From: Pseudocercospora fijiensis CIRAD86
Lineage: Eukaryota; Ascomycota; Dothideomycetes; Mycosphaerellales; Mycosphaerellaceae
Assembly: GCF_000340215.1 (NCBI RefSeq)
Contig: NW_006921542.1
Location: 1,280 to 65,279, forward strand
Length of the DNA: 64,000 bases
Direction: 5' to 3'
The notes beneath the pieces are model-generated. The model worked only from the letters and a program-made list of their open reading frames with translations, did not search any database and was not told the DNA's origin. Below, piece by piece: positions 1-64,000 of the stretch (positions are counted from its first letter, which is position 1; the number at the start of each line of letters is the position of its first letter). Both the position numbers and the translations under genes were made by a program.

Positions 1-16
1 CGCCCTCGGTGCCTTT

Positions 17-1104
17 TATAATCATTCCTATTATAGATCTCTATTCTTGTATCTTATCTTTCTTAATCTAGATCTTCTTTTCCTAGTAGGCTTTATTATA
101 GTTGTCCTATACTTCCTAGGTATAGGTTTGTGTCTACTGCCTCCTAGCCTTCCTTGCTACTTTAACCTTCCTTATATACTTACTAGTCTAGTATAGTTGC
201 TAGTATAGTAAATGTTTCTTTGCTAGGGTATGCTTTCTAGCTACCTGTTTTAGGATTCCTGTTAGTTCTTCTACTGCCTTATTAATATCCTCTAGCCTTA
301 GTAGGTGCTTTGTTAAGAGTTCCTCTAGTTTTAGGTCCCTTTCTAGTTCCTCCCTAATCCTGCCCTATTTAGTACCTTTCTAGTTAAGCTTCTCCTCTAG
401 TTCCCTTTCCTAATTAGCTTAGACATTTAGCTTAATCTATACCGGGAAGTGGTCTAATAATTCTTCTAGTTCCTAGTTGACCCTATATCTTATAATCCTA
501 TTCCTAATCTAATATAATACAAAGTATAGGTCTAGTATACTACTGCTTCCTCTTGCCTCTTAAGTAATTAGTCCCTTTAGGGTAACAATTTCTATTCCTT
601 CCCTCTCTAATATATCAATTAGTCTTCCTACTAGGAAGTAGTAAGCTAGGGTAAAGTCTAAGCCCTAGAGGGGGTAGTAGAGGTTGAAATCCCTAAGTAG
701 GATTTGGTAGGTATTCCCCTAGATAACTCTAGGTAGTCTTTCTAGGGTTTTCAGTTAGGTACTACTTCTTAAGTCTAGTAGTAGGTTGTATATATAGTAG
801 ACTTGGAGTATACCTTAGGATGTCTCTACTTAAACTAATATTAGGTCCCTATCCTCCTATAGTATAGCCTGCTAGGTTTCTGTATCTATCTCCTTGCTAA
901 TATAGATATATATCCTTAGGGCTCCCTAGTTGTAGATAATTAGGTAGTATCTTAGGTCTTTAACTATTGCTAGTCTCTTTATATATAGGTTGAGCTAGGG
1001 CTCTTAGATTGCAATAATATAATGTTCTTTTAGGTTCAGTACTTAAAGGAAGCTCCTCTGTACCTTGTCTTTGCTCTTATTAATATTATACTATATAATG
1101 TTTA
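17..1104 (-). pseudogene. LINE ORF2, endonuclease part (RIP-dead)
   Basis: The minus strand carries the apurinic-type endonuclease of ORF2: the GDFN-type block (complement near 660-720), then the SSSILDLYFA-like and DHFPV blocks (complement near 430-560), all also present in copy 2. The enzyme would nick target DNA to prime reverse transcription. The reverse transcriptase is not in the window. Multiple stops at RIP-type positions make it non-functional. Confidence 0.75.
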
Positions 1105-1183
1105 GTAATGTTGCAATATTTATTAGGTTTTATCTATATTATTTCCCTATAAGTTTTCCTTTAGTCTTCCCTTACTTTAGACT

Positions 1184-2412
1184 AACATTTGACTAAGCTT
1201 TATCTGCCCTACTTCCTTTCCTATAATGTTAAGGTATCTTAGTCTCCCTAGTTGCTAGTAACTCTCTTGTGCTAGTAAGGCCCTAAATATAAACCTATTA
1301 TCTTACCTAGACCTCTTTTATAGCACTTAGCTAGGTTGCTTCTATACCTAGCTGCCTTAGCTTATTGTATATCTTTTTAGTGTATTAATTCTAGCTTCCT
1401 TTGCCTTCCTAGCTGCCTGTATTCTTACCGGGCATTCCTTCGCCTAAGAGGGGTATCTTTTAGTATAGTATACATATCTTGCTTCTCCCTTGTATACTTT
1501 GTATTCCTTAACCTAGTAATCCCCTATATAATAGGAGCAAGTATTAGTTGTCTTTATGCACTTAGCTACTAAGTGTCTATAGTGTTAACATTTAAAGCAC
1601 TGTATTATCCTATAGTTGCTTCTATATATCTCTGTTTCTAATCTTTCAAAGTTCTAGAACAACCCCTAGTCTAGCACTATATTAGCTTGCTCTATACTCC
1701 CTACCTAGATAATTAGGGAAGACTACTTCTTAGTCTCTTCGATTTTCCTTTTAATCTATGCTACTTTTGTAATCTTTAGGCCTAGGTATATAGCTTGGTT
1801 TTGTCTCTATAGGCTCTTAACATCCCGTTCTTCCTTAAAGCTTCTTATTATACTATAGGCTATAATTATAAACTGCTATTAGGAGACCTTTGCTATTTTC
1901 CCTATCTTAGTTGTCTATTCTTTTTGTATTTCTAGCTTCTTTTTGTCCTACTCTTATACTATAAACAGCTTGATTACCCCTTTACCTTCGTTCCTAGCCC
2001 TAATTACCTCTTTAACTACAATTCTTTCTATAATCTCTTTCCCTATAAGTCCTTGGATTTCCTTTTGCTCCTATAGGTCCGTAATGTAGACTCTAACTAC
2101 TGTCCTCGGGGGTTTTGGCGCCTCCTAACTAGCTACTGCTACCTAGATGCGGTAGTTTAGGCTTATCTCCTATTGTTTCTTCGTAATCTTTACTGCGACT
2201 ATATTAGCTACCTTTGTAATTACGTAGCTTGCCTAGTTGTAGATTGCTTTCAGTCCTCTAAGGAGTTCTAAGATTATTATCCTATATGCCCTCTTAGGGG
2301 TTCTTCTATCTTCCGCCTTTAGCACCTCCTCTGCCCTAGTATATAGTGCTTTCTATTCGTCCTCCCTTCCTTCTTAACTGTCTTCCCTTCGTCTCTAATT
2401 GTTCGCTGCCAT
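1184..2412 (-). pseudogene. LINE ORF1, gag-like RNA-binding protein with CCHC knuckles (RIP-dead)
   Basis: The reading frame starts at the ATG whose complement is at 2410-2412 and is broken by many TAG/TAA codons at former Gln/Trp positions. Around 1505-1600 the minus strand encodes the CX2CX4HX4C and CX2CX3HX4C zinc knuckles seen clearly in copy 2. In Tad-type elements ORF1 coats the element RNA. The end is estimated by alignment with the other copy; no start other than the shared ATG is supported. Confidence 0.75.
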
Positions 2413-2660
2413 TTTTCCTAGTCTATATATACTTAGTTTCTTTATATACTTATATCGTTTTTTTTAATAAAATCGATAAAATCTTATATTATATATTATT
2501 AATTAGTTTGTTTAATTTATTATTTATTTACTTAGCAATAAACTATTAGTATAATGCTATTATTTTTTTACCTTATAAAACGATATATAACGTTTATTAC
2601 AAAGTGTTATAAAAATAATAAAATTTTTTTTATAAACTTTAATATATATATAACCTATCT

Positions 2661-3110
2661 TTAATGTAGATATAATCTATCTTTAATATAGAAATAATAT
2701 TACTATAAAGACTTGATTATAAAAGCGATACCTAATTATAATCTAGAAAAGGCTATAATAAATGCAAGAGGAAAAAAGGCTAAAAATATAAATATAAATC
2801 CTAAAGTAATTATATTATACGTGAAACCGCTAAGTATATTAAGTAATATGTAACCTGAAAGTATGTTTGCTACTAATCTTAGACCTAGTAATACATTTAT
2901 TGCAAGATATAATATAAATTTAATTAATACTAGTAATAGTAATAAAACTAATAGACAGCCTCGTACTACGAATAAAGATAAAAATTTCAAACTATGTTTA
3001 CTAAATGCTATTACAATTGCACCTAATACTACTATAAAGCTTAGATAAAAGGTTAATATAAGATAACTAGTACTAGCTAAACTATAAGTAAAAATTTCTT
3101 CCGTATTATA
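2661..3110 (-). pseudogene. atp6: atp6 fragment, ATP synthase subunit a, C-terminal ~150 residues
   Basis: Reading the minus strand from about 3110 gives the subunit-a core: a segment matching the ASTSHFILT region, then GLRL-ANILSG-LLNILSGFTYNI, PLAFIIAFS and a terminal YIKD block, with the stop at 2661-2663. The open part (2736-2990) is a run of hydrophobic helices, as expected of the membrane proton channel of complex V. RIP-type changes include Pro to Leu, His to Tyr and Gly to Arg. The N-terminal third is missing, so it cannot be functional; in the nucleus it is simply a relic. Confidence 0.88.
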
Positions 3111-3190
3111 TAATAGACTAAGGTAATATAAAATAAAAAAGATTGATGTTTTTAATTACTATAATTGCTATTATATAACTCCTTAAAAGC

Positions 3191-3884
3191 TTAGCTATAT
3201 ATATTAGTAGTTTTAGTAATCTTTCCGCCGTTTAGGTTATAGTCTTGTTTTGCTAGTTTATTGTATTCTTGGATTTTATTATTTAATATACGGTCTATAA
3301 TAAGTATTTCTTTATAAACTTTAGATAGCTGTTGCTTATTTATTGTATTAGGTACCTCAACGTTTAAGTTGTTATTTTCAACAAAAAAATTTATATTTTT
3401 CTCTCTTATTATTTTTATAAGTCTTAGGTGTATATACATCTAGGTTTTACAATTACTTAAAAGGTTATTGTCTAGCTTACAAATCAATTTATATAAATTC
3501 TCGTTATAAATCTCTTCTAGATTTTTAGATATACTACTATTACTACTACCGCTACTAGTACTACTAGCACTAACCCCTATATAGCCTTGTTCTTTAATAT
3601 AGCTATTATCTATAAACAATATAAAACACGATTTATAGCCCGTTATAGGTAAATAATATAAATCTCCTAAGTTAAATACTAAAAATAATTTAAGTAGAAA
3701 TCTTAGTAAACCTAAAATACTTAAAATTATAATTTAAAGGTTAAAGTTGTCGCTTAATATAGGATAGAGATAGTATATGTAGTCCCTTAAAAGACATAAT
3801 AATAACTAATAGAACTCAAATTGTTATACCTCCTAATAAACCTATTGTTATTCTTTTATATACAAATTTGAAAAAATTAAACAT
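3191..3884 (-). pseudogene. Unidentified mitochondrial ORF between atp8 and atp6
   Basis: I do not recognise this family. The minus strand starts at an ATG (complement 3882-3884) with a hydrophobic segment that includes a TGA read as Trp. A frameshift follows after about 45 codons, then a Ser/Gly-rich stretch, and finally an 82-residue open segment (3191-3439) rich in Lys, Asn and Ile that looks helical. Its place inside a co-oriented run of mitochondrial genes, and its code use, say it is mitochondrial in origin, possibly a free-standing or plasmid-derived ORF. Confidence 0.45.
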
Positions 3885-3931
3885 TATAATAACAAAGGAA
3901 AATATCTGTAAGTATAACTATATAGTTAATT

Positions 3932-4085
3932 CTAATTTAGATTAGAATTTACTTTTAATATACGTGTTGCAAATAAACTTATAAACCTAGGTAATATATA
4001 CTTAGAAAAAAGCTATATTAATACTACAAAAATAAGTAATAAAAAAATTACTTAATTTATAAAAAGAAGAAACTAATTGAGGCAT
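3932..4085 (-). pseudogene. atp8: atp8, ATP synthase subunit 8
   Basis: The minus-strand ATG (complement 4083-4085) begins MPQLV, the standard start of fungal ATP8. After one apparent frameshift in the middle it continues with FSKYILPRF and a basic tail, the standard second half. The total of about 50 codons matches the family length, and the stop is at 3932-3934. The subunit is a small membrane protein of the ATP synthase stator. The frameshift and an internal TAG make this nuclear copy dead. Its position between cob and atp6 on the same strand supports the mitochondrial origin of the whole block. Confidence 0.82.
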
Positions 4086-4394
4086 TATAACATTATAATT
4101 ATTATCCTACTTATGTAATATAGAAGGCCTTGTAATATAACCAATATTAATAATATAAGTATTTGCTATATTTAAAATTATAAAGTTAGATATATATTAT
4201 ACTAAATATAAATTTATTATTATAAAAAAAATTACTTTATCTAAAAAATCAATTCAGTTAAATGTTAAATAGCTAAATTAATGTTATTTTTCCTTACAAT
4301 AAATTTATTTTTTATTGTCCTTTAATTATGTTACAAATTTTTCTAATAATAAAGATTTTATTACTATTAGCATAGAACTAATAGGAAAAAAAAA

Positions 4395-4800
4395 ATTATT
4401 TTTTTTTAGTTAAAGAGGGAACTACTTATATATCTGAAAAACTACGCTTTTATATAGTACTAAAAGTTTTAATAGTAAAATCATTATTACGTAGCTTTTC
4501 TTTAAGTACCTTAAGCATGTTTTACTTACTAGTTAAATTTGTATATGTTTCCTTTAATATTTTTCGTACATCTAATTCTATTACGGGGTATTCTCCTATA
4601 GGTATTTGACTTTTAAAATAAAGAACTCTTTTATATTAATAAGTAGTATCTACTACTTAGCATTTAAAATAATTTATTTTACCTTCTACTTTAGCTATGT
4701 CTTTAATTAATTTAGCTTGTTCTTCTAAAAATTAGTCTATATAGTATAGAATAGGAGAAAAATAAGTAATATAAACATATAATATTATAAAAATAATAAT
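4395..4800 (-). pseudogene. Second unidentified mitochondrial ORF, between cob and atp8
   Basis: I do not recognise it. On the minus strand about 110 codons read through with stops only at Gln-like positions. The predicted product is charged and helical (EEQAKLIKDIAK near the start; later EYPVIELDVRKILKETY and LKVLKEKLRNN). Style and location resemble the ORF at 3191-3884. 4100-4395 between this ORF and atp8 is AT-rich and shows nothing else. Confidence 0.35.
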
Positions 4801-4874
4801 TATAAACAGAACAAATTTGAAAACTTTTTAGTATATACTCTTTAGTCTAATTATATATAAATAGTGCCCTCTAA

Positions 4875-5399
4875 TTACTTTAGGTTATTAAGGTGTAAAT
4901 CTATTAAAGTATTTTCTAATATACTAAGTAAAGGAACTATAATTAAGAAGTGTGAAAAATATAGAACAGTACTTATTTAACCGAATTCTATATATAGGGG
5001 TTCGATATGTTTAGCTCCTAGTTATATTAAAACTAGAAAATTTGCTACGAAAACAAAAAATGCTATTTTACTTAAAGGCCTGAATTGTAATCCCCTACTT
5101 CTACCTAAATCTATAAATAGCATAATTATTATTATTAAGATTGTAGAAAACATTGTAATAATACCTAATAATTTGTTAGGTATAGATCTTAATATAGTGT
5201 AGAAAGGTAGAAGATATTACTTAGGCATAATAGCTAGGGGTATTTATATAGGGTTAGCTATTATATAGTTTTTACTATTACCTAAAACATTAGGCATAGA
5301 AATACGAATATAGATAATACTACTATAAATAAAAAGATAGTTATTAAATCCTTAAAGATAAAGTATAGAGTAAAAGGAAGTCTATTATAGTTTCCTAAT
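4875..5399 (-). pseudogene. cob: cob fragment, cytochrome b, C-terminal ~175 residues
   Basis: The minus strand reads from the FIFKDL block through the region equivalent to [21 protein letters not shown] (heavily altered), then [27 protein letters not shown] and ISTVLYFSHF, ending at the TAA whose complement is 4875-4877. This is the last part of cytochrome b, a complex III subunit. The 5' end is cut at 5399, exactly where hAT1 sequence begins. RIP changes put stops at several Trp/Gln codons. Confidence 0.87.
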
Positions 5400-5402
5400 A
5401 CT

Positions 5403-5689
5403 CGAGCGCCCTAGAACCGATACCTAGAATATCGTATAGAATAAGCGATAGTAAAAGCGGCCTCCTTAGCGCCTACTCCGTTTTATCTAAGACGTTAAGA
5501 CCCGGTTTGATTCGACTTTCTATATAGTTACGAGGGGAGATACTTTACGTACCGCTCTCGAGATCTATTAGAGTTCCGAAGGTATTAAGTAGCTCGGGCT
5601 TACTGCCGCCGAATAGCGCTAAGTAGAGTATCTCCTCGATATTAGTAAGCATTACGCGAAGGTTACTACTACGATTAGAAGAATCCGAG
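5403..5689 (+). pseudogene. hAT1 transposase, central part (before the Gypsy A insertion)
   Basis: The frame reads LIERP-type sequence, then QDVKTRFDSTFYI (the DVxTRWNST hAT signature with W to F), then a helical stretch ending EYLLDISKHYAKVT. This is the RNase-H-like catalytic/insertion region of hAT transposases. The frame resumes after Gypsy A at 12592 with no loss: the 5-bp target duplication CCGAG is the only extra sequence. Stops are TAG/TAA at Gln/Trp positions. The first 33 bases duplicate 63247-63279 of the other hAT1 copy. Confidence 0.82.
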
Positions 5690-6035
5690 TATTACGGATC
5701 TAATTAGTTAGAGTCCTTATATAATCTTAGAGCGACGCTAAGACTAGCGGACTAAGCTATCGCTCTATCTTACTAGGAGCGATAGGAGCGGTCGAGAGCG
5801 ATAGCGTCGCTTACGTCGCTTACGACTATAGACAAGATATCTCCTTTGTATTTAGAAACGCCGGAATACCCTTATAGCTCGAGGCGTTTAACTTATATTA
5901 CCTACTTACTAATTAGAATTACCTTTATACTAATTATTCTGTCTCTACCTCCCGCTTATATTAGCCTCTCTAAAGAAGCCTCGGCTTATACGTAATAAGA
6001 AGTTACCTAACGATCTATCGCGAGTAACCGTAACA
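5690..6035 (+). repeat. Gypsy A left LTR
   Basis: Starts TA (TG before RIP) and ends TAACA. It has the same length as the right LTR and differs from it only by C/T and G/A changes. The LTR of the related copy at 55698 still begins TGTTACGG. Confidence 0.93.
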
Positions 6036-6129
6036 CTTTAAACGCCCTTAGGATAAGTGCCTTATTACAAGTCAGAAAGGGAACTCCCGCCCCTAGCGAG
6101 ATAGGTAGTCCTCGACGTACTACCTCTAG

Positions 6130-7010
6130 TATTAGTAGTATACTAGGAACCTATACCGGAAACGATTCCCTTAAGATCGGAAAGCTAGACTTTTATTATA
6201 GCGACCGAGACAAGTTCGATACCTAGGTTAGCTAGATAGATATGTATTTTATATTTAACTAGGTTTAAGACAACTTAAAGCTAGTCTTCGTAATAACGTT
6301 TATACGAGGTAGGGCTTAGTATTAGGTTAAACTATTTCTTAGGACCTATCTAGATAGCAACGGGACCGACTACTTAAATAGAATCTTCGCAAGCTACGAA
6401 TATCTTAAGCGTATAATAAAGAAGGTCTTCGGATCTTCTAACGAGGTTGCTACCGTAGTTAGGGTTATCTAACACTTAACTTAGAAGGGGTTATATACCG
6501 ATTACGCCGCTAAATTCTAGGAATACGCCTAACTTACGGATTAGGACGACGAAGCTCTTATAATAATATATCGGCGAGGTCTTAAGGACAACGTTAAGGA
6601 CGAGCTTATACGCGATAGTAGAAAAATAGATAATATAGGAACATTAGTTAAGGTTACAATCGATCTCGACGATAGGCTCTACGAACGAGCTTTAGAACGG
6701 CGCTACGATTCTAAGACTTCTAGAAAAGCTAGTTATACTCCTAGATACGATAATAGATAAAACTATAGTACCTACGATAAACTAAAGAGGAACAACTACT
6801 ATAGCGCGCAACTAATAGAGCTAGACGCTACCTAGAAGGGTCGAGTATTTAAAGGAAGAAAGGGCAAGAGTTCGCCTAAGAAAGTAGGAAGATTAACTTA
6901 CTATATATATAGTAAGGAAGGCTATATAGTATAGAACTACCGCGGTAAGAATATAGTACAATGCGAACAGTTTAATATAATATAACGAAAGGACTCGGGC
7001 AGAGGAGGCT
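6130..7010 (+). pseudogene. Gypsy A gag (capsid-nucleocapsid), RIP-dead
   Basis: After the LTR the frame gives a gag capsid region (FYYSDRDKFDT followed by IDMYFIFN-type sequence). Near 6896-6950 is a CCHC knuckle in which every ligand Cys and His has become Tyr: the frame reads YYIYSKEGYIV then a stop and NYRGK, where CxxC-x4-H-x4-C is expected. In Gypsy B the last Cys of the same knuckle survives. Gag would form the particle and bind element RNA. The exact start cannot be fixed. Confidence 0.8.
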
Positions 7011-10000
7011 ACTAAATAATAGTAGGGCTATACTCTACTAATAGTACGCCGAGGACCTACGTAGAGGTCGTAAAGAAAGAGCTACGACAAATCTATATAA
7101 TAGTACGACGATAAGAACCCGTATATAGAACCCTTTACTAGAGATTCTATTACGACGACTAATACTAAATTTATTATTCTACTAAAATAGAAGTAGGATT
7201 CTTCCCTTAGAATAGGCGACTCGTACGAGAAGATACGAAATCCTAGTTAGAAGAAGAAACGATTAATAAATCTTGCTTAGATACTAACGATAAAGAAAAC
7301 CGAGATCCGGAAGCTTTATTCCCTCCCGGGGAGGAGTTAGGAGCTATCCTAGAAGTACCGGAGTCCCCTTAGTAAAAGGAGGAATAGTAAGAAGATTTAG
7401 AAGGAAGTCTAGATACTAAGGAAGAAACTACGATTAAAGAAAGTAAAGACGAATTCGGGATTAACGACGATACGATCCTTATATTTATAATAGATGCACT
7501 TATAGTAGCGCGAACAATCGCCTTATATCTAGTACGTAAATACGAGGAAATGTTTCTAAGGGTTAACGGATAACGGAAGGTCGATCCTATCTAATTTAAT
7601 TATTTCTAGATAAGCTTACGGGCAAAATTCTAGAATTACCCCTAGATACTTATAGACTATACGTACTATAACTTTATTATAGAGCGAGTACCGATAGGAA
7701 GTATAATTACGCCCTACGGATACGTCCTACCCGACGAGAGGACGATTATTACTTAAGATATACGTTAGACGGTCTAGCGACTAAATTAGCAATACCGAAA
7801 GGCTATAGTAGCGTAAGGACGAGATATATATAACGATACCCTCGAAGAAAAATTATATACCGAAGAAGCACGAACGGTAGGACTACGGATCCGTAGCTAG
7901 TTAGAATAACGTTAGGCTACTAACTAGTCGGGGAACGGACTAACTCTCTAGATTAGAGCGTTCTAAGAGAGTTCCTTAATACCGAAAGCGCTTAAGTATT
8001 AATAGTAGTCTTCCGTATAAAAGTTATCGTTAGCGGGTACCCGACGAGTATATTAATAGATTCCGGAGCGAGCGGGAACTTTGCCTCCGAATTATTCGTT
8101 AAGAGCCGAAGGATCGTAACCCGAAGTAGAAGAGAAGGAGCGTATAAACTTATAGTAGTAGATAGGTTACCGCTACCTAGTATAGAACGAGAGACGATAC
8201 CGTTACTACTAGCTATCTAATAGCACTACGAGGAAATTGTCTTAGATATTACTAATATAGCTAGTTATAATATTGTACTAGGTATACCTTAGTTAAGAAA
8301 GTATAACCTAGTCGTAAATTAGAGAAGAGGAGTACTTACATTTAAGGAATACGACTATATAATCGGCATTTAACCTATATAGCGGCAGCGTTCGTAGACA
8401 GATAAGATTAATAAACGTAGGGCGACTCGTAAGACGTTTACGTCGATAGGAATTACGGAGAACCGTATTTAACCCGGATCGACACTACCGTTAGGTTAGG
8501 AGGGTTATAATAATAATTACGGGAAGGATAGAAGTTATACGCTATCGAAGAATAAAACTAGAATCTCGGACCTAGACATTCCTAAAGAGTATAGTAAGTA
8601 GAAGCGACTCTTTAAAGAGAAGAGAGGCAAAGCAGCCTTACCTAAACACTAACTATAGGATTATAAGATATACTTATAGCCTAGGAAAGAGCCTCTATAG
8701 GGACCCTTATACGCAATGTCTAAGAAAGAGCTTAAAACCCTAGATAAGTAGCTAAAAGAGAAATTAGAAAAAGGCTAGATACGGAAGTCGATATCCTCGG
8801 TAGCCTTACTAGTAATATTCGTTCCGAAAGCCGGATTAGACAAAGGACGGCTAGTAGTCGATTTTAGACGACTTAACGATATTACGATTAAGAATCGGTA
8901 CCTATTACCGAATATCGAAGAAATACAAGACCGATTAACTAGATTAGACTAGTATACGAAGATTAACCTATACGATACGTTTTACGCAATACGTATAGTA
9001 GCTAGATACGAATAGATAATAGCATTCCGAACGAGATATAGGCTTTACGAATTCTTAGTTATACCTATAGGACTTACGAATACCCTAGCGTTATATTAAG
9101 ACCTTATAAACGAAGTCCTCCGAGACCTCCTAGATATATATATTATCGTATATATAGACGATATCGTAGTCTATACTAAGGGAGCTCTCGCGGACTATAT
9201 ACGAATAGTATAGGACGTCTTTAAACGATTTACTTAAGTAGGATTTAAGACTATACCTAAGAAATGCGAATTCTATAAGAAGGAAGTTAAGTTCCTAGGA
9301 TTTATTATTAGTACTATAGGAGTTAGAATCGATCCGGAAAAAACTAAGTTAATATAGGAATAGCTAACGCTAATATACGTTAAGGACGTACAATTATTCC
9401 TAGGATTAGCTAACTATAATAGGAAATTTATCGAGGGCTATTCTAAGATAGCGGCACCCCTTACGGAGCTTATAAAGAAAGATAAGAAATAGGACTAGAG
9501 TACGAAGGAAGATAAAGCGTTTAGGCAACTAAAGGAGCAATACGCTTCTATACTAACGCTACGATTATTCGATAGGAATAAGGCGGTCTAGATAGAGACA
9601 GACGCTTTAGATAGAGCTATAGGAGCATGTCTTATATAAGAGTATAACGGGAAACGATACCCGGTAGCCTATTACTCGAGAAAGATATTACCCGCGGAAT
9701 AGAACTACGATATCTATAATAAGGAGCTACTTATAATAGTTATATTACTATAATACTAGCGAGTATACGCGGAGGGAGTACTAAGTCTTACGATTCTTTC
9801 TAATTATAAGAATCTAACTTACTTTACTACGACTAAAGTACTAACCCGAAGGTAGGCCCGCTAGTCGGAGCTACTAGGATAGTATAAGTTCGAAATCCGC
9901 TATACCCTAGGACGCGAGAACGGACGAGCCGACGTACTAAGCCGCCGTAGCGACTATATAGAGGGTTACGAACTAGTGCAGTAGCAGATTTTAAAAGCAA

Positions 10001-11370
10001 ACTAAGACGGAAGCCTTAGTGCTAATATAAAAGAGTTTAACTATACTATACGAGTTCTTTATAATATAGAAGAATAGTTTCTAATCGAATATAGGAAATA
10101 CTAAGTACCTAAGGAACGAGTTAAGGAGTATATACGACAACACTACGACGGACTAGAAAATAGATACCCTAGAGTTTCGAAAATAATAGAACTAGTTAAG
10201 CGAAGCTTCGGATTCCTATATATACGATAACGAGTTCTAGAATATATTAAGAAATGTCGACAATATTAGCGTAATAAGGCTAATAGATACGCTAAGTATA
10301 GATATGTCTAATTTAGGACGCTACTAGATAAACTATAGGACGAAGTTATAATAGACTTTATTACGAAACTACCGAAGTCTAAGGATCCGGTTATAGGATA
10401 TAGCTACGATATAATACTTATTATAGTTAATAGGCTTACGAAATATATACACTTTATTCCTACTAACGAAGCAAGTACGGTAGAGCAACTCGGATACCTC
10501 GTACTAGATAGACTTATACGATACTACGGATTCCTAAGGACCTATATTACGGATAGAGACAAGCTCTTTACGTTAAACTACTAGAAGACGCTTATAGCGA
10601 TACTTAGAATTAAATACAAGCTATTAACGGTATACTACCTATAGACAGACGGCTAAACGGAAATTAAGAATTAGGCCTTAGAGGTATACTTACGATACTA
10701 CGTTAATTACGTACAAAACAATTAGGTATCGCTATTGCCTATAGTACAACTTGCACTAAACAATTAACAATCTAAGACTACGAAAGAAACACTATTCTTC
10801 GCTAATTTTAGGAAATATCCGTAGCTATTCGGGGAATAGTATTTATAGTATCTATACGCGGATAAAGCGATAGTCGCTTTAGAAGACTTAAAGCAGGTAT
10901 ATAAACAATTGTAAAGGGCAATTGCCGAGTCTTAAGAAAAGATTACGGGACCGTATAATGCTAAACGAAAAATAGTACCTTAGCTAAAAAAGGGGGATAA
11001 GGTCTACCTCCTAATAAAGAATCTAAAAACCCGGAGATCGACTAAGAAACTAGACTACGTTAAAGTCGGGCTATTTTTAGCTAATAAGCCTAAAGGACTA
11101 GTTAATTACCGACTTAAACTACCGGACGACGCAAAAATCTACCTAGTATTCTATATCTCTATACTAGAACCTATAGACGCCGAAACACCGTATTAAGAAA
11201 CATTTCACTTTTAACCTAAGGAAGAAAATAAGTTTAAAGTCGAGAAAATCCTAGACTAGCAAGGTTAGAAATACCTTATTAAATAGAAAGGATACCTATA
11301 TTTAGAAAACACTTAGGAACTAAAAGAAAATCTATAGAACTATTAGTAGATAATCAAAAAATATTAAAAC
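7011..11370 (+). pseudogene. Gypsy A pol: protease, RT, RNase H, integrase, chromodomain (RIP-dead)
   Basis: One broken frame carries, in order: an acidic linker (7200-7560); a retropepsin with the active-site motif DSGASG (about 8056-8076); reverse transcriptase with LVVDFRRLND and the catalytic YIDD at about 9149-9163; RNase H with ETDALD near 9597 and a DVLSRR end near 9930; integrase from about 10080; and a chromodomain at 11233-11370 (VEKILD, YLIK.KGY, IIKKY). The chromodomain would tether integration to modified chromatin. About one codon in twenty is a TAG/TAA at a Gln/Trp position. The catalytic motifs of protease and RT are intact by sequence. Confidence 0.9.
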
Positions 11371-11639
11371 TAGACAAAAAGAAATAACTAGTATAGGAAT
11401 TAAACCTACGACCTCTTAGACCCTATCGATTATAGCGCCTTAGAGTTCTTAACGACCTAGGGTAGTATAGCTCGAGGAGCGGGAACTCTAATAGCGTACC
11501 TAGCAACTATATCTTTTATAGCTAAGAATTATACTACTAGACTAACTAGCTAGAAGATAAAATAGATAGGAAACACTAAAAATATATACCTTTAGGATAC
11601 TAGATTCTCGGCACTCCTACTAGGAATTTTAGAGATAGG

Positions 11640-12190
11640 CTAGGATATCCTATCTAGACGACTCTAGTTATAAGGAGATATCTATAATCGGCTATCTAGG
11701 GGAAACGGCTCGTTAGTAGGTAACGAGAATAATATCGGCTCTATAGGCGAAGAGCCTAGCTCTCTTTCGAGCTCCTCCGCCTATTAAATAGAGGCTTCCT
11801 CTACCTTAAGAGCTTATACCTCCCGATCTTCCTTTATACGTAGCGACTTACGTAAGCGGCGGACCTTTACGCGGTACTCGAAGAGTCTCTATATAAGAAG
11901 GTCCTCCTCCTCTTCGGCCGCCTTAAGATCTTTAGCTATCTTTAGGCGCGCCTTCTAGATTTTTTTATACTCTATACGAGTAACTTATATATTACAAGAC
12001 TAGCCGTATAGGGCGCACTCGGAGTAGCGACCGGAACGAAGATCGACCTTATAGGATTTACCGGCCTATTCGTAATAAAAGTAGCGGATCGGTATTTCGA
12101 GATAGTCGGCGAGGATATTATTTGCGATATTTTCCTTACGCTAGCGAGAAGACAAGTCCTTCGATAACTTTAGTATAATAAAGAAGTTAG
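11640..12190 (-). pseudogene. Antisense ORF in Gypsy A 3' region: Cys-motif plus coiled-coil protein
   Basis: Opposite to pol, between the chromodomain and the right LTR, the minus strand reads about 150 codons with stops only at Gln-type positions. It begins with a Cys-containing block (IPIRYFYYE, SECALYG, SCNI; several Tyr look like former Cys). A strongly charged helix follows (KAAEEEEDLLI, RLFEYRVKVRRLRKSLR), and the tail is acidic and Pro-rich. Antisense ORFs of this general plan occur near the 3' end of some fungal LTR elements, as far as I recall; the function is unknown. Confidence 0.55.
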
Positions 12191-12240
12191 AATTAGAAAG
12201 TTCCGGAATAAGGGACTATTCCGCTTAAGGAGGGGGATAG

Positions 12241-12586
12241 TATTACGGATCTAATTAGTTAGAGTCCTTATACAATCTTAGAGCGACGCTAAGACTAGCG
12301 GGCTAAGCTATCGCTCTATCTTACTAGGAGCGATAGGAGCGGTCGAGAGCGATAGCGTCGCTTACGTCGCTTACGACTATAGACAAGATATCTCCTTTGT
12401 ATTTAGAAACGCCGGAATACCCTTATAGCTCGAGGCGTTTAACTTATATTACCTACTTACTAATTAGAATTACCTTTATACTAATTATTCTATCTCTGCC
12501 TCCCGCTTATATTAGCCTCTCTAAAGAAGCCTCGGCTTGTATATAATAAGAAGTTACCTAACGATTTGTCGCGAGTAACCGTAATA
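12241..12586 (+). repeat. Gypsy A right LTR
   Basis: 346 bp, matching 5690-6035 except for transitions. Preceded by a polypurine tract and followed by the target duplication CCGAG at 12587-12591. Confidence 0.93.
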
Positions 12587-12591
12587 CCGAG

Positions 12592-13571
12592 GACCGACGA
12601 TCTACCTTATCTTTACGTACTATAACTAGCTCTTTAACGAGCTCGACAAAACCGTAGCTAAGCTAGCTAAGAAGAGCGTCCTCTAGAAAGCAGCTATAAC
12701 GAAAGCTATAGATATCTCCTATACTAAGTTATATAAATATTATAGTACTACCTTTTAGTCGTTCGGGGATATCTATAGCGTTACGTACTTACTTAACCCT
12801 ATAGAAAAGGATATATACTAGTAGAAGCTAGAATAGAAAGAGGACGAGGAATAGCCTAAGTATTACTAGACTATTCTAGAAAAGATATTCTACGAGCGTC
12901 GGAAAGAAACTAGTCTAAATATAGCTCCTATAAAGAATAGAAGGTTTAGAAGGCTCCGATATTATACCTATCTCGTAGGTAGGAAGTAGAGGTAGAAGAG
13001 AAAGCAACTACTAAATTAAATAAAAAAGAGTTCGATCTCTATCGGCGCGCGAGTAAGTACTAAACCCGTAGGCTCGGAAAGAGGGCTAATAATCTCTAGA
13101 TCTTACTAGTCTTCTAGACGAATTTAGAGACGATATTCTCGCTATATAGTAGTAGTTAGAGCCTAAGTTTCTAACGATAGCGTCGGTCGCTCGGGACGTC
13201 CTCGTTATACCGAGCGTAGGTATAGGCTATAAGAGGTCTTTTAGTATCGCTCGTTACTAGGGCCGCTTTTATCGAATATACTCGCCTACTACCTTCGAAT
13301 CTATTATAGTATTCCGATACTATCTCCTCTACTAGAGTCGCTAAGGTAGAATACTAAAGATTATACTAAAGGACTTAATCGAGGAACTAGAAAACCTTAA
13401 GATCGAAGAAACCTAGGAGCGTAAAGAGAATACGAAATTTAGTCTAAATAAAACCCTAATTAGCGATAACGAAGAGGAGGAGGGCGGAGGTAGAAGGCGA
13501 TACCGGATCGAGAAGTAGAAACGTATATAGGCTTAGAGTAGCTTTAAGAAGACAAAGCGTTTATATAGAAG
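12592..13571 (+). pseudogene. hAT1 transposase, C-terminal part with hAT dimerisation domain
   Basis: The frame continues from 5689: DDLPYLYVLYN, LFNELDKTVAKLAKKSVL, then YLLNPIEKDIY (the LNP block of hAT enzymes), a KYY.TILEKIFYE stretch, and at about 13108-13330 the C-terminal dimerisation domain (LDEFRDDILAI, VARDVLVIPSVG, RSFSIAR). The last matches the (S)ERxFSxA signature of hAT family dimerisation. Former Trp/Gln codons are stops. The reading frame appears to end in, or splice at, GT 13572 (predicted intron to 13628), after which no transposase similarity is seen. Confidence 0.85.
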
Positions 13572-13628
13572 GTAATATAGCCGGCGTCTATAGCCGGTAT
13601 ATATCTTTAATATATTTCGAATTCCTAG
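13572..13628 (+). other. Predicted intron with paired GCCGGC repeat
   Basis: Begins GTAATA and ends TTCCTAG. It contains TAGCCGGCGTCTATAGCCGG, two self-complementary half-sites that could pair into a hairpin. It lies at the end of the hAT1 transposase frame. 13629-13740 downstream shows no coding sequence. Confidence 0.4.
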
Positions 13629-13739
13629 GACCTAGATAGACTAGTTACTATAGCAACCTATTCCGCTTACTTACGGACTATTTCTAATTCTCTATTCGCT
13701 CTTCCTCTCCTTCTTCCTATTCCCTATATTCTTAAAGAC

Positions 13740-14526
13740 AAATATACCTTAAGGATTCGGCTCTTCGGGCCTTTCTAAGCTAGCCGCCTCCCTTTCCTTA
13801 AGCTACTATTCTTTAAACGAATCTAACGATAACCTACTAAGGTAGTTTAATAGAAGACTATTTAATCTAGAAGGTAAGAAGTATAAATATCTCCTTACGA
13901 TTATAGGCTTATTAATTTTCTAGGTCCTACCGATATACCTTCGTCGCCTAAACGCGTAGAGGAATATCTTTAGAGCCTAAAGGGTAAGGGTAAAGCAAGC
14001 TAGGTATAGGGAGACTATAGCGAAAACGAGATATCGGAAGAGTAAGACTCTCTATAGTATATACGAAGGAAAGGGGTTCCTCGGAAAATAGTACCGAAAA
14101 ATAAGAAGGCTTTAGATAGATAGGAGAAGGCTAAAAAGAGTAGATAGACGAAAGCTATTACGAAGAAAAGTTATTATTCTATTAAAAAAAGGGAATAAGG
14201 TAGGACTCGACGATAAAGAAGCGGCGCTTTAAACTAGATACTATTACCCTTCGCTAGATCCGGCTTTTCTAAAATAAAAGAGGGATCGAGCTTTTAATCC
14301 CTAAGACTCTTTTCTAGCGACTCGTCCGAGAAATTATATTAGATTTTCGGTCTAGTATACGATTTACGGCTAAGGCGATTAATGCTCTTTAGGAAGCTAT
14401 AGAGGCATTTCTCGTAACCGAGCTTAAGCTTTTAAACCTACTTACTATCTATACGAAGCTAGTTACTCTTTAAAATAAAGATATATAGCTTCTAGCTAAA
14501 ATTCGGCGTCGGTTTATAGCGGATTA
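13740..14526 (+). pseudogene. H3-like histone gene 1 (CENP-A-like), cargo of hAT1, RIP-dead
   Basis: The histone fold lies at about 14215-14526 and aligns without gaps to histone H3 from the αN helix to α3: RRFK.DTITLR, IELLIPK, LVREIILDFR, IRFTAKAINAL, EAIEAFLV, IYTKLVTL and NKDIQLLAKIRRR. Upstream is a long Lys/Arg/Ser-rich tail in two exons (about 13740-13873 and 13924-14205). They are separated by an intron at 13874-13923 (GTAAGA to TTTTCTAG with TATTAAT), whose removal keeps the frame. The tail and fold are in different frames near 14205, so there is also an indel or an unseen small intron. Stops are all TAG/TAA at Gln-type positions. A long divergent tail recalls CENP-A rather than canonical H3, but the RIRFTAK-type loop and cargo context are unlike any host histone I know. 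Confidence 0.7.
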
Positions 14527-14623
14527 GTTAGAAATTGTATTTAGTTATTAGATTAACCTAGGAGGAGGCCTATTTTCGTATCCTATTGCCGGCTATAGGT
14601 ACCGGCTATATTTCTAATTTTAT

Positions 14624-14935
14624 CTCCGCGCCGTCCCTAAATCTAAGGTACGAAGTAGAAACCTAGCGCTCTATATTTACCCGGCTATTATAGAGACGAG
14701 CTATATTCTAATTAGTTTCTTCGTATATCGCGACCTAGTAGGTAGTAAGCGAAAGGGCGATAGAACGTTTATAATACGTCTCTATTTAGACCTAAAGTAT
14801 AAAGGTCCTAAGGAGCCCTAGTATCCTAACTATAAAGAGATTCCTTAGTATTAGCTCTTTAATCCTCTATACTACGAGGTAGATAGTAAGCCTATAAGAG
14901 AGAAACTTTAACGAGAGATTCTCTATAATATATAG
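14624..14935 (+). pseudogene. Unknown ORF fragment downstream of H3-like gene 1
   Basis: I do not recognise it. About 100 codons read with only five stops, all TAG or TAA and thus of RIP type. The product contains hydrophobic beta-like stretches (TSYILISFFVYRDLVG, RTFIIRLYLDLKY), then a Pro/Tyr-rich part and PIREKL. A GCCGGC pair at 14586-14611 separates it from the histone fold and could lie in an intron, so it may be a further exon of the same gene or a separate one. Confidence 0.35.
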
Positions 14936-15632
14936 CGCTATTATATAGCGATAGATACGTACTAAGTCCGGCAACTCGAAGAAGGATTAAGATAGCGTAT
15001 TAGCGACCGAGGAGGAGATCGATAGTATACTAGTAAAGTCGAGGTCTTATAAGCGAAGTACGAGATAATATAGGCTCCTAGTTACTTAGAGTAACGTACT
15101 ATATAAATAACTAGGCGTACTACTCTTATTTACTTACGACCTATATCCTAGGATACTCTTTTTATACTTTTTATACTCTTTTCTAATACCTTACCTATAA
15201 TCGCTCCGTAATAACCGAGTAAATATAAGCTATAGGATTTCCGCTCGGTACCTTAGCCTTCGAGATACGGCGGAGTTAATTATCTATAATACGTAGCGCT
15301 ATTATATAGCGATAGATACGTACTAAGTCTAGCAACTCGAAGAAGAATTAAGATAGCAACCGAGAAGGAGATTAATAGTATATTAGTAGAGTCGAGGTCT
15401 TATAAGCGAAGTACGAGATAATATAGGCTCTTAGTTATATAAAGTAACGTACTATATAAATAACTAGGCGTACTACTCTTATCTACTTACGACCTATATC
15501 CTAGGATACTCTTCTCGTACTTTTTATACTCTTTTCTAATACCTTACTTATAAGCGCTCCGCGATAACCGAGTAAATATAAGCTATAGGGTTTCCGCTTA
15601 GTACCTTAGCCTCCGAGATAGGGCGGAGTTAA
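14923..15632 (+). repeat. 361-bp tandem direct duplication
   Basis: Unit 1 (14923-15283) and unit 2 (15284-15632) share the start TATAATAYRTAGCGCTATTA and stay aligned to GGCGGAGTTAA, with a few small deletions in unit 2 and otherwise transitions. The first bases overlap the end of the preceding ORF fragment, so part of the repeat may be coding. Nothing else is seen here. Confidence 0.85.
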
Positions 15633-15642
15633 ATTTAGAGCA

Positions 15643-16178
15643 ATAGCCGGCACTCGTAGCCGGTATATAAAGACGGTAGTAGGCCTTTTCCTACTAAATA
15701 ACTAGCTTGTTTAGTATAGCCTACCTAATATTTTTTACATTTCCTAGTTATAGGCCTAGGTTACTTATAAGATTACTATAGCTAGTAAGGGAATTACTAA
15801 AGAATATCTATACTATCGTAGGATACTATTATTACGCCGGCTATTTATTAAGAGGAGGCTTTCGCCTATTACTATACTAGCTATATATACCGGCTATATT
15901 TTAAAGTTTACCGTACCTGCCTTTTTTAGCCGTACCTACCTTCTCTCCTTACTCTAACGTTACTATAATATAGGCTTACGCGACGCTTACTCTATTACCT
16001 AGCGATACCGCGATACTACCTCTCTTACTCTATTTAACCTTCGTATTAATACCTATACCTCTATACTCTATATCTACTACCTCCGTAATACCCTTACTCT
16101 ATACGCGCCTTAGTATACCTTCGTAACGTACTTTTTTCTTTAATTTAACGACTTTTATAATACCGAGTCTACTTAACT
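15643..16178 (+). other. Intergenic stretch with GCCGGC repeats, upstream of H3-like gene 2
   Basis: Holds GCCGGC pairs at 15643-15668 and single sites near 15835 and 15886, then pyrimidine-rich RIP-mutated sequence. I see no coding sequence; it is the likely 5' region of H3-like gene 2. Confidence 0.4.
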
Positions 16179-16951
16179 AAGTTACGACGCCTCGTAAGAA
16201 GGGACCTACTACCTCTACGGGCCGTAATAAGACCGGAAATAGTAGAAGGAGTATAGTATATTAACGTAAGAAGGCTACTACTACTACCGCTAGCTCTAGT
16301 ACTAGAAAGGGCGTCGTAAGTAAGGCTCTATATAAGACGATATCGGGTAAGGCTCTACGTAAGACGACGACTAGCGCTTTAACTACTAGTAGTAATAATT
16401 GTACGAAGCGTCGATAGCGCCTAGGAACTAAGTCCTATTTATAGCCGGTAGCGTAGCCGGTATTCTTACTATCTTTTTACTAATCCTTCTTTAGCCGTAG
16501 CCCTCCGTAAGATTTAGAAGTATTAGAAGGGTTCTAATCTCCTACTCTATAAAGCTCCTTTTCGACGACTTATTTACGAAGTTGCCTAGTATTATAGACT
16601 AGACCTTCGCTTCTAAGCCTCCGCGCTAGACGCCCGTTAAGAGGCTATAGAAGCCTACCTAGTGCGTATCTTCGAATATATATTTCTCTTCTACCTCTTT
16701 TCGAACTATACTAATACTATTTTAGCGGTTACCCTTATAGCTATCTACGCGAAGCGTATTACGATTACAGATAAGGATTTTAAAGCACTCGATCAAATTC
16801 TAAAAGGCTAGAATGTCTATATTCGAGATAGTGCTAGGTAAGATAGATATTCTAGTAGGAAGGATATTCGTAGTATTATCTATAAGCTTTTCTATATACG
16901 AAATAAGCCGCTATTATACGGCGCTATATACCGCGCTCTAAATACTCTCTA
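16179..16951 (+). pseudogene. H3-like histone gene 2, cargo of hAT1, RIP-dead, with two introns
   Basis: Exon 1 (16179-16431) encodes a basic Thr/Ser/Lys-rich tail typical of H3 N-tails (TPRKKG, TASSSTRKG, SGKALRKTTT) ending KRR.RLGT, the start of the αN helix. Exon 2 (16495 to about 16675) gives ALRKI.KY.KGSNLLLYKAPF, RRLIYEVA, DLRF.ASAL and EAIEAYLVRIFE. Exon 3 (from about 16725) gives LIAIYAKRITITDKDFKAL. All align to H3 in order. The introns end TTCTTTAG and TATTTTAG, each with a TACTAAT-like branch site. Unlike H3, a further 45-50 residues follow the fold, to TAA at about 16951. RIP stops are few. It is clearly diverged from gene 1, so it is not a recent duplicate. Confidence 0.68.
16432..16494 (+). 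other. Predicted intron 1 of H3-like gene 2, with GCCGG repeat pair
   Basis: GT near 16432; the hairpin-forming pair TAGCCGGTAGCGTAGCCGGT at 16442-16461; branch-like TTACTAAT and acceptor TTCTTTAG ending at 16494. It falls exactly between the RLGT and VALR parts of the conserved histone αN region, which is why it must be spliced out. The exact donor base is uncertain because of mutation. Confidence 0.55.
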
Positions 16952-17150
16952 AGTATATATATATATATAGTATAGTATGCTTTATTAGCCGTACGGAATA
17001 GAAGTCTTCGAAAATCGCGTTAGTACTAAGGAGTAAAAAGGCCGGCTACGCTACCGGCTACGCTACCGGCTACGCTACTAGGTTTTTTAAAGAACTAAAA
17101 GAAGATAGATATTGCGGTTAATTTATATTAGTTTAGATTTTTATAAAAAG
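16952..17150. other. Spacer with triple GCCGGCTAC repeat
   Basis: At 17041-17078 the unit CCGGCTACGCTA occurs three times in tandem. Apart from an AT repeat near 16960 nothing else is seen. Confidence 0.5.
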
Positions 17151-17154
17151 AAAA

Positions 17155-17690
17155 CAGGGAAAAATAAGGAAGGTTAAAGAGCTAAATACTTATAGTTATA
17201 GGCATTATCCCTCTTTTCTAGACTATATTAAATACCTGCCTTCGTAACTCTACCTAATACTCCCTCTAAATATCCTTATACTCTACCTACTAGAAATTCG
17301 ACTGGGTACCTAGACCTGTAGCTACCTCTATATCTTTTACTATCTTCTATAGGTTAAAGGACTCCCCTATAGTAGCCTCTACCTCCTTATATAATACGAA
17401 GTTACTATCTACCCTACCCTTTATATCTTCTAAATAATTAAGAGTTCTAAGGAACGAACTAGTATTCGGCCTTAGTATAGCGAGTAACTAGCAGAACGTT
17501 ATATAGAGCTGCTTTATAGCTTTTTTATATACTATACCGATACCGAGGGAGGAGCTATCCTAGTACTTAATATTAGAGAATAGTTTAGTAGGAAAGTATT
17601 AGAACTTCTTAAGAAGGGCTTCTAGGGAAATCGATAAGTTCTACCTAGATCTAGATAATAATATTCTACCGAGCAGTTAGGGAATTAAAT
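17155..17690 (-). pseudogene. Unknown minus-strand ORF near the right end of hAT1
   Basis: I do not recognise it. On the minus strand about 170 codons read with stops only at Gln/Trp-type positions. The predicted product is helical and charged (LEALLKKF, YKKAIKQLYITFC, LRPNTSSFLRTLNYLEDIKGRVDS, VYKEVEAT-like and a terminal DNAYNYKYLAL). It faces H3-like gene 2 tail to tail. It could be a transposon cargo gene or a remnant of something hAT1 landed in. Confidence 0.35.
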
Positions 17691-18029
17691 AGCGAGTGAA
17701 AGGATGAAATTTATACCTAATAAGTGCAGTTTCTAAACTAAACTATAATAGCTTATATATATATATATGCTTTTAATTAGTTAGTGCTCTTAGCTAATTG
17801 TCTATAGATTTAGGGTTATATAAGTACCTTCCTATAACTAAAAAATGCCGGCTACGCTACCGGCTATACTCTCGTATCTTATAAAGGGCTTACTTCGAGT
17901 TACGTAGATATTCTTATACTTCTTAGAAACCGATAAATTCTATAGTTCGAACTAGCTACTCCTATAGTTGCTTAGTAAACCAACCTAAACTAAACTAGAT
18001 CTTTAGCTTAGCAAACTAAACTAAACTAA
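17691..18029. other. Subterminal region of hAT1
   Basis: Contains a GCCGGCTACGCTACCGGCTA pair at 17848-17869 and, near the end, repeated AAACTAAACTAA blocks. These mirror the TTTGGTTT/TTTAGTTT blocks next to the left TIR at 59169, as expected of subterminal transposase-binding repeats. No gene seen. Confidence 0.5.
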
Positions 18030-18050
18030 CCCGAACTACTACGGGGTCTA
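18030..18050 (-). repeat. hAT1 right terminal inverted repeat
   Basis: On the minus strand it reads TAGACCCCGTAGTAGTTCGGG. It matches the left TIR at 59169-59188 for 17 bases straight, then again after one mismatch. Flank outside is CTTTTAAT, which differs from the left flank TAGACGAT of the other copy, so the two TIRs belong to two insertions. Confidence 0.8.
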
Positions 18051-19640
18051 CTTTTAATAAGTTTAATATTTTTTTCTACTACTATTCTTTTACTATTCTT
18101 TTATTATTATTCTTTTTAAAATTTTCTACTTAAAATAAACAACTTTAGCTTTTATATATAAATAAATTTAGTCTATCTAAAGAAATATAGCTATATTTAA
18201 TATTACAATTATTTAGATTACTATACCTAGTACCTAGTATTTCTATAAGTAATCTAAATAGACTAGAATAGTTTTTAGAGTATCTACTAGATATATAGGT
18301 CTAGAATTTCTTTATAATATAAAATTTATAATAAGTATATATAGTATATTCTATAGGATATAGTATATACTAGAGCTATATAATACGATACGGAGGGATT
18401 ATCTATATTTAGAGTTTGTTTTTTCTTATTACAGCTACGCTTAGCTAGGATCTCTATTAGTATACTAGGTAGTAATAATACTAGATAGTAATCTTCGGGC
18501 TAGTATTTATATTCCTATAAAACTAGCTCTATAGATATTCGATAAAAGGGCCGTAACGAATATAGTAGGATTAAGTCTTATAATAGTAGCGAGAAGGTCG
18601 AGAAGTAAGTCTTTTATAGTATTTAATAACTTACTTAAGGATAGGATATAAGTTTTAAGAAAAGGAAAGGGGAGATAGAAAAGGAAAGTAAAATAGGAGA
18701 TTTAGATAGGTTAAGTATTAAGCTAAATAATAACTTACTCGAGTATTTAGTTACTTACGTATAATATAACGGGAATAAGAAAAGTAGCTAAGATAGAATA
18801 GGAGGTTTCGGATATATTAAGTACTAAGCTAGAATATAACCTTTACGATCGATTTTTTAAAGCTATTATAGTAAACGAGTATAGTAGGAAATAGAGGGAA
18901 ATCTATCCTAACGGCTACGCCGAATAGTAGTATTATCGAGCTTAGTTTTAAACCGCGCGATTAATTCTATTAGATATAGTCTTCTACTACTCTATCTCTA
19001 TCTTTATCGTATTATTCCTACCTATCTTTAAGCCTTAGCCCTATAGAAGCGCTTAGTAATATCCGCTTTAGTAGTAGAGCGGTAGAACTAGGGACTATCC
19101 TAAGATATATCTAATAGATAAGCGAGATATACCTAGGCGGTTAAATTATAGTCTTAAAAAAGTAATACTATATACGATAATTAAAAATATCTCTAACTAT
19201 ATTAGATACTAGGGCTTACCGCTTAGCTATTAGGATCTCCGTTAGTTATTACGACTTCGGAGACTTAGCGGTTAGTCGTTATTAAAATCGCAATAACTAA
19301 CGAATTATATAGCGATAGTAAAGAATAAGAAGGAATAGAATATATATTTACTACTATAGTAAGAAGGTATATTATATTTTTCATTATAGTCTCTACTCCT
19401 AGGCTACTACTAGAGATTACGCGACTAGTTCCTAAGCTATACTTACTTACTATTTTAGAAAGCCGGGCTTCGACAAGTCGCAAATCTAGAGTATTATACA
19501 AAATAGTATAGTACTTAAGACTAGCTACGTCTTATCCCTCCTTATAGCCTTACTCTACTATCCTCCCTAGGGTTTAGCGTATAGAATATTTCCTAAACGA
19601 GCTAGGTAGTTCGACTTCTACCTATCGTTCCTCTACCTCG
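18051..19640. other. RIP-mutated unidentified sequence, possible broken coding on plus strand
   Basis: AT-rich up to about 18400. From about 18860 to 19500 the plus strand reads like a degraded coding region (for example TNYIAIVKNKKE, SLLLGYY and KAGLRQVANLEYYTK between RIP-type stops). I cannot assign a family. The last 100-150 bases grade into the RIP-free island. No terminal repeats found. Confidence 0.3.
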
Positions 19641-20066
19641 AACGCTAATCGACAAGCACTAGCTCCTTTCGTAGGATACAACCCTCCTCTGCAGCTAGGC
19701 TTCCTTGCTAGCTAACAGCTAGCCGACTTCAAAGTCCTTGCTTGCCAGCTGCAGTCTAGCAAGCAAGCACAGAAGCCGGCTGTCGTTAACCGTTTCCTTC
19801 CCAACCCGGCCTGCCTAGCAGTCCTCCCTCCTCCATTCTTCTACATTTAAGAAGTCGTCGTGGTTGACATTAACATTCAAGTTCATCGCCTTGCTCAGAA
19901 TCAGATGGGTTTGCTCCGAGAGGCGGTATTGGTGTGATAAGTATGCCACAGCATGTCAAGCTCTCGAAAGCGAGCAAGATGGGAGGTTGCTGCTCGTCGC
20001 TTGCATCAAATCAACCACTTTGGACGTCAAGACATCGCTGGTTGTCGCCAACATCGCTGAGGGTGT

Positions 20067-20166
20067 NNNNNNNNNNNNNNNNNNNNNNNNNNNNNNNNNN
20101 NNNNNNNNNNNNNNNNNNNNNNNNNNNNNNNNNNNNNNNNNNNNNNNNNNNNNNNNNNNNNNNNNN
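20067..20166. other. Assembly gap (100 Ns)
   Basis: Exactly 100 N, a conventional placeholder for a gap of unknown size. Sequence on both sides is RIP-free. Confidence 0.98.
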
Positions 20167-22559
20167 CTCACAACAGCACCTCAAGGCTGATTCTCCCTGC
20201 CCATGCGCACTCAAACCGACATTGAAGGCGATCCGAGCCTGTTCGCTCGGGCCATTCGCCTGTCAAGCATAGGAGCAGATGTTGAAGGTACTTGGCAGTG
20301 CTGAGCATCGTTCGCAAAAGTGCGCTCAAGGTCGGGACAGCCTCATCGACTGTAGCTGCCACTGTGACAGAGTCTTCACCGTCTGTGTATGGTCTGGCCC
20401 GCCTTGAACTTGCGCTTTCTGGCAAGAAGTTGCTCTCCCTGGCCATTTCTCTGTTCGCAAGCAACACAGAATGACTGCAAGGATTTTCTTGGAAGGGAAC
20501 AAATGGTGCTCCCTGGATGTGGAAGAGATTTTGGTATCGTGGAACGAATTCGAGGATGCATAGCAATTCATGGTCCAGCTCAAACATAGTCCCGCCTGGG
20601 ATGTGGTGAAAGAGAACCGTTCGCTGACTTAGGCGGTGCATCAGCCACGTCCAGCAGGATGAGCAGCGCTTTGTGGAGAGTGCGTTCGCAGAAGCAGAGC
20701 ATGACGGAAGAGCTTTTTGCAACGAGATTTGATGTACCTCTCTGCAAATCTGAAATGAAGCCGCGAAGTCTCGCTTTGCTGTGGATGTGCGAGTATGAGC
20801 CAGAGAGCAGCAGACGAACGAGCCTCTGGTCAAGGTGGAGGGAGAACAAGCGTAGAGGAGGGCGAGCGCCACAATCTCGAGAGCGTCCTCTGCAAGATCG
20901 GCGTAGGTAGACCGTTGGGAGTCCTCGCAGGCCTACCACTCGTCGTTTTGCGGGCAAGGGAGCTTCTTCTTATATCTTGCAAGCAGCGTAGTATACCTAG
21001 AAAAGAAAGTAACGTTGACAAGGCCGACTTGAATGAAGAAGAGGGCGACGTTGAGTATGACTTTGTAACACAGAAACGTAGTATCCCGGAAATGGAAGTG
21101 AAGTCGACTTAGTGGATTTCGAAGTCGAGTGTCATTTTCCTGTTCAATATCCTTCAGCGATGATTCGTAAGCGTCCGTTTGACTTGGCTAGGGTAGTCAA
21201 ACTCATAGGCCGTTGTATTGCAGAGTTGAGACAGCCAAGCGAGAGCGGTATAGCTGATTGGAGGGCTATTCATTTCTTTCATTATCCAAGGAAGGCTCAT
21301 GTAAAGACTCAGCGAGCTCTTTCTTCATATCCGGAGAGCTGGCAAGGGCACAATAGGGTGTAATCACCGATTATGCGGTGTTCTGCGTAACCGCGCATTG
21401 CTGCTCAAAGTTGGCCAAGGCGGCTTCGGCGAGGCAAGAAGGCATACTTAGACCACTCCAAGGTCTGTGTACGTCGTTGGTTGCCATCGAAGAACAGCGG
21501 CGTAAAGATAGTTGCACTGATCTCAGAGTTGAGGATAAGGACATTGTCCTTCCATGCATTCTTTGCATCGTAGAGTTGCAGCAGTAGAAGTCTACCAATA
21601 ATAGGATTCATCAGATCGTCATTCATATGCTCGCTATGGCACTCTCGAAAGCTGTGCCATCAAATGACTCAAGTACTCGAGCGGCAAATCTTGAGAGTAC
21701 GCATACTCAGTGTCCACGAATGAGAAACTGGCACACCTGCATTCAGGTTCGATTGGTGCTTTCGGGGAAGGGGAAGAAAGAATCACGGAGCGTGGTCTTC
21801 GTCTATAGCAAGCTGAATGTCTTTCAATGCCGCAGAACTCAGTCGTGGCGATGTGTGGGCTTTCGGTGTCGAATTCATGCCATCGTGAATCATGCATGCT
21901 GTTTTGAGTGCCGGGTGGTAGTGGAAGAGCTGGTGGTATTTCGCTGTTTGGGGTATCGTGCTGTCGATTTGATACAGAGAGGCTGGCCACGGGTAAGTAT
22001 GGGAATCAGTCAGCCTCCGAGTGCGAGTTTCCTCGGGGACTTTTGGGGTTCCGGGAGGTCTCGAGACATGAGGGCAACGTCTCCATATGCTCGCTGGGTC
22101 GTGCCCAGTGGCGATGGCTGCTGATCGGGTGGAACTCGCCTTTCTGGCTTCTCTGGCCTTGACGGGAGAGCATTGTGATCTGCCATTGAATATGCAGCGT
22201 TCGGTCTTCTTGCCGGCTTCTTTCTCTTGCCTTGCGATGTAGCGAGTGATGCGGGCAACGTTACTCGAAGCTGGCCCGTCACTGAGCAGCGCGGTAGACC
22301 TGCACGAGTATTTGAGTCGAGGCATGAGCCCGCGCTATCTTCATCTCCATTTTCCCGGAAGCCTTCGCACCGGAGGGATTACTGCTATGTGACGAGCACT
22401 GGTGTCATCGAAGATAGACTGCACGAGTCTTGGGGCGCTAAGCGATCCGTGAAAGGGTTGAAGTGCAGGTCGTTCCCGCTTTTGTCCAAATGGCCAGTTG
22501 GCGACTGACTGTTCAAGCTATTGGTTGACACGTTCCCCAAGGCAGTGGGGTGGAATTTG

Positions 22560-23150
22560 CCTCCGTGATGCCGCATCCCCATCACACGTAAAAACCTTGC
22601 ACAAAATACGCCGAAGAAGTCGTTGCCTTGGTCAAGCTGTTCAAGTCAGCTCACGACGGGCAGTATTGATCAATGGCGAATATAGTGAAGTGCCAGTGTC
22701 TTCATCAGTCTTGATGTGCGAGGAAGTCGTCTTGCCTTCGCGGAGTCCGGGAAAGTGACCGAAGCGGAATTCGTCGGCAACAAAGCGGTCCGCGTAGGCG
22801 GCAACCTTCTTGACGAGCGCTTGAAGGAATGGCTCGACTCTGTTCATGTCTCTCTTGAAAGGATTGACCTCCAACTCTTCGGATTTCTCATCTCGAACAG
22901 GCGGAGGTGGAGGGAATTGGAATTGAGGTAATGGAGGTCTGCCACGATTGCCGGTACTCTCGAGGTCTAGGAGTTGTCACCGCAAGTCGAGGTTGTCTTT
23001 ACGGAGCGTGAGGATTTCATGCCGCAGCTACGCATCAGACGAGCCAGTGCTGGAGGTTTGCTTCGAACGTGCCGTATTCAAATCCTGTTGTAGCTTAGCA
23101 ATTGCTGCGCTGATTTGCGTGTTGAGATTTAGGGTGTTGGGATGTCCCTC
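22560..23150 (-). pseudogene. Decayed Gypsy-type gag, not RIP-mutated
   Basis: On the minus strand a frame from about 23150 gives a coiled-coil start (AIAKLQQDLN, LRHEILTLRKDNLDLR), a Pro-rich linker (LPQFQFPPPPPV) and a capsid-like block (VEPFLQALVKKVAAYADRFV). After a frameshift near 22640 it continues as TARRELT and LDQGNDFFGVFCARFLRV. The same order (FLxxLxxKLxANADRF, then TAxxxLxxLxQGxxxFxxYxAxF) is seen in the gag of Gypsy C at 45000-45280. Damage is by ordinary stops and frameshifts rather than RIP. It suggests an old retroelement fragment or a gag-derived gene that later decayed. Confidence 0.5.
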
Positions 23151-23637
23151 CCGTGCTGAACCGGGTGTAGGAGCCCAGTGTCACAGTAGCTGTCTTGGAT
23201 AGCACTGGGACGTCCTCGGAGTAACGATATCTCCATCTTCCGCCAACTCCCTCCCTTCCAGTAGTAGATGGGATCGTACGAGTTTGAACGATGGTAGTAC
23301 AAGGGCATAGGCAACAGGATCTCGGTGGAGGTCGCTCCATATAGTCGCCTCATTCGTGCCGGTGAAAATGAGTGCCAGTTCTTCAGGAGGTCTGGGTACC
23401 GTATGCGTCAGGTTGCCCGCTTGGGTGAGCCCTCACAATCAACTTAGTCCAAAATGCCTTGAAAATTAGCCTCCGAAAGTAAGTCACTTCAAGCTGGCGA
23501 GACACCACCGTCAGGCCATACATGTTGAAGTATGCAATTCGTAACTGACACTGCTCAAACCATACACCACAGCTCCGCATCTTCATCATGTCCCTTCTCA
23601 GCAACCTTGCTGTATTCCCTTCTAAAGTCTCCGCTCG

Positions 23638-24144
23638 TCATGTAAATGCATTGGAGCTTTCGCAAACTGGACCAACAACATCTCTACCACCAGGCTCGGT
23701 AGACTCCTCTCTGGGACCCCCAAGTGCCAAAAACTCCCGACTACAATCCGCGGCTCTCTGGAATTCCTCTCGAACTTTCTCCTCCCACCATGTCTTCTCC
23801 TTCTCCTTATCTTCTTCTCTCTCTTCCTCTCCCCCTCCTCCGCCGCTCTCTTTCTCGAACACGCGATACGCGAGCACGACTTGATCAACAGCATTGTCGA
23901 GCAGCTGGAGTGCGGGTGACGAGGATAGCGGTGGGGCGATAGTGGTGGTGGATGAAATGGTTTCGAAAAGTGTTGCCTTTTCCCACATGATGTTGATGAC
24001 GAGATTCCGGAATCGCTCTGATGCCCGGGCATTGTTGTGATGATGAGAAGGAGGTGTTCGCATAGGTAGTGACGGCCGTGACTTGACATCTTTTTGGTGG
24101 CCGTCGCAGTCGCGGTGTGAAGCGGTGTTCCCGGACATAGACAT
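23638..24144 (-). CDS. Hypothetical protein, 168 codons
   Basis: I do not recognise it. The frame is open from an ATG in context GCCATGT... to a stop. It has a low-complexity His/Asn start, a helical part (FRNLVINIMWEKATLFETI; LLDNAVDQVVLAYRVFEKE), a Gly/Glu/Lys run and a second helix (WWEEKVREEFQRAADCSREFL). The amphipathic helices and charge pattern look more protein-like than the overlapping 213-codon frame at 23622-24263. It lies in RIP-free DNA. It may be one exon of a larger gene, and could equally be chance. Confidence 0.3.
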   Translation of the reverse strand: MSMSGNTASHRDCDGHQKDVKSRPSLPMRTPPSHHHNNARASERFRNLVINIMWEKATLFETISSTTTIAPPLSSSPALQLLDNAVDQVVLAYRVFEKESGGGGGEEEREEDKEKEKTWWEEKVREEFQRAADCSREFLALGGPREESTEPGGRDVVGPVCESSNAFT

Positions 24145-24836
24145 GGCGATGGCGGATTCGTGGAGCTTGACGAGTCTTTCGGTAAATCAATGTCACTCCA
24201 CTCCACGAGCGTTCGTTTTGGTGCGCGCGTGCATGTATGCCGCAGGGAGGAATCGAGTATCACGAAAGGGTTTGTTCGGATGGATGGGGATGGTCAGCAG
24301 TGTGCGCGTGTGAGCCCAGATGAATTTGTTTGGCTTGCTCAAGCTTGCCCAGGCTGGTTTGATGTCGAGGCCCAAAGTTTGAAATCAGTCCGTGGATTTG
24401 ACTGAGTGTAATGATGACGCGAGCGCAGTAGGTTGTATCAAACATTGATACTTGCGGCGATCACCTGTCGGCAAGTGCGAATCCAGTCTTGGTATGAGCA
24501 AGCAGGACGCATCATCAATATCATTCGTCCGTCCTCTCGTTGAGGAGTCCATGTTCATACCCTCGCCGGCCGCTTTGCTGAGACTCATACGCAATGGGTG
24601 TTGGGGCATAGCGCTTGGCTGTCATCCAAACTCTCGGGTTGTGACATCGGAACGTCGCGTGGATATCAGGATGTCAGAGCTTGGCGGTTGGTTGTCATTG
24701 AATTCGTGACAACGGACGAACTTGGCGGAAGGTGTGTCGTCGGCTAAGAATTATCGGCCGAAAAATCGAAGGTCCGTCGGCATTCGGGCCGTGAGAACCG
24801 AGCTTCCTAGCTCTTAGGGCTTGGCGCTTGGTTGTC

Positions 24837-24900
24837 ATTTAGGCCGCAATAACCGAACTTCGGTTTAGGCAGGCAAATTCGACAAACTGCGCCCGCCTTT
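24837..24900 (+). repeat. 64-bp direct repeat, left copy, flanking the Copia element
   Basis: Starts ATTTAGGCCGCAATAACCG and ends GCCCGCCTTT, one base before the left Copia LTR. The right copy (43031-43094) starts directly after the right LTR. This copy is RIP-free; the right copy differs almost only by C-to-T and G-to-A changes. Confidence 0.85.
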
Positions 24901-24901
24901 C

Positions 24902-25071
24902 TATTACGTATAGCGTAGTAGATTACTTACGTAATACTACCTTGCTAGCGGTTTAAAATAGCTTCGTTAATTGCCTATATTCTACTATTCTATAGTCTAA
25001 AATATAGTATAAAAATCTTTCTCCTACTAAGAAGTTATATAATAGTTATATAACTAAGCTAACGCGTTATA
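24902..25071 (-). repeat. Copia left (3') LTR
   Basis: Starts TATTACGTATAG and ends CGCGTTATA. It matches 42860-43030 over its full length with one 1-bp indel and transitions. Confidence 0.85.
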
Positions 25072-25878
25072 TACCCCCTTAGCTTATATAAAGGGGTGCA
25101 CCTTCTATTTTAGGTAAGGTAGCTAATACTTCTTTATATAAAAATAAAAAAAAATCTTTTCAACTTCTTATATAGTATTCTATTAAAATAACAAAAACTT
25201 AGTTTAAATCTATACTATATATAATAGAGTCTTATTTTATATCCCGAGTACCCCGAAGGATATCGTTATATAATCTAGACTACGTATATACCTTTATATA
25301 CGGTCCCTATTACTAGGAACTATTTTCTTCCTATATAGTTAAAGTATAGACCGATAACTAGAGCCTTATTTAAGAACTCGTACCGTTTAGTAAAGTTAGT
25401 TTAATTAAACTAAGCCGTCTATATTATACTATCGGTTATTATATTAATTGTATAGGTAGCGTCTAATTAATTAGATAAAGGGTTAAGTAAATATATATTA
25501 GTTAAATAGGTTTAAGGAATTAGGATAGGTAACTTAACTAAGGACGCTACCCTTAGATAAGAACACTATACTGCTATTACTAGTACTAATATAAACGCCG
25601 TAGGCTTATTAGTTAGTAGAAGTAACGCTCGAAGTAATAATATAGGCGATAGTAATATATCCTATAAGGAAAGGTTACCTAGACTATTATTTAGTCCCTA
25701 TTAGAAGGTAAGGTTAGATCCTTTATTCTAATTAGTCGTCGTTATCGTATTAGTTACTTTTATTAGCGCTAATCGATAAAGGTATATTTAATTAACTTAG
25801 TTATAGTTAGTAGGGGGGGAGGCCGCTACTAAGTTCTATATAGAGTTGTCTTCGTATTACTAAAGAGTAAGAGGTTAT

Positions 25879-26606
25879 TGTAAGGGTCAGTAGCTAAGCA
25901 GTAAGAATGTACACGAAACTTTGAACTAAACTAAAGGGAGCACTAAATTAATATAGCTGCTATCTATATAAGACGAACTGCGAAGAAAGGAAGAAGGGTG
26001 CCTTAGAGGGAGAGCCCCTTCCTTAGTATTCCGCCCTATAGCCGTCTAGCGCGTCCGACGCGTAAGCGCAAGTACGTATGTCCTACTTGTCCGCTGTCTC
26101 GCAGCGCCTTTGTCTCCTAGCTAACTAGCGCAGCGCGCGTATACGAACTCGTTTAACCGCTCTTAAGCAAATATGTTTCTCCTAGCTCTTCCCTACCTTC
26201 CGGTTCCTTCCTACTACTCGGATCTGTCCTACGACTCTGTATATCTCGCTTACTGTCGTCCGTATATGCGTGCGCGTAGTTTAGTATAGTCCCGTCGTTC
26301 GTATATTAATATATAACGTATTGTTCTGCTATATACGGCCTCCGCGGGAGTCCCTAAGATATTACGTTATGCGGCTAAGTAGGCGACCTAGGCGTACTAG
26401 GCGTACTAGGCGTATTAGGCGTACTAGGCGTACTAGGCGTACTAGGCGTACTAGGCGTACTAGGCGTACTAGGCGACCTAGGCTAACTAGGCGACCTGCT
26501 TCGCTAGGGGCCCCTGCTACTAAGGCAACTTAAATCCGATATTACTTTATAGCATAGCGGCTAGCTTATAGGACTTGTCGGTACTTTCTAGGTAGCTACT
26601 ATAATA
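25879..26606 (-). repeat. Gypsy D left LTR, with 9-bp tandem array
   Basis: Begins TGTAAGGG and ends ACTATAATA (ACA before RIP). At about 26380-26496 it contains a tandem array of the 9-mer TAGGCGTAC with variant copies at both edges and one TAGGCGTAT unit. The other LTR has the same array with the same variant in the same place. Short ORFs across the array (Arg/Thr repeats) are by-products of the 9-bp period. Confidence 0.93.
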
Positions 26607-26989
26607 GTAGCCCCCCCCTCGTTCTGCGCGGAGTTCCTACGACGCTAAAGGAGGTCCGTATACAATAGGTGCTAGTATTCTTGTCCTAGTTCGGGTCGGA
26701 GACCTTAATCCAAATTCTATTCGTACGCTTCTCGGAGAAAATGTTCCGGGACAGCTCCTTCTATTATCGTATAGTCGGTGTAGTCTCGTAGGAATTCCTC
26801 GATTGCTTCGCGGGCGAAGATAATATAGCGTAGAGGTTCCTAGGTCGTGTCCTCGTCTAAGTACCCCTCCTATTATACCTCTCCCTACGGCCCGGGAGGG
26901 TTAAGATTTCCGAAATTTGTATTACTAAAGCTCTATCCGATAATCGCCCGCACTATACCTAAGGCAGATTCCGGCTCGTCTTCGGCCTA

Positions 26990-29900
26990 ATCGGTAGCCT
27001 TGGTAGCTTCCGGCATCGGCGGGATGTCTTCGGGGTCCGCGATTTCTCCGGCGGTTCTTAGGTTAACAACGTGTTTAACCGGGTGAATGTTGAGATTTTC
27101 TAGGAAATCTAGTTCGTATACGTATATACCGATTTTCTTTACAATTCGGAAGGGTCCTAGATTTTTCTAGTCGAGCTTTTTCGAAGGTCGGTTAGTTCTA
27201 ATATATCGTAAGTCGAGGTAGACGTAATCTCCGACCTAGTAATCTAGCGCGGCGCGTCTGCGCTAATTAGCGTAGTACTCGTACACTTCTTAGATATACC
27301 TTATCTCGTCCTAGAGCTCTTAGTAGGTCTAGGCTATTTAAAGAGCGAAGGCATTAGCGTCTCTTTCCGGATCGTTTGCCGGGGGCTCTAGTTCGATCTC
27401 TATCGGTTCTATACCGGTTCGAGGGTGAAATCTAGTAGAGGCGTAGAACGGCGTAGTCTAAGTTGTAGCCGACTCCTAATTATTAATAGCAAATTCAATA
27501 GAAGGCGTCAATCTTAGCTAGTCGTTTTAGTAGTAATTGTAGAAGCACCTAATAATTTGCTCGATCTGCGCGTTAGCGCGTTCGGTTTGCCCGTCGGTCT
27601 ACGGGTAGTAAGCCGTTAAAAGGCGCGCTTAAATTTTCAATCGTTCGTAGAGGCGCTTCTAGAAACGGGCAACGAAATTCGGGCCGCGATTAGATACAAT
27701 TAATTCAGGTAGGCCTATATCTTTCTATACGTCCCGGTAGAAGACCTAAGCCGTATTCTTTACGGTTAGGCTGCGGGCATTCAATACCTTCTTACGTTTC
27801 GTAAGGCGGCAAACTACGACTAGTATATTTTAAAACTAGAGGCCGTTAAAGTCGGATCCTTTCGGTAGGCCTATAATAAAATCTATTGAAATGTGTTGCT
27901 ATAGTCGTAGAGGGACTTTAAGAGGTTTTAGCAGCCCTTGCGGCTTACGCGTATCTACTTTCGCTCTGCGGTATACTACGCAGTTCTTAACGAATCGGTC
28001 GATATCCCGGTATAGATTAGGCTAGTAGTACTACTTCCGGAGCTAAGACAACATCTTAGCTCGACTGGGATATGCTATTCCGAGAGGGTTGTAAGCGGAA
28101 CGCATAATCTGGTCGCGTAAATCTTCGAAATCCGGGACGTAGAGGGCATTTCTAAATATTGTACGGGGTGCTCGCGGTAGAGTTCTACGGAGCTCGTACT
28201 CCGAGAGAGAAACATTCTCGTACAACCGCTTCTCGTTCTATAAAGCTTGAATTAGACCTTTAGTAAAAGCGTCTTCGGCGTATGCTATCGTAAGCTACTA
28301 TTCGAGCTAGGTAGGTTCGAGGAGGTCCTATGCTTCCTCTTCGCTTTCCTAGTTACTGTCTAAGCTTTCTAAACTCGTATCTTCGTTGTCCGAGCTATCG
28401 TCGTCTCCGAGAAAGGCGGGAGCGGCTATTAGTATAAAGGATGCTACGAGAGGCTCTAGGCCGGTAAAGTCGTCTCTAAGGAGCTCGTATAGTTCCTAGC
28501 TAAGGTTGTACTCCTTAAGGATAGACTGTTCTTTACGCTACGGACCTCGATCTAAAGGCGAGTCTCCGTTGCGCCTCGTAAGTACGTCGGCCTGTAAGTT
28601 TGCTTTACCGGGCGTATACTAAATAACGAAGTTAAACCGGGAAAGAAACTCACTCTAGCGTACCTGCCTACGGCTAAGGATTTTGCTCTTAAGAAAGTAG
28701 ATAAGGTTCTTGTAATCCGAGCTAACCTAGATCGGTAACTTAGAACCTTCGAGTTCCGGACGCTATTCTTCGAAAGCCTTAACGATTGCGAGGAGCTCCT
28801 TATCGTAGATGTCGTAATTGCATTCCGCGGAGGACATTTTCTTAGAGAGGTAGGCTACGGGTAGCTACGTATCTTCCGGGGTCGTTCGTTAAAGGAGAAC
28901 GGCGCTAGTTATACCGTCGGAAGCATCGGTTTCTAGGCGCGTTTCTTTATCGAAGTCGAAGTACTATAGGATCGGTACGGTCGTAAAACTTTACCGTAAC
29001 TAGTCGAAGGCTTCTTAACAGGCCGGTAACTATTCAAATTTGACGTCTTTCCGCGTAAGTGCTATAAGTAGACGGGCGATTCCGCTAAAATTCCGTATAA
29101 ATCTCCGGTAGAAGTTAGCAAAACCGAGGAAGCCCTAGACTTCTTTTACGTTTCGTAGCACTCCCTAGTTTAGAACGGCTTCGATCTTGCCGGGATCTAT
29201 TCGAATACCTTCTAAAGAGATAATAAAGCCGAGGAATTTCACCTCTTGCTTATAGAATTCGCACTTATCGATGTCGATATACAGTCTAGCTTCTACGAGT
29301 TTCTTAAGTACCTTTTCGATATATTCGTAGTGTTCCGCTTTCGTTTTGCTATAAATTAAGATGTCGTCTATATACGCCGAGACGAAGGCGTCTAGGAATT
29401 CTTTAAGCGTATCGTTGATGTATAATTAGAACGTACTAGGTCCGTTACAGAGCCCGAACGGCAAGACTAGGTATTTAAAAAGGCCGTAACGGGTTCGGAA
29501 GGCTATTAACTATTCGTCTCCCTCGGTAATACGGATCGCGTTAAAGGCGGCGATTACGTCGAGCTTAGTAAACTAGCGAGCCTTCGAAAGGCGTTCGAGC
29601 GTTTCGTTTACGAGAGGGATTAGGTAGCGGTTCTTTTTCGTTAACGCGTTAAGGCCCTAGTAGTCTACGTAGAAACGGAGACCTCCGCCGGGTTTCCGGG
29701 CAAACATAACTAGTACGGCTACTTCGGAGGAACTAGGGCGGATAAAGCCCTTTTGTAGGTTATCTTCGAGGTATTTCTTTAGTACGAGGAGCTTATCTCG
29801 AGACATCGAGTAGAGAGGGCCGTACGGCGGCGGCTTACCGTCGATTAGCTCGATTTTATAGTCGATACCTAGCCGGTACGGTAGCAGAATGTCGGCGTTC

Positions 29901-30460
29901 TTCTTCGAAAACTAGTAGAGTCGATACTAATACTCCTTCGGTAGTTTCGTTCTTAGATCCGTTAGTTCTTCGTCGAACTTTCGGATAGCCTTCTCGATAT
30001 CCTATATTATTATAGCGAAGATCTAAGTACGTTTGTCGCGGGCAAGACGCGAGAAGGTAGCCGCGCTAATAGCGAATACGGTACGATCTCGGGGAGTATC
30101 GGAGGTAGAACTAGATTCGTTAAAGTAGTACTTAGCGTAATGCTTGCTCGTAAAGGATAGAGATTCGGAGGCCTAGTCGATAACCGGGTTGTGCTTTTTA
30201 AGCTAAGGAAGACTAAGAATAACGGGGTGAGTCTTCGGGAGTTTCGTAAGGAAAAACATAATATATTCGGTATACGGGCCGATAGTAATAGATAAGTAGT
30301 AGATCTAGGTTACTTTACCGGCGGCCGCGGTCGTACCGTTAAACATTTCTAACTCCCGAGCGTACGTAAGGTCTTAGAACGTTAAGCCGAGCTCTCTCGC
30401 ATAGTCGTAATCTATAAACGAGTAGCCGGTTGCGCCGTTGTTAATAAGAGCTATAGTTTT
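26990..30460 (-). pseudogene. Gypsy D pol: protease, RT, RNase H, integrase (RIP-damaged)
   Basis: Minus strand, in order: a protease-like motif NNGATGYSF (complement near 30420; the usual D is now N); RT with GLNALTKKNRYL and LVLPFGLCN, and the catalytic YIDD with ILIYSK (complement near 29365); RNase H; integrase with YRDIDRFVKNC, IDFI and VSNRGPNFVA (complement near 27690). In the last the catalytic Asp of SDRGP has become Asn by a RIP-type change. The tail is NIHPV.HV.NLR (complement near 27090), typical of Gypsy integrase ends. Relatively few stops. The protein would be cleaved from a gag-pol precursor. Confidence 0.88.
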
Positions 30461-30639
30461 TAATAATTTCTTTTAATTTCCTATTAACGTTTCTATTACG
30501 AAAGGCTAGTAGACTAACTCTTTCTCTATAGCCGAGCTAGAGAAAGGGAAGGTAGTAGTAGATACTCTTAGTTTTAGAACGAATGAACCTTATAAGCGAC
30601 TATATACAAGGTTTAAGCTTTTCCCTAGCCGCTCGGAGT

Positions 30640-31880
30640 AGCGCTAGCCGGTAAAGGCGTATCTAGAGTCGTAACATTCGCAGCGGCGACTCGCTATATC
30701 GTTAGCGTGTTTAGCCGGCCGACGAGAGACGGGTAGAGGCGAGTAATATATCCTTTTACTCCGTAGTAGATGCATTCTCCTACTATACGGCGACGCTACT
30801 TCTCTTCTTCCGAAAGCTTACTATTTACTAGGGGCGCGCGTAGACGGGCGCCGAGCGAGGCAGTACTTAAATCTATCGGATCGGCGGCAGGCTAGGCGCC
30901 TAGCGGTATTAGGGCTATAGCCGGAGCTAGTGCTAAAGCCGGCGTCTAAGCTGTCTATAACTTCGACGGTAGCGTAGCGAACGGCGACGTAAAGCGACCG
31001 GTATTCGTACGGGCGCCTCCGCGGTTAGCGATAATTTTCGCGAAGTTTCGAGTCGTATTGTCGATACGCGTAAGCAAGGCGTATAGTTCGGTAATGTTTA
31101 GATTCTCCGTATCCTTATCGCGGACTTATAGCATTATTTCTTCGCTAAGACCGCGTACCAAGATCTATTTAGCGACGTCCGGGGGGTATTCGGCGTACCT
31201 AATCTCGTATTAGAAGGCGGTATAGTACTCTTAGTAGGTCTTGTTTGCTTGCTTGAGTTTGTCTAAGTTTAGGCGCGTAGTTTGCTTACGGTCGGGGTCG
31301 CCGAAACTAGCGTCGAGGGCCTTCTAGATAGTAGCCGTTGTAGTTGTTTCTACATTTTCTAAGAGGCTACGGTAGGAATCGAGGGCGGAGCTACCGAGCA
31401 GAGAAAACATAAATCCGGTCTTTAAAGCTTTAGTCGGATAGTAGTCGGCGTTAGCGAGAAAGCGGATCTTAACCTATATCTTGAATTCTTCGTACACTTT
31501 ACGCTTGCCGGTAAAGCGTTCGGGGTCGCTTAGCTTCTTACTCTTGTTCGAAGTAGGTATAAATAGGTAAGAAGCGGGTACCGCGGCGCCTAGGCGAGTA
31601 GAGGCGAGCTACGACTAGAGGCGGCCTACCTCGTCTTCTTTTTCCGCGATAGAAGCATTCGCGTCGCTAAGAGCCGTACTAAGGCTAGTACGGGAGACCG
31701 AGAGGAAACGAGTAGCATCTTTGTAAGCCTTAAGCAGGTTAACGAGCAGTTCCGGGTCGGTAGCGTAGGCGTAATCTAGCTATTCGCGCGTAGCGGGGAT
31801 TTTATTCTATACTAAGCTTGAAAAATCGGGTACGTCGTTAGGTCTTGTGTTTTGAATCTATTCGTCGGGCGTATCTATCT
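30640..31880 (-). pseudogene. Gypsy D gag (RIP-damaged)
   Basis: Lies between the 5' LTR (31912-32639 on this strand) and the protease. Near the 3' end (complement of about 30732-30780) is a nucleocapsid knuckle in which the second and third ligand Cys and the His have become Tyr (CIYYGVKGYITRLY for CxxCGxxGHxxxxC). The capsid part is charged and Ala-rich. Start and end are approximate. Confidence 0.65.
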
Positions 31881-31911
31881 TAATAGAGGCGTTTTTTGAG
31901 GCAGTTCGTAA

Positions 31912-32639
31912 TATAAGGGTTAGTAGCTAAGCAGTAAGAATGTATACGAAACTTTAAACTAAACTAAAGGGAGCACTAAATTAATATAGCTACTATCTAT
32001 ATAAGACGAACTGCGAAGAAAGGAAGAAGGGTACCTTAGAGGGAGAGCCCCTTCCTTAGTATTCCGCCCTATAGCCGTCTAGCGCGTCCGACACGTAAGC
32101 GCAAGCACGTATATCCTACTTGTCCGCTGTCTCGCAGCGCCTTTGTCTCCTAGCTAACTAGCGTAGCGCGCGTATGCGAACTCGTTTAACCGCTCTTAAG
32201 CAAATATGTTTCTCCTAGCTCTTCCCTACCTTCCGGTTCCTTCCTACTACTCGGATCTGTCCTACGACTCTATATGTCTCGCTTGCTGTCGTCCGTATAT
32301 ACGTACGCGTAGTTTAGTACAGTCCCGTCGTTCGTATGTTAATATATAACGTATTGTTCTGCTATATACGGCCTCCGCGGGAGTCCCTAAGATATTACGT
32401 TATACGGCTAAGTAGGCGACCTAGGCGTACTAGGCGTACTAGGCGTATTAGGCGTACTAGGCGTACTAGGCGTACTAGGCGTACTAGGCGTACTAGGCGT
32501 ACTAGGCGACCTAGGCTAACTAGGCGACCTGCTTCGCTAGGGGCCCCTACTGCTAAGGCAACTCAAATCCGATATCACTTTATAGCATAGCGGCTAGCTT
32601 GTAGGACTTGTCGGTGCTTTCTAGGCAGCCACTATAACA
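31912..32639 (-). repeat. Gypsy D right LTR, with 9-bp tandem array
   Basis: 728 bp, matching the left LTR except for transitions; ends ACTATAACA and is followed by GTTAT. The 9-bp array lies at about 32411-32529. Confidence 0.93.
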
Positions 32640-32644
32640 GTTAT

Positions 32645-34442
32645 TAGAGAAAGAGTTACCTCCTTATATACCCTATTTTCGTTCCGCGTTAATTATAACT
32701 ACTTACTTTAGTTAGTTATTAGGTTAGATATTAGTTTCGTTAGTCTTAGCTACTAAATAAACCTTAGTTAGTTCTATAGACTATAGAGCTTAGTTAGTCT
32801 ATCCGCTAGTATATCCTATATTGCTAAATACTCGTATTATATACGACCTAATTTATACTCTTAGCGCAGCTAGTATTAATAAATGTTTATATACCTAAGC
32901 TTAGTATCTAGCTTGCTAGCATCCGCTTTAATAATACGAAGGATCTATATATTATTACAATATAGCATACGAAGGCTATCTAGGGTAAGGCTAATATTGT
33001 TAAAGAAACGCCTCTACTAGATCAATTCTAAGCCTATATATAAGGCAGCTAGTAGTTTAGCCTTAGTCGTAGATTTAGTAATAGTTAACTATCGTGCTAC
33101 TTTCTAATTAACTAGTCTATTAAACAAGTGAAATAACTATCCTTCTAATAACTGTCTAGTGCCTTTATAGTTACTATAGGAGGCATTAGAAGCTCCGTAG
33201 AATTTATAAAGTTTTTGGCTTAAATAAGCGGTAATTGCTAGTCTATCGGCGTTGTATTCTAAATATAGGTACTTTGTCTATAGTAGGTATTTAATACACT
33301 AATTAGTAGCGGCTATATCCTCTTATCGTAGGTTCTAAAGAGCCTTAGATAGCAAGGATACTACTTTAGTAATGTCTAGCCTAGTTTAAACTACTATAAA
33401 GTTAAGTAATCCTAGTCGGCTTTAGTATGCTAGTACTACTAATAAGTCTATATATATTGTCTCGCTAGTCTTCTCGTATAGCTCGTATCTAGTTAGCAAT
33501 AGTGCCTCTACTCGCCTACTAGTCTTAGGATCAATTCTATAGCGCTAACCTATCTTCTTAGTATATGTCTTTTATAACAACTATAGCTTTCTACTCTACC
33601 TGTTACGTATAACTTTATTACCGAGAAACTATAAGAGTTTGCCTAGGTTATTAAGCTCGTATTCCTTTATTAGCTTCTACTTAAGGTCTATTGCCTTCTG
33701 CTTATATTAGCGACAATACAATCGTACTATATCGTCTATATAGAAGAAGATAAATAACTGTTTATCTAGATATATATATAGGTAGTCTATATTATCGATA
33801 GGTTATATACCGAGCTTGTTTTCGAGGGTAGTAGTAAGGTAATTATACTATAGCCTTAGTAACTCTTAAAGGCTATATAGCGCTTGCAATAACTAAAGTA
33901 CCTTTCCGCTCTATTTAAATCCTTCTACTAGCTTTAAATATAGTATATATAGTAGGCTAGCATTTAGGAAGGCATTAATAGTATCTATCTGTTTAGCCTC
34001 TAGGTTAAGGTTAGTAGTAATCGCTATTAAGGTACGGAATACCCTCGCTGCTAGTATAGATACGTATATATCTAGATACGTACTCTACTATAGATCTCCT
34101 CTTATATATACTCTTGCCTTAAACTTTACTAGCCTTTCCCCTATATTTCCCTTATTTTTAAAGACCTATATAAGTAGTAGCAAGTAGTTAGGTTTATCTA
34201 TTAGTTGCTTAATATCTACCTGTTTCAATATATTAGTTTTAAGTGCCTTATTAAACTCTACTATAGCTATATGCTTCTAATGCTCTTTAAATTAGCTCTT
34301 TAGTACCTAACGCTAGTTACGTAGTTCTTTTAGCAAGTCTAATACTTTCGGTATAAGAGTCGGATCGTCCTTATTACGAGGAAGGGGTAGTAGGTCGCTA
34401 TCGGCTTAATTACGGTCGGTGCTATTGCTATATATTAACCTA
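32645..34442 (-). pseudogene. Copia reverse transcriptase/RNase H, 3' part of pol
   Basis: Minus strand from the LINE insertion downward: FKEH-type start, VKFKARVYIRGDL (the KARLVxRG block of Copia RT), LAARVFRTLIAI, QIDTINAFLNA (the DVxxAFLN block), and near the end DILADRLTK (the ADxLTK signature that closes Copia RNase H, complement near 32810). Stops are RIP-type. The frame continues across the LINE into 39354 and above. Confidence 0.85.
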
Positions 34443-34481
34443 ATATATATTATCTACCGCGTACACTTTATCAAAAAAAAA

Positions 34482-35710
34482 ATGGCAGCGAACAATTAGA
34501 GACGAAGGGAAGACAGTTAAGAAGGAAGGGAGGACGAATAGAAAGTACTATATACTAGGGCAGAGGAGGTACTAAAGGCGGAAGATAGAAGAACCCCTAA
34601 GAGGGCATATAGGATAATAATCTTAGAACTCCTTAGAGGACTGAAAGCAATCTACAACTAGGCAAGCTACGTAATTACAAAGGTAGCTAATACAGTCGCA
34701 GCAAAGATTACGAAGAAATAATAGAAGATAAGCCTAAACTACCGTACCTAGGTAGTAGTAGCTAGTTAGGAGGCGCTAAAACCCCCGAGGACAGTAGTCA
34801 GAGTCTATATTACGGACCTATAGGAGCAAAAGGAAATCTAAGGACTTATAGGGAAAGAGATTGTAGAAAGAATTATAGTTAAAGAGGTAATTAGGGCTAG
34901 GAACGAAGGTAAAGGGGTAATCAAGCTATTTATAGCATAAGAGCAGGACAAAAAGAAGCTAGAAACACAAAAAGAATAGATAACCAAGATAGGGAAAACA
35001 GCAAAGGTCTCCTAATAGCAGTTTATAATTATAGCCTATAGTATAATAAGAAGCTTTAAGGAAGAACGGGATGTTAAGAGCCTATAGAGACAAAACTAAG
35101 CTATATACCTAGGCCTAAAGATTACAAAAGTAGTATAGATTAAAAGGAAAATCGAAGAGACTAAGAAGTAGTCTTCCCTAATTATCTAGGTAGGGAGTGC
35201 AGAGCAAGCTAATATAGTACTAGACTAGGGGTTGTTCTAGGACTTTAAAAGATTAGAAATAGAGATACATAGAAGCAACTATAGGATAATGTAGTGCTTT
35301 AAATGTCAACACTATAGACACTTAGCAGCTAAGTGTATAAAGACAACTAACACTTGCTCCTATTGTATAGGGGATCACTAGGTTAAAGAATGTAAAGCAT
35401 ATAAGGGAGAAGCAAGATATATATGCTATACTAAAAGACACCCCTCTTAGGCGAAGGAATGCCCGGTAAGAATATAGGCAGCTAGGAAGGTAAAGGAAGC
35501 TAGAATTAATATACTAAAAAGATACATAATAAGCTAGAGCAGCTAGGTATAGAAGCAACCTAGCTAAGTACTATAAAAGAGGTCTAGGCAAGATAATAGG
35601 TTCACATTTAGGGCCTTACTAGCACAAGAGAGTCACTAGCAACTAGGGAGACTAAGATACCTTAACATTATAGGAAAGGAAGTAGGGTAGACAAAGCTTA
35701 GTTAAATATT
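34482..35710 (+). pseudogene. LINE ORF1, gag-like protein with two CCHC knuckles
   Basis: ATG at 34482 begins MAANN (with former Gln/Glu codons as stops). The C-terminal half contains CFKCQHYRHLAAKC and CSYCIGDH.VKEC (about 35290-35390), two intact zinc knuckles. The stop inside the second is a former Trp codon. The protein binds element RNA in related elements. It is separated by a short gap from ORF2. Confidence 0.82.
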
Positions 35711-35719
35711 AGTCCAAAG

Positions 35720-38700
35720 TAAGGGAAGACTAAAGGAAAACTTATAGGGAAATAATATAGATAAAACCTAATAAACATTGCAACATTACTGAACATTATA
35801 TAGTACAATGTTAATAAGAGTAAAGACAAGGTATAGAGGAGCTTCCTTTAAGCACTAAACCTAAAAGAACATTATATTATTGTAATCTAAGAGCCCTAGC
35901 TTAACCTATATATAAAGAGACTAGCAACAGTTAAAGACCTAAGATACTACCTAATTATCTACAACTAGGGAGCCCTAAGGATATGTATCTACATTAGTAA
36001 GGAGATAGATATAGAAACCTAGCAGGCTATACTATAGGAGGATAGGGACCTAATATTAGTTCAAGTAGAGACATCCTAAGGTACACTCTAAGTCTACTAT
36101 ATATACAACCTACTACTAGACTTAAGAAGCAGTACCTAACTAAAAACCCTAGAAAGACTACCTAGAGTTATCTAGGGGAACACCTACTAAATCCTACTTA
36201 GGGATTTCAACCTCTACTACCCCCTCTAGGGCTTAGACTTTACCCTAGCTTACCACTTCCTAGTAGGAAGACTAATTAACATGTTAGAGAGGGAAGGAAT
36301 AGAAATTGTTACCCTAAAGGGACTAATCACTTAGGAGGCAAGAGGAAGCAGTAGTATACTAGACCTATACTTTGCATTATATCAGATTAGGAATAGGATT
36401 ACAAGATATAGGGTTAGCTAGGAACTAGAAGAATTATTAGACCACTTCCCGGTGCAGATTAAGCTAAATGTCTAAGCTAATTAGGAAAGGGAACTAGAGG
36501 AGAAGCTTAACTAGAAAGGTACTAAATAGGGTAGGATTAGGGAGGAACTAGAAAGGGACCCAAAACTAGAGGAACTCTTAATAAAGCACCTACTAGGGCT
36601 AGAGGACATTAATAAGGTAGTAGAAGAACTAATAGGAATCCTAAAACAGGTAGCTAGAAAGCATACCCTAGCAAAGAAACATTTATAGTACTAGCAACTA
36701 TACTAGACTAGTAAGTATATAAGGAAGGTTAAAGTAGCAAGGAAGGCTAGGAGGCAGTAGACATAAACCTATACCTAGGAAGCATAGGATAACTACAATA
36801 AAGCCTACTAGGAAAAGAAGATCTAGATTAAGAAAGACAAGATACAAGAATAGAGATCTACAATAGGAATAATTATAAAGAAACTAGAGGAGATATAGAG
36901 GATAGCTAAATAGGTAAGGAGGCCTAAATAGGAAAAGAATATACTACTATAATTCCTAGATATTATAGACCAATAAGGACAAATGTAGACTATAATAGAA
37001 GGGAAAGCAAGAGCCCTAGGCCAACACTTCTTCTATAGAAAAGTATAAGCAGACCTATTAGATATAAAGGAGGAAGAACAAGAGACTCTACTACTAGGCA
37101 CACTAAGAGATACCTAGGTTAAACCCGAAACTATTAAAAGGATCCTAAAGAAAATTCTAGGCAATAAGGCACTAGGAGAAGATAAGATCTATAACAAACT
37201 TCTAAAAGTATATAGGAAGGGGCTAGCCCTAGCACTAGCTAATATCTTTTTACAAAGCCTAGTACTAGGACACTACCTAAGACTATTTAGGAAGTCCCTA
37301 ACAGTAGTACTAAGGAAGCCCTAGAAGGAAGACTATATATAGCTTAAGGCCTATAGACCAATAGCCCTACTTAATATAATAGGCAAGGTACTAGAGAAAA
37401 TTGTCGCTAAAAGGCTAACAACCTTTACCGAGGAAAGGAATATCCTTCCTAAAGGCTAGATAGGAGGAAGAAAGAAGAGGTTAATACTAACAGCTATAGA
37501 ACTAATTATAGAACAGATTAAGTATATCTAGCACTATAGTTAAAACTAGGTAGCAACCCTCCTCTCCCTTAATATCTTAGGAGCCTTTAACAATGTCTCC
37601 TATAAAAGACTCCTATATATACTCAAACAGAAAGCTATACTAAACTAAATAGTCTAATTTATCTAGTCCTTCCTATAGGAAAGATCGACATAGCTTATTC
37701 TAGGCAAATTCAAATCAGACCTAATACTAACTAAAAAGGGAATCCCCTAAGGATTAACACTCTCCCTAATCCTCTTCCTTATCTTTATAGCAGACCTACT
37801 CCTACTCCTAGAATCAAAAAACATATTAGCATTAGGGTTTATAGATAACACAAACATCCTAGCCTAGTCTAAGACAACAGAAACCAACTATAAGATCCTA
37901 GAAGAGAAGCACTAGGAGTATAAAAAATAGGCAAAGAGGTATAGAGCAAAATTCGCCCTAGAAAAGTACTAGCTTATCTACTTTAGCAAGGCTAAATTAA
38001 CCTACAATATAAAGCAATCAATTACTATCTAAGGCTTTAAAACCTAACTATTAGCAGAGCTTAGGGTACTAGGGATCTAGCTAGATCTAAAACTGAATTA
38101 GGGACTATAAGTAAAGAAGGCAAAGTAGAGGGCAGATGCTAATATACAATCCATTAATAGACTTATAGCCTCTATATAGGGGGCTATATTCGAGAAAGCT
38201 AAAGTTATATACAAAGCAATTGTTAAGCCGGCAATGCTATATAGAGCACAGATATAAACAGCCTAGGAGAAAACACTAAGGAGGATTAAGCAACTAGTTA
38301 GCAGGTCCTAAACCTAAAGCCTAAAGAAAATCCTAGGAGCATATCAAACTATACCAATAAGGGTAGTAGAAATAGAATTAGGGATCCTACTAGTTAAACA
38401 ATACTTTAAGGGACTAAGACACCAATATACGGCAAAGACAATGGAATACCTAGTCTAATAGACTATCTAAAAGGCACTAGATAAGATAAAAGCCTAGTGT
38501 ATTAGGACTAGGAGGCGAGACAGACTACAAATGACTCCCTAGAAAGTTAAAGACCTAGAGCAATATAGAGTCTTAATAAGAGAAATGCTAGAGAAAGAGC
38601 TTTAGGGACCAAATATAAGGCTAAAGGAAGACAAGCTAAAGGGAGAGAAACAAAGCCTAGCAGAGTTAATTGCTAGACACCTATAGGAGCAGGAATAGAA

Positions 38701-39210
38701 CAAAACACAAGTTAGACTAGGAACCCTAAAGGCACTGATCAAATTTGGTTAATACAACTACTAGCTCTATAAGGACCTAAATAGGGCCGAAGCAAGCCTA
38801 GCTATCCAAATCAGATCTGAATATATTAGACTTAGGTCTTACCTATTTAGAAGAAACGTCCTAGGAATTAAAAGTAGAGCGTACTAATATAGCTACCAAT
38901 CTTAGAACCCTAAGTATATACTGCTAGTCTGCCCTTAGTAGTTAGAAGGCAGAAGTAATTGGAGACTAAAAGCAATAGAAAGGGAATACGATAAGCTAAT
39001 CTAGAGCAAAGAAGACCTAAAGAGGATAGTAAAGTAGATCATTAAATAGGGATTTATATAACAATTCGCACTAGTAAGGGAAACTAAGGAGTAGATAAGA
39101 AGGAGGGAAGAAGAGAGGGAAAGAAGGGTAGGGCAGTAGGCAAGGTAGTCAGAGGGTAACAACTATAACACTAGTGCACCCTAAAGGAAGGAAAACAAGG
39201 AAACGAGGAA
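35720..39210 (+). pseudogene. LINE ORF2: endonuclease and reverse transcriptase
   Basis: The endonuclease begins LNIIQYNVNKSKD (about 35790) and includes LLRDFNLYYPL (36190-36230), RGSSSILDLYFA and DHFPVQI (36430-36460). The reverse transcriptase carries KALGEDKIYNKLLK (near 37165), LKAYRPIALLN, GKVLEKI, the GIP.GLTLSLILFL block (near 37740) and FIDNTNILA at about 37838-37864. There the catalytic FxDD has become FIDN through a G-to-A change. A long C-terminal region follows to about 39210. The protein would nick DNA and copy element RNA in place; the lost catalytic Asp and the stops make it dead. Confidence 0.88.
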
Positions 39211-39353
39211 GATCAACACTTATAAATAGGACAGGAGGGAGGTTTTTACTAACTAAGTTGGTTTCCTACCTAAAACAATATATAGAAACAGACCTATATA
39301 GGCCGAAAGGCACTACAACAGGCAAATGAAATATCTATCTATATATTAACCTA

Positions 39354-41250
39354 GCTTTATATTCTCTAGCTATATATAGATTGCTAAAGAGTAGGAGGTA
39401 GCTTACTTGTTCTCGATTGCCGATATCTCGGTAGATAGCCGCTACTCGCTATCGTTTATATAGGTTGTTAACTCGATAGTATAGTCCTCCTATATTTAGT
39501 AAGTAACGGTAAGATACATTAGCTGCTTTAATTAGTATTAGCAATTTAGCAAGCTCTAAACGTAGTAAATTTATATCTATATTATCTATATAACCTAGTA
39601 CGTCTATATTGTTAGTAGGGGTATAAGTACTAGTATCGTTCTTAGGTTATTAAGGTTGCTAATAAATAGTTGGTTCTACTAATCTATCTAGTATATTATT
39701 ATACGGTTCTAGTGCTTCGCGTAGATTAATTAGAAAGTCCTGTTTCTATAGTTAAGGCTCTAGCAATAGCCTTTTTAGCACCTATATAAGCTGTAGCTCG
39801 CTTAGTAGTATCGGTAGTAATTGTTAAGGTAGTTCTTGTTTAATAGGCTTATCTACTAGCCTTATAGGGTTAACTGTTATTAAGTCGACTAGGTCCTATT
39901 AGTATATCTACCCTCTTAGTTCTAAACCTAATAAGGTCTAGAGGTATATCGTATACTTCTCGAAGCTCGTTAAACTAATACTCCGAGGCGGGTACTTGTA
40001 GTTCTTCGAGATTACTATATTCTTCTATAAGCTCTTAGTTAGTTATAACTATACCTAGGTTATTATTCTATCTATTATAGAACTTAGTTTCGTTAAATAT
40101 AAAGTCTCTTATACGTAGTACTATTATTCGTAAGGGCACCTATATCCTATAGATAGAGTGTCCCTTATATCTATATAGGTATCTAATATTAGTACGTAAG
40201 GCTACTTTTATAGTATTTAGCAGTATAGCTTTCCTTTTGCTATTAGTTGTCTCCGTACCGTAGATTACTAGATATACCCTTACTCTAAATTAGTAGATAT
40301 AAGCTATATTAGGTCTATATCTAGTGCTAATCTCGTATAGGATACGTATTAGTAGATCGGCAGTGCGTAATCTTAGTAACCTACTAGCTAGGAAGGTTGC
40401 TAAATAAACTGCTTCTAGCTATAAGTTATATAGAAATCTAGTATATATTATTAAGGCTCGAGCTACCTTAATGTAGTACGGCCTCCTCGCTTAGCTAGGT
40501 CCTATTCTAATATATATAGGGCTGTTAGCCTCTATATAGTGTAGTTATTACGTAGATAGGATCAAAACCGAAGGCTTATAATACCTCCTTCATTATTAGA
40601 TAATAGGCAAATAACAAAATAAAGTCTATTATTTAGGTCGTATATATTTAAGATATACGAATTACTATTATAGGCTAGGTCTAGCTATATTAGGTTAGCT
40701 GTAATATATCTATATAGACTTAGTATTAATATATTATAGTGCCTTAGTCTCCTAGAAATAAGCTTCTTACCCTTTGCTTATATATATAGGACAAAGTAGT
40801 ATTCTTAGGACCTAATTATTATATATATAATCTCTTTTTATTCTATCAACCCTATAAACTAGCTCTTTTGCTCTCTTAGTATCTAGATATCTAAACACCT
40901 TATATATTTGCTTAAGTGTAAGCTTTCTTAGTAGTAATAGGCGTACGGAGCGACGAGCTATTACGTAGGCTAATAGTTTTGTTATTAACTAAGATAGTTA
41001 GAATAGGTATTTAAGTAGCTTGTTATCGTAGATTATTATCTATATCGACTAGCTATTTAGTTAGTAGTGCTTTATCTACTTTGCTAATAATATCGAAGTA
41101 GGGTATTCCTTAGTTTAGTATAATAAACTTAATTAGTAGTTTGTACTATAGGCTATAGAGGGTGTTATCGATTTCTTAGTATTTAAATCCTCGTTAGAAG
41201 AAGAGGGTACCTCCTATAATATTAGCATAAAAGTAGGGGATATAAAGGCA
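39354..41250 (-). pseudogene. Copia integrase and RT start
   Basis: Minus strand above the LINE. The integrase core runs at about 40950-40150 and ends with the FRVRVYLVIYG and HIYRI..VPLRIIVLRIRDFIFNE blocks, which match the post-integrase segment of Copia pol (pattern: G.HIYR-W-P....V..SRDV.F.E). An acidic linker then leads into RT. Stops are of RIP type. The protease is likely near 41150-41300 but I could not see its motif. Confidence 0.75.
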
Positions 41251-41559
41251 TTCCCCTAGTTTAATCTCTAGGGGCTTACTACTAATAGCTATAATAGTAA
41301 AGGATACTATTCTAATAGCTACGACCTTGTTATAACTAGTGCTAGTTACTACGGTTAAAGATACTAGTAATAGAAGTAGTATAAAATTAAAGCGACCTAG
41401 ATACTTAATAATGCTATAGTTTAAGCCCCTATTATATATTAAACTATTAAATAGGTTCTACTTGATTAAAACTGCTATACTAAAGTAGGTAGTAGGTCCG
41501 ACTACTCTAGTAAATAATAAAGATATATTAGGGTAGAAGAAGCAAGTAAGAGAGAGCTT

Positions 41560-42750
41560 ATCTAGTATAGAATCCTCGCTATTACTATCTAGTCCGTAGT
41601 ATTTCTAAGCAATTTTAATAGCTAGTAGATCCTTAAAGAACTTAGCCTACCTTAAGTAGAAGCCCTTGTTTTTACGTAGGTAGCTTTTAAAGTACTTTAG
41701 CTTGCCCTTCTACTTGTTGTCCTTATCTTTCTCTTTAACCTATACTCGTAGGCGGTAGTTTACTATAGTGCATTTGCCCCTATTTATATATGCCTTCTTT
41801 TTACTAACGCTTATAACTTTAGCGTAAGACTTTACTATACGGCTTCTACTATTACTGCGACTACTTCCTTTGTTCTTATTAGGGTTTTTATTATTATTGT
41901 CTCTAGTAGCTTATATAGCGGTATTAGCACTAGCTTTACCTATTTATTTATAGATAATGCTAAATAATAACCCCTTCTTAGTAGAAGTACCTAGTATATT
42001 ACGGGTATAGTCTCGTACTATACTAATTAGTTAGAGGGTGTAATTAGTATTAGGCGAGGCCTAATGTATTATCTAGAGCCCCTTTCTATAGGTGTTATCT
42101 ATATTTGTTACTACTATATAAAGATAAACTACTACATTGTCTAGTTCTAAGTATTATATACGTTTTATCTTCCTATAAAGATTAAGCTATTCCTTATACT
42201 ACTATTCTAGGTCCTTAACTTATCGTAACCCTATTAGTTAAGCTAGTTCCTTACTAACTATTATTCTTTACTATTATATATTTAGAGCAAGCTTGTCCTT
42301 TAGACGTATAAGAATAATACGTAGTATTAGTACTATTATATTATCGTTATCGGTAATCTCTAAATAATAGCGTATATTAATAGTAGTAGCTAGATACTCG
42401 GTAGATCTATTACGTACTAACCTAAATCGATTAAACTCCGCTAACTAGACTCCGAAGATATCTATAGCCGACTTAACCCCTTATTAGTATATAGGGTTAA
42501 CTAGTATATAAGCCGTATCTAGTATAGGGCTTACTAGTTGTACTAGTTCTACTAGTTTATTCGAATAAGGGTTATTATATATCTAGGTCTCGTACCTAGA
42601 TAAGTATATTTTAGTCTACTTAAACAAGCGCTCCTAGTCGTTTAGTCCTCGAAGGGTAATATATTTAGTACCGCCGAGGCAACTAGCCGATAAGAGAGCT
42701 ATTATTAATAATATAATAATTTCGTAGATAATCGGAGAAGCTTAATTAAA
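41560..42750 (-). pseudogene. Copia gag
   Basis: Minus strand, starting near 42750. It contains YITLRGLND.ERLF, resembling the YxLxGxxNWxxWxxxxK start of Copia gag proteins, then a segment like SPILDTAYILVNPIY. It ends with Lys-rich sequence (VKEKDKDNK.KGKLKYFKSYLRK) and a degenerate Cys block. 42751-42859, between gag and the 5' LTR, shows nothing else. Confidence 0.65.
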
Positions 42751-42859
42751 TAATAGTTATTAGTACCGCTAAGACCATTAATTATTAAAGGTCTCGTAGA
42801 ATAGAAAATTCTTTCTTACTATAGATGTCTCTAATACTACGGATTTCCGGGCTTATAAC

Positions 42860-43030
42860 TATTACGTATAGCGTAGTAGATTACTTACGTAATACTACCT
42901 TACTAGCGGTTTTAACATAGCTTCGTTAATTGCCTATATTCTGCTATTCTATAGTCTAAAATATAGTAGGAAAATCCTTCTCCTACTAAGAAGTTATATA
43001 ATAGTTATATAACTAAGCTAACGTATTACA
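42860..43030 (-). repeat. Copia right (5') LTR
   Basis: 171 bp, TATTACGTATAG to CGTATTACA. Matches 24902-25071. Confidence 0.87.
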
Positions 43031-43094
43031 ATTTAGGCCGTAATAACCGAACTTCGGTTTAGGCCGGCAAATTCGACAAACTACGCCTACCTTT
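43031..43094 (+). repeat. 64-bp direct repeat, right copy, flanking the Copia element
   Basis: Begins immediately after the right LTR. Differs from 24837-24900 mainly by transitions at CpA/TpG and CpG-adjacent sites. Confidence 0.85.
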
Positions 43095-44017
43095 TATTAA
43101 ATACGGCTTCTTTCGTAAGTTCGCCGGATTGCTAGGCTTATCGTAAAACATTCTTAATTATACGCCGCAAATATATCGCCTTCTCTCCCTACTCCCTATA
43201 CTATCCCTAGCCTAGATATAAGAGACCTCGAATCTACGCTCGAGCTTAATCTTAGCGATAAGCGAAGACCGCTATTAAACGTATATAGCTTCCTAGCGTA
43301 GCGAACGACCTCCTTATTACGCTTAACTTTCTCTAGTCCCCTTACGAGGTCGGTTACTAGTATATATATCGCGATCTTCTCTATTTAAACAATTCGGGGT
43401 CCTTCTCGCTCCTTATATCTAGAAGCCAAGCAGCGTAACCTAACCTAATTAATAAGTTTATACCCGCGCGCCTCTATCCTACTATACGTACTATACTTTA
43501 CGCTATCTAACTTCTATACGATACTCCGGTAATAATAGTCTCGCGCTACTACGCTTTTAAAGAGATAGATAGAGCGTGCGCGTACGCTTTAAGAGCTTAT
43601 AGTTGTAGATTAGGACGTTAATTGCCGGTCTTCGAGAGGTAAGGATCTTGCTCCGGTAATAACAATCTCGCGCGGCTGCTATTCTAAAGAGACGGAGAGA
43701 GGGCCCGCGTACGCTTTAAGAGCTTAGAGTTTTAGGGCCTTTACCTAGTGCTAGCACTTAGGATTAGCGTTCTCTATAACTCTTTCTACAATCTCCCCGT
43801 ATCTGCTCTACTATTTAGTGTCTAGAATATTTAGTAGCGTCTACCCTACTATCGGTAGTCTATAGAAAATAGAGCGTCTATAAACTAGAGATATAAAAAC
43901 CTTAGTAAGCTAGTAAATAGTAATTACTATAGTAATAGTAACGTTACTATAGTAATTACTATTACTATTACTATTACTGTTACTATTACTATTACTATTA
44001 CTAGGGACCTTCGGGAA
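43095..44017. other. Spacer with direct repeat and (ATTACT)n microsatellite
   Basis: No coding sequence assigned. Contains two direct repeats of about 81 bp (43524-43604 and 43651-43731, both starting CTCCGGTAATAA and ending GCTTTAAGAGCTTA.AGTT). From about 43915 to 44005 there is an imperfect (ATTACT)n/(AGTAAT)n run, which continues after Gypsy C at 50308, so Gypsy C inserted next to or into the microsatellite. Confidence 0.7.
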
Positions 44018-44188
44018 TGTTACGGACAGGCTAGAAGCTAGCTCTCTATAGCCAGGTCTTGGCATTGATGCCTCAGGCATCAACTTGATATACCCAACTT
44101 CCGCGTTTACGAGAGAACTTCCCTCTCTACGCTTCGATAACTATAGCTAGCGACTAATATTATTCATTCACTTACTCGTTCCTTAACA
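44018..44188 (+). repeat. Gypsy C left LTR, with 19-bp palindrome
   Basis: Matches the right LTR almost fully. It contains TTGATGCCTCAGGCATCAA (about 44074-44092), an inverted repeat of 8 + 3 + 8 bases, intact and CA/TG-rich in both LTRs despite RIP nearby. Confidence 0.93.
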
Positions 44189-44529
44189 GTTCGAAGCGTT
44201 AACCAACCTCGCTAAAGCCCTTAGGTTCTCGTACTAGAGGCACGCCGACTTTGTACTATATTCGAGACGAGACGACCTACCTATAACCTATTATAGCAGG
44301 CGCCGCGCCACGTAGGATCTGCACGCCAAACTCTATTAAGTAGAGCCCGTACCGACCGAGAGCCTATTAAGAAGTCTACTACTATATCGCGTACGTCGCT
44401 ATAGATAGTAAGGTGTCGCCTCGTAGTATACCGCTACCTAGCGATCGACTAAACCCGTAGGACTAACACTATACGATTGGCGACCCGCAATAAGCACCTC
44501 CTTCTCTATAAGAGCGCCGTACTAGCAAT

Positions 44530-45950
44530 GTCAATATTTAGACTATTCTACCTACCGCTAAATTACTAGCTTAGCTGTTTCAGTCGTTTAATAGCGAACT
44601 TACTTATCGACAATTCTACCGGTACCTTTAGACCTACGAAGCGTAGCTGCTTTAGCTTGAGAACGAACGCTTATTAGCAGAGAAAGAGCGAGATAATATA
44701 GAAGTACGGGCTGTCGCTATAGAGGCCGCTGCTATAGCAGAAATTAATTAGATATAGACGCAGGCTAAGAATAACGTAAAGACTACGAATAACCGCACTA
44801 CGTACCTCTAGCAACAATAGCGGCAGGCTTAGGATAAAGTGGATCGCTTAAACAATATAATCCTAACCGTAGATAAGAGTAAGGGTCTCGGCTCGTAGTA
44901 GAAGCCCGACAAGTCTAAGAAGATGCTAGATCCCGACCCGTATAATAGTAATAGCAAGTCCGCATTGAAGACGTAGTTAATCGCCGTGTTCCTCAAGCTT
45001 ACCGCTAACGCTAACCGCTTTCCGACGCTATATTCGAAGCTCTCCTATATGTATAGCCGTCTCGGACCTAAAGCTCGTATCGTCCTAATTCCGTACGTTA
45101 AGATCGACCGAACAAACGACTAGCTACGTATTACATTTACACTCGACACTGTTGCTGCCTTCGAGAAGGTCCTAATAGAGGCGTTTAGCGATACTAACGA
45201 GGAAGGCACTACCTTAGCAAAGATAAGGAGCTTGAAGCAAGGAGGCAAGGACTTCGTATACTATAGGGCGGAGTTCAATACACTTAATACTATCGTAGGT
45301 TACGACGGGTTAGCTCGTAAGGAGCAATTCCGTACTAGTCTAAGCGAAGAACTACGCGACGAGTAGGCTCGCTAGTAGGACGCAGATCTACTTAACTTCG
45401 AAGAAGTCTATAAGCGCTTAGAAGCACTCGATTATTCTATCCGCAAGCGCAAGGCTGAAGTTAAGACTTCCGGCACGACGTATAGTGCGTTCAGTCCTAG
45501 CGCTACTACTAGTAACAATAACAGTAACAATAAAGCTAACGCCGTAGGTTCCTCTCGTCCTGCCTCCGCTCCTTAGACCTAGCAGTCTTCTAACCCTTAG
45601 CGCCGACTATCTACTATACCGGCTTAGCCTACTTCTAGCTCTACGCCGCTAAATACCTCTAACGGCGGTAACGCGATAGACCTCTCGGTAATAAACAACG
45701 GCAATAGCAACAAGCGCGCGCCTTTAATACAAGAACAGCGTAAAGAGCGCCGTCGCCTAAACCTCTATAGTTACTACGGAGAGGGCGGCTACTAGAAGAG
45801 TAGCTATCCTAACACTCGTAAAGGCCGTACTAATCGCGGAGCCAATATCTTAGCTATAGCGGCTAGAAATGCTCCTGCCGACGCTACTACGACCGACAAC
45901 AACCCTTTAAGCTCTCGGCAGTAGGAAAACTCTTAGTCTCTAAGTTAAGT
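44530..45950 (+). pseudogene. Gypsy C gag
   Basis: Capsid region: LKLTANANRFPTLYSKLSY, SRLGPKARIV and, after a variable stretch, LIEAFSDTNEEGTTLAKI then LKQGGKDFVYYRAEF (about 44990-45280). This is the gag pattern of fungal Gypsy elements. The nucleocapsid knuckle at about 45763-45810 reads YSYYGEGGY.KSSY: all three Cys and the His are now Tyr. Between lie coiled-coil and Ala-rich stretches. Stops are mainly TAG. Confidence 0.82.
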
Positions 45951-46149
45951 CGCTCTTAGAGACCTCTTATCGACAGTTAACAAACTACAGTCTAGCAACT
46001 AGTCTAGACTACAGTCTACGTGCCTTCATTAGTCTAGCGTTTAGCATTGTAGCATTAATAGAGATACCTATACAAGCATAATTACGACACTTACGACCTT
46101 AGAAACAAAGATACACTTCGTATTAGCTCGTTAGCCCTAAAGGCGGAGC

Positions 46150-49100
46150 CTTTCATTCGCTCTAACGAAGAGTATTTAGTATTACCCTATACTATATATA
46201 CAGACTCCGTAGCTTATAAAACACATAGCATAGTCGACTGTAGTTGTACTAGACACTCTTTTATAGACTTTAACTTCGCGCAATCTTCTTAGCTCCCTAT
46301 TACTAAGCTCGCAACGCCTCGTTAACTCGAAGCCTTTAATAGGACCTCTGTCCCTAACGTTACTTACGTTGCTAAGGGTACGCTTAATATCCTTAGGTAC
46401 CGTAAGTATATCTACTTCTTCCTTACTAAGCTCGGTTACTACCCTATTATATTAGGTAAGCCGTAGCTTAAGCAACATAACCCTCGTATTAGATAGTGTA
46501 ACGACACTGTCCTATTCGACTTAGAATACTGTAAGGAATACTATAACGAGCACTACGCGATAGTTAGGGTAACCGGAGTTACTCCTAACGAGGACTTGCC
46601 TTAAACTACGAGTATAGATACGACTACTAACTAATCCCTAATGCTCTCGAGATTGGAGTTAGAAATAATAGATCATCGAGAATACCGAGATACGCGTAAC
46701 AGACCTACGAGACCTAATCGTTCGCCTCCGCCCTTACCTACCCTTAAGCAACGCTAGTCGTAGGCAGGAGGGCATAATGCTAACGTGCGATACGACACCG
46801 CGAATTTACTCCCTTCGACCCTGATACGGCTACCGATACGGCCTTCAACTATAGCGACTATTCGCAAAGCGCAGTCTATAGGCATCTGTGCTATTAGCGC
46901 CGCGCTATTTAACACTCTGTCTAACTAGAAAGGTTGCCTAATATTCGCTGCTTTACTCCGCGACGTTAAATAAGCTATTGCTATTAAAAAGAACATTAAT
47001 CTAGCTACTAAGCTGCCGAAGCACCTATACCGTTACCTCGCTACGTTCTCTAAGCAAGACGCTTCTAGCTTGCCTCCGCACCGAGCCTACGATTATAAGA
47101 TTAAGACAATAGCGGAGCCGCGCTATAGCCCTCTATATTCTATATTATACGAGGAGTTAGAGGTCTTACGTAACTACTTAAAGGACAATCTTAAGAAGGG
47201 ATTTATCCGCGTCTCTTCGTCTCTAGCGTCGTTACCGGTGCTTTTCGTTAAGAAGCTAGGGGGTAGTCTACGGTTCTGTATAGACTATAGGCGGTTAAAT
47301 GAGATAACCGTAAAGAACAGGTATCCGATTCTACTTATTTAGGAGACCTTGTCGAGGTTAAGTAAGGCTAAATACTATACAAAGCTAGATATTATCTCCG
47401 CGTTCAACCGGCTTCGTATTGCTAAAGGGCACGAATAGAAGACAGCTTTTAAGACGCGCTATAGTCTATACGAGTACCTAGTTATGCTATTCGGGTTAGC
47501 TAACGCACCCTCGTCCTTTTAGAATTATATTAACGACACTCTAGCACCGTTTCTCGACGTATTCTATATAGCCTACCTCGACGACGTATTAATCTACTCG
47601 GACAGCCTAGAAGAACACCGAATCTACGTAGACCGCGTGCTTATAGCACTAGGGCAAGCCGGTCTATATTGCGATATCTCTAAGAGTGAATTCGAAGTGT
47701 AGGAAGTTAAGTACCTAGGCCTAATCGTAACGACCGAAGGCATTAAGATAGATCCTAAGAAGGTTAATGCCGTACGCAATTAGCCCAAACCTACTAATAT
47801 AAAAGACGTACAGGCCTTCCTTAGGTTCGCTAACTTCTATCGGCGCTTTATTGCTAACTTCTCGAGATTAGTACGCCCTCTAACCGAGCTTACGAAGAAA
47901 GATGCTAAGCAGCACTTCGTATAGATAGACTCCTACTAAAGAGCCTTTAACGCTTTAAAAGCCGCGTTCTCTTAATAGCCGATCCTAGCGTACTACGATC
48001 CTTCCCTTCTAATTATAATTAAAACCGATGCTTCCGACTATATTACCGCTAGTGTAATGTCTTAATAGTACGCTACAACTGCCGCTTAGAAGCCGGTCGC
48101 ATACTTCTCGACTAAAATGAGCCCTACTAAATGCAACTATAAGATTTACGACAAGGAACTGCTAGTAATCGTTTAGGCCTTTAAACACTAGCGAAGCGAG
48201 CTTAAGGGCTATCTAGAGCCTATACGAGTCTTAACCGATTATAAGAATCTCGAATACTATATAACGACTAAGCAGTTAAGCCGTCGTTAAGCCCGTTAGA
48301 GCGAGTTCTTAAGTCGCTTCTGTTTCTAGATTACGTATCGAGCTAGCAAGCTCGGTATTAAACCTAATAGCCTTACCCGGAGATTAGCAGACCTGCTACG
48401 TTAAGGCGACACTTCCGACGCACGTATCGCGGCATAGAACTAACTTATACTAAAGCCGGAAAATATTAACCTAGCTTTAAGGCTTTCCGCTATAACATTC
48501 GATAGCAAACCTTTGTTCGACGACATCGTACGAGCTAGTGCCGAAGACAAGCAAGTAGCTCGTATAAAGACGTGCCTTTAAGAGCGGACTGCTCCCCTTA
48601 AGTCCGACGGGTCGCTCTACTATATGTCGCCCTCCGAGTATAAATTCGTCTCCGACTTGCTTTACTATCGTACTAACTTGTACGTACTAGACATATACTA
48701 ACTCCGTATACGCATTATCGAGGCCTGCTACACACACCCTATTACTAGATACCCTAGTAGGGAGCATACCTATAAGCTAATTAGTCGACACTACTACTAG
48801 CCTAAGCTCCGATAGGACATAGCACGATATCTGTCTTATTGCTATACCTGCCGAAGGACGCATAGTAATCGGCAACGTAAATATAGGCTGCTACGACTAT
48901 TGCCTATTCCCGCGTATCGCTAGTAGCACATTACTATCGATCTAGTTATAGGGCTTCCAATGTCGCCCTTAGGGCATAATACGATCCTTGTAGTCGTTAA
49001 CCGCTTAACTAAGATGCGCCACCTTATAGCAATAACTAAGAGATAGACTACCGTAGCGGATATAGCTAAAGTCTTCCTCGACCGTATATAGAAACACTAC

Positions 49101-50000
49101 GGGTTTCCGTAGACGATTACCTCCGACCGCGGCCCTTAATTTGTGTCTTAATTCTAGCGTACGTTCTATAAGTTAAGCTATATAGATCTACAACTCTCGA
49201 CAGCTAGGTACCCGTAAACAGATAGCTAAACCGAGAGGTTTAACTTAACGACTAAAGCCTATCTCCGCGCCTATATTAATTATACTAGTAACGATTAGGT
49301 TAGCTAGCTCCCTATAGCTAAGTTCGCAGGCAATAACTAGAGGTTAGATACAATCGGAATGTCCCTATTCTACGTATACTATAGTTATAACCCGCGTATA
49401 GGTATCGAGCTAGATAATACCGGAAATGACGAGAGCGACGATAACGGAGCCTAATTTATTAAACACATCTACGAAGTCGAAGAACAAGCCTCCCGCTACC
49501 TCCGTTAGGCTTAAGCTAAAATAGAGCGTACCGCTAATAAAGGACGAAGACCGCACCCTATATATAAAGTTAGAGATAAAGTGTTCTTGTCCCTTAAAGG
49601 CATAAATACTAAACGCAACCCTAAACTCGAATAGCGCAAAGTAGGCCTATTCCGTATTACGAAGATCGTCTTACCCTATGCCTACAAACTCGAGTTGCTA
49701 CTATTAATAAAGATCTACGATGTCTTCTACGCCTCGTTGTTGTTACCGTTGCCTACTTCCGCTCCGCTACTAGGCTAAGATAACGACGTCCCGCCGCCTA
49801 TTGAAATCGATAGAGAGATAGAATACAAAGTTAAAGGTATTATAGATTCTCGGTAGTTTAGTAAGAGAAAGAACAAGAAGGGCAAGGGCCGCGCCTATAC
49901 TAGCGTGTTTAAATACAAGGTGTTGTAGCTTAGCTATAATAAGAGCGAGGCTTCTTAGACAATAGTAGATAATATCGCGTATACGACCGAGGCGGTCGCT
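46150..50000 (+). pseudogene. Gypsy C pol: protease, RT, RNase H, integrase, chromodomain
   Basis: In order: retropepsin with VDCSCTRHSFID (about 46228-46265), where the DCG-type motif has Gly to Ser; RT with an open 90-codon stretch at 47070-47342 containing the [13 protein letters not shown] and [10 protein letters not shown] blocks, and YLDD with VLIYSDS near 47575; RNase H with TDASDY near 48025; integrase from about 48600; and a chromodomain-like end (YKVKGIID, then VANFYARYPYKPR, near 49820-50030). Most RT catalytic residues are intact by sequence; stops and the protease change make it inactive. Confidence 0.88.
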
Positions 50001-50131
50001 AACTTCTACGCGCGCTATCCTTATAAGCCGCGGCTAGGAGACAATAACCTACCTACCCTGCCCTCGGATACGACAACTTATATTACTGCTATCGCCGCTA
50101 CTGTCGCTGTCGCTGCGAAGGAGGGGGGTAG

Positions 50132-50302
50132 TGTTACGGATAGGCTAGAAGCTAGCCCTCTATAGCCAGGTCTTAGCATTGATGCCTCAGGCATCAACTT
50201 GATATACCCAACTTCCGCGTTTACGAGAGAACTTCCCTCTCTACGCTTCGACAACTATAGCTAGCGACTAATATTATTCATTCACTTACTCGTTCCTTAA
50301 CA
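50132..50302 (+). repeat. Gypsy C right LTR
   Basis: 171 bp, as the left LTR, with the same palindrome; followed by GGGAA. Confidence 0.93.
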
Positions 50303-50307
50303 GGGAA

Positions 50308-51015
50308 ATAGTAATATTAATAGTAATAGTAAAATAGTAAATACTATTCTACTACTATAGTAGTTTTTCTACCTATTCTAAGCTATAGAATTACTTTATA
50401 AGTATAATATACTATATAATATACTATAATATATTTAAGGATAGTCTAATATTAATAGTAGAAATATATATTACTATAGTATAGTATAGTAGCGGCTACT
50501 ACTAGTCGCTATAGTCGATAATATATATACAATAGTATAGCAGCGGCTACTATTAGCCGCTATAGTTACTATTATCTAGTAAGGGCAGGTATGCTTATAT
50601 AGGCAGTCTTTCTAATAGCTAGATAGAGCCGTTGTCTATTTTATACTATATAATCGTTACAATCCTATTATATTATAGCCGTATACTTAATATATGTCTT
50701 TTATATTTATACTAGCTATAGGATTACTTATATAGTACTCTAGACTATGTAGATATTTACAGTATAATATAGGTATAAAGGATTAACAGTATCTACCTAA
50801 ATAAAGAAACTACTATAATAACAATAATATAATACCGGTACTCTTATAGAAAGTATCTAATAGACTATAATTACTTAATGTTTCTTTATAATATAGTTAT
50901 CCTATAATCTAAGTCTAGATTATAATAGAATTGAAAGCAATTTACACAAAGAAAACCCTTTAATACCCTTTACTCCTACTACTATATATAATACTACTAT
51001 ACTTAGATAGCTAAG
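50308..51015. other. AT-rich spacer with twin hairpins
   Basis: Two inverted repeats of the same core, AGCGGCTACTACTAGTCGCT (50491-50510) and AGCGGCTACTATTAGCCGCT (50542-50561), sit 51 bases apart. The second pairs perfectly over 8 bases. No coding sequence seen. Confidence 0.6.
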
Positions 51016-51019
51016 ACTA

Positions 51020-51890
51020 GGCTAGTTAGCCTAGTCTAAGTCTATATCTCTATCGGCTATCTCCTCCGAGTCCTTACTATCTTCCTTACTACTATCTAAC
51101 TCGATACTGTCTCTAGTACTAAGAATCTCTTCTGTAGTACTGTAGCTTAGAGATTCAATCTCCTCCTTTAAGGCCGTACTTAAGTAGGCCTCTATAAGAA
51201 TCTTTTCCCCCTCTTTATACTCTAAATTAAAGAAGTTAAGTCTACTAAGAAAGTAGATATCGTCGTAGATCTCCGTATAGAGATAGGTATCTCTAGCCGA
51301 CTCGATACTAGTACTAATAGTAGTATAGTTCTTAGGGGATACTATACTACTATCTAGAAATAGTCGAATAAAACCTATAATATCTATTAGTATAGAGATA
51401 TTACTAGATCTTAAGGCTAGTATATAATACTTACTATAGTCTTAAAAGTATAGCGAGTATCTTAGAATATAACGCGTAAGGTATTCGATGCTAGAAACGA
51501 TATCGTTATCGTTTAAAGAGTCGATATAAGCTCGAATATCTAGCCGAGAATTAAACTCGTCTAAATTATCGATAGAGAGTATAAAAGCTAAAAACTATTA
51601 GTATAATACGTTAGGTTAGTATATTAGGGTATAATACCTTTAATCCTCTTATATCCATAATATCGTACTGCTTAATACGCTTAATAGAGTAGGTAATCCG
51701 AAGTCGATTTAGATATTCGACGATTTCTTTATTTCCTTTAGCTCTATTCCTTAGTAAGCTATTAATAACAGCTCTAATAGTTTTGTCTATGCGGCTAGAC
51801 GCTACTATCTGACTCTTATTAATAAACTTATTAATAAAAGTAATAGAAGTTAAGGTATCGTCGACGTTATATATTCTAATAATAATAAAA
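51020..51890 (-). pseudogene. Unidentified minus-strand gene, RIP-mutated
   Basis: I do not recognise the family. The minus strand reads about 280 codons in two frames with few stops. It starts near 51890 with LTSITFINKFINKSQIVAS, continues with helical SRIDKTIRAVINSLL and EIVEYLNRLRITYSIK, and after a shift near 51600 becomes acidic and Ser/Asp/Glu-rich (IEYLTRYIL; EEIESLSYSTTEEILSTRDS). The stop is near 51020. The upstream region repeats that of the gene at 53400-53825, so the two were probably parts of one unit or co-regulated. Confidence 0.45.
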
Positions 51891-51894
51891 TTAG

Positions 51895-52372
51895 TATATT
51901 ACTAAGTAAGTAGTTTTTTTTTATTCTAGTAGACTTACTTCGTATTATAGTAGTAGTCTACTATTGAATAGACGTCTTATAGGATTATAGCGTAGTAGAG
52001 AGTAGCGTAGTTAGTTATAGTCTCGTATACTAAAGTAGTGTAGAAAGAAGAAAGATCTTTAGAAAGCAAAGAACGAAGTATATATATTACTCTCTCCTTT
52101 TCAATTAAGGTTTATATATAGTAATATAACTATATTTAGTTAATAAATTCTCATAATGTATTTAAATGAATTTATTTATTTATAATAGTATCTTAGAATA
52201 ACAGAATAATATACTATTTTAGAATAAGTATATTCTATTATTCTATTATTCTAATATACTACTATAGATCAATGAATGAATTTCAATGTACTATTATATG
52301 ATTGTTACTATATATAGTTATAAGATTGTATATAAACCTTAATTCAAGCAGAGAGAGAGTAATATATATTAT
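51895..52372. repeat. ~480-bp direct repeat, copy 1, upstream of the 51020-51890 gene
   Basis: Shares long blocks with 53832-54318 in the same order, for example GACGTCTTRTARGA, TAGCGTAGTAGAGAGTAGCGTAG, CGAAGTATATATATTACTC and AACCTTAATTCAAG. Differences are mostly transitions and small indels. A weaker relative lies near 52780-52860. Confidence 0.8.
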
Positions 52373-53395
52373 ATATACTCGCCTTCGCTCTTCCTAAGTT
52401 TGATTTCTTTCTCTATAATTCGATAGTGTATTTTTTATACTGTCTTAGCTTTTAAAATATATTTTCTACTCTAAAGAAGTTAGAGTACCTTACGGAAAAA
52501 AATACAAGTAACAATAAACAATTCGACTACTAATCTACAGATTACATAACATACTCTAGTAAATAATTAAATTCTTCGAAAAAGTTAAGAATTTTTCTAT
52601 AAGCATTTTTTAAAAAAAGGAAGTATATTGTAATATACTTGCTATATTATTAAGAGATAGCATAATAATACAATAACTTTATTCTAGAACAAATAAATAT
52701 ATTGATTCGAGAATAATATAGTATTATATTTTTCTAAGATACTATTATAAATTAATATATCTATTATTAAAATATACCATTATACTTTTAGTACCGTCTA
52801 TATAGTTATAATATTATATATAATTCTTAATTAATAAAAAGAGCGTAATTTATATCTATAGCTTCGCTTTACGTAGTTTAAATTAAAAGAATTCTTAGGG
52901 TTTCTAACATCTAAGACTTTTATATTATATTCTATACCCTAAAGAAATTATAGTACTAATAGAAACAATTGAAGTACTAATCTATAAAGTATATAGTATA
53001 CTAGAATAAATAATTTATTATATACAACCTTAGAAAAAAAAACTAGCTATAGGATGTTTTCTTATAAAATAATATTATATACCTATTATAAAAACAAAAA
53101 CCATAATAATATAATAACTTTATACTATACTAGTTCCAGAATTTATTCTATAATAATATAATACCTATATTATATTATCTGATTATATAAGTATTAATAT
53201 ATATTCTATTAGAATATTAGTCTCTCCTATTAGTTATAGTTGAAAAATGTATTTAGAGAACTAGTTGTCTATATCTTCTCTATAGAAGATTAGTAGTAAA
53301 GAACAGAATAATTAATCTGCTAATATAAATATATATTAGTATAATTAGTTTCTAAAGTATCTATTTAGAAATTCGATATATATCCTTAGTATAGT
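52373..53395. other. AT-rich region with diverged repeats, no gene seen
   Basis: The segments 52400-52620 and 52880-53050 resemble each other (a TCTAAAGAA..TTA block, then ACAATT.GACTACTAATCTA) but weakly. No open frame or motif identified. Confidence 0.4.
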
Positions 53396-53399
53396 AGTC

Positions 53400-53825
53400 T
53401 GTATAGCCTTGAAGCTTAGGTAGCCTAATTTTAGCGTATTAGTTTTACTAATATTAGTATATTTTTTGTAAACCCTTACCGAAATCCGTCTAGGCTAAAT
53501 TCTTCTTTTTAGGATAGATTATCGTTTTTGCCTTCTTTCTAGGAATAAATATAGAAGTTTCCTTTTTTAGCCTTCGACTAAATGGCTTAAATATCTGAGT
53601 CCTATTATAAGGATCTTAATGTATAGCGCCGCCCTTTGCTGCTTGTCTAATTTGCTTAAATGGTTCTATAAAAATAATAAAATGTTAGTAAAGTAGATAT
53701 AGTAATTTAAATAAACCTATAGACTTACGGCCGGTTTTCGGATTTATAGTAATTTTCCTAGGCGTTATATTTATAGCATTAGGGTCGCCCTTTGGAAATA
53801 GTACGATAGAGCTAGTAGTAGACAT
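53400..53825 (-). pseudogene. Unidentified minus-strand gene with a canonical intron
   Basis: ATG (complement 53823-53825) opens MSTTSSIVLFPKGDPNAI, then ITPRKITINPKTGR. There follows an intron of about 60 bases with donor GTAAGT, branch site TACTAAC and acceptor TTTTTATAG (complement of about 53730-53670). Exon 2 is basic: EPFKQIRQAAKGGAI, FKPFSRRLKKET, IFIPRKKAKTIIYPKKK. The splice keeps the frame. The Lys/Arg-rich end suggests a nuclear or nucleic-acid-binding protein, but I recognise no domain. Few RIP stops. Confidence 0.45.
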
Positions 53826-53831
53826 TCTAAT

Positions 53832-54318
53832 ACAAATAAAATAAGTATATTACGAAGGAAGTAGTTTTGTTTTAATATTAGTAGACCTACTTCGTATTAT
53901 AGTAGTAGTGTACTAGTAAATAGACGTCTTGTAAGAGTATAGCGTAGTAGAGAGTAGCGTAGTTAGTTATAGTCTCGTATACTAAAGTAGTATAGAAAGA
54001 AGAAAAATCTCTAGTAGAAGGGAAAGGACGAAGTATATATATTACTCTTTCCTTTTTAATTAAGGTTTATATATAATGATATAACTATATTTAGTAAGAA
54101 AATATAATAATATATTTAAAAAAATTTATTTATCTATAATAGTATCTTAGAATAATAGAAAATATATTATTTTAGAATAAATATATTATATTCTAATATT
54201 ATTCTAATATACTATTATAAATAAATAAATGAATTCCAATATACTATTATATTATTATTACTATATATAGTTATAATATTGTATATAAACCTTAATTCAA
54301 GTAGAGAGAGAGCAATAT
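53832..54318. repeat. ~480-bp direct repeat, copy 2, upstream of the 53400-53825 gene
   Basis: See copy 1 at 51895-52372; the spacing between copies is about 1.94 kb. Each copy lies directly upstream of a minus-strand reading frame, consistent with a duplicated promoter region. Confidence 0.8.
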
Positions 54319-54539
54319 ATATACCCGCCTTCTGTATAGTTCCCTAGTATACTAGACTACTATCTACTATATAATATACTATATAAACTACTATACAATC
54401 TACTATATACTCTACTATATACTTACCTCTTATATACTACTAATATTAAAAAAAACTATTCTTTATTATTCTATTAGTCTTTATATATATAATATCCTAT
54501 AGCTAGGACAATCATAAATCTTAATAACTGTCTTAAACT

Positions 54540-55697
54540 GTTAAACACGGCTCCTAAATTTAATTTTAATACCCCGGACGCTAAATTACCGGCACTTAAA
54601 CACGCGCCGCCTCCTATTAGGGAACGGCTTTTTACTTATACTTTAGATCCCTATATTGAAAATAAAGTACGGACTTTTACGATTTCTAGTACTACGTGTA
54701 ATTATATCTATAGGAATAGAACCTAGCCTTTTAATACGAGTAATCTATATAACTACTATAGTCAAAAACATAAAGATATAGTTACGTCTAAGGATTCCGA
54801 TTATAATAGCGATAGTAACGATAATAATACTTTTAATGATAGTTAGACTACTTTAGATAAGCATCTAAGTATAGAGACAATACATAATCTTAGAAAGCGA
54901 AAGGTTTATAGTTTATTTAATACCGAAGAATTTACGAGATTACTATTACTATTTATAATCAATAATAGCGAGCCGTTTACTATAGTTCAAAGTAAGAGGT
55001 TTTTTCACTTGCTAAATTATTTAAATAGTAAAATAGACGAGCTACCTTCTAGATATCTTATTACTAAAGCTTTTGATACTTTTTATAATAACGAAATTAA
55101 GAAATATATACGAATTGTAAATAGAAATACTAGTAGATTCTCGTTAGCCTTCGACAAATAGAACTCTCCTAATAATAGTAACAATTATTTAGGTATTACC
55201 TTACATTTCATAAATAAAAGATTTAAATTAGAGAGTTATTTAATCGGATTCGAAGTATTAAATAGCGCTACGTCCTATAGCGGAGCTTTTCTGTTTAAAG
55301 AATTAGATAGCCTACTTTAATAATATAGTATTAGAAATAGAATCCTAGGAGTAACTAGGGATAACGCTAGCCCTATTAATACCTTGGTTTCATAAATTAA
55401 ATCTAAATATAAATAGCAACAGGGCAATTATATCGCAGATATAAGATGCGTAGTATATATTATTAATTTAATAAGTAACTCTATTCTATTATATTGCTTT
55501 TTTATACCTAATATAAGCAAAGTCTTTATAAATACTATAGATAATATAGTTAGAAATAATCCGACTTATTCTTTTACTTCTAGTATAAAAATACTACCTA
55601 ATAACTTACGAAAGATTATTAGGTCTTTTAAACAAATCACTTTCTAAAAAACACATTTAGTCGAGTAGTAAACGAGAATAAAACGCTATATAATACT
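54540..55697 (+). pseudogene. hAT2 transposase, N-terminal and central part
   Basis: A frame with few stops gives: a BED-finger-like region (TCNYIYRN, then SNLYNYYSQKHKD, with former Cys/His as Tyr, about 54690-54770); an acidic linker; the RLLLLFIINNSEPFTIV block typical of hAT enzymes; RYLITKAFDTFY; SLAFDK.NSPN (former DxWTSPN); LGITLHFIN; YLIGFEVL; and RDNASPIN (former TTDNASNN, near 55355). Sequence is cut at 55697 by the LTR of Gypsy B, and the C-terminal half is not in the window. It is less RIP-mutated than hAT1 and from a different family. 54330-54540 upstream is AT-rich with no feature. Confidence 0.85.
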
Positions 55698-56041
55698 TGT
55701 TACGGATCTGATTGGTTAGAGTCCTTACATAATCTTAGAGCGACGCTAAGACTAGCGGGCTAAGCTATCGCTCTATCTTATAGAGCGATAGGAGCGGTCG
55801 AGAGCGATAGCGTCGCTTACGTCGCTTACGACTATAGACAAGATGTCTCTTTTATATTTAGGAACGCCGGAATGCCCTTATAGCTCGAGGCGTTTAACTT
55901 ATATTACCTACTTACTAATTGGAATTACCTTTATACTAATTATTCTGTCTTAGCCTCCCGCTTGTATTAGTCTCTCTAAAGAAGCCTCGGCTTGTACGTA
56001 ATAAGAAGTCACCTAACGATCTGTCGCGAGTAACCGTAACA
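55698..56041 (+). repeat. Gypsy B left LTR
   Basis: 344 bp, TGTTACGGATCT to CCGTAACA; retains the TG start that both Gypsy A LTRs have lost. A 2-bp deletion accounts for the length difference. Confidence 0.92.
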
Positions 56042-56139
56042 CTTTAAACGCCCTTAGGATAAGCGCCTTATTACAAGTCGGAAGGGGAACTCCCGCCCCT
56101 AGCGAGATAGGCAGTACTCGACGTACTACCCCTAGTATT

Positions 56140-59100
56140 AGCAGTACATTAGGAACCTATACCGGAAACGATTCCCTTAAGATCGGAAAACTAGACTTTT
56201 ATTATAGCGACCGAGACAAGTTCGATACCTAGGTTAGCTAGATAGATATATATTTTATATTTAACTAGGTTTAAGATAACTTAAAGCTAGTTTTCGCAAC
56301 AACGTTTATACGAGGTAGGGCTTAGTATTAGGTTAAACTATTTCTTAGGACCTATCTAGATAGTAACGGGACCGACAATTCGAATAGAGTCTTCGTAAGC
56401 TACGAACACCTTAAGCGTACGATAAAGAAGGTCTTTAGATCTTCTAACGAGGTTACTACCGTAGTTAGGGTTATCTAACACTTAACTTAGAAGGGGTTAT
56501 ATACCGATTACGCCGCTAAATTTTAGGAATACGCCTAACTTACGGATTAGGACGACGAAGCTCTTATAACAATATATCGGCGAGGTCTTAAGGATAACGT
56601 TAAAAACGAGCTTATACGCGACGGTAGAAAAATAGATAATATAGGAATATTAGTTAAGGTTACGATCGATCTCGACGATAGGCTCTATAAACGAGCTTTA
56701 GAACGACGCTACGATTCTAAGACTTCTAGGAAGGCTAGTTATACTCCTAGATACGACAATAGACGAAACTATAGTACCTACGACAAGCTAAAGGGGTATA
56801 ACTACTATAGCGCGTAACTAATAGAGCTAGACGCTATCTAGAAGGGTCGAGCATTTAAAGGAAGAAAGGGCAAGAGTTCGCCTAAGAAAGTAGGAAGATT
56901 AACTTACTATATATATAGCAAGGAAGGCTATATAGTACGGAACTGTCGCGGTAAGAACGTAGTACGACGCGAACAGTTTAATATAATATAACGAAAGGAC
57001 TCGGGCAGAGGAGGCTACTAAATAGTAGTAGGGCTATACTCTATTAATAGTACGCCGAGAACCTACGTAGAGGTCGTAAAGAAAGAGCTACGACAAATCT
57101 ATATAATAGTACGACGACAAGAACCCGTATATAGAACCCTTTACTAGAGATTCTATTACGACGACTAATACTAAATTTATTATTCTACTAAGGTAGATAT
57201 AGGATTTTTCCCTTAGAATAGGCGACTCGTACGAGAGGATACGAAATCCTAGATAGAAGAAGAAACGATTAATAAATCTTACTTAGATGCCGACGATAAA
57301 GAAAACCGAGATCCGGAAGCTTTATTCTCTCCCGGGGAGGAGTTAGGAGCTATCCTAGAAGTACCGGAGTCCCCTTAGCAAGAGGAGGAATAGTAAGAAG
57401 ATTTAGAGGAAAGTCTAGATACCGAGGAAGAAACTACGAATAAAGAAAGTAAAGACGAATTCCGGATTAACGACGATACGATCCTTACGTTTATAATAGA
57501 TACACCTATAGTAGCGCGAACAATCGCCTTATATCTAGTACGTAAATACGAGGAGATGTTTCTAAAGGTTAATAGACAACGGAGGGTTAATCCTATTCAA
57601 TTTAATTATTTCTAGATAAGCTTACGGGCAAAATTCTAGAATTACCCCTAGATACCTATAGACTATACGTACTATAACTTTATTACGGAGCGAGTTCCGA
57701 TAGGAAGCATAATTACGCCCTACGGATACGTCCTACCCGACGAAAGGACGATTATTACTTAAGATATACGTTAGGCGGTCTAGCGACTAAATTAGTAATA
57801 CCGAAAGGCTATAGTAGCGCAAGGACGAAATATATATAACGATACCCTCGAAGAAAAATTATATACCGAAGAAGTACGAACGGTAGGACTACGGATCCGT
57901 AGCTAGTTAGAATAACGTTAGGCTAATAACTAGTCGGGAAACGGACTAACTCTCTAGATTAGAGCGTTCTAAGAGAGTTCCTTAATACCGAAAGCGCTTA
58001 AGCATTAATAGCAGTCTTCCGTACGAAAGTTATCGTTAGCGGGCACCCGACGAGTATATTAATAGATTCCGGAGCGAGCGGGAACTTTGCCTCCGAATTA
58101 TTCGTTAAGAGCCGAAGGATCGTAACCCGAAGTAGAAGAGAAGGAGCGTACAAACTTATAGTAGTAGATAGGTTACCGCTACCTAGTATAGAACGAGAGA
58201 CGATACCGTTACTACTAGCTATCTAATAGCACTACGAGGAAATTGTCTTAGATATTACTAATATAGCTAGTTATAATATTGTACTAGGTATACCTTAGTT
58301 AAGAAAGTATAACCTAGTCGTAAATTAGAGAAGAGGAGTACTTACATTTAAGGAATGCGACTATATAATCGGCATTTAACCTATATAGCGGTAGCGTTCG
58401 TAGATAGATAAGATTAACAAACGTAGGGCGACTCGTAAGACGTTTACGTCGATAGGAATTACGGAGAACCGTATTTAACCCGGATCGATACTACCGTTAG
58501 GTTAGGAGGGTTATAATAATAATTACGGGAAGGATAGAAGTTATACGCTATCGAAGAATAAAACTAGAATCTCGGACCTAGACATTCCTAAAGAGTATAG
58601 TAAGTAGAAGCGACTCTTTAAAGAAAAGAGAGGCAAGGCGGCCTTACCTAAACACTAACTATAGGATTATAAGATATACTTATAGCCTAGGAAGGAGCCT
58701 CTATAGGGACCCTTATACGCAATATCTAAGAAAGAGCTTAAAACCCTAGACAAGTAGCTAAAAGAGAAACTAGAAAAAGGCTAGATACGGAAGTCGATAT
58801 CCTCGGTAGCCTTACTAGTAATATTCGTTCTAAAAGCCGGATTAGACGAAGGACGGCTAGTAGTCGATTTTAGACGACTTAACGATATTACGATTAAGAA
58901 TCGGTACCTATTACCGAATATCGAAGAAATACAAGACTAATTAACTAGATTAGACTAGTATACGAAGATAGACCTATGCGATACGTTTTACGTAATACGT
59001 ATAGCAGCTAGATACGAGTAGATAACAGCATTCTAAACAAGATATAGGCTTTACGAATTCTTAGTTATACCTATAGGACTTACGAATGCCCTAGCGTTAT

Positions 59101-59168
59101 ATTAAGACCTCGTAAACGAAGTCCTCCGAGACCTCCTAGACGTATACGTTATCGTATATATAGACGAT
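56140..59168 (+). pseudogene. Gypsy B gag and pol up to RT (truncated, RIP-dead)
   Basis: Same domain order as Gypsy A: capsid, zinc knuckle at about 56920-56965 (YYIYSKEGYIVRNC, in which the last ligand Cys survives), DSGASG protease near 58065, and RT up to VYIDD. Fewer stops than Gypsy A at several sites, so it is the less mutated copy and the better template for judging the original family. Confidence 0.88.
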
Positions 59169-59188
59169 TAGACCCCGTAGTAGTTTGG
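59169..59188 (+). repeat. hAT1 left terminal inverted repeat
   Basis: TAGACCCCGTAGTAGTTTGG directly after Gypsy B RT sequence; inverse match at 18030-18050. The eight bases outside are TAGACGAT. Confidence 0.8.
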
Positions 59189-59304
59189 TTTCCGAACCAC
59201 TAAACGTATATAGTTTGGTTTCTTAGCGGCGAACTAGCTCCCTAGTTCCGGTTTGGTTTTTTCGAACTATATAGATTCCTAGTTTAAACTAGAGACTATA
59301 TTAG

Positions 59305-59630
59305 TTTTACTATAAGGACACTCTTATTCGACTGCCGGCTACGATTGCCGGCTATAATAGTAACTCTATTACATTTACTACGCTCTTTTGCTGTTGCTAG
59401 GGCGTAGTTGCCGTTGCTAGGGCGTAGTTGCCGTTACTAGGGCGTAGTTTTGCTATAAGGACACTCTTATTCGACTGCCGGCTACGATTGCCGGCTATAA
59501 TAGTTACTAGGTTGTATTTACTACGCTTTATTACCGTTGCTAGGGCGTAGTTGCCGTTGCTAGGGCGTAGTTGCCGTTACTAGGGCGTAGTTACTATTAC
59601 TAGGGCGTAGTTGCCGTAGTTGCGAAAGCT
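59305..59630 (+). repeat. Subterminal duplication with 20-bp tandem units
   Basis: A block of about 146 bp occurs twice (59305-59450 and 59451-59596): ATAAGGACACTCTTATTCG, a GCCGGCTACGATTGCCGGCTA pair, then tandem copies of the 20-mer GCTAGGGCGTAGTTGCCGTT (three in the first block, four or more in the second). Possibly multiple transposase-binding sites or a promoter. 59189-59304 holds the GTTTGGTTT repeats. Confidence 0.8.
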
Positions 59631-60084
59631 TACCTATATAACGTTACGTAGGCGGCAACAATTAGGGCTTCGCGATATTCTTATACTTTCAACTTCTTCC
59701 TCTATACCTATACCGATAACAACTACTATACGCTACGCCCCCGCCCCTTTCCCTTATAATAGTAAGAGAGAAGCGCGCCGCGCGCTAAACAGAAGATAGA
59801 ACTAAAGACCGCGAGTTTGTTTTACCTAAGCGTCTAACTAAAAAGCGTAAGACTAAAGAGGAGTACTCTACGAAGAAGAATTCCGTACGAGACCGCGAGA
59901 GAAAGGACAAGATAGATAAGGATAAAAGAGCTAAGGATAAAAGAAGAAAGGCGCGGAATAAGGCATTCTATCGATAGCTAGCGCCTATAGAAAAAAGTAA
60001 AGGTTAGAATAAGAAGACAACCTAAGAGAAGGCTAAGAAGAGGAAAGAATTGCGGCTAGTTTTCGAGCGTAAAGTTCTAGCAGC

Positions 60085-60191
60085 GTAAGTCAATCTAGCT
60101 AGCGGCCGTAGCTAGTAGCTATAGCCGGCAGCCGTAGCCGGTAGCTATAGCCGGTATATTTTTCTTTAACACGTTAACTAATAGTATTTAG
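60085..60191 (+). other. Predicted intron with triple GCCGG repeat
   Basis: Donor GTAAGT, branch-like TTAACTAAT, acceptor TATTTAG. It contains TAGCCGGCAGCCGTAGCCGG and a third unit at 60123-60155. Splicing joins ...VLAA to PIAATS in frame. Confidence 0.6.
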
Positions 60192-60690
60192 ACCTATAGC
60201 CGCTACCTCTATCGATACGACCGATAGTAACGGAGATGTTTAGATAGCCGAGAACAATAATACTAGAGTTTAGGATGCCGCGATAGAGCTTAATACTGCG
60301 AATAAAGAAACTAAAAAAAGCGAGGAGATACTATACGTCGATCTAGTAACAGGTATAGTCTTAGGGCCTAACGCTATAAACGATAAGCGCTAGGAGTAGA
60401 TCGAGTATAGTTAAAGAGACGAGATACTAGTAAAGGGCTAAGGTATAAGTCCTATTAATCTAGAAAATCATAGTTAAAGCTACTACGAAAAGCTAGCAAG
60501 GATTGGAATCGAGACTAGTCGTCTTTATATCCTCGATATAGAGTAGAAGTTTCTTTATTAGTATTAGAGCGAAGCCTTTACGTCTATAAAGGCAAAGTAG
60601 CTTACGATTAATACGATCGGGGCTAGGTATCTAGGGACGGTAGAAGTGTTACTATAGGAGGAAGGGGTATAGGTAATTATTCTATACTCG

Positions 60691-60738
60691 GTATATATAG
60701 CCGGCGTTCGTAGCCGGCAGATACTAACAGTTAAATAG
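60691..60738 (+). other. Predicted intron with GCCGGC repeat pair
   Basis: Donor GTATAT, the pair TAGCCGGCGTTCGTAGCCGGC, a perfect TACTAAC branch site at 60723-60729 and acceptor AAATAG. Splicing joins ...LYS to KAFLEG in frame. Confidence 0.6.
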
Positions 60739-62067
60739 AAAGCGTTTCTCGAAGGCAGAGTGCTACTGCTATATAAAATCTTTACTAAGGCAGAGAGGGC
60801 TTGTATCCGGAATCTAAGCTACTAGTAGGATAGGTTAGCGTTAGAATTCTCTAAATCTCTATATAAGCCTCCGAAGGATTACCTATTTTAGCGATACGGC
60901 TTTATCTCGACTACTCCGTAAGTACCCGAAGAAGCTCGAGCGCTCTTTAAGGTCTTTACTAAGAAGCGGAAGGAGTTCGAGGATTAGGATTGGTTAATAG
61001 AGCTATTAGTTAGTCTTAGGTTTCGTAGTTAGACTCGGCCTAAGCATTTGCTTATCGAGTGTCTTATACCGAAAGAGGATAGATTAAGACTAAAAACGAG
61101 CTTAGATTCGTTAGGTATAGTAGCTCGGTTCCGTTAGTAGGAGAGAGCCGCCGTATAGAAGGCAAAATTCAGGTAGTTAGGGTAGCTAGGAAAGAAATTC
61201 TAGTAGTTAGGCTAGCTAGGGTAGCTAGGAAAAAAAATCTAGTAGTTAGGTAGCTAGGAAACAAAAAAAAAGGTAGCTAGCTATTTACTACCTAGCTATT
61301 CCTAACGATACGATGCTATAAAAGAAGGGGGGTTTCTCTATAGCTACTAGTATACATCTACTACTCCTAAGTCCTTACCTTACTATACGAAACCTTAAAA
61401 CATACCGACCGACATTGTATATATACTAGGCGCTATACTAGGAAGGGTAATAACGAGACGATAGTCGAAATAGTCTAGTATACGAGCGAGATTACGACAA
61501 CGTCGAGAGGAGGTCGTATACTTACCTTCGAGCCTATCGAGTCCTAGACTACGATTAAGGCTAGATTTATCCTCTCCGAATCCTAGTAGTAGGAATTCAT
61601 TATAGGGTACTACTACCTAGTCCTTACCTTTACGGAGTCTAAGTAGAAGGTTATTCGGAGATATAAGAACATCGAGTATTAACCCGGAAATCTTCGAAAA
61701 GGCTAGCTAGGCGTATCTTTAGAAACCCGAGTATATAGAGTAGTTTAATCAATAGGTCTATAAGATATAGTTCCCTTTATACTTACGTTCGAAGGAGTAT
61801 AAACTCCGGAAGTACTCGATGCGATAGGGGAGTAAGGAGCGAACGGACACATTCTAGAAGTTCTTTATAGAGGGGGCATTGCACCGTTATACGACTTCTC
61901 GACTTAAAGGTTAACTAGTAATTGTCTATAACTTCTACGGTTTAATCTTAAAACACCCGAAACTAGGGGATAGGAACTTATCGCCTACGAACTATCTCTA
62001 TTCTAAACGGTATCGGGAATCTTAAGGAGAGAGGAGAGTTAATATAGATATAGCGTTCTAGAAAGAG

Positions 62068-62167
62068 GTATGTCTTCTAAAATACCGGCTATAGCTGCCG
62101 GCTACAGCTGCCGGCTATAGATTCCGGCTACCTAAATTAACCGTAGAGATCTAGCTAATTATTATAG
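62068..62167 (+). other. Predicted intron with four CCGGCTA units
   Basis: Donor GTATGT; four copies of the CCGGCTA unit at 62084-62131; acceptor TTATTATAG. Located between two transposase exons. Confidence 0.55.
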
Positions 62168-63101
62168 GCTACGCTTAAGGAAGCTCTAGGATTAAAGGCT
62201 ACCGATTTCTCCCCCGAAGACTTTAAGCAACTAGTAAACGAAATGCTAGCTATAAACGGTCTTCCGGAAGACTTCTACGAAAGGGAGTCTATATAGAAGA
62301 CATACCTATATCTTATAAACTACCCTCCCCTATTTCTCGGCGCGACAACCTAGCGTATTATATTCGAAAAGAACAAAGAGGCTGCGTTAGACGACATTCG
62401 GGAGATCCTCCGTAATACTCGCCGAGTAGCTATTGCTATCGATAGCTAGTTAAGCCGGACTATAAGAGCCTCCTTCCTCTCGATTATACTATACTTTATC
62501 AATTCGGATTAGAAACTCTAGGAACTTATAATCGGATTCCCTAAAATTCTAGGTTCCTATACTAGTAAGGATATAGCGAAGCTTATCTATATAGCAATAG
62601 ATAGGGTTAGCGTAATAACGAAACTGATCTCGATTACTACGGACAACGCTAGTAATAATCGAATATTGTATAAGGCGTTGTATATATAATTCACTCGTAT
62701 ATATCTTTAAAATTACTAATTGTATCGATAGGGTCGAGTACGTAGAGGAGATTATAAGGTCTATAATCTAGCTTAATCTTCCGAATATTAAGCTCGCTAC
62801 GATCCCGGATACGTACGATAATACGTACGATAATAACGATAAAGAGGAGCCTATTAATAGCCCTAGCCCTATTAAATCGGAGCCGACGTCGTTGCTAGTT
62901 GCATCCCTATAGAAGTTTCCCTACCTCGCTTATATAGTTTAAATCGCGATCCGAGCCCTCTTTAAGACGCTTAAAATTGCACTATTAAACGACGACTAAT
63001 AGAAGATCCTAGATAAGGATAAAGCAAAGTCGAAAGTCGAGAAACTTATTACAGTAATAAGACGGGATAAGGCAGAGAGCCTCGCTCTCGTTTTATATAA
63101 G

Positions 63102-63170
63102 GTATAACTTTTGTCCGTAGCCGGCACCTATAGCCGGCAACCTAGTATAGTTCTAACTCTTTTTCTCTAG
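63102..63170 (+). other. Predicted intron with GCCGGC repeat pair
   Basis: Donor GTATAA; pair TAGCCGGCACCTATAGCCGGC at 63118-63138; branch-like TTCTAAC; acceptor TTCTCTAG. It separates ALVLYK from LRRLA, which are adjacent in hAT transposases. Confidence 0.62.
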
Positions 63171-63290
63171 CTTCGTCGTCTAGCAATATATACGAACTCG
63201 AGCTTATAGAGATATAACCGATTCGAGGCTATTTAAAAGAACCTAATCGAGCGCCCTAAAACCGATGCCTAGAATATCGCTATCTCCTAC

Positions 63291-63360
63291 TAGACCCTTG
63301 CTAAGATGCGCACGGTCTACAGCTTTATTCTAAATAAAGCCCTTGCGAAGCAAGGGTCTA
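63291..63360 (+). mobile_element. 70-bp inverted-repeat element (MITE-like)
   Basis: TAGACCCTTGCT at the left and AGCAAGGGTCTA at the right form a 12-bp perfect inverted repeat, with a second small hairpin (CTTTAT..ATAAAG) inside. The ends start TAGACCC like hAT1. No matching 8-bp target duplication is visible (TCTCCTAC versus AAAGCGGA). Confidence 0.5.
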
Positions 63361-64000
63361 AAAGCGGATTGTTATATCTAGACAGACTAAATAGCTACTG
63401 TTCTACATAACGCGAAATATATAAATTTTATAGCTGCATCGTATAGCGCTAGTATTTATAAGCTACTTCCGAGTTTAATAAATTATATACAACGTTGCGT
63501 TGTTAAGAAACTAGCAATCCCCTAAGCTAGGTCTGCTTTAGCTAGCCTATAGCTAGCCGGCTTAGGCGTAGTGCAGTATATACTAACATTGCGACACTGC
63601 TATACAAAGAAACAAAGGGTAGGAGGTTGTAGAGCATGCAATTCTAAGTGTAAACTAATTAAAGAACCTTATACGAGGCCGCGTTGTAGTATTGTAATAA
63701 TAGGGTAGAGGCTGCTTAGAAAGGCCTAAAATAAAGTATCCGCTTTCTACTAACTAACACTTCGAGCTTCTTATCTATGTAATTTGCTATCATTCCCCGT
63801 ACTATGCGTGTTCGTATAACGTTGTAGTGTTAAGTTATAAACGATAAGTAGAGGTTATTTAGTATACGGCTTTGTTAGCTTTATAGACCTGTTTAAACAT
63901 TAGTATATTACTACGCATATAATATAGAAAGTATATATACCTAGTTAACCTGATTCAACTAGTTCTCGTAGCCCTTAATAGCGTTCTCTTCCTCGTTCTC
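63361..64000. other. Unassigned sequence at the window edge
   Basis: Milder RIP signature, CA and TG present. Both strands show stretches that read openly if TAG is taken as Gln (plus: RACNSKCKLIKE near 63630; minus: MIANYIDKKLEVLV near 63790). I cannot choose between them or name a family. Confidence 0.3.

What the first reader, a model, noticed from the sequence alone, without database searches (positions are those of the whole stretch)
13740..16951. Two divergent H3/CENP-A-like histone genes inside a hAT transposon
Seen: two separate reading frames align in order to the whole H3 fold (gene 1: LLIPK, LVREI, EAFLV, KDIQL; gene 2: LLLYKAPF, RRLIYEVA, EAYLVRIFE, IYAKRITI). Both have basic N-tails and introns. 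They lie between the hAT1 transposase C-terminus and the hAT1 right TIR and carry RIP stops, so they were repeated sequences. Known: H3 and CENP-A are single or low-copy host genes. Inference: a transposon carrying its own nucleosome variants, perhaps to mark its chromatin, to reach centromeric DNA or to resist silencing. I know of no described hAT with histone cargo.
Basis: partly seen in the sequence, partly recalled or inferred. Interest (0 to 1): 0.92.

Follow-up and report, generated by a model that had tools for sequence, protein, structure and literature searches.

The report
Transposon carrying two dead histone H3s
A large cut-and-paste transposon, in what is almost certainly the banana black Sigatoka fungus, carries two genes resembling the DNA-packaging protein histone H3, now broken by the fungus's mutation defence; the element was already published, but the second histone gene turns out to have introns and both genes stayed readable while the element diversified.

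Summary
The window holds the right part of a RIP-killed hAT element (12587-18050) with two H3-like genes between the transposase end and the right TIR (Pfam Histone E=2.6e-17 and 7.9e-14 on this copy). Complete copies elsewhere in the genome carry both genes between TIRs with 8-bp target duplications. It is already published: Manning 2013 (Pyrenophora, intact H3L) and Dhillon 2019 (Pseudocercospora fijiensis: 9.5-kb hAT, 784 H3-like copies, all RIPped). The genome matches that assembly (73.9 Mb, largest contig 11.88 Mb, host H3 on contig 6). So "no described hAT with histone cargo" is wrong. "CENP-A-like" is not supported, and gene 1 shows no intron. Three points differ from the published account: gene 2 has two spliceosomal introns, one of them the published "16-residue insertion", so it is no simple retrocopy; three element subfamilies carry both genes, and exon lengths differ between subfamilies only by multiples of three; and RIP-proof codon counts in the most diverged comparison put the histone cores under constraint like the transposase, though most comparisons are not significant. 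Most likely: element-owned H3 variants that once worked, function unproven, now pseudogenes.

The parts
12587..18050 (+). Right part of hAT copy 1 (subfamily A), transposase end to right TIR; its continuation to the left is 5399-5702, separated by 5703-12586
   Evidence: blastn against seven long copies, 86-93% identity; right end by TIR
5399..5702 (+). Piece of the same hAT element left of the inserted sequence
   Evidence: matches L011 4188-4491; 12587 onwards matches L011 4474 onwards
13173..13443 (+). End of the hAT transposase, dimerisation-like region (approximate, placed by offset from L011 5060-5330)
   Evidence: fragment of L011 gives sub-threshold Dimer_Tnp_hAT, E=0.0083, 16.3 bits against a cut-off of 21.4
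14064..14524 (+). Gene 1: H3-like pseudogene, tail and histone core in one frame, no intron seen; broken by stops and a 1-nt loss
   Evidence: Pfam Histone on 14198-14524 E=2.6e-17; limits by alignment
16193..16427 (+). Gene 2 exon 1 (basic tail; start not resolved)
   Evidence: alignment and length classes; no Pfam hit alone
16428..16494 (+). Gene 2 intron 1
   Evidence: donor GTAAGT in 14 of 15 copies, the window being the exception; acceptor TTAG in 15 of 15
16495..16677 (+). Gene 2 exon 2 (histone core, first part)
   Evidence: Pfam Histone on 16497-16808 E=7.9e-14; limits
16678..16725 (+). Gene 2 intron 2, 48 nt, the published 16-residue insertion
   Evidence: 48 nt, TACTAAT and TTTTAG in 15 of 15 copies, donor unaltered in 2 of 15; leaving it out of an L011 read-through raises Pfam Histone from 79.5 to 96.7 bits
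16726..16808 (+). Gene 2 exon 3 (histone core, end)
18034..18050 (-). Right TIR of copy 1
   Evidence: exact match
59169..63283 (+). Left part of a second hAT copy, beginning with the left TIR 59169-59185; histone part not present in the window or in the next 9.2 kb of the contig

Best explanation
This is the H3-carrying hAT element of Pseudocercospora fijiensis (Dhillon et al. 2019), here a dead and interrupted copy. The two H3-like genes were resident genes of the element: gene 2 a spliced gene with two introns, gene 1 without an intron in its readable block. They spread with the element by hAT transposition and stayed readable while it split into at least three subfamilies; RIP then broke the copies. 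Shown: residence between TIRs with target duplications, both genes in three subfamilies, introns by sequence signals, frame-keeping length changes, RIP. Inferred: that the proteins were made and useful to the element, most likely as H3 variants placed in nucleosomes. A guess: that the use was to weaken silencing. The readable tails lack the ARTKQTARKS stretch around H3K9, but first exons are unresolved and an ARTRYRKS stretch lies just upstream of gene 1 in another frame.
For: Both genes in the same order in 15 of 15 copies of three subfamilies. Perfect 8-bp duplications in 4 of the 6 subfamily A copies with both ends held, in L046 (subfamily B) and L051 (subfamily C). Gene 2 introns; +17 bits on leaving intron 2 out. 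Gene 1 block 462, 450 or 435 nt by subfamily, gene 2 exon 1 in five lengths all 1 mod 3, intron 1 lengths in all residue classes. Transversions, which RIP cannot make, A against B: both histone cores 16/362 at codon positions 1+2 and 20/180 at position 3, p=0.005; transposase 41/956 and 34/480, p=0.032. A second fungus has a hAT with an intact, transcribed H3L (PMC3538342).
Against: 16 of the 18 rows of the codon test are not significant, among them A-C for both cores (p=0.80) and C-B (p=0.075); the core/tail split was made after the whole-gene test had failed (gene 1 A-B p=0.16, gene 2 p=0.31). Gene 2 exons changed more than its introns (42/472 against 1/112, A-B). No intact copy was seen in this genome among the scored hits and no close intact relative among the listed protein hits. 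No expression evidence is available here.
Confidence: 0.55

Rival explanations
1. Passive transduplication, as published: an H3 transcript or retrocopy was taken up by chance, and was multiplied as a passenger without a role.
For: The published reading. All copies seen here with stops are RIPped. Whole-gene codon tests are not significant; A-C shows no constraint.
Against: Gene 2 has two introns, so it is not a simple retrocopy. Both genes persist in three subfamilies with frame-keeping length changes. Histone cores A-B show the codon pattern of the transposase.
Confidence: 0.35
2. The 48-nt segment of gene 2 is a coding insertion, not an intron, and gene 2 is a mutated retrocopy as the 2019 authors read it.
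For: 48 is divisible by three, the segment is open in frame and has the same length in 15 of 15 copies, and it changed less than the flanking exons.
Against: Donor unaltered in 2 of 15 copies, TACTAAT and TTTTAG in 15 of 15; leaving it out gives one continuous H3 match. A second interval with GTAAGT and TTAG ends restores the GTVALR junction, which this rival does not explain.
Confidence: 0.08
3. The genes are CENP-A variants with which the element reached or made centromeric chromatin.
For: Neither gene groups with canonical H3 rows; a metagenome protein labelled CENP-A by its source (P0093) falls into the same weakly supported group as gene 1 (80/85); AU tests do not reject either gene with CENP-A (gene 1 p=0.116, gene 2 p=0.226).
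Against: Loop 1 has the H3 length in both genes, four residues shorter than in the host CENP-A; neither gene lies with the four other CENP-A rows.
Confidence: 0.05

Closest known systems
H3-carrying hAT family of Pseudocercospora fijiensis (Dhillon et al. 2019, PMC6710886; abstract, background, results, discussion and methods read)
   Same: Element length 9.5-9.9 kb, 8-bp target duplications, two H3-like copies per full-length element, a 16-residue insertion in the second, RIP, host H3 on scaffold 6 with two introns
   Different: That paper reports one family, a captured intron-less transcript and inactive passengers; here three subfamilies, two introns in gene 2, and signs of former constraint. 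The TIR letters are not in its held text, so they could not be compared
H3L-carrying hAT of Pyrenophora tritici-repentis (Manning et al. 2013, PMC3538342; passages and part 1 of one section read)
   Same: hAT with transposase and an H3-like gene that is neither H3 nor CenH3, with insertions in the tail
   Different: 5.6 kb, mostly intact and transcribed copies; the 2019 authors found no nucleotide similarity between the elements. H3L was not among the listed protein hits here, so no direct comparison was made
H3-like proteins named by their sources as from Tricladium, Bisporella, Hyaloscypha and Stipitochalara (P0045, P0174, P0180, P0217, P0232); Leotiomycetes by recall
   Same: Share with gene 1 the segment TE(F/L)EL before NL in the histone core; Tricladium rows are the nearest rows to gene 1 by path
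   Different: Grouping with gene 1 not supported (72/35); whether they lie in transposons is unknown

Membership tests
hAT superfamily | 8-bp target site duplication at terminal inverted repeats | tested here: met
   4 of 6 subfamily A copies with both ends held, plus L046 and L051; L009 and L014 not perfect
hAT superfamily | hAT transposase with C-terminal dimerisation domain | tested here: inconclusive
   Dimer_Tnp_hAT E=0.0083, below the curated cut-off; no transposase family in whole-frame scans. The 2019 paper reports DUF659 but not the dimerisation domain
Histone H3 | Core histone profile over the curated cut-off | tested here: met
   Window copy 63.7 and 52.4 bits against 26.4; 80.9-96.7 bits for five read-throughs of other copies, one of them with intron 2 left in (79.5 bits)
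Histone H3 | Groups with H3 proteins in a tree | tested here: inconclusive
   Both genes on long branches outside the H3 rows; AU p=0.045 for gene 1 and 0.21 for gene 2 with ascomycete H3
CENP-A (CenH3) | Longer loop 1 | tested here: not met
   Gene 1 and gene 2 have the H3 loop length; the host CENP-A has four residues more (alignment)
CENP-A (CenH3) | Groups with CENP-A in a tree | tested here: inconclusive
   Not grouped with the four main CENP-A rows, but AU tests do not reject it
Published H3-carrying hAT of P. fijiensis | Size, duplications, two H3-like genes, 16-residue segment in the second, RIP, host H3 on scaffold 6 | tested here: met
Captured retrocopy | No introns in the captured genes | tested here: not met
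   Gene 1 meets it over its readable block; gene 2 has two introns, the first one codon away from the second host H3 intron
Functional cargo | Protein made and used by the element | not testable with these tools
   Only indirect signs:

The most novel reading that the evidence does not exclude
The two H3 variants were working genes of the hAT element, one of them a spliced gene rather than a retrocopy, kept under protein-level selection comparable to that on the transposase. If the Pyrenophora H3L and the Leotiomycete H3-like proteins share this origin, hAT elements of filamentous ascomycetes would own a lineage of H3 variants used to manage their chromatin, for example to escape K9-based silencing.
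Probability: 0.35. Interest if true: 0.75.

Novelty: already known. Interest (0 to 1): 0.42.

Why it matters
Histone genes inside a mobile element are unusual, and this case stands in print as an accidental capture. Introns in gene 2, three subfamilies that kept both genes in frame, and a codon signal in the histone fold make selected cargo a testable alternative: that a DNA transposon carried nucleosome parts of its own in a genome that silences repeats. It also corrects the inferred origin, a captured transcript, for one of the two genes.

Tried and rejected
CENP-A origin: set aside on loop-1 length and tree position; the AU tests do not reject it. Origin from the host H3 gene: not resolved; only gene 1 with ascomycete H3 is marginally rejected (p=0.045). 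Gene 1 and gene 2 as one clade: not rejected (p=0.355). Gene 1 with the Leotiomycete variants: in the best tree but unsupported (72/35). Intact relatives: three protein searches (A2: 1846 hits, 120 listed, none listed above 57% identity; P0045: 7875 hits, 120 listed; A3: 85 hits, all listed); the listed rows are H3 or H3-like proteins and none is named as Pyrenophora H3L. The whole-gene codon test failed and is reported. Two further reading blocks of the element (L011 about 1130-2100 and 2300-3020) and a middle transposase fragment gave no Pfam family; a DUF659-like fragment gave only TNP-like_RNaseH_N at E=0.17. I ran no structure prediction, since Pfam settles the fold. Paper searches; in their listings and in what I read I saw no report of introns, subfamilies or selection for these genes. 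The 2026 Pseudocercospora paper (PMC13041039, passages) repeats the 2019 result.

Full report
What was checked. The region is strongly RIPped: the (CA+TG)/(AC+GT) ratio is 0.07 for window bases 13741-17000 and 0.15-0.27 in seven other copies. With stops as X, the gene 1 core in the window (14198-14524) matches Pfam Histone at E=2.6e-17 and gene 2 (16497-16808) at E=7.9e-14; the tail pieces alone gave nothing. In a complete copy (L011) one frame carries both, E=7.8e-37 with two stretches. This is not chance.

The carrier. Seven long copies were fetched by pairing TIRs. Six have both ends in the fetched stretch, with lengths of 9565-9934 bp; four of the six have perfect 8-bp duplications, L009 and L014 do not. 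On contigs 1-3, whose TIRs appear complete in the capped listing, 34 of the 150 scored histone hits occur; 19 of these 34 have an exact TIR at the expected distance, against about 0.006 per hit by chance. A transposase C-terminal fragment gives a sub-threshold Dimer_Tnp_hAT match (E=0.0083). The element is a hAT by its ends and duplications, with weak domain support in my scans.

It is published. Dhillon et al. 2019 (PMC6710886; abstract, background, results, discussion and methods read) describe in Pseudocercospora fijiensis 784 H3-like copies in 471 elements, a full length of 9.5-9.9 kb, 8-bp duplications, two copies per full-length element, a 16-residue insertion in the second, RIP of all but the original H3, and the original on scaffold 6 with two introns. 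Here the host H3 is on C6 with two introns, C1 is 11.88 Mb, and the published assembly is about 74 Mb with a largest scaffold of 11.8 Mb (PMC4981457, passages). The species is an inference, but a strong one. Manning et al. 2013 (PMC3538342; passages and part 1 of one section) had already described a hAT with a mostly intact, transcribed H3L in Pyrenophora tritici-repentis.

Anatomy beyond the paper. Divergent hits led to two more subfamilies: B (L046, L048, L049, L053; L046 complete, 8.6 kb, duplication GAAGTAAA) and C (L050, L051; L051 complete, 9.1 kb, duplication GCCTTTCG). The 15 copies examined, nine of A including the window, two of C and four of B, all carry both genes in the same order; in L048 gene 2 is interrupted. 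Gene 1 has no intron in its readable block. Gene 2 intron 1 has donor GTAAGT in 14 of 15 and acceptor TTAG in 15 of 15; it splits the threonine codon of GTVALR, one codon from the second host H3 intron. Intron 2 is 48 nt with TACTAAT and TTTTAG in 15 of 15 and a donor unaltered in 2 of 15. Leaving intron 2 out of a read-through raises the Pfam match from 79.5 to 96.7 bits. These 48 nt correspond to the published 16-residue insertion. A simple retrocopy does not explain gene 2.

Was the cargo maintained? Lengths: the gene 1 block is 462, 450 or 435 nt by subfamily, with 1-nt losses in three single copies of A; 28 loci give 462 (25) or 435 (3, the same places as L046, L048 and L049). Gene 2 exon 1 has five lengths (202, 232, 235, 247, 262), all 1 mod 3; exon 2 is constant; exon 3 is constant but for a 7-nt insertion in L009; intron 1 lengths (67-116) fall in all residue classes. 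Substitutions: RIP makes only transitions, so I counted fixed transversions between subfamilies. Whole genes, A-B: gene 1 6/144, 5/141 and 10/142 at positions 1, 2 and 3 (p=0.16); gene 2 12/156, 13/158 and 17/158 (p=0.31). Cores of both genes: A-B 16/362 at positions 1+2 against 20/180 at position 3 (p=0.005); C-B 16/366 against 15/179 (p=0.075); A-C 11/360 against 6/177 (p=0.80). Tails show nothing; of 18 rows printed, two are under 0.05 (both cores A-B, gene 2 core A-B). Transposase segments as yardstick: A-B 41/956 against 34/480 (p=0.032); C-B 39/959 against 38/473 (p=0.003); A-C 11/993 against 8/491 (p=0.46). So the histone cores look like the transposase in A-B, weaker in C-B, and A-C has few changes in either. 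Against this stand the post hoc core/tail split, the number of tests, and gene 2 exons that changed more than its introns (42/472 against 1/112).

Kinship. In a 36-row tree gene 1 (2 rows) and gene 2 (5 rows) are each one clade (100/100) on branches of 0.74 and 0.76, outside the H3 rows and outside the group of four CENP-A rows. A fifth row, P0093, labelled CENP-A by its source, shares a weak group (80/85) with gene 1 and the Leotiomycete proteins; gene 1 plus the latter has 72/35. AU tests: gene 1 with ascomycete H3 p=0.045; gene 2 with ascomycete H3 0.21; both with ascomycete H3 0.12; gene 1 with CENP-A 0.12; gene 2 with CENP-A 0.23. Read-through letters carry RIP missense changes, which lengthen the branches. 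Loop 1 has the H3 length in both genes; the host CENP-A (L041, grouped with Botrytis and Exophiala CENP-A, 99/95) has four residues more. The origin stays open; CENP-A looks least likely. No listed protein hit of gene 1 exceeds 57% identity.

Mechanism. Best reading: H3 variants encoded by an autonomous hAT, made when the element was active and placed in nucleosomes; dead in this genome because RIP struck the copies. Maintenance in frame is shown for the copies examined; constraint is supported at moderate strength; benefit is inferred; the kind of benefit (weaker K9-based silencing, marking of chromatin, dosage of host H3) is a guess. The readable tails lack ARTKQTARKS, but an ARTRYRKS stretch lies just upstream of gene 1 in another frame, so the tail may be incomplete. 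Passive carriage remains a serious rival.

Noticed in passing
window 5703-12586: A RIPped retrotransposon (reverse-transcriptase- and integrase-like text by eye in the reading frames, no family scan) splits the first hAT copy; the hAT pieces on its two sides overlap by about 18 positions of L011.
   Followed up: no
window 5399 and 63283: The first hAT copy begins at about L011 4188 and the second one ends at about L011 4226, a 39-bp overlap, 58 kb apart in the same orientation; perhaps a rearrangement. The sequences outside the two breaks do not match each other.
   Followed up: partly
G000 C1:8853279-8853651, C2:581713-582085; L053 4395-4766: Short elements of about 372-373 bp with the same TIR, MITE-like derivatives; one is nested in a subfamily B copy.
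   Followed up: no
L011 about 1130-2100 and 2300-3020: Two further blocks of low stop density without a Pfam family, possibly other genes of the element.
   Followed up: partly
P0045, P0174, P0180, P0217, P0232: H3-like proteins from Tricladium, Bisporella, Hyaloscypha and Stipitochalara with a TE(F/L)EL segment like gene 1; one is truncated, one marked partial, one occurs on three contigs.
   Followed up: partly
L011 7985-8050, 8576-8655, 9439-9512: A GC-rich repeat of TAGCCGGTAGCG type in gene 2 intron 1 and again nearer the right end of the element.
   Followed up: no
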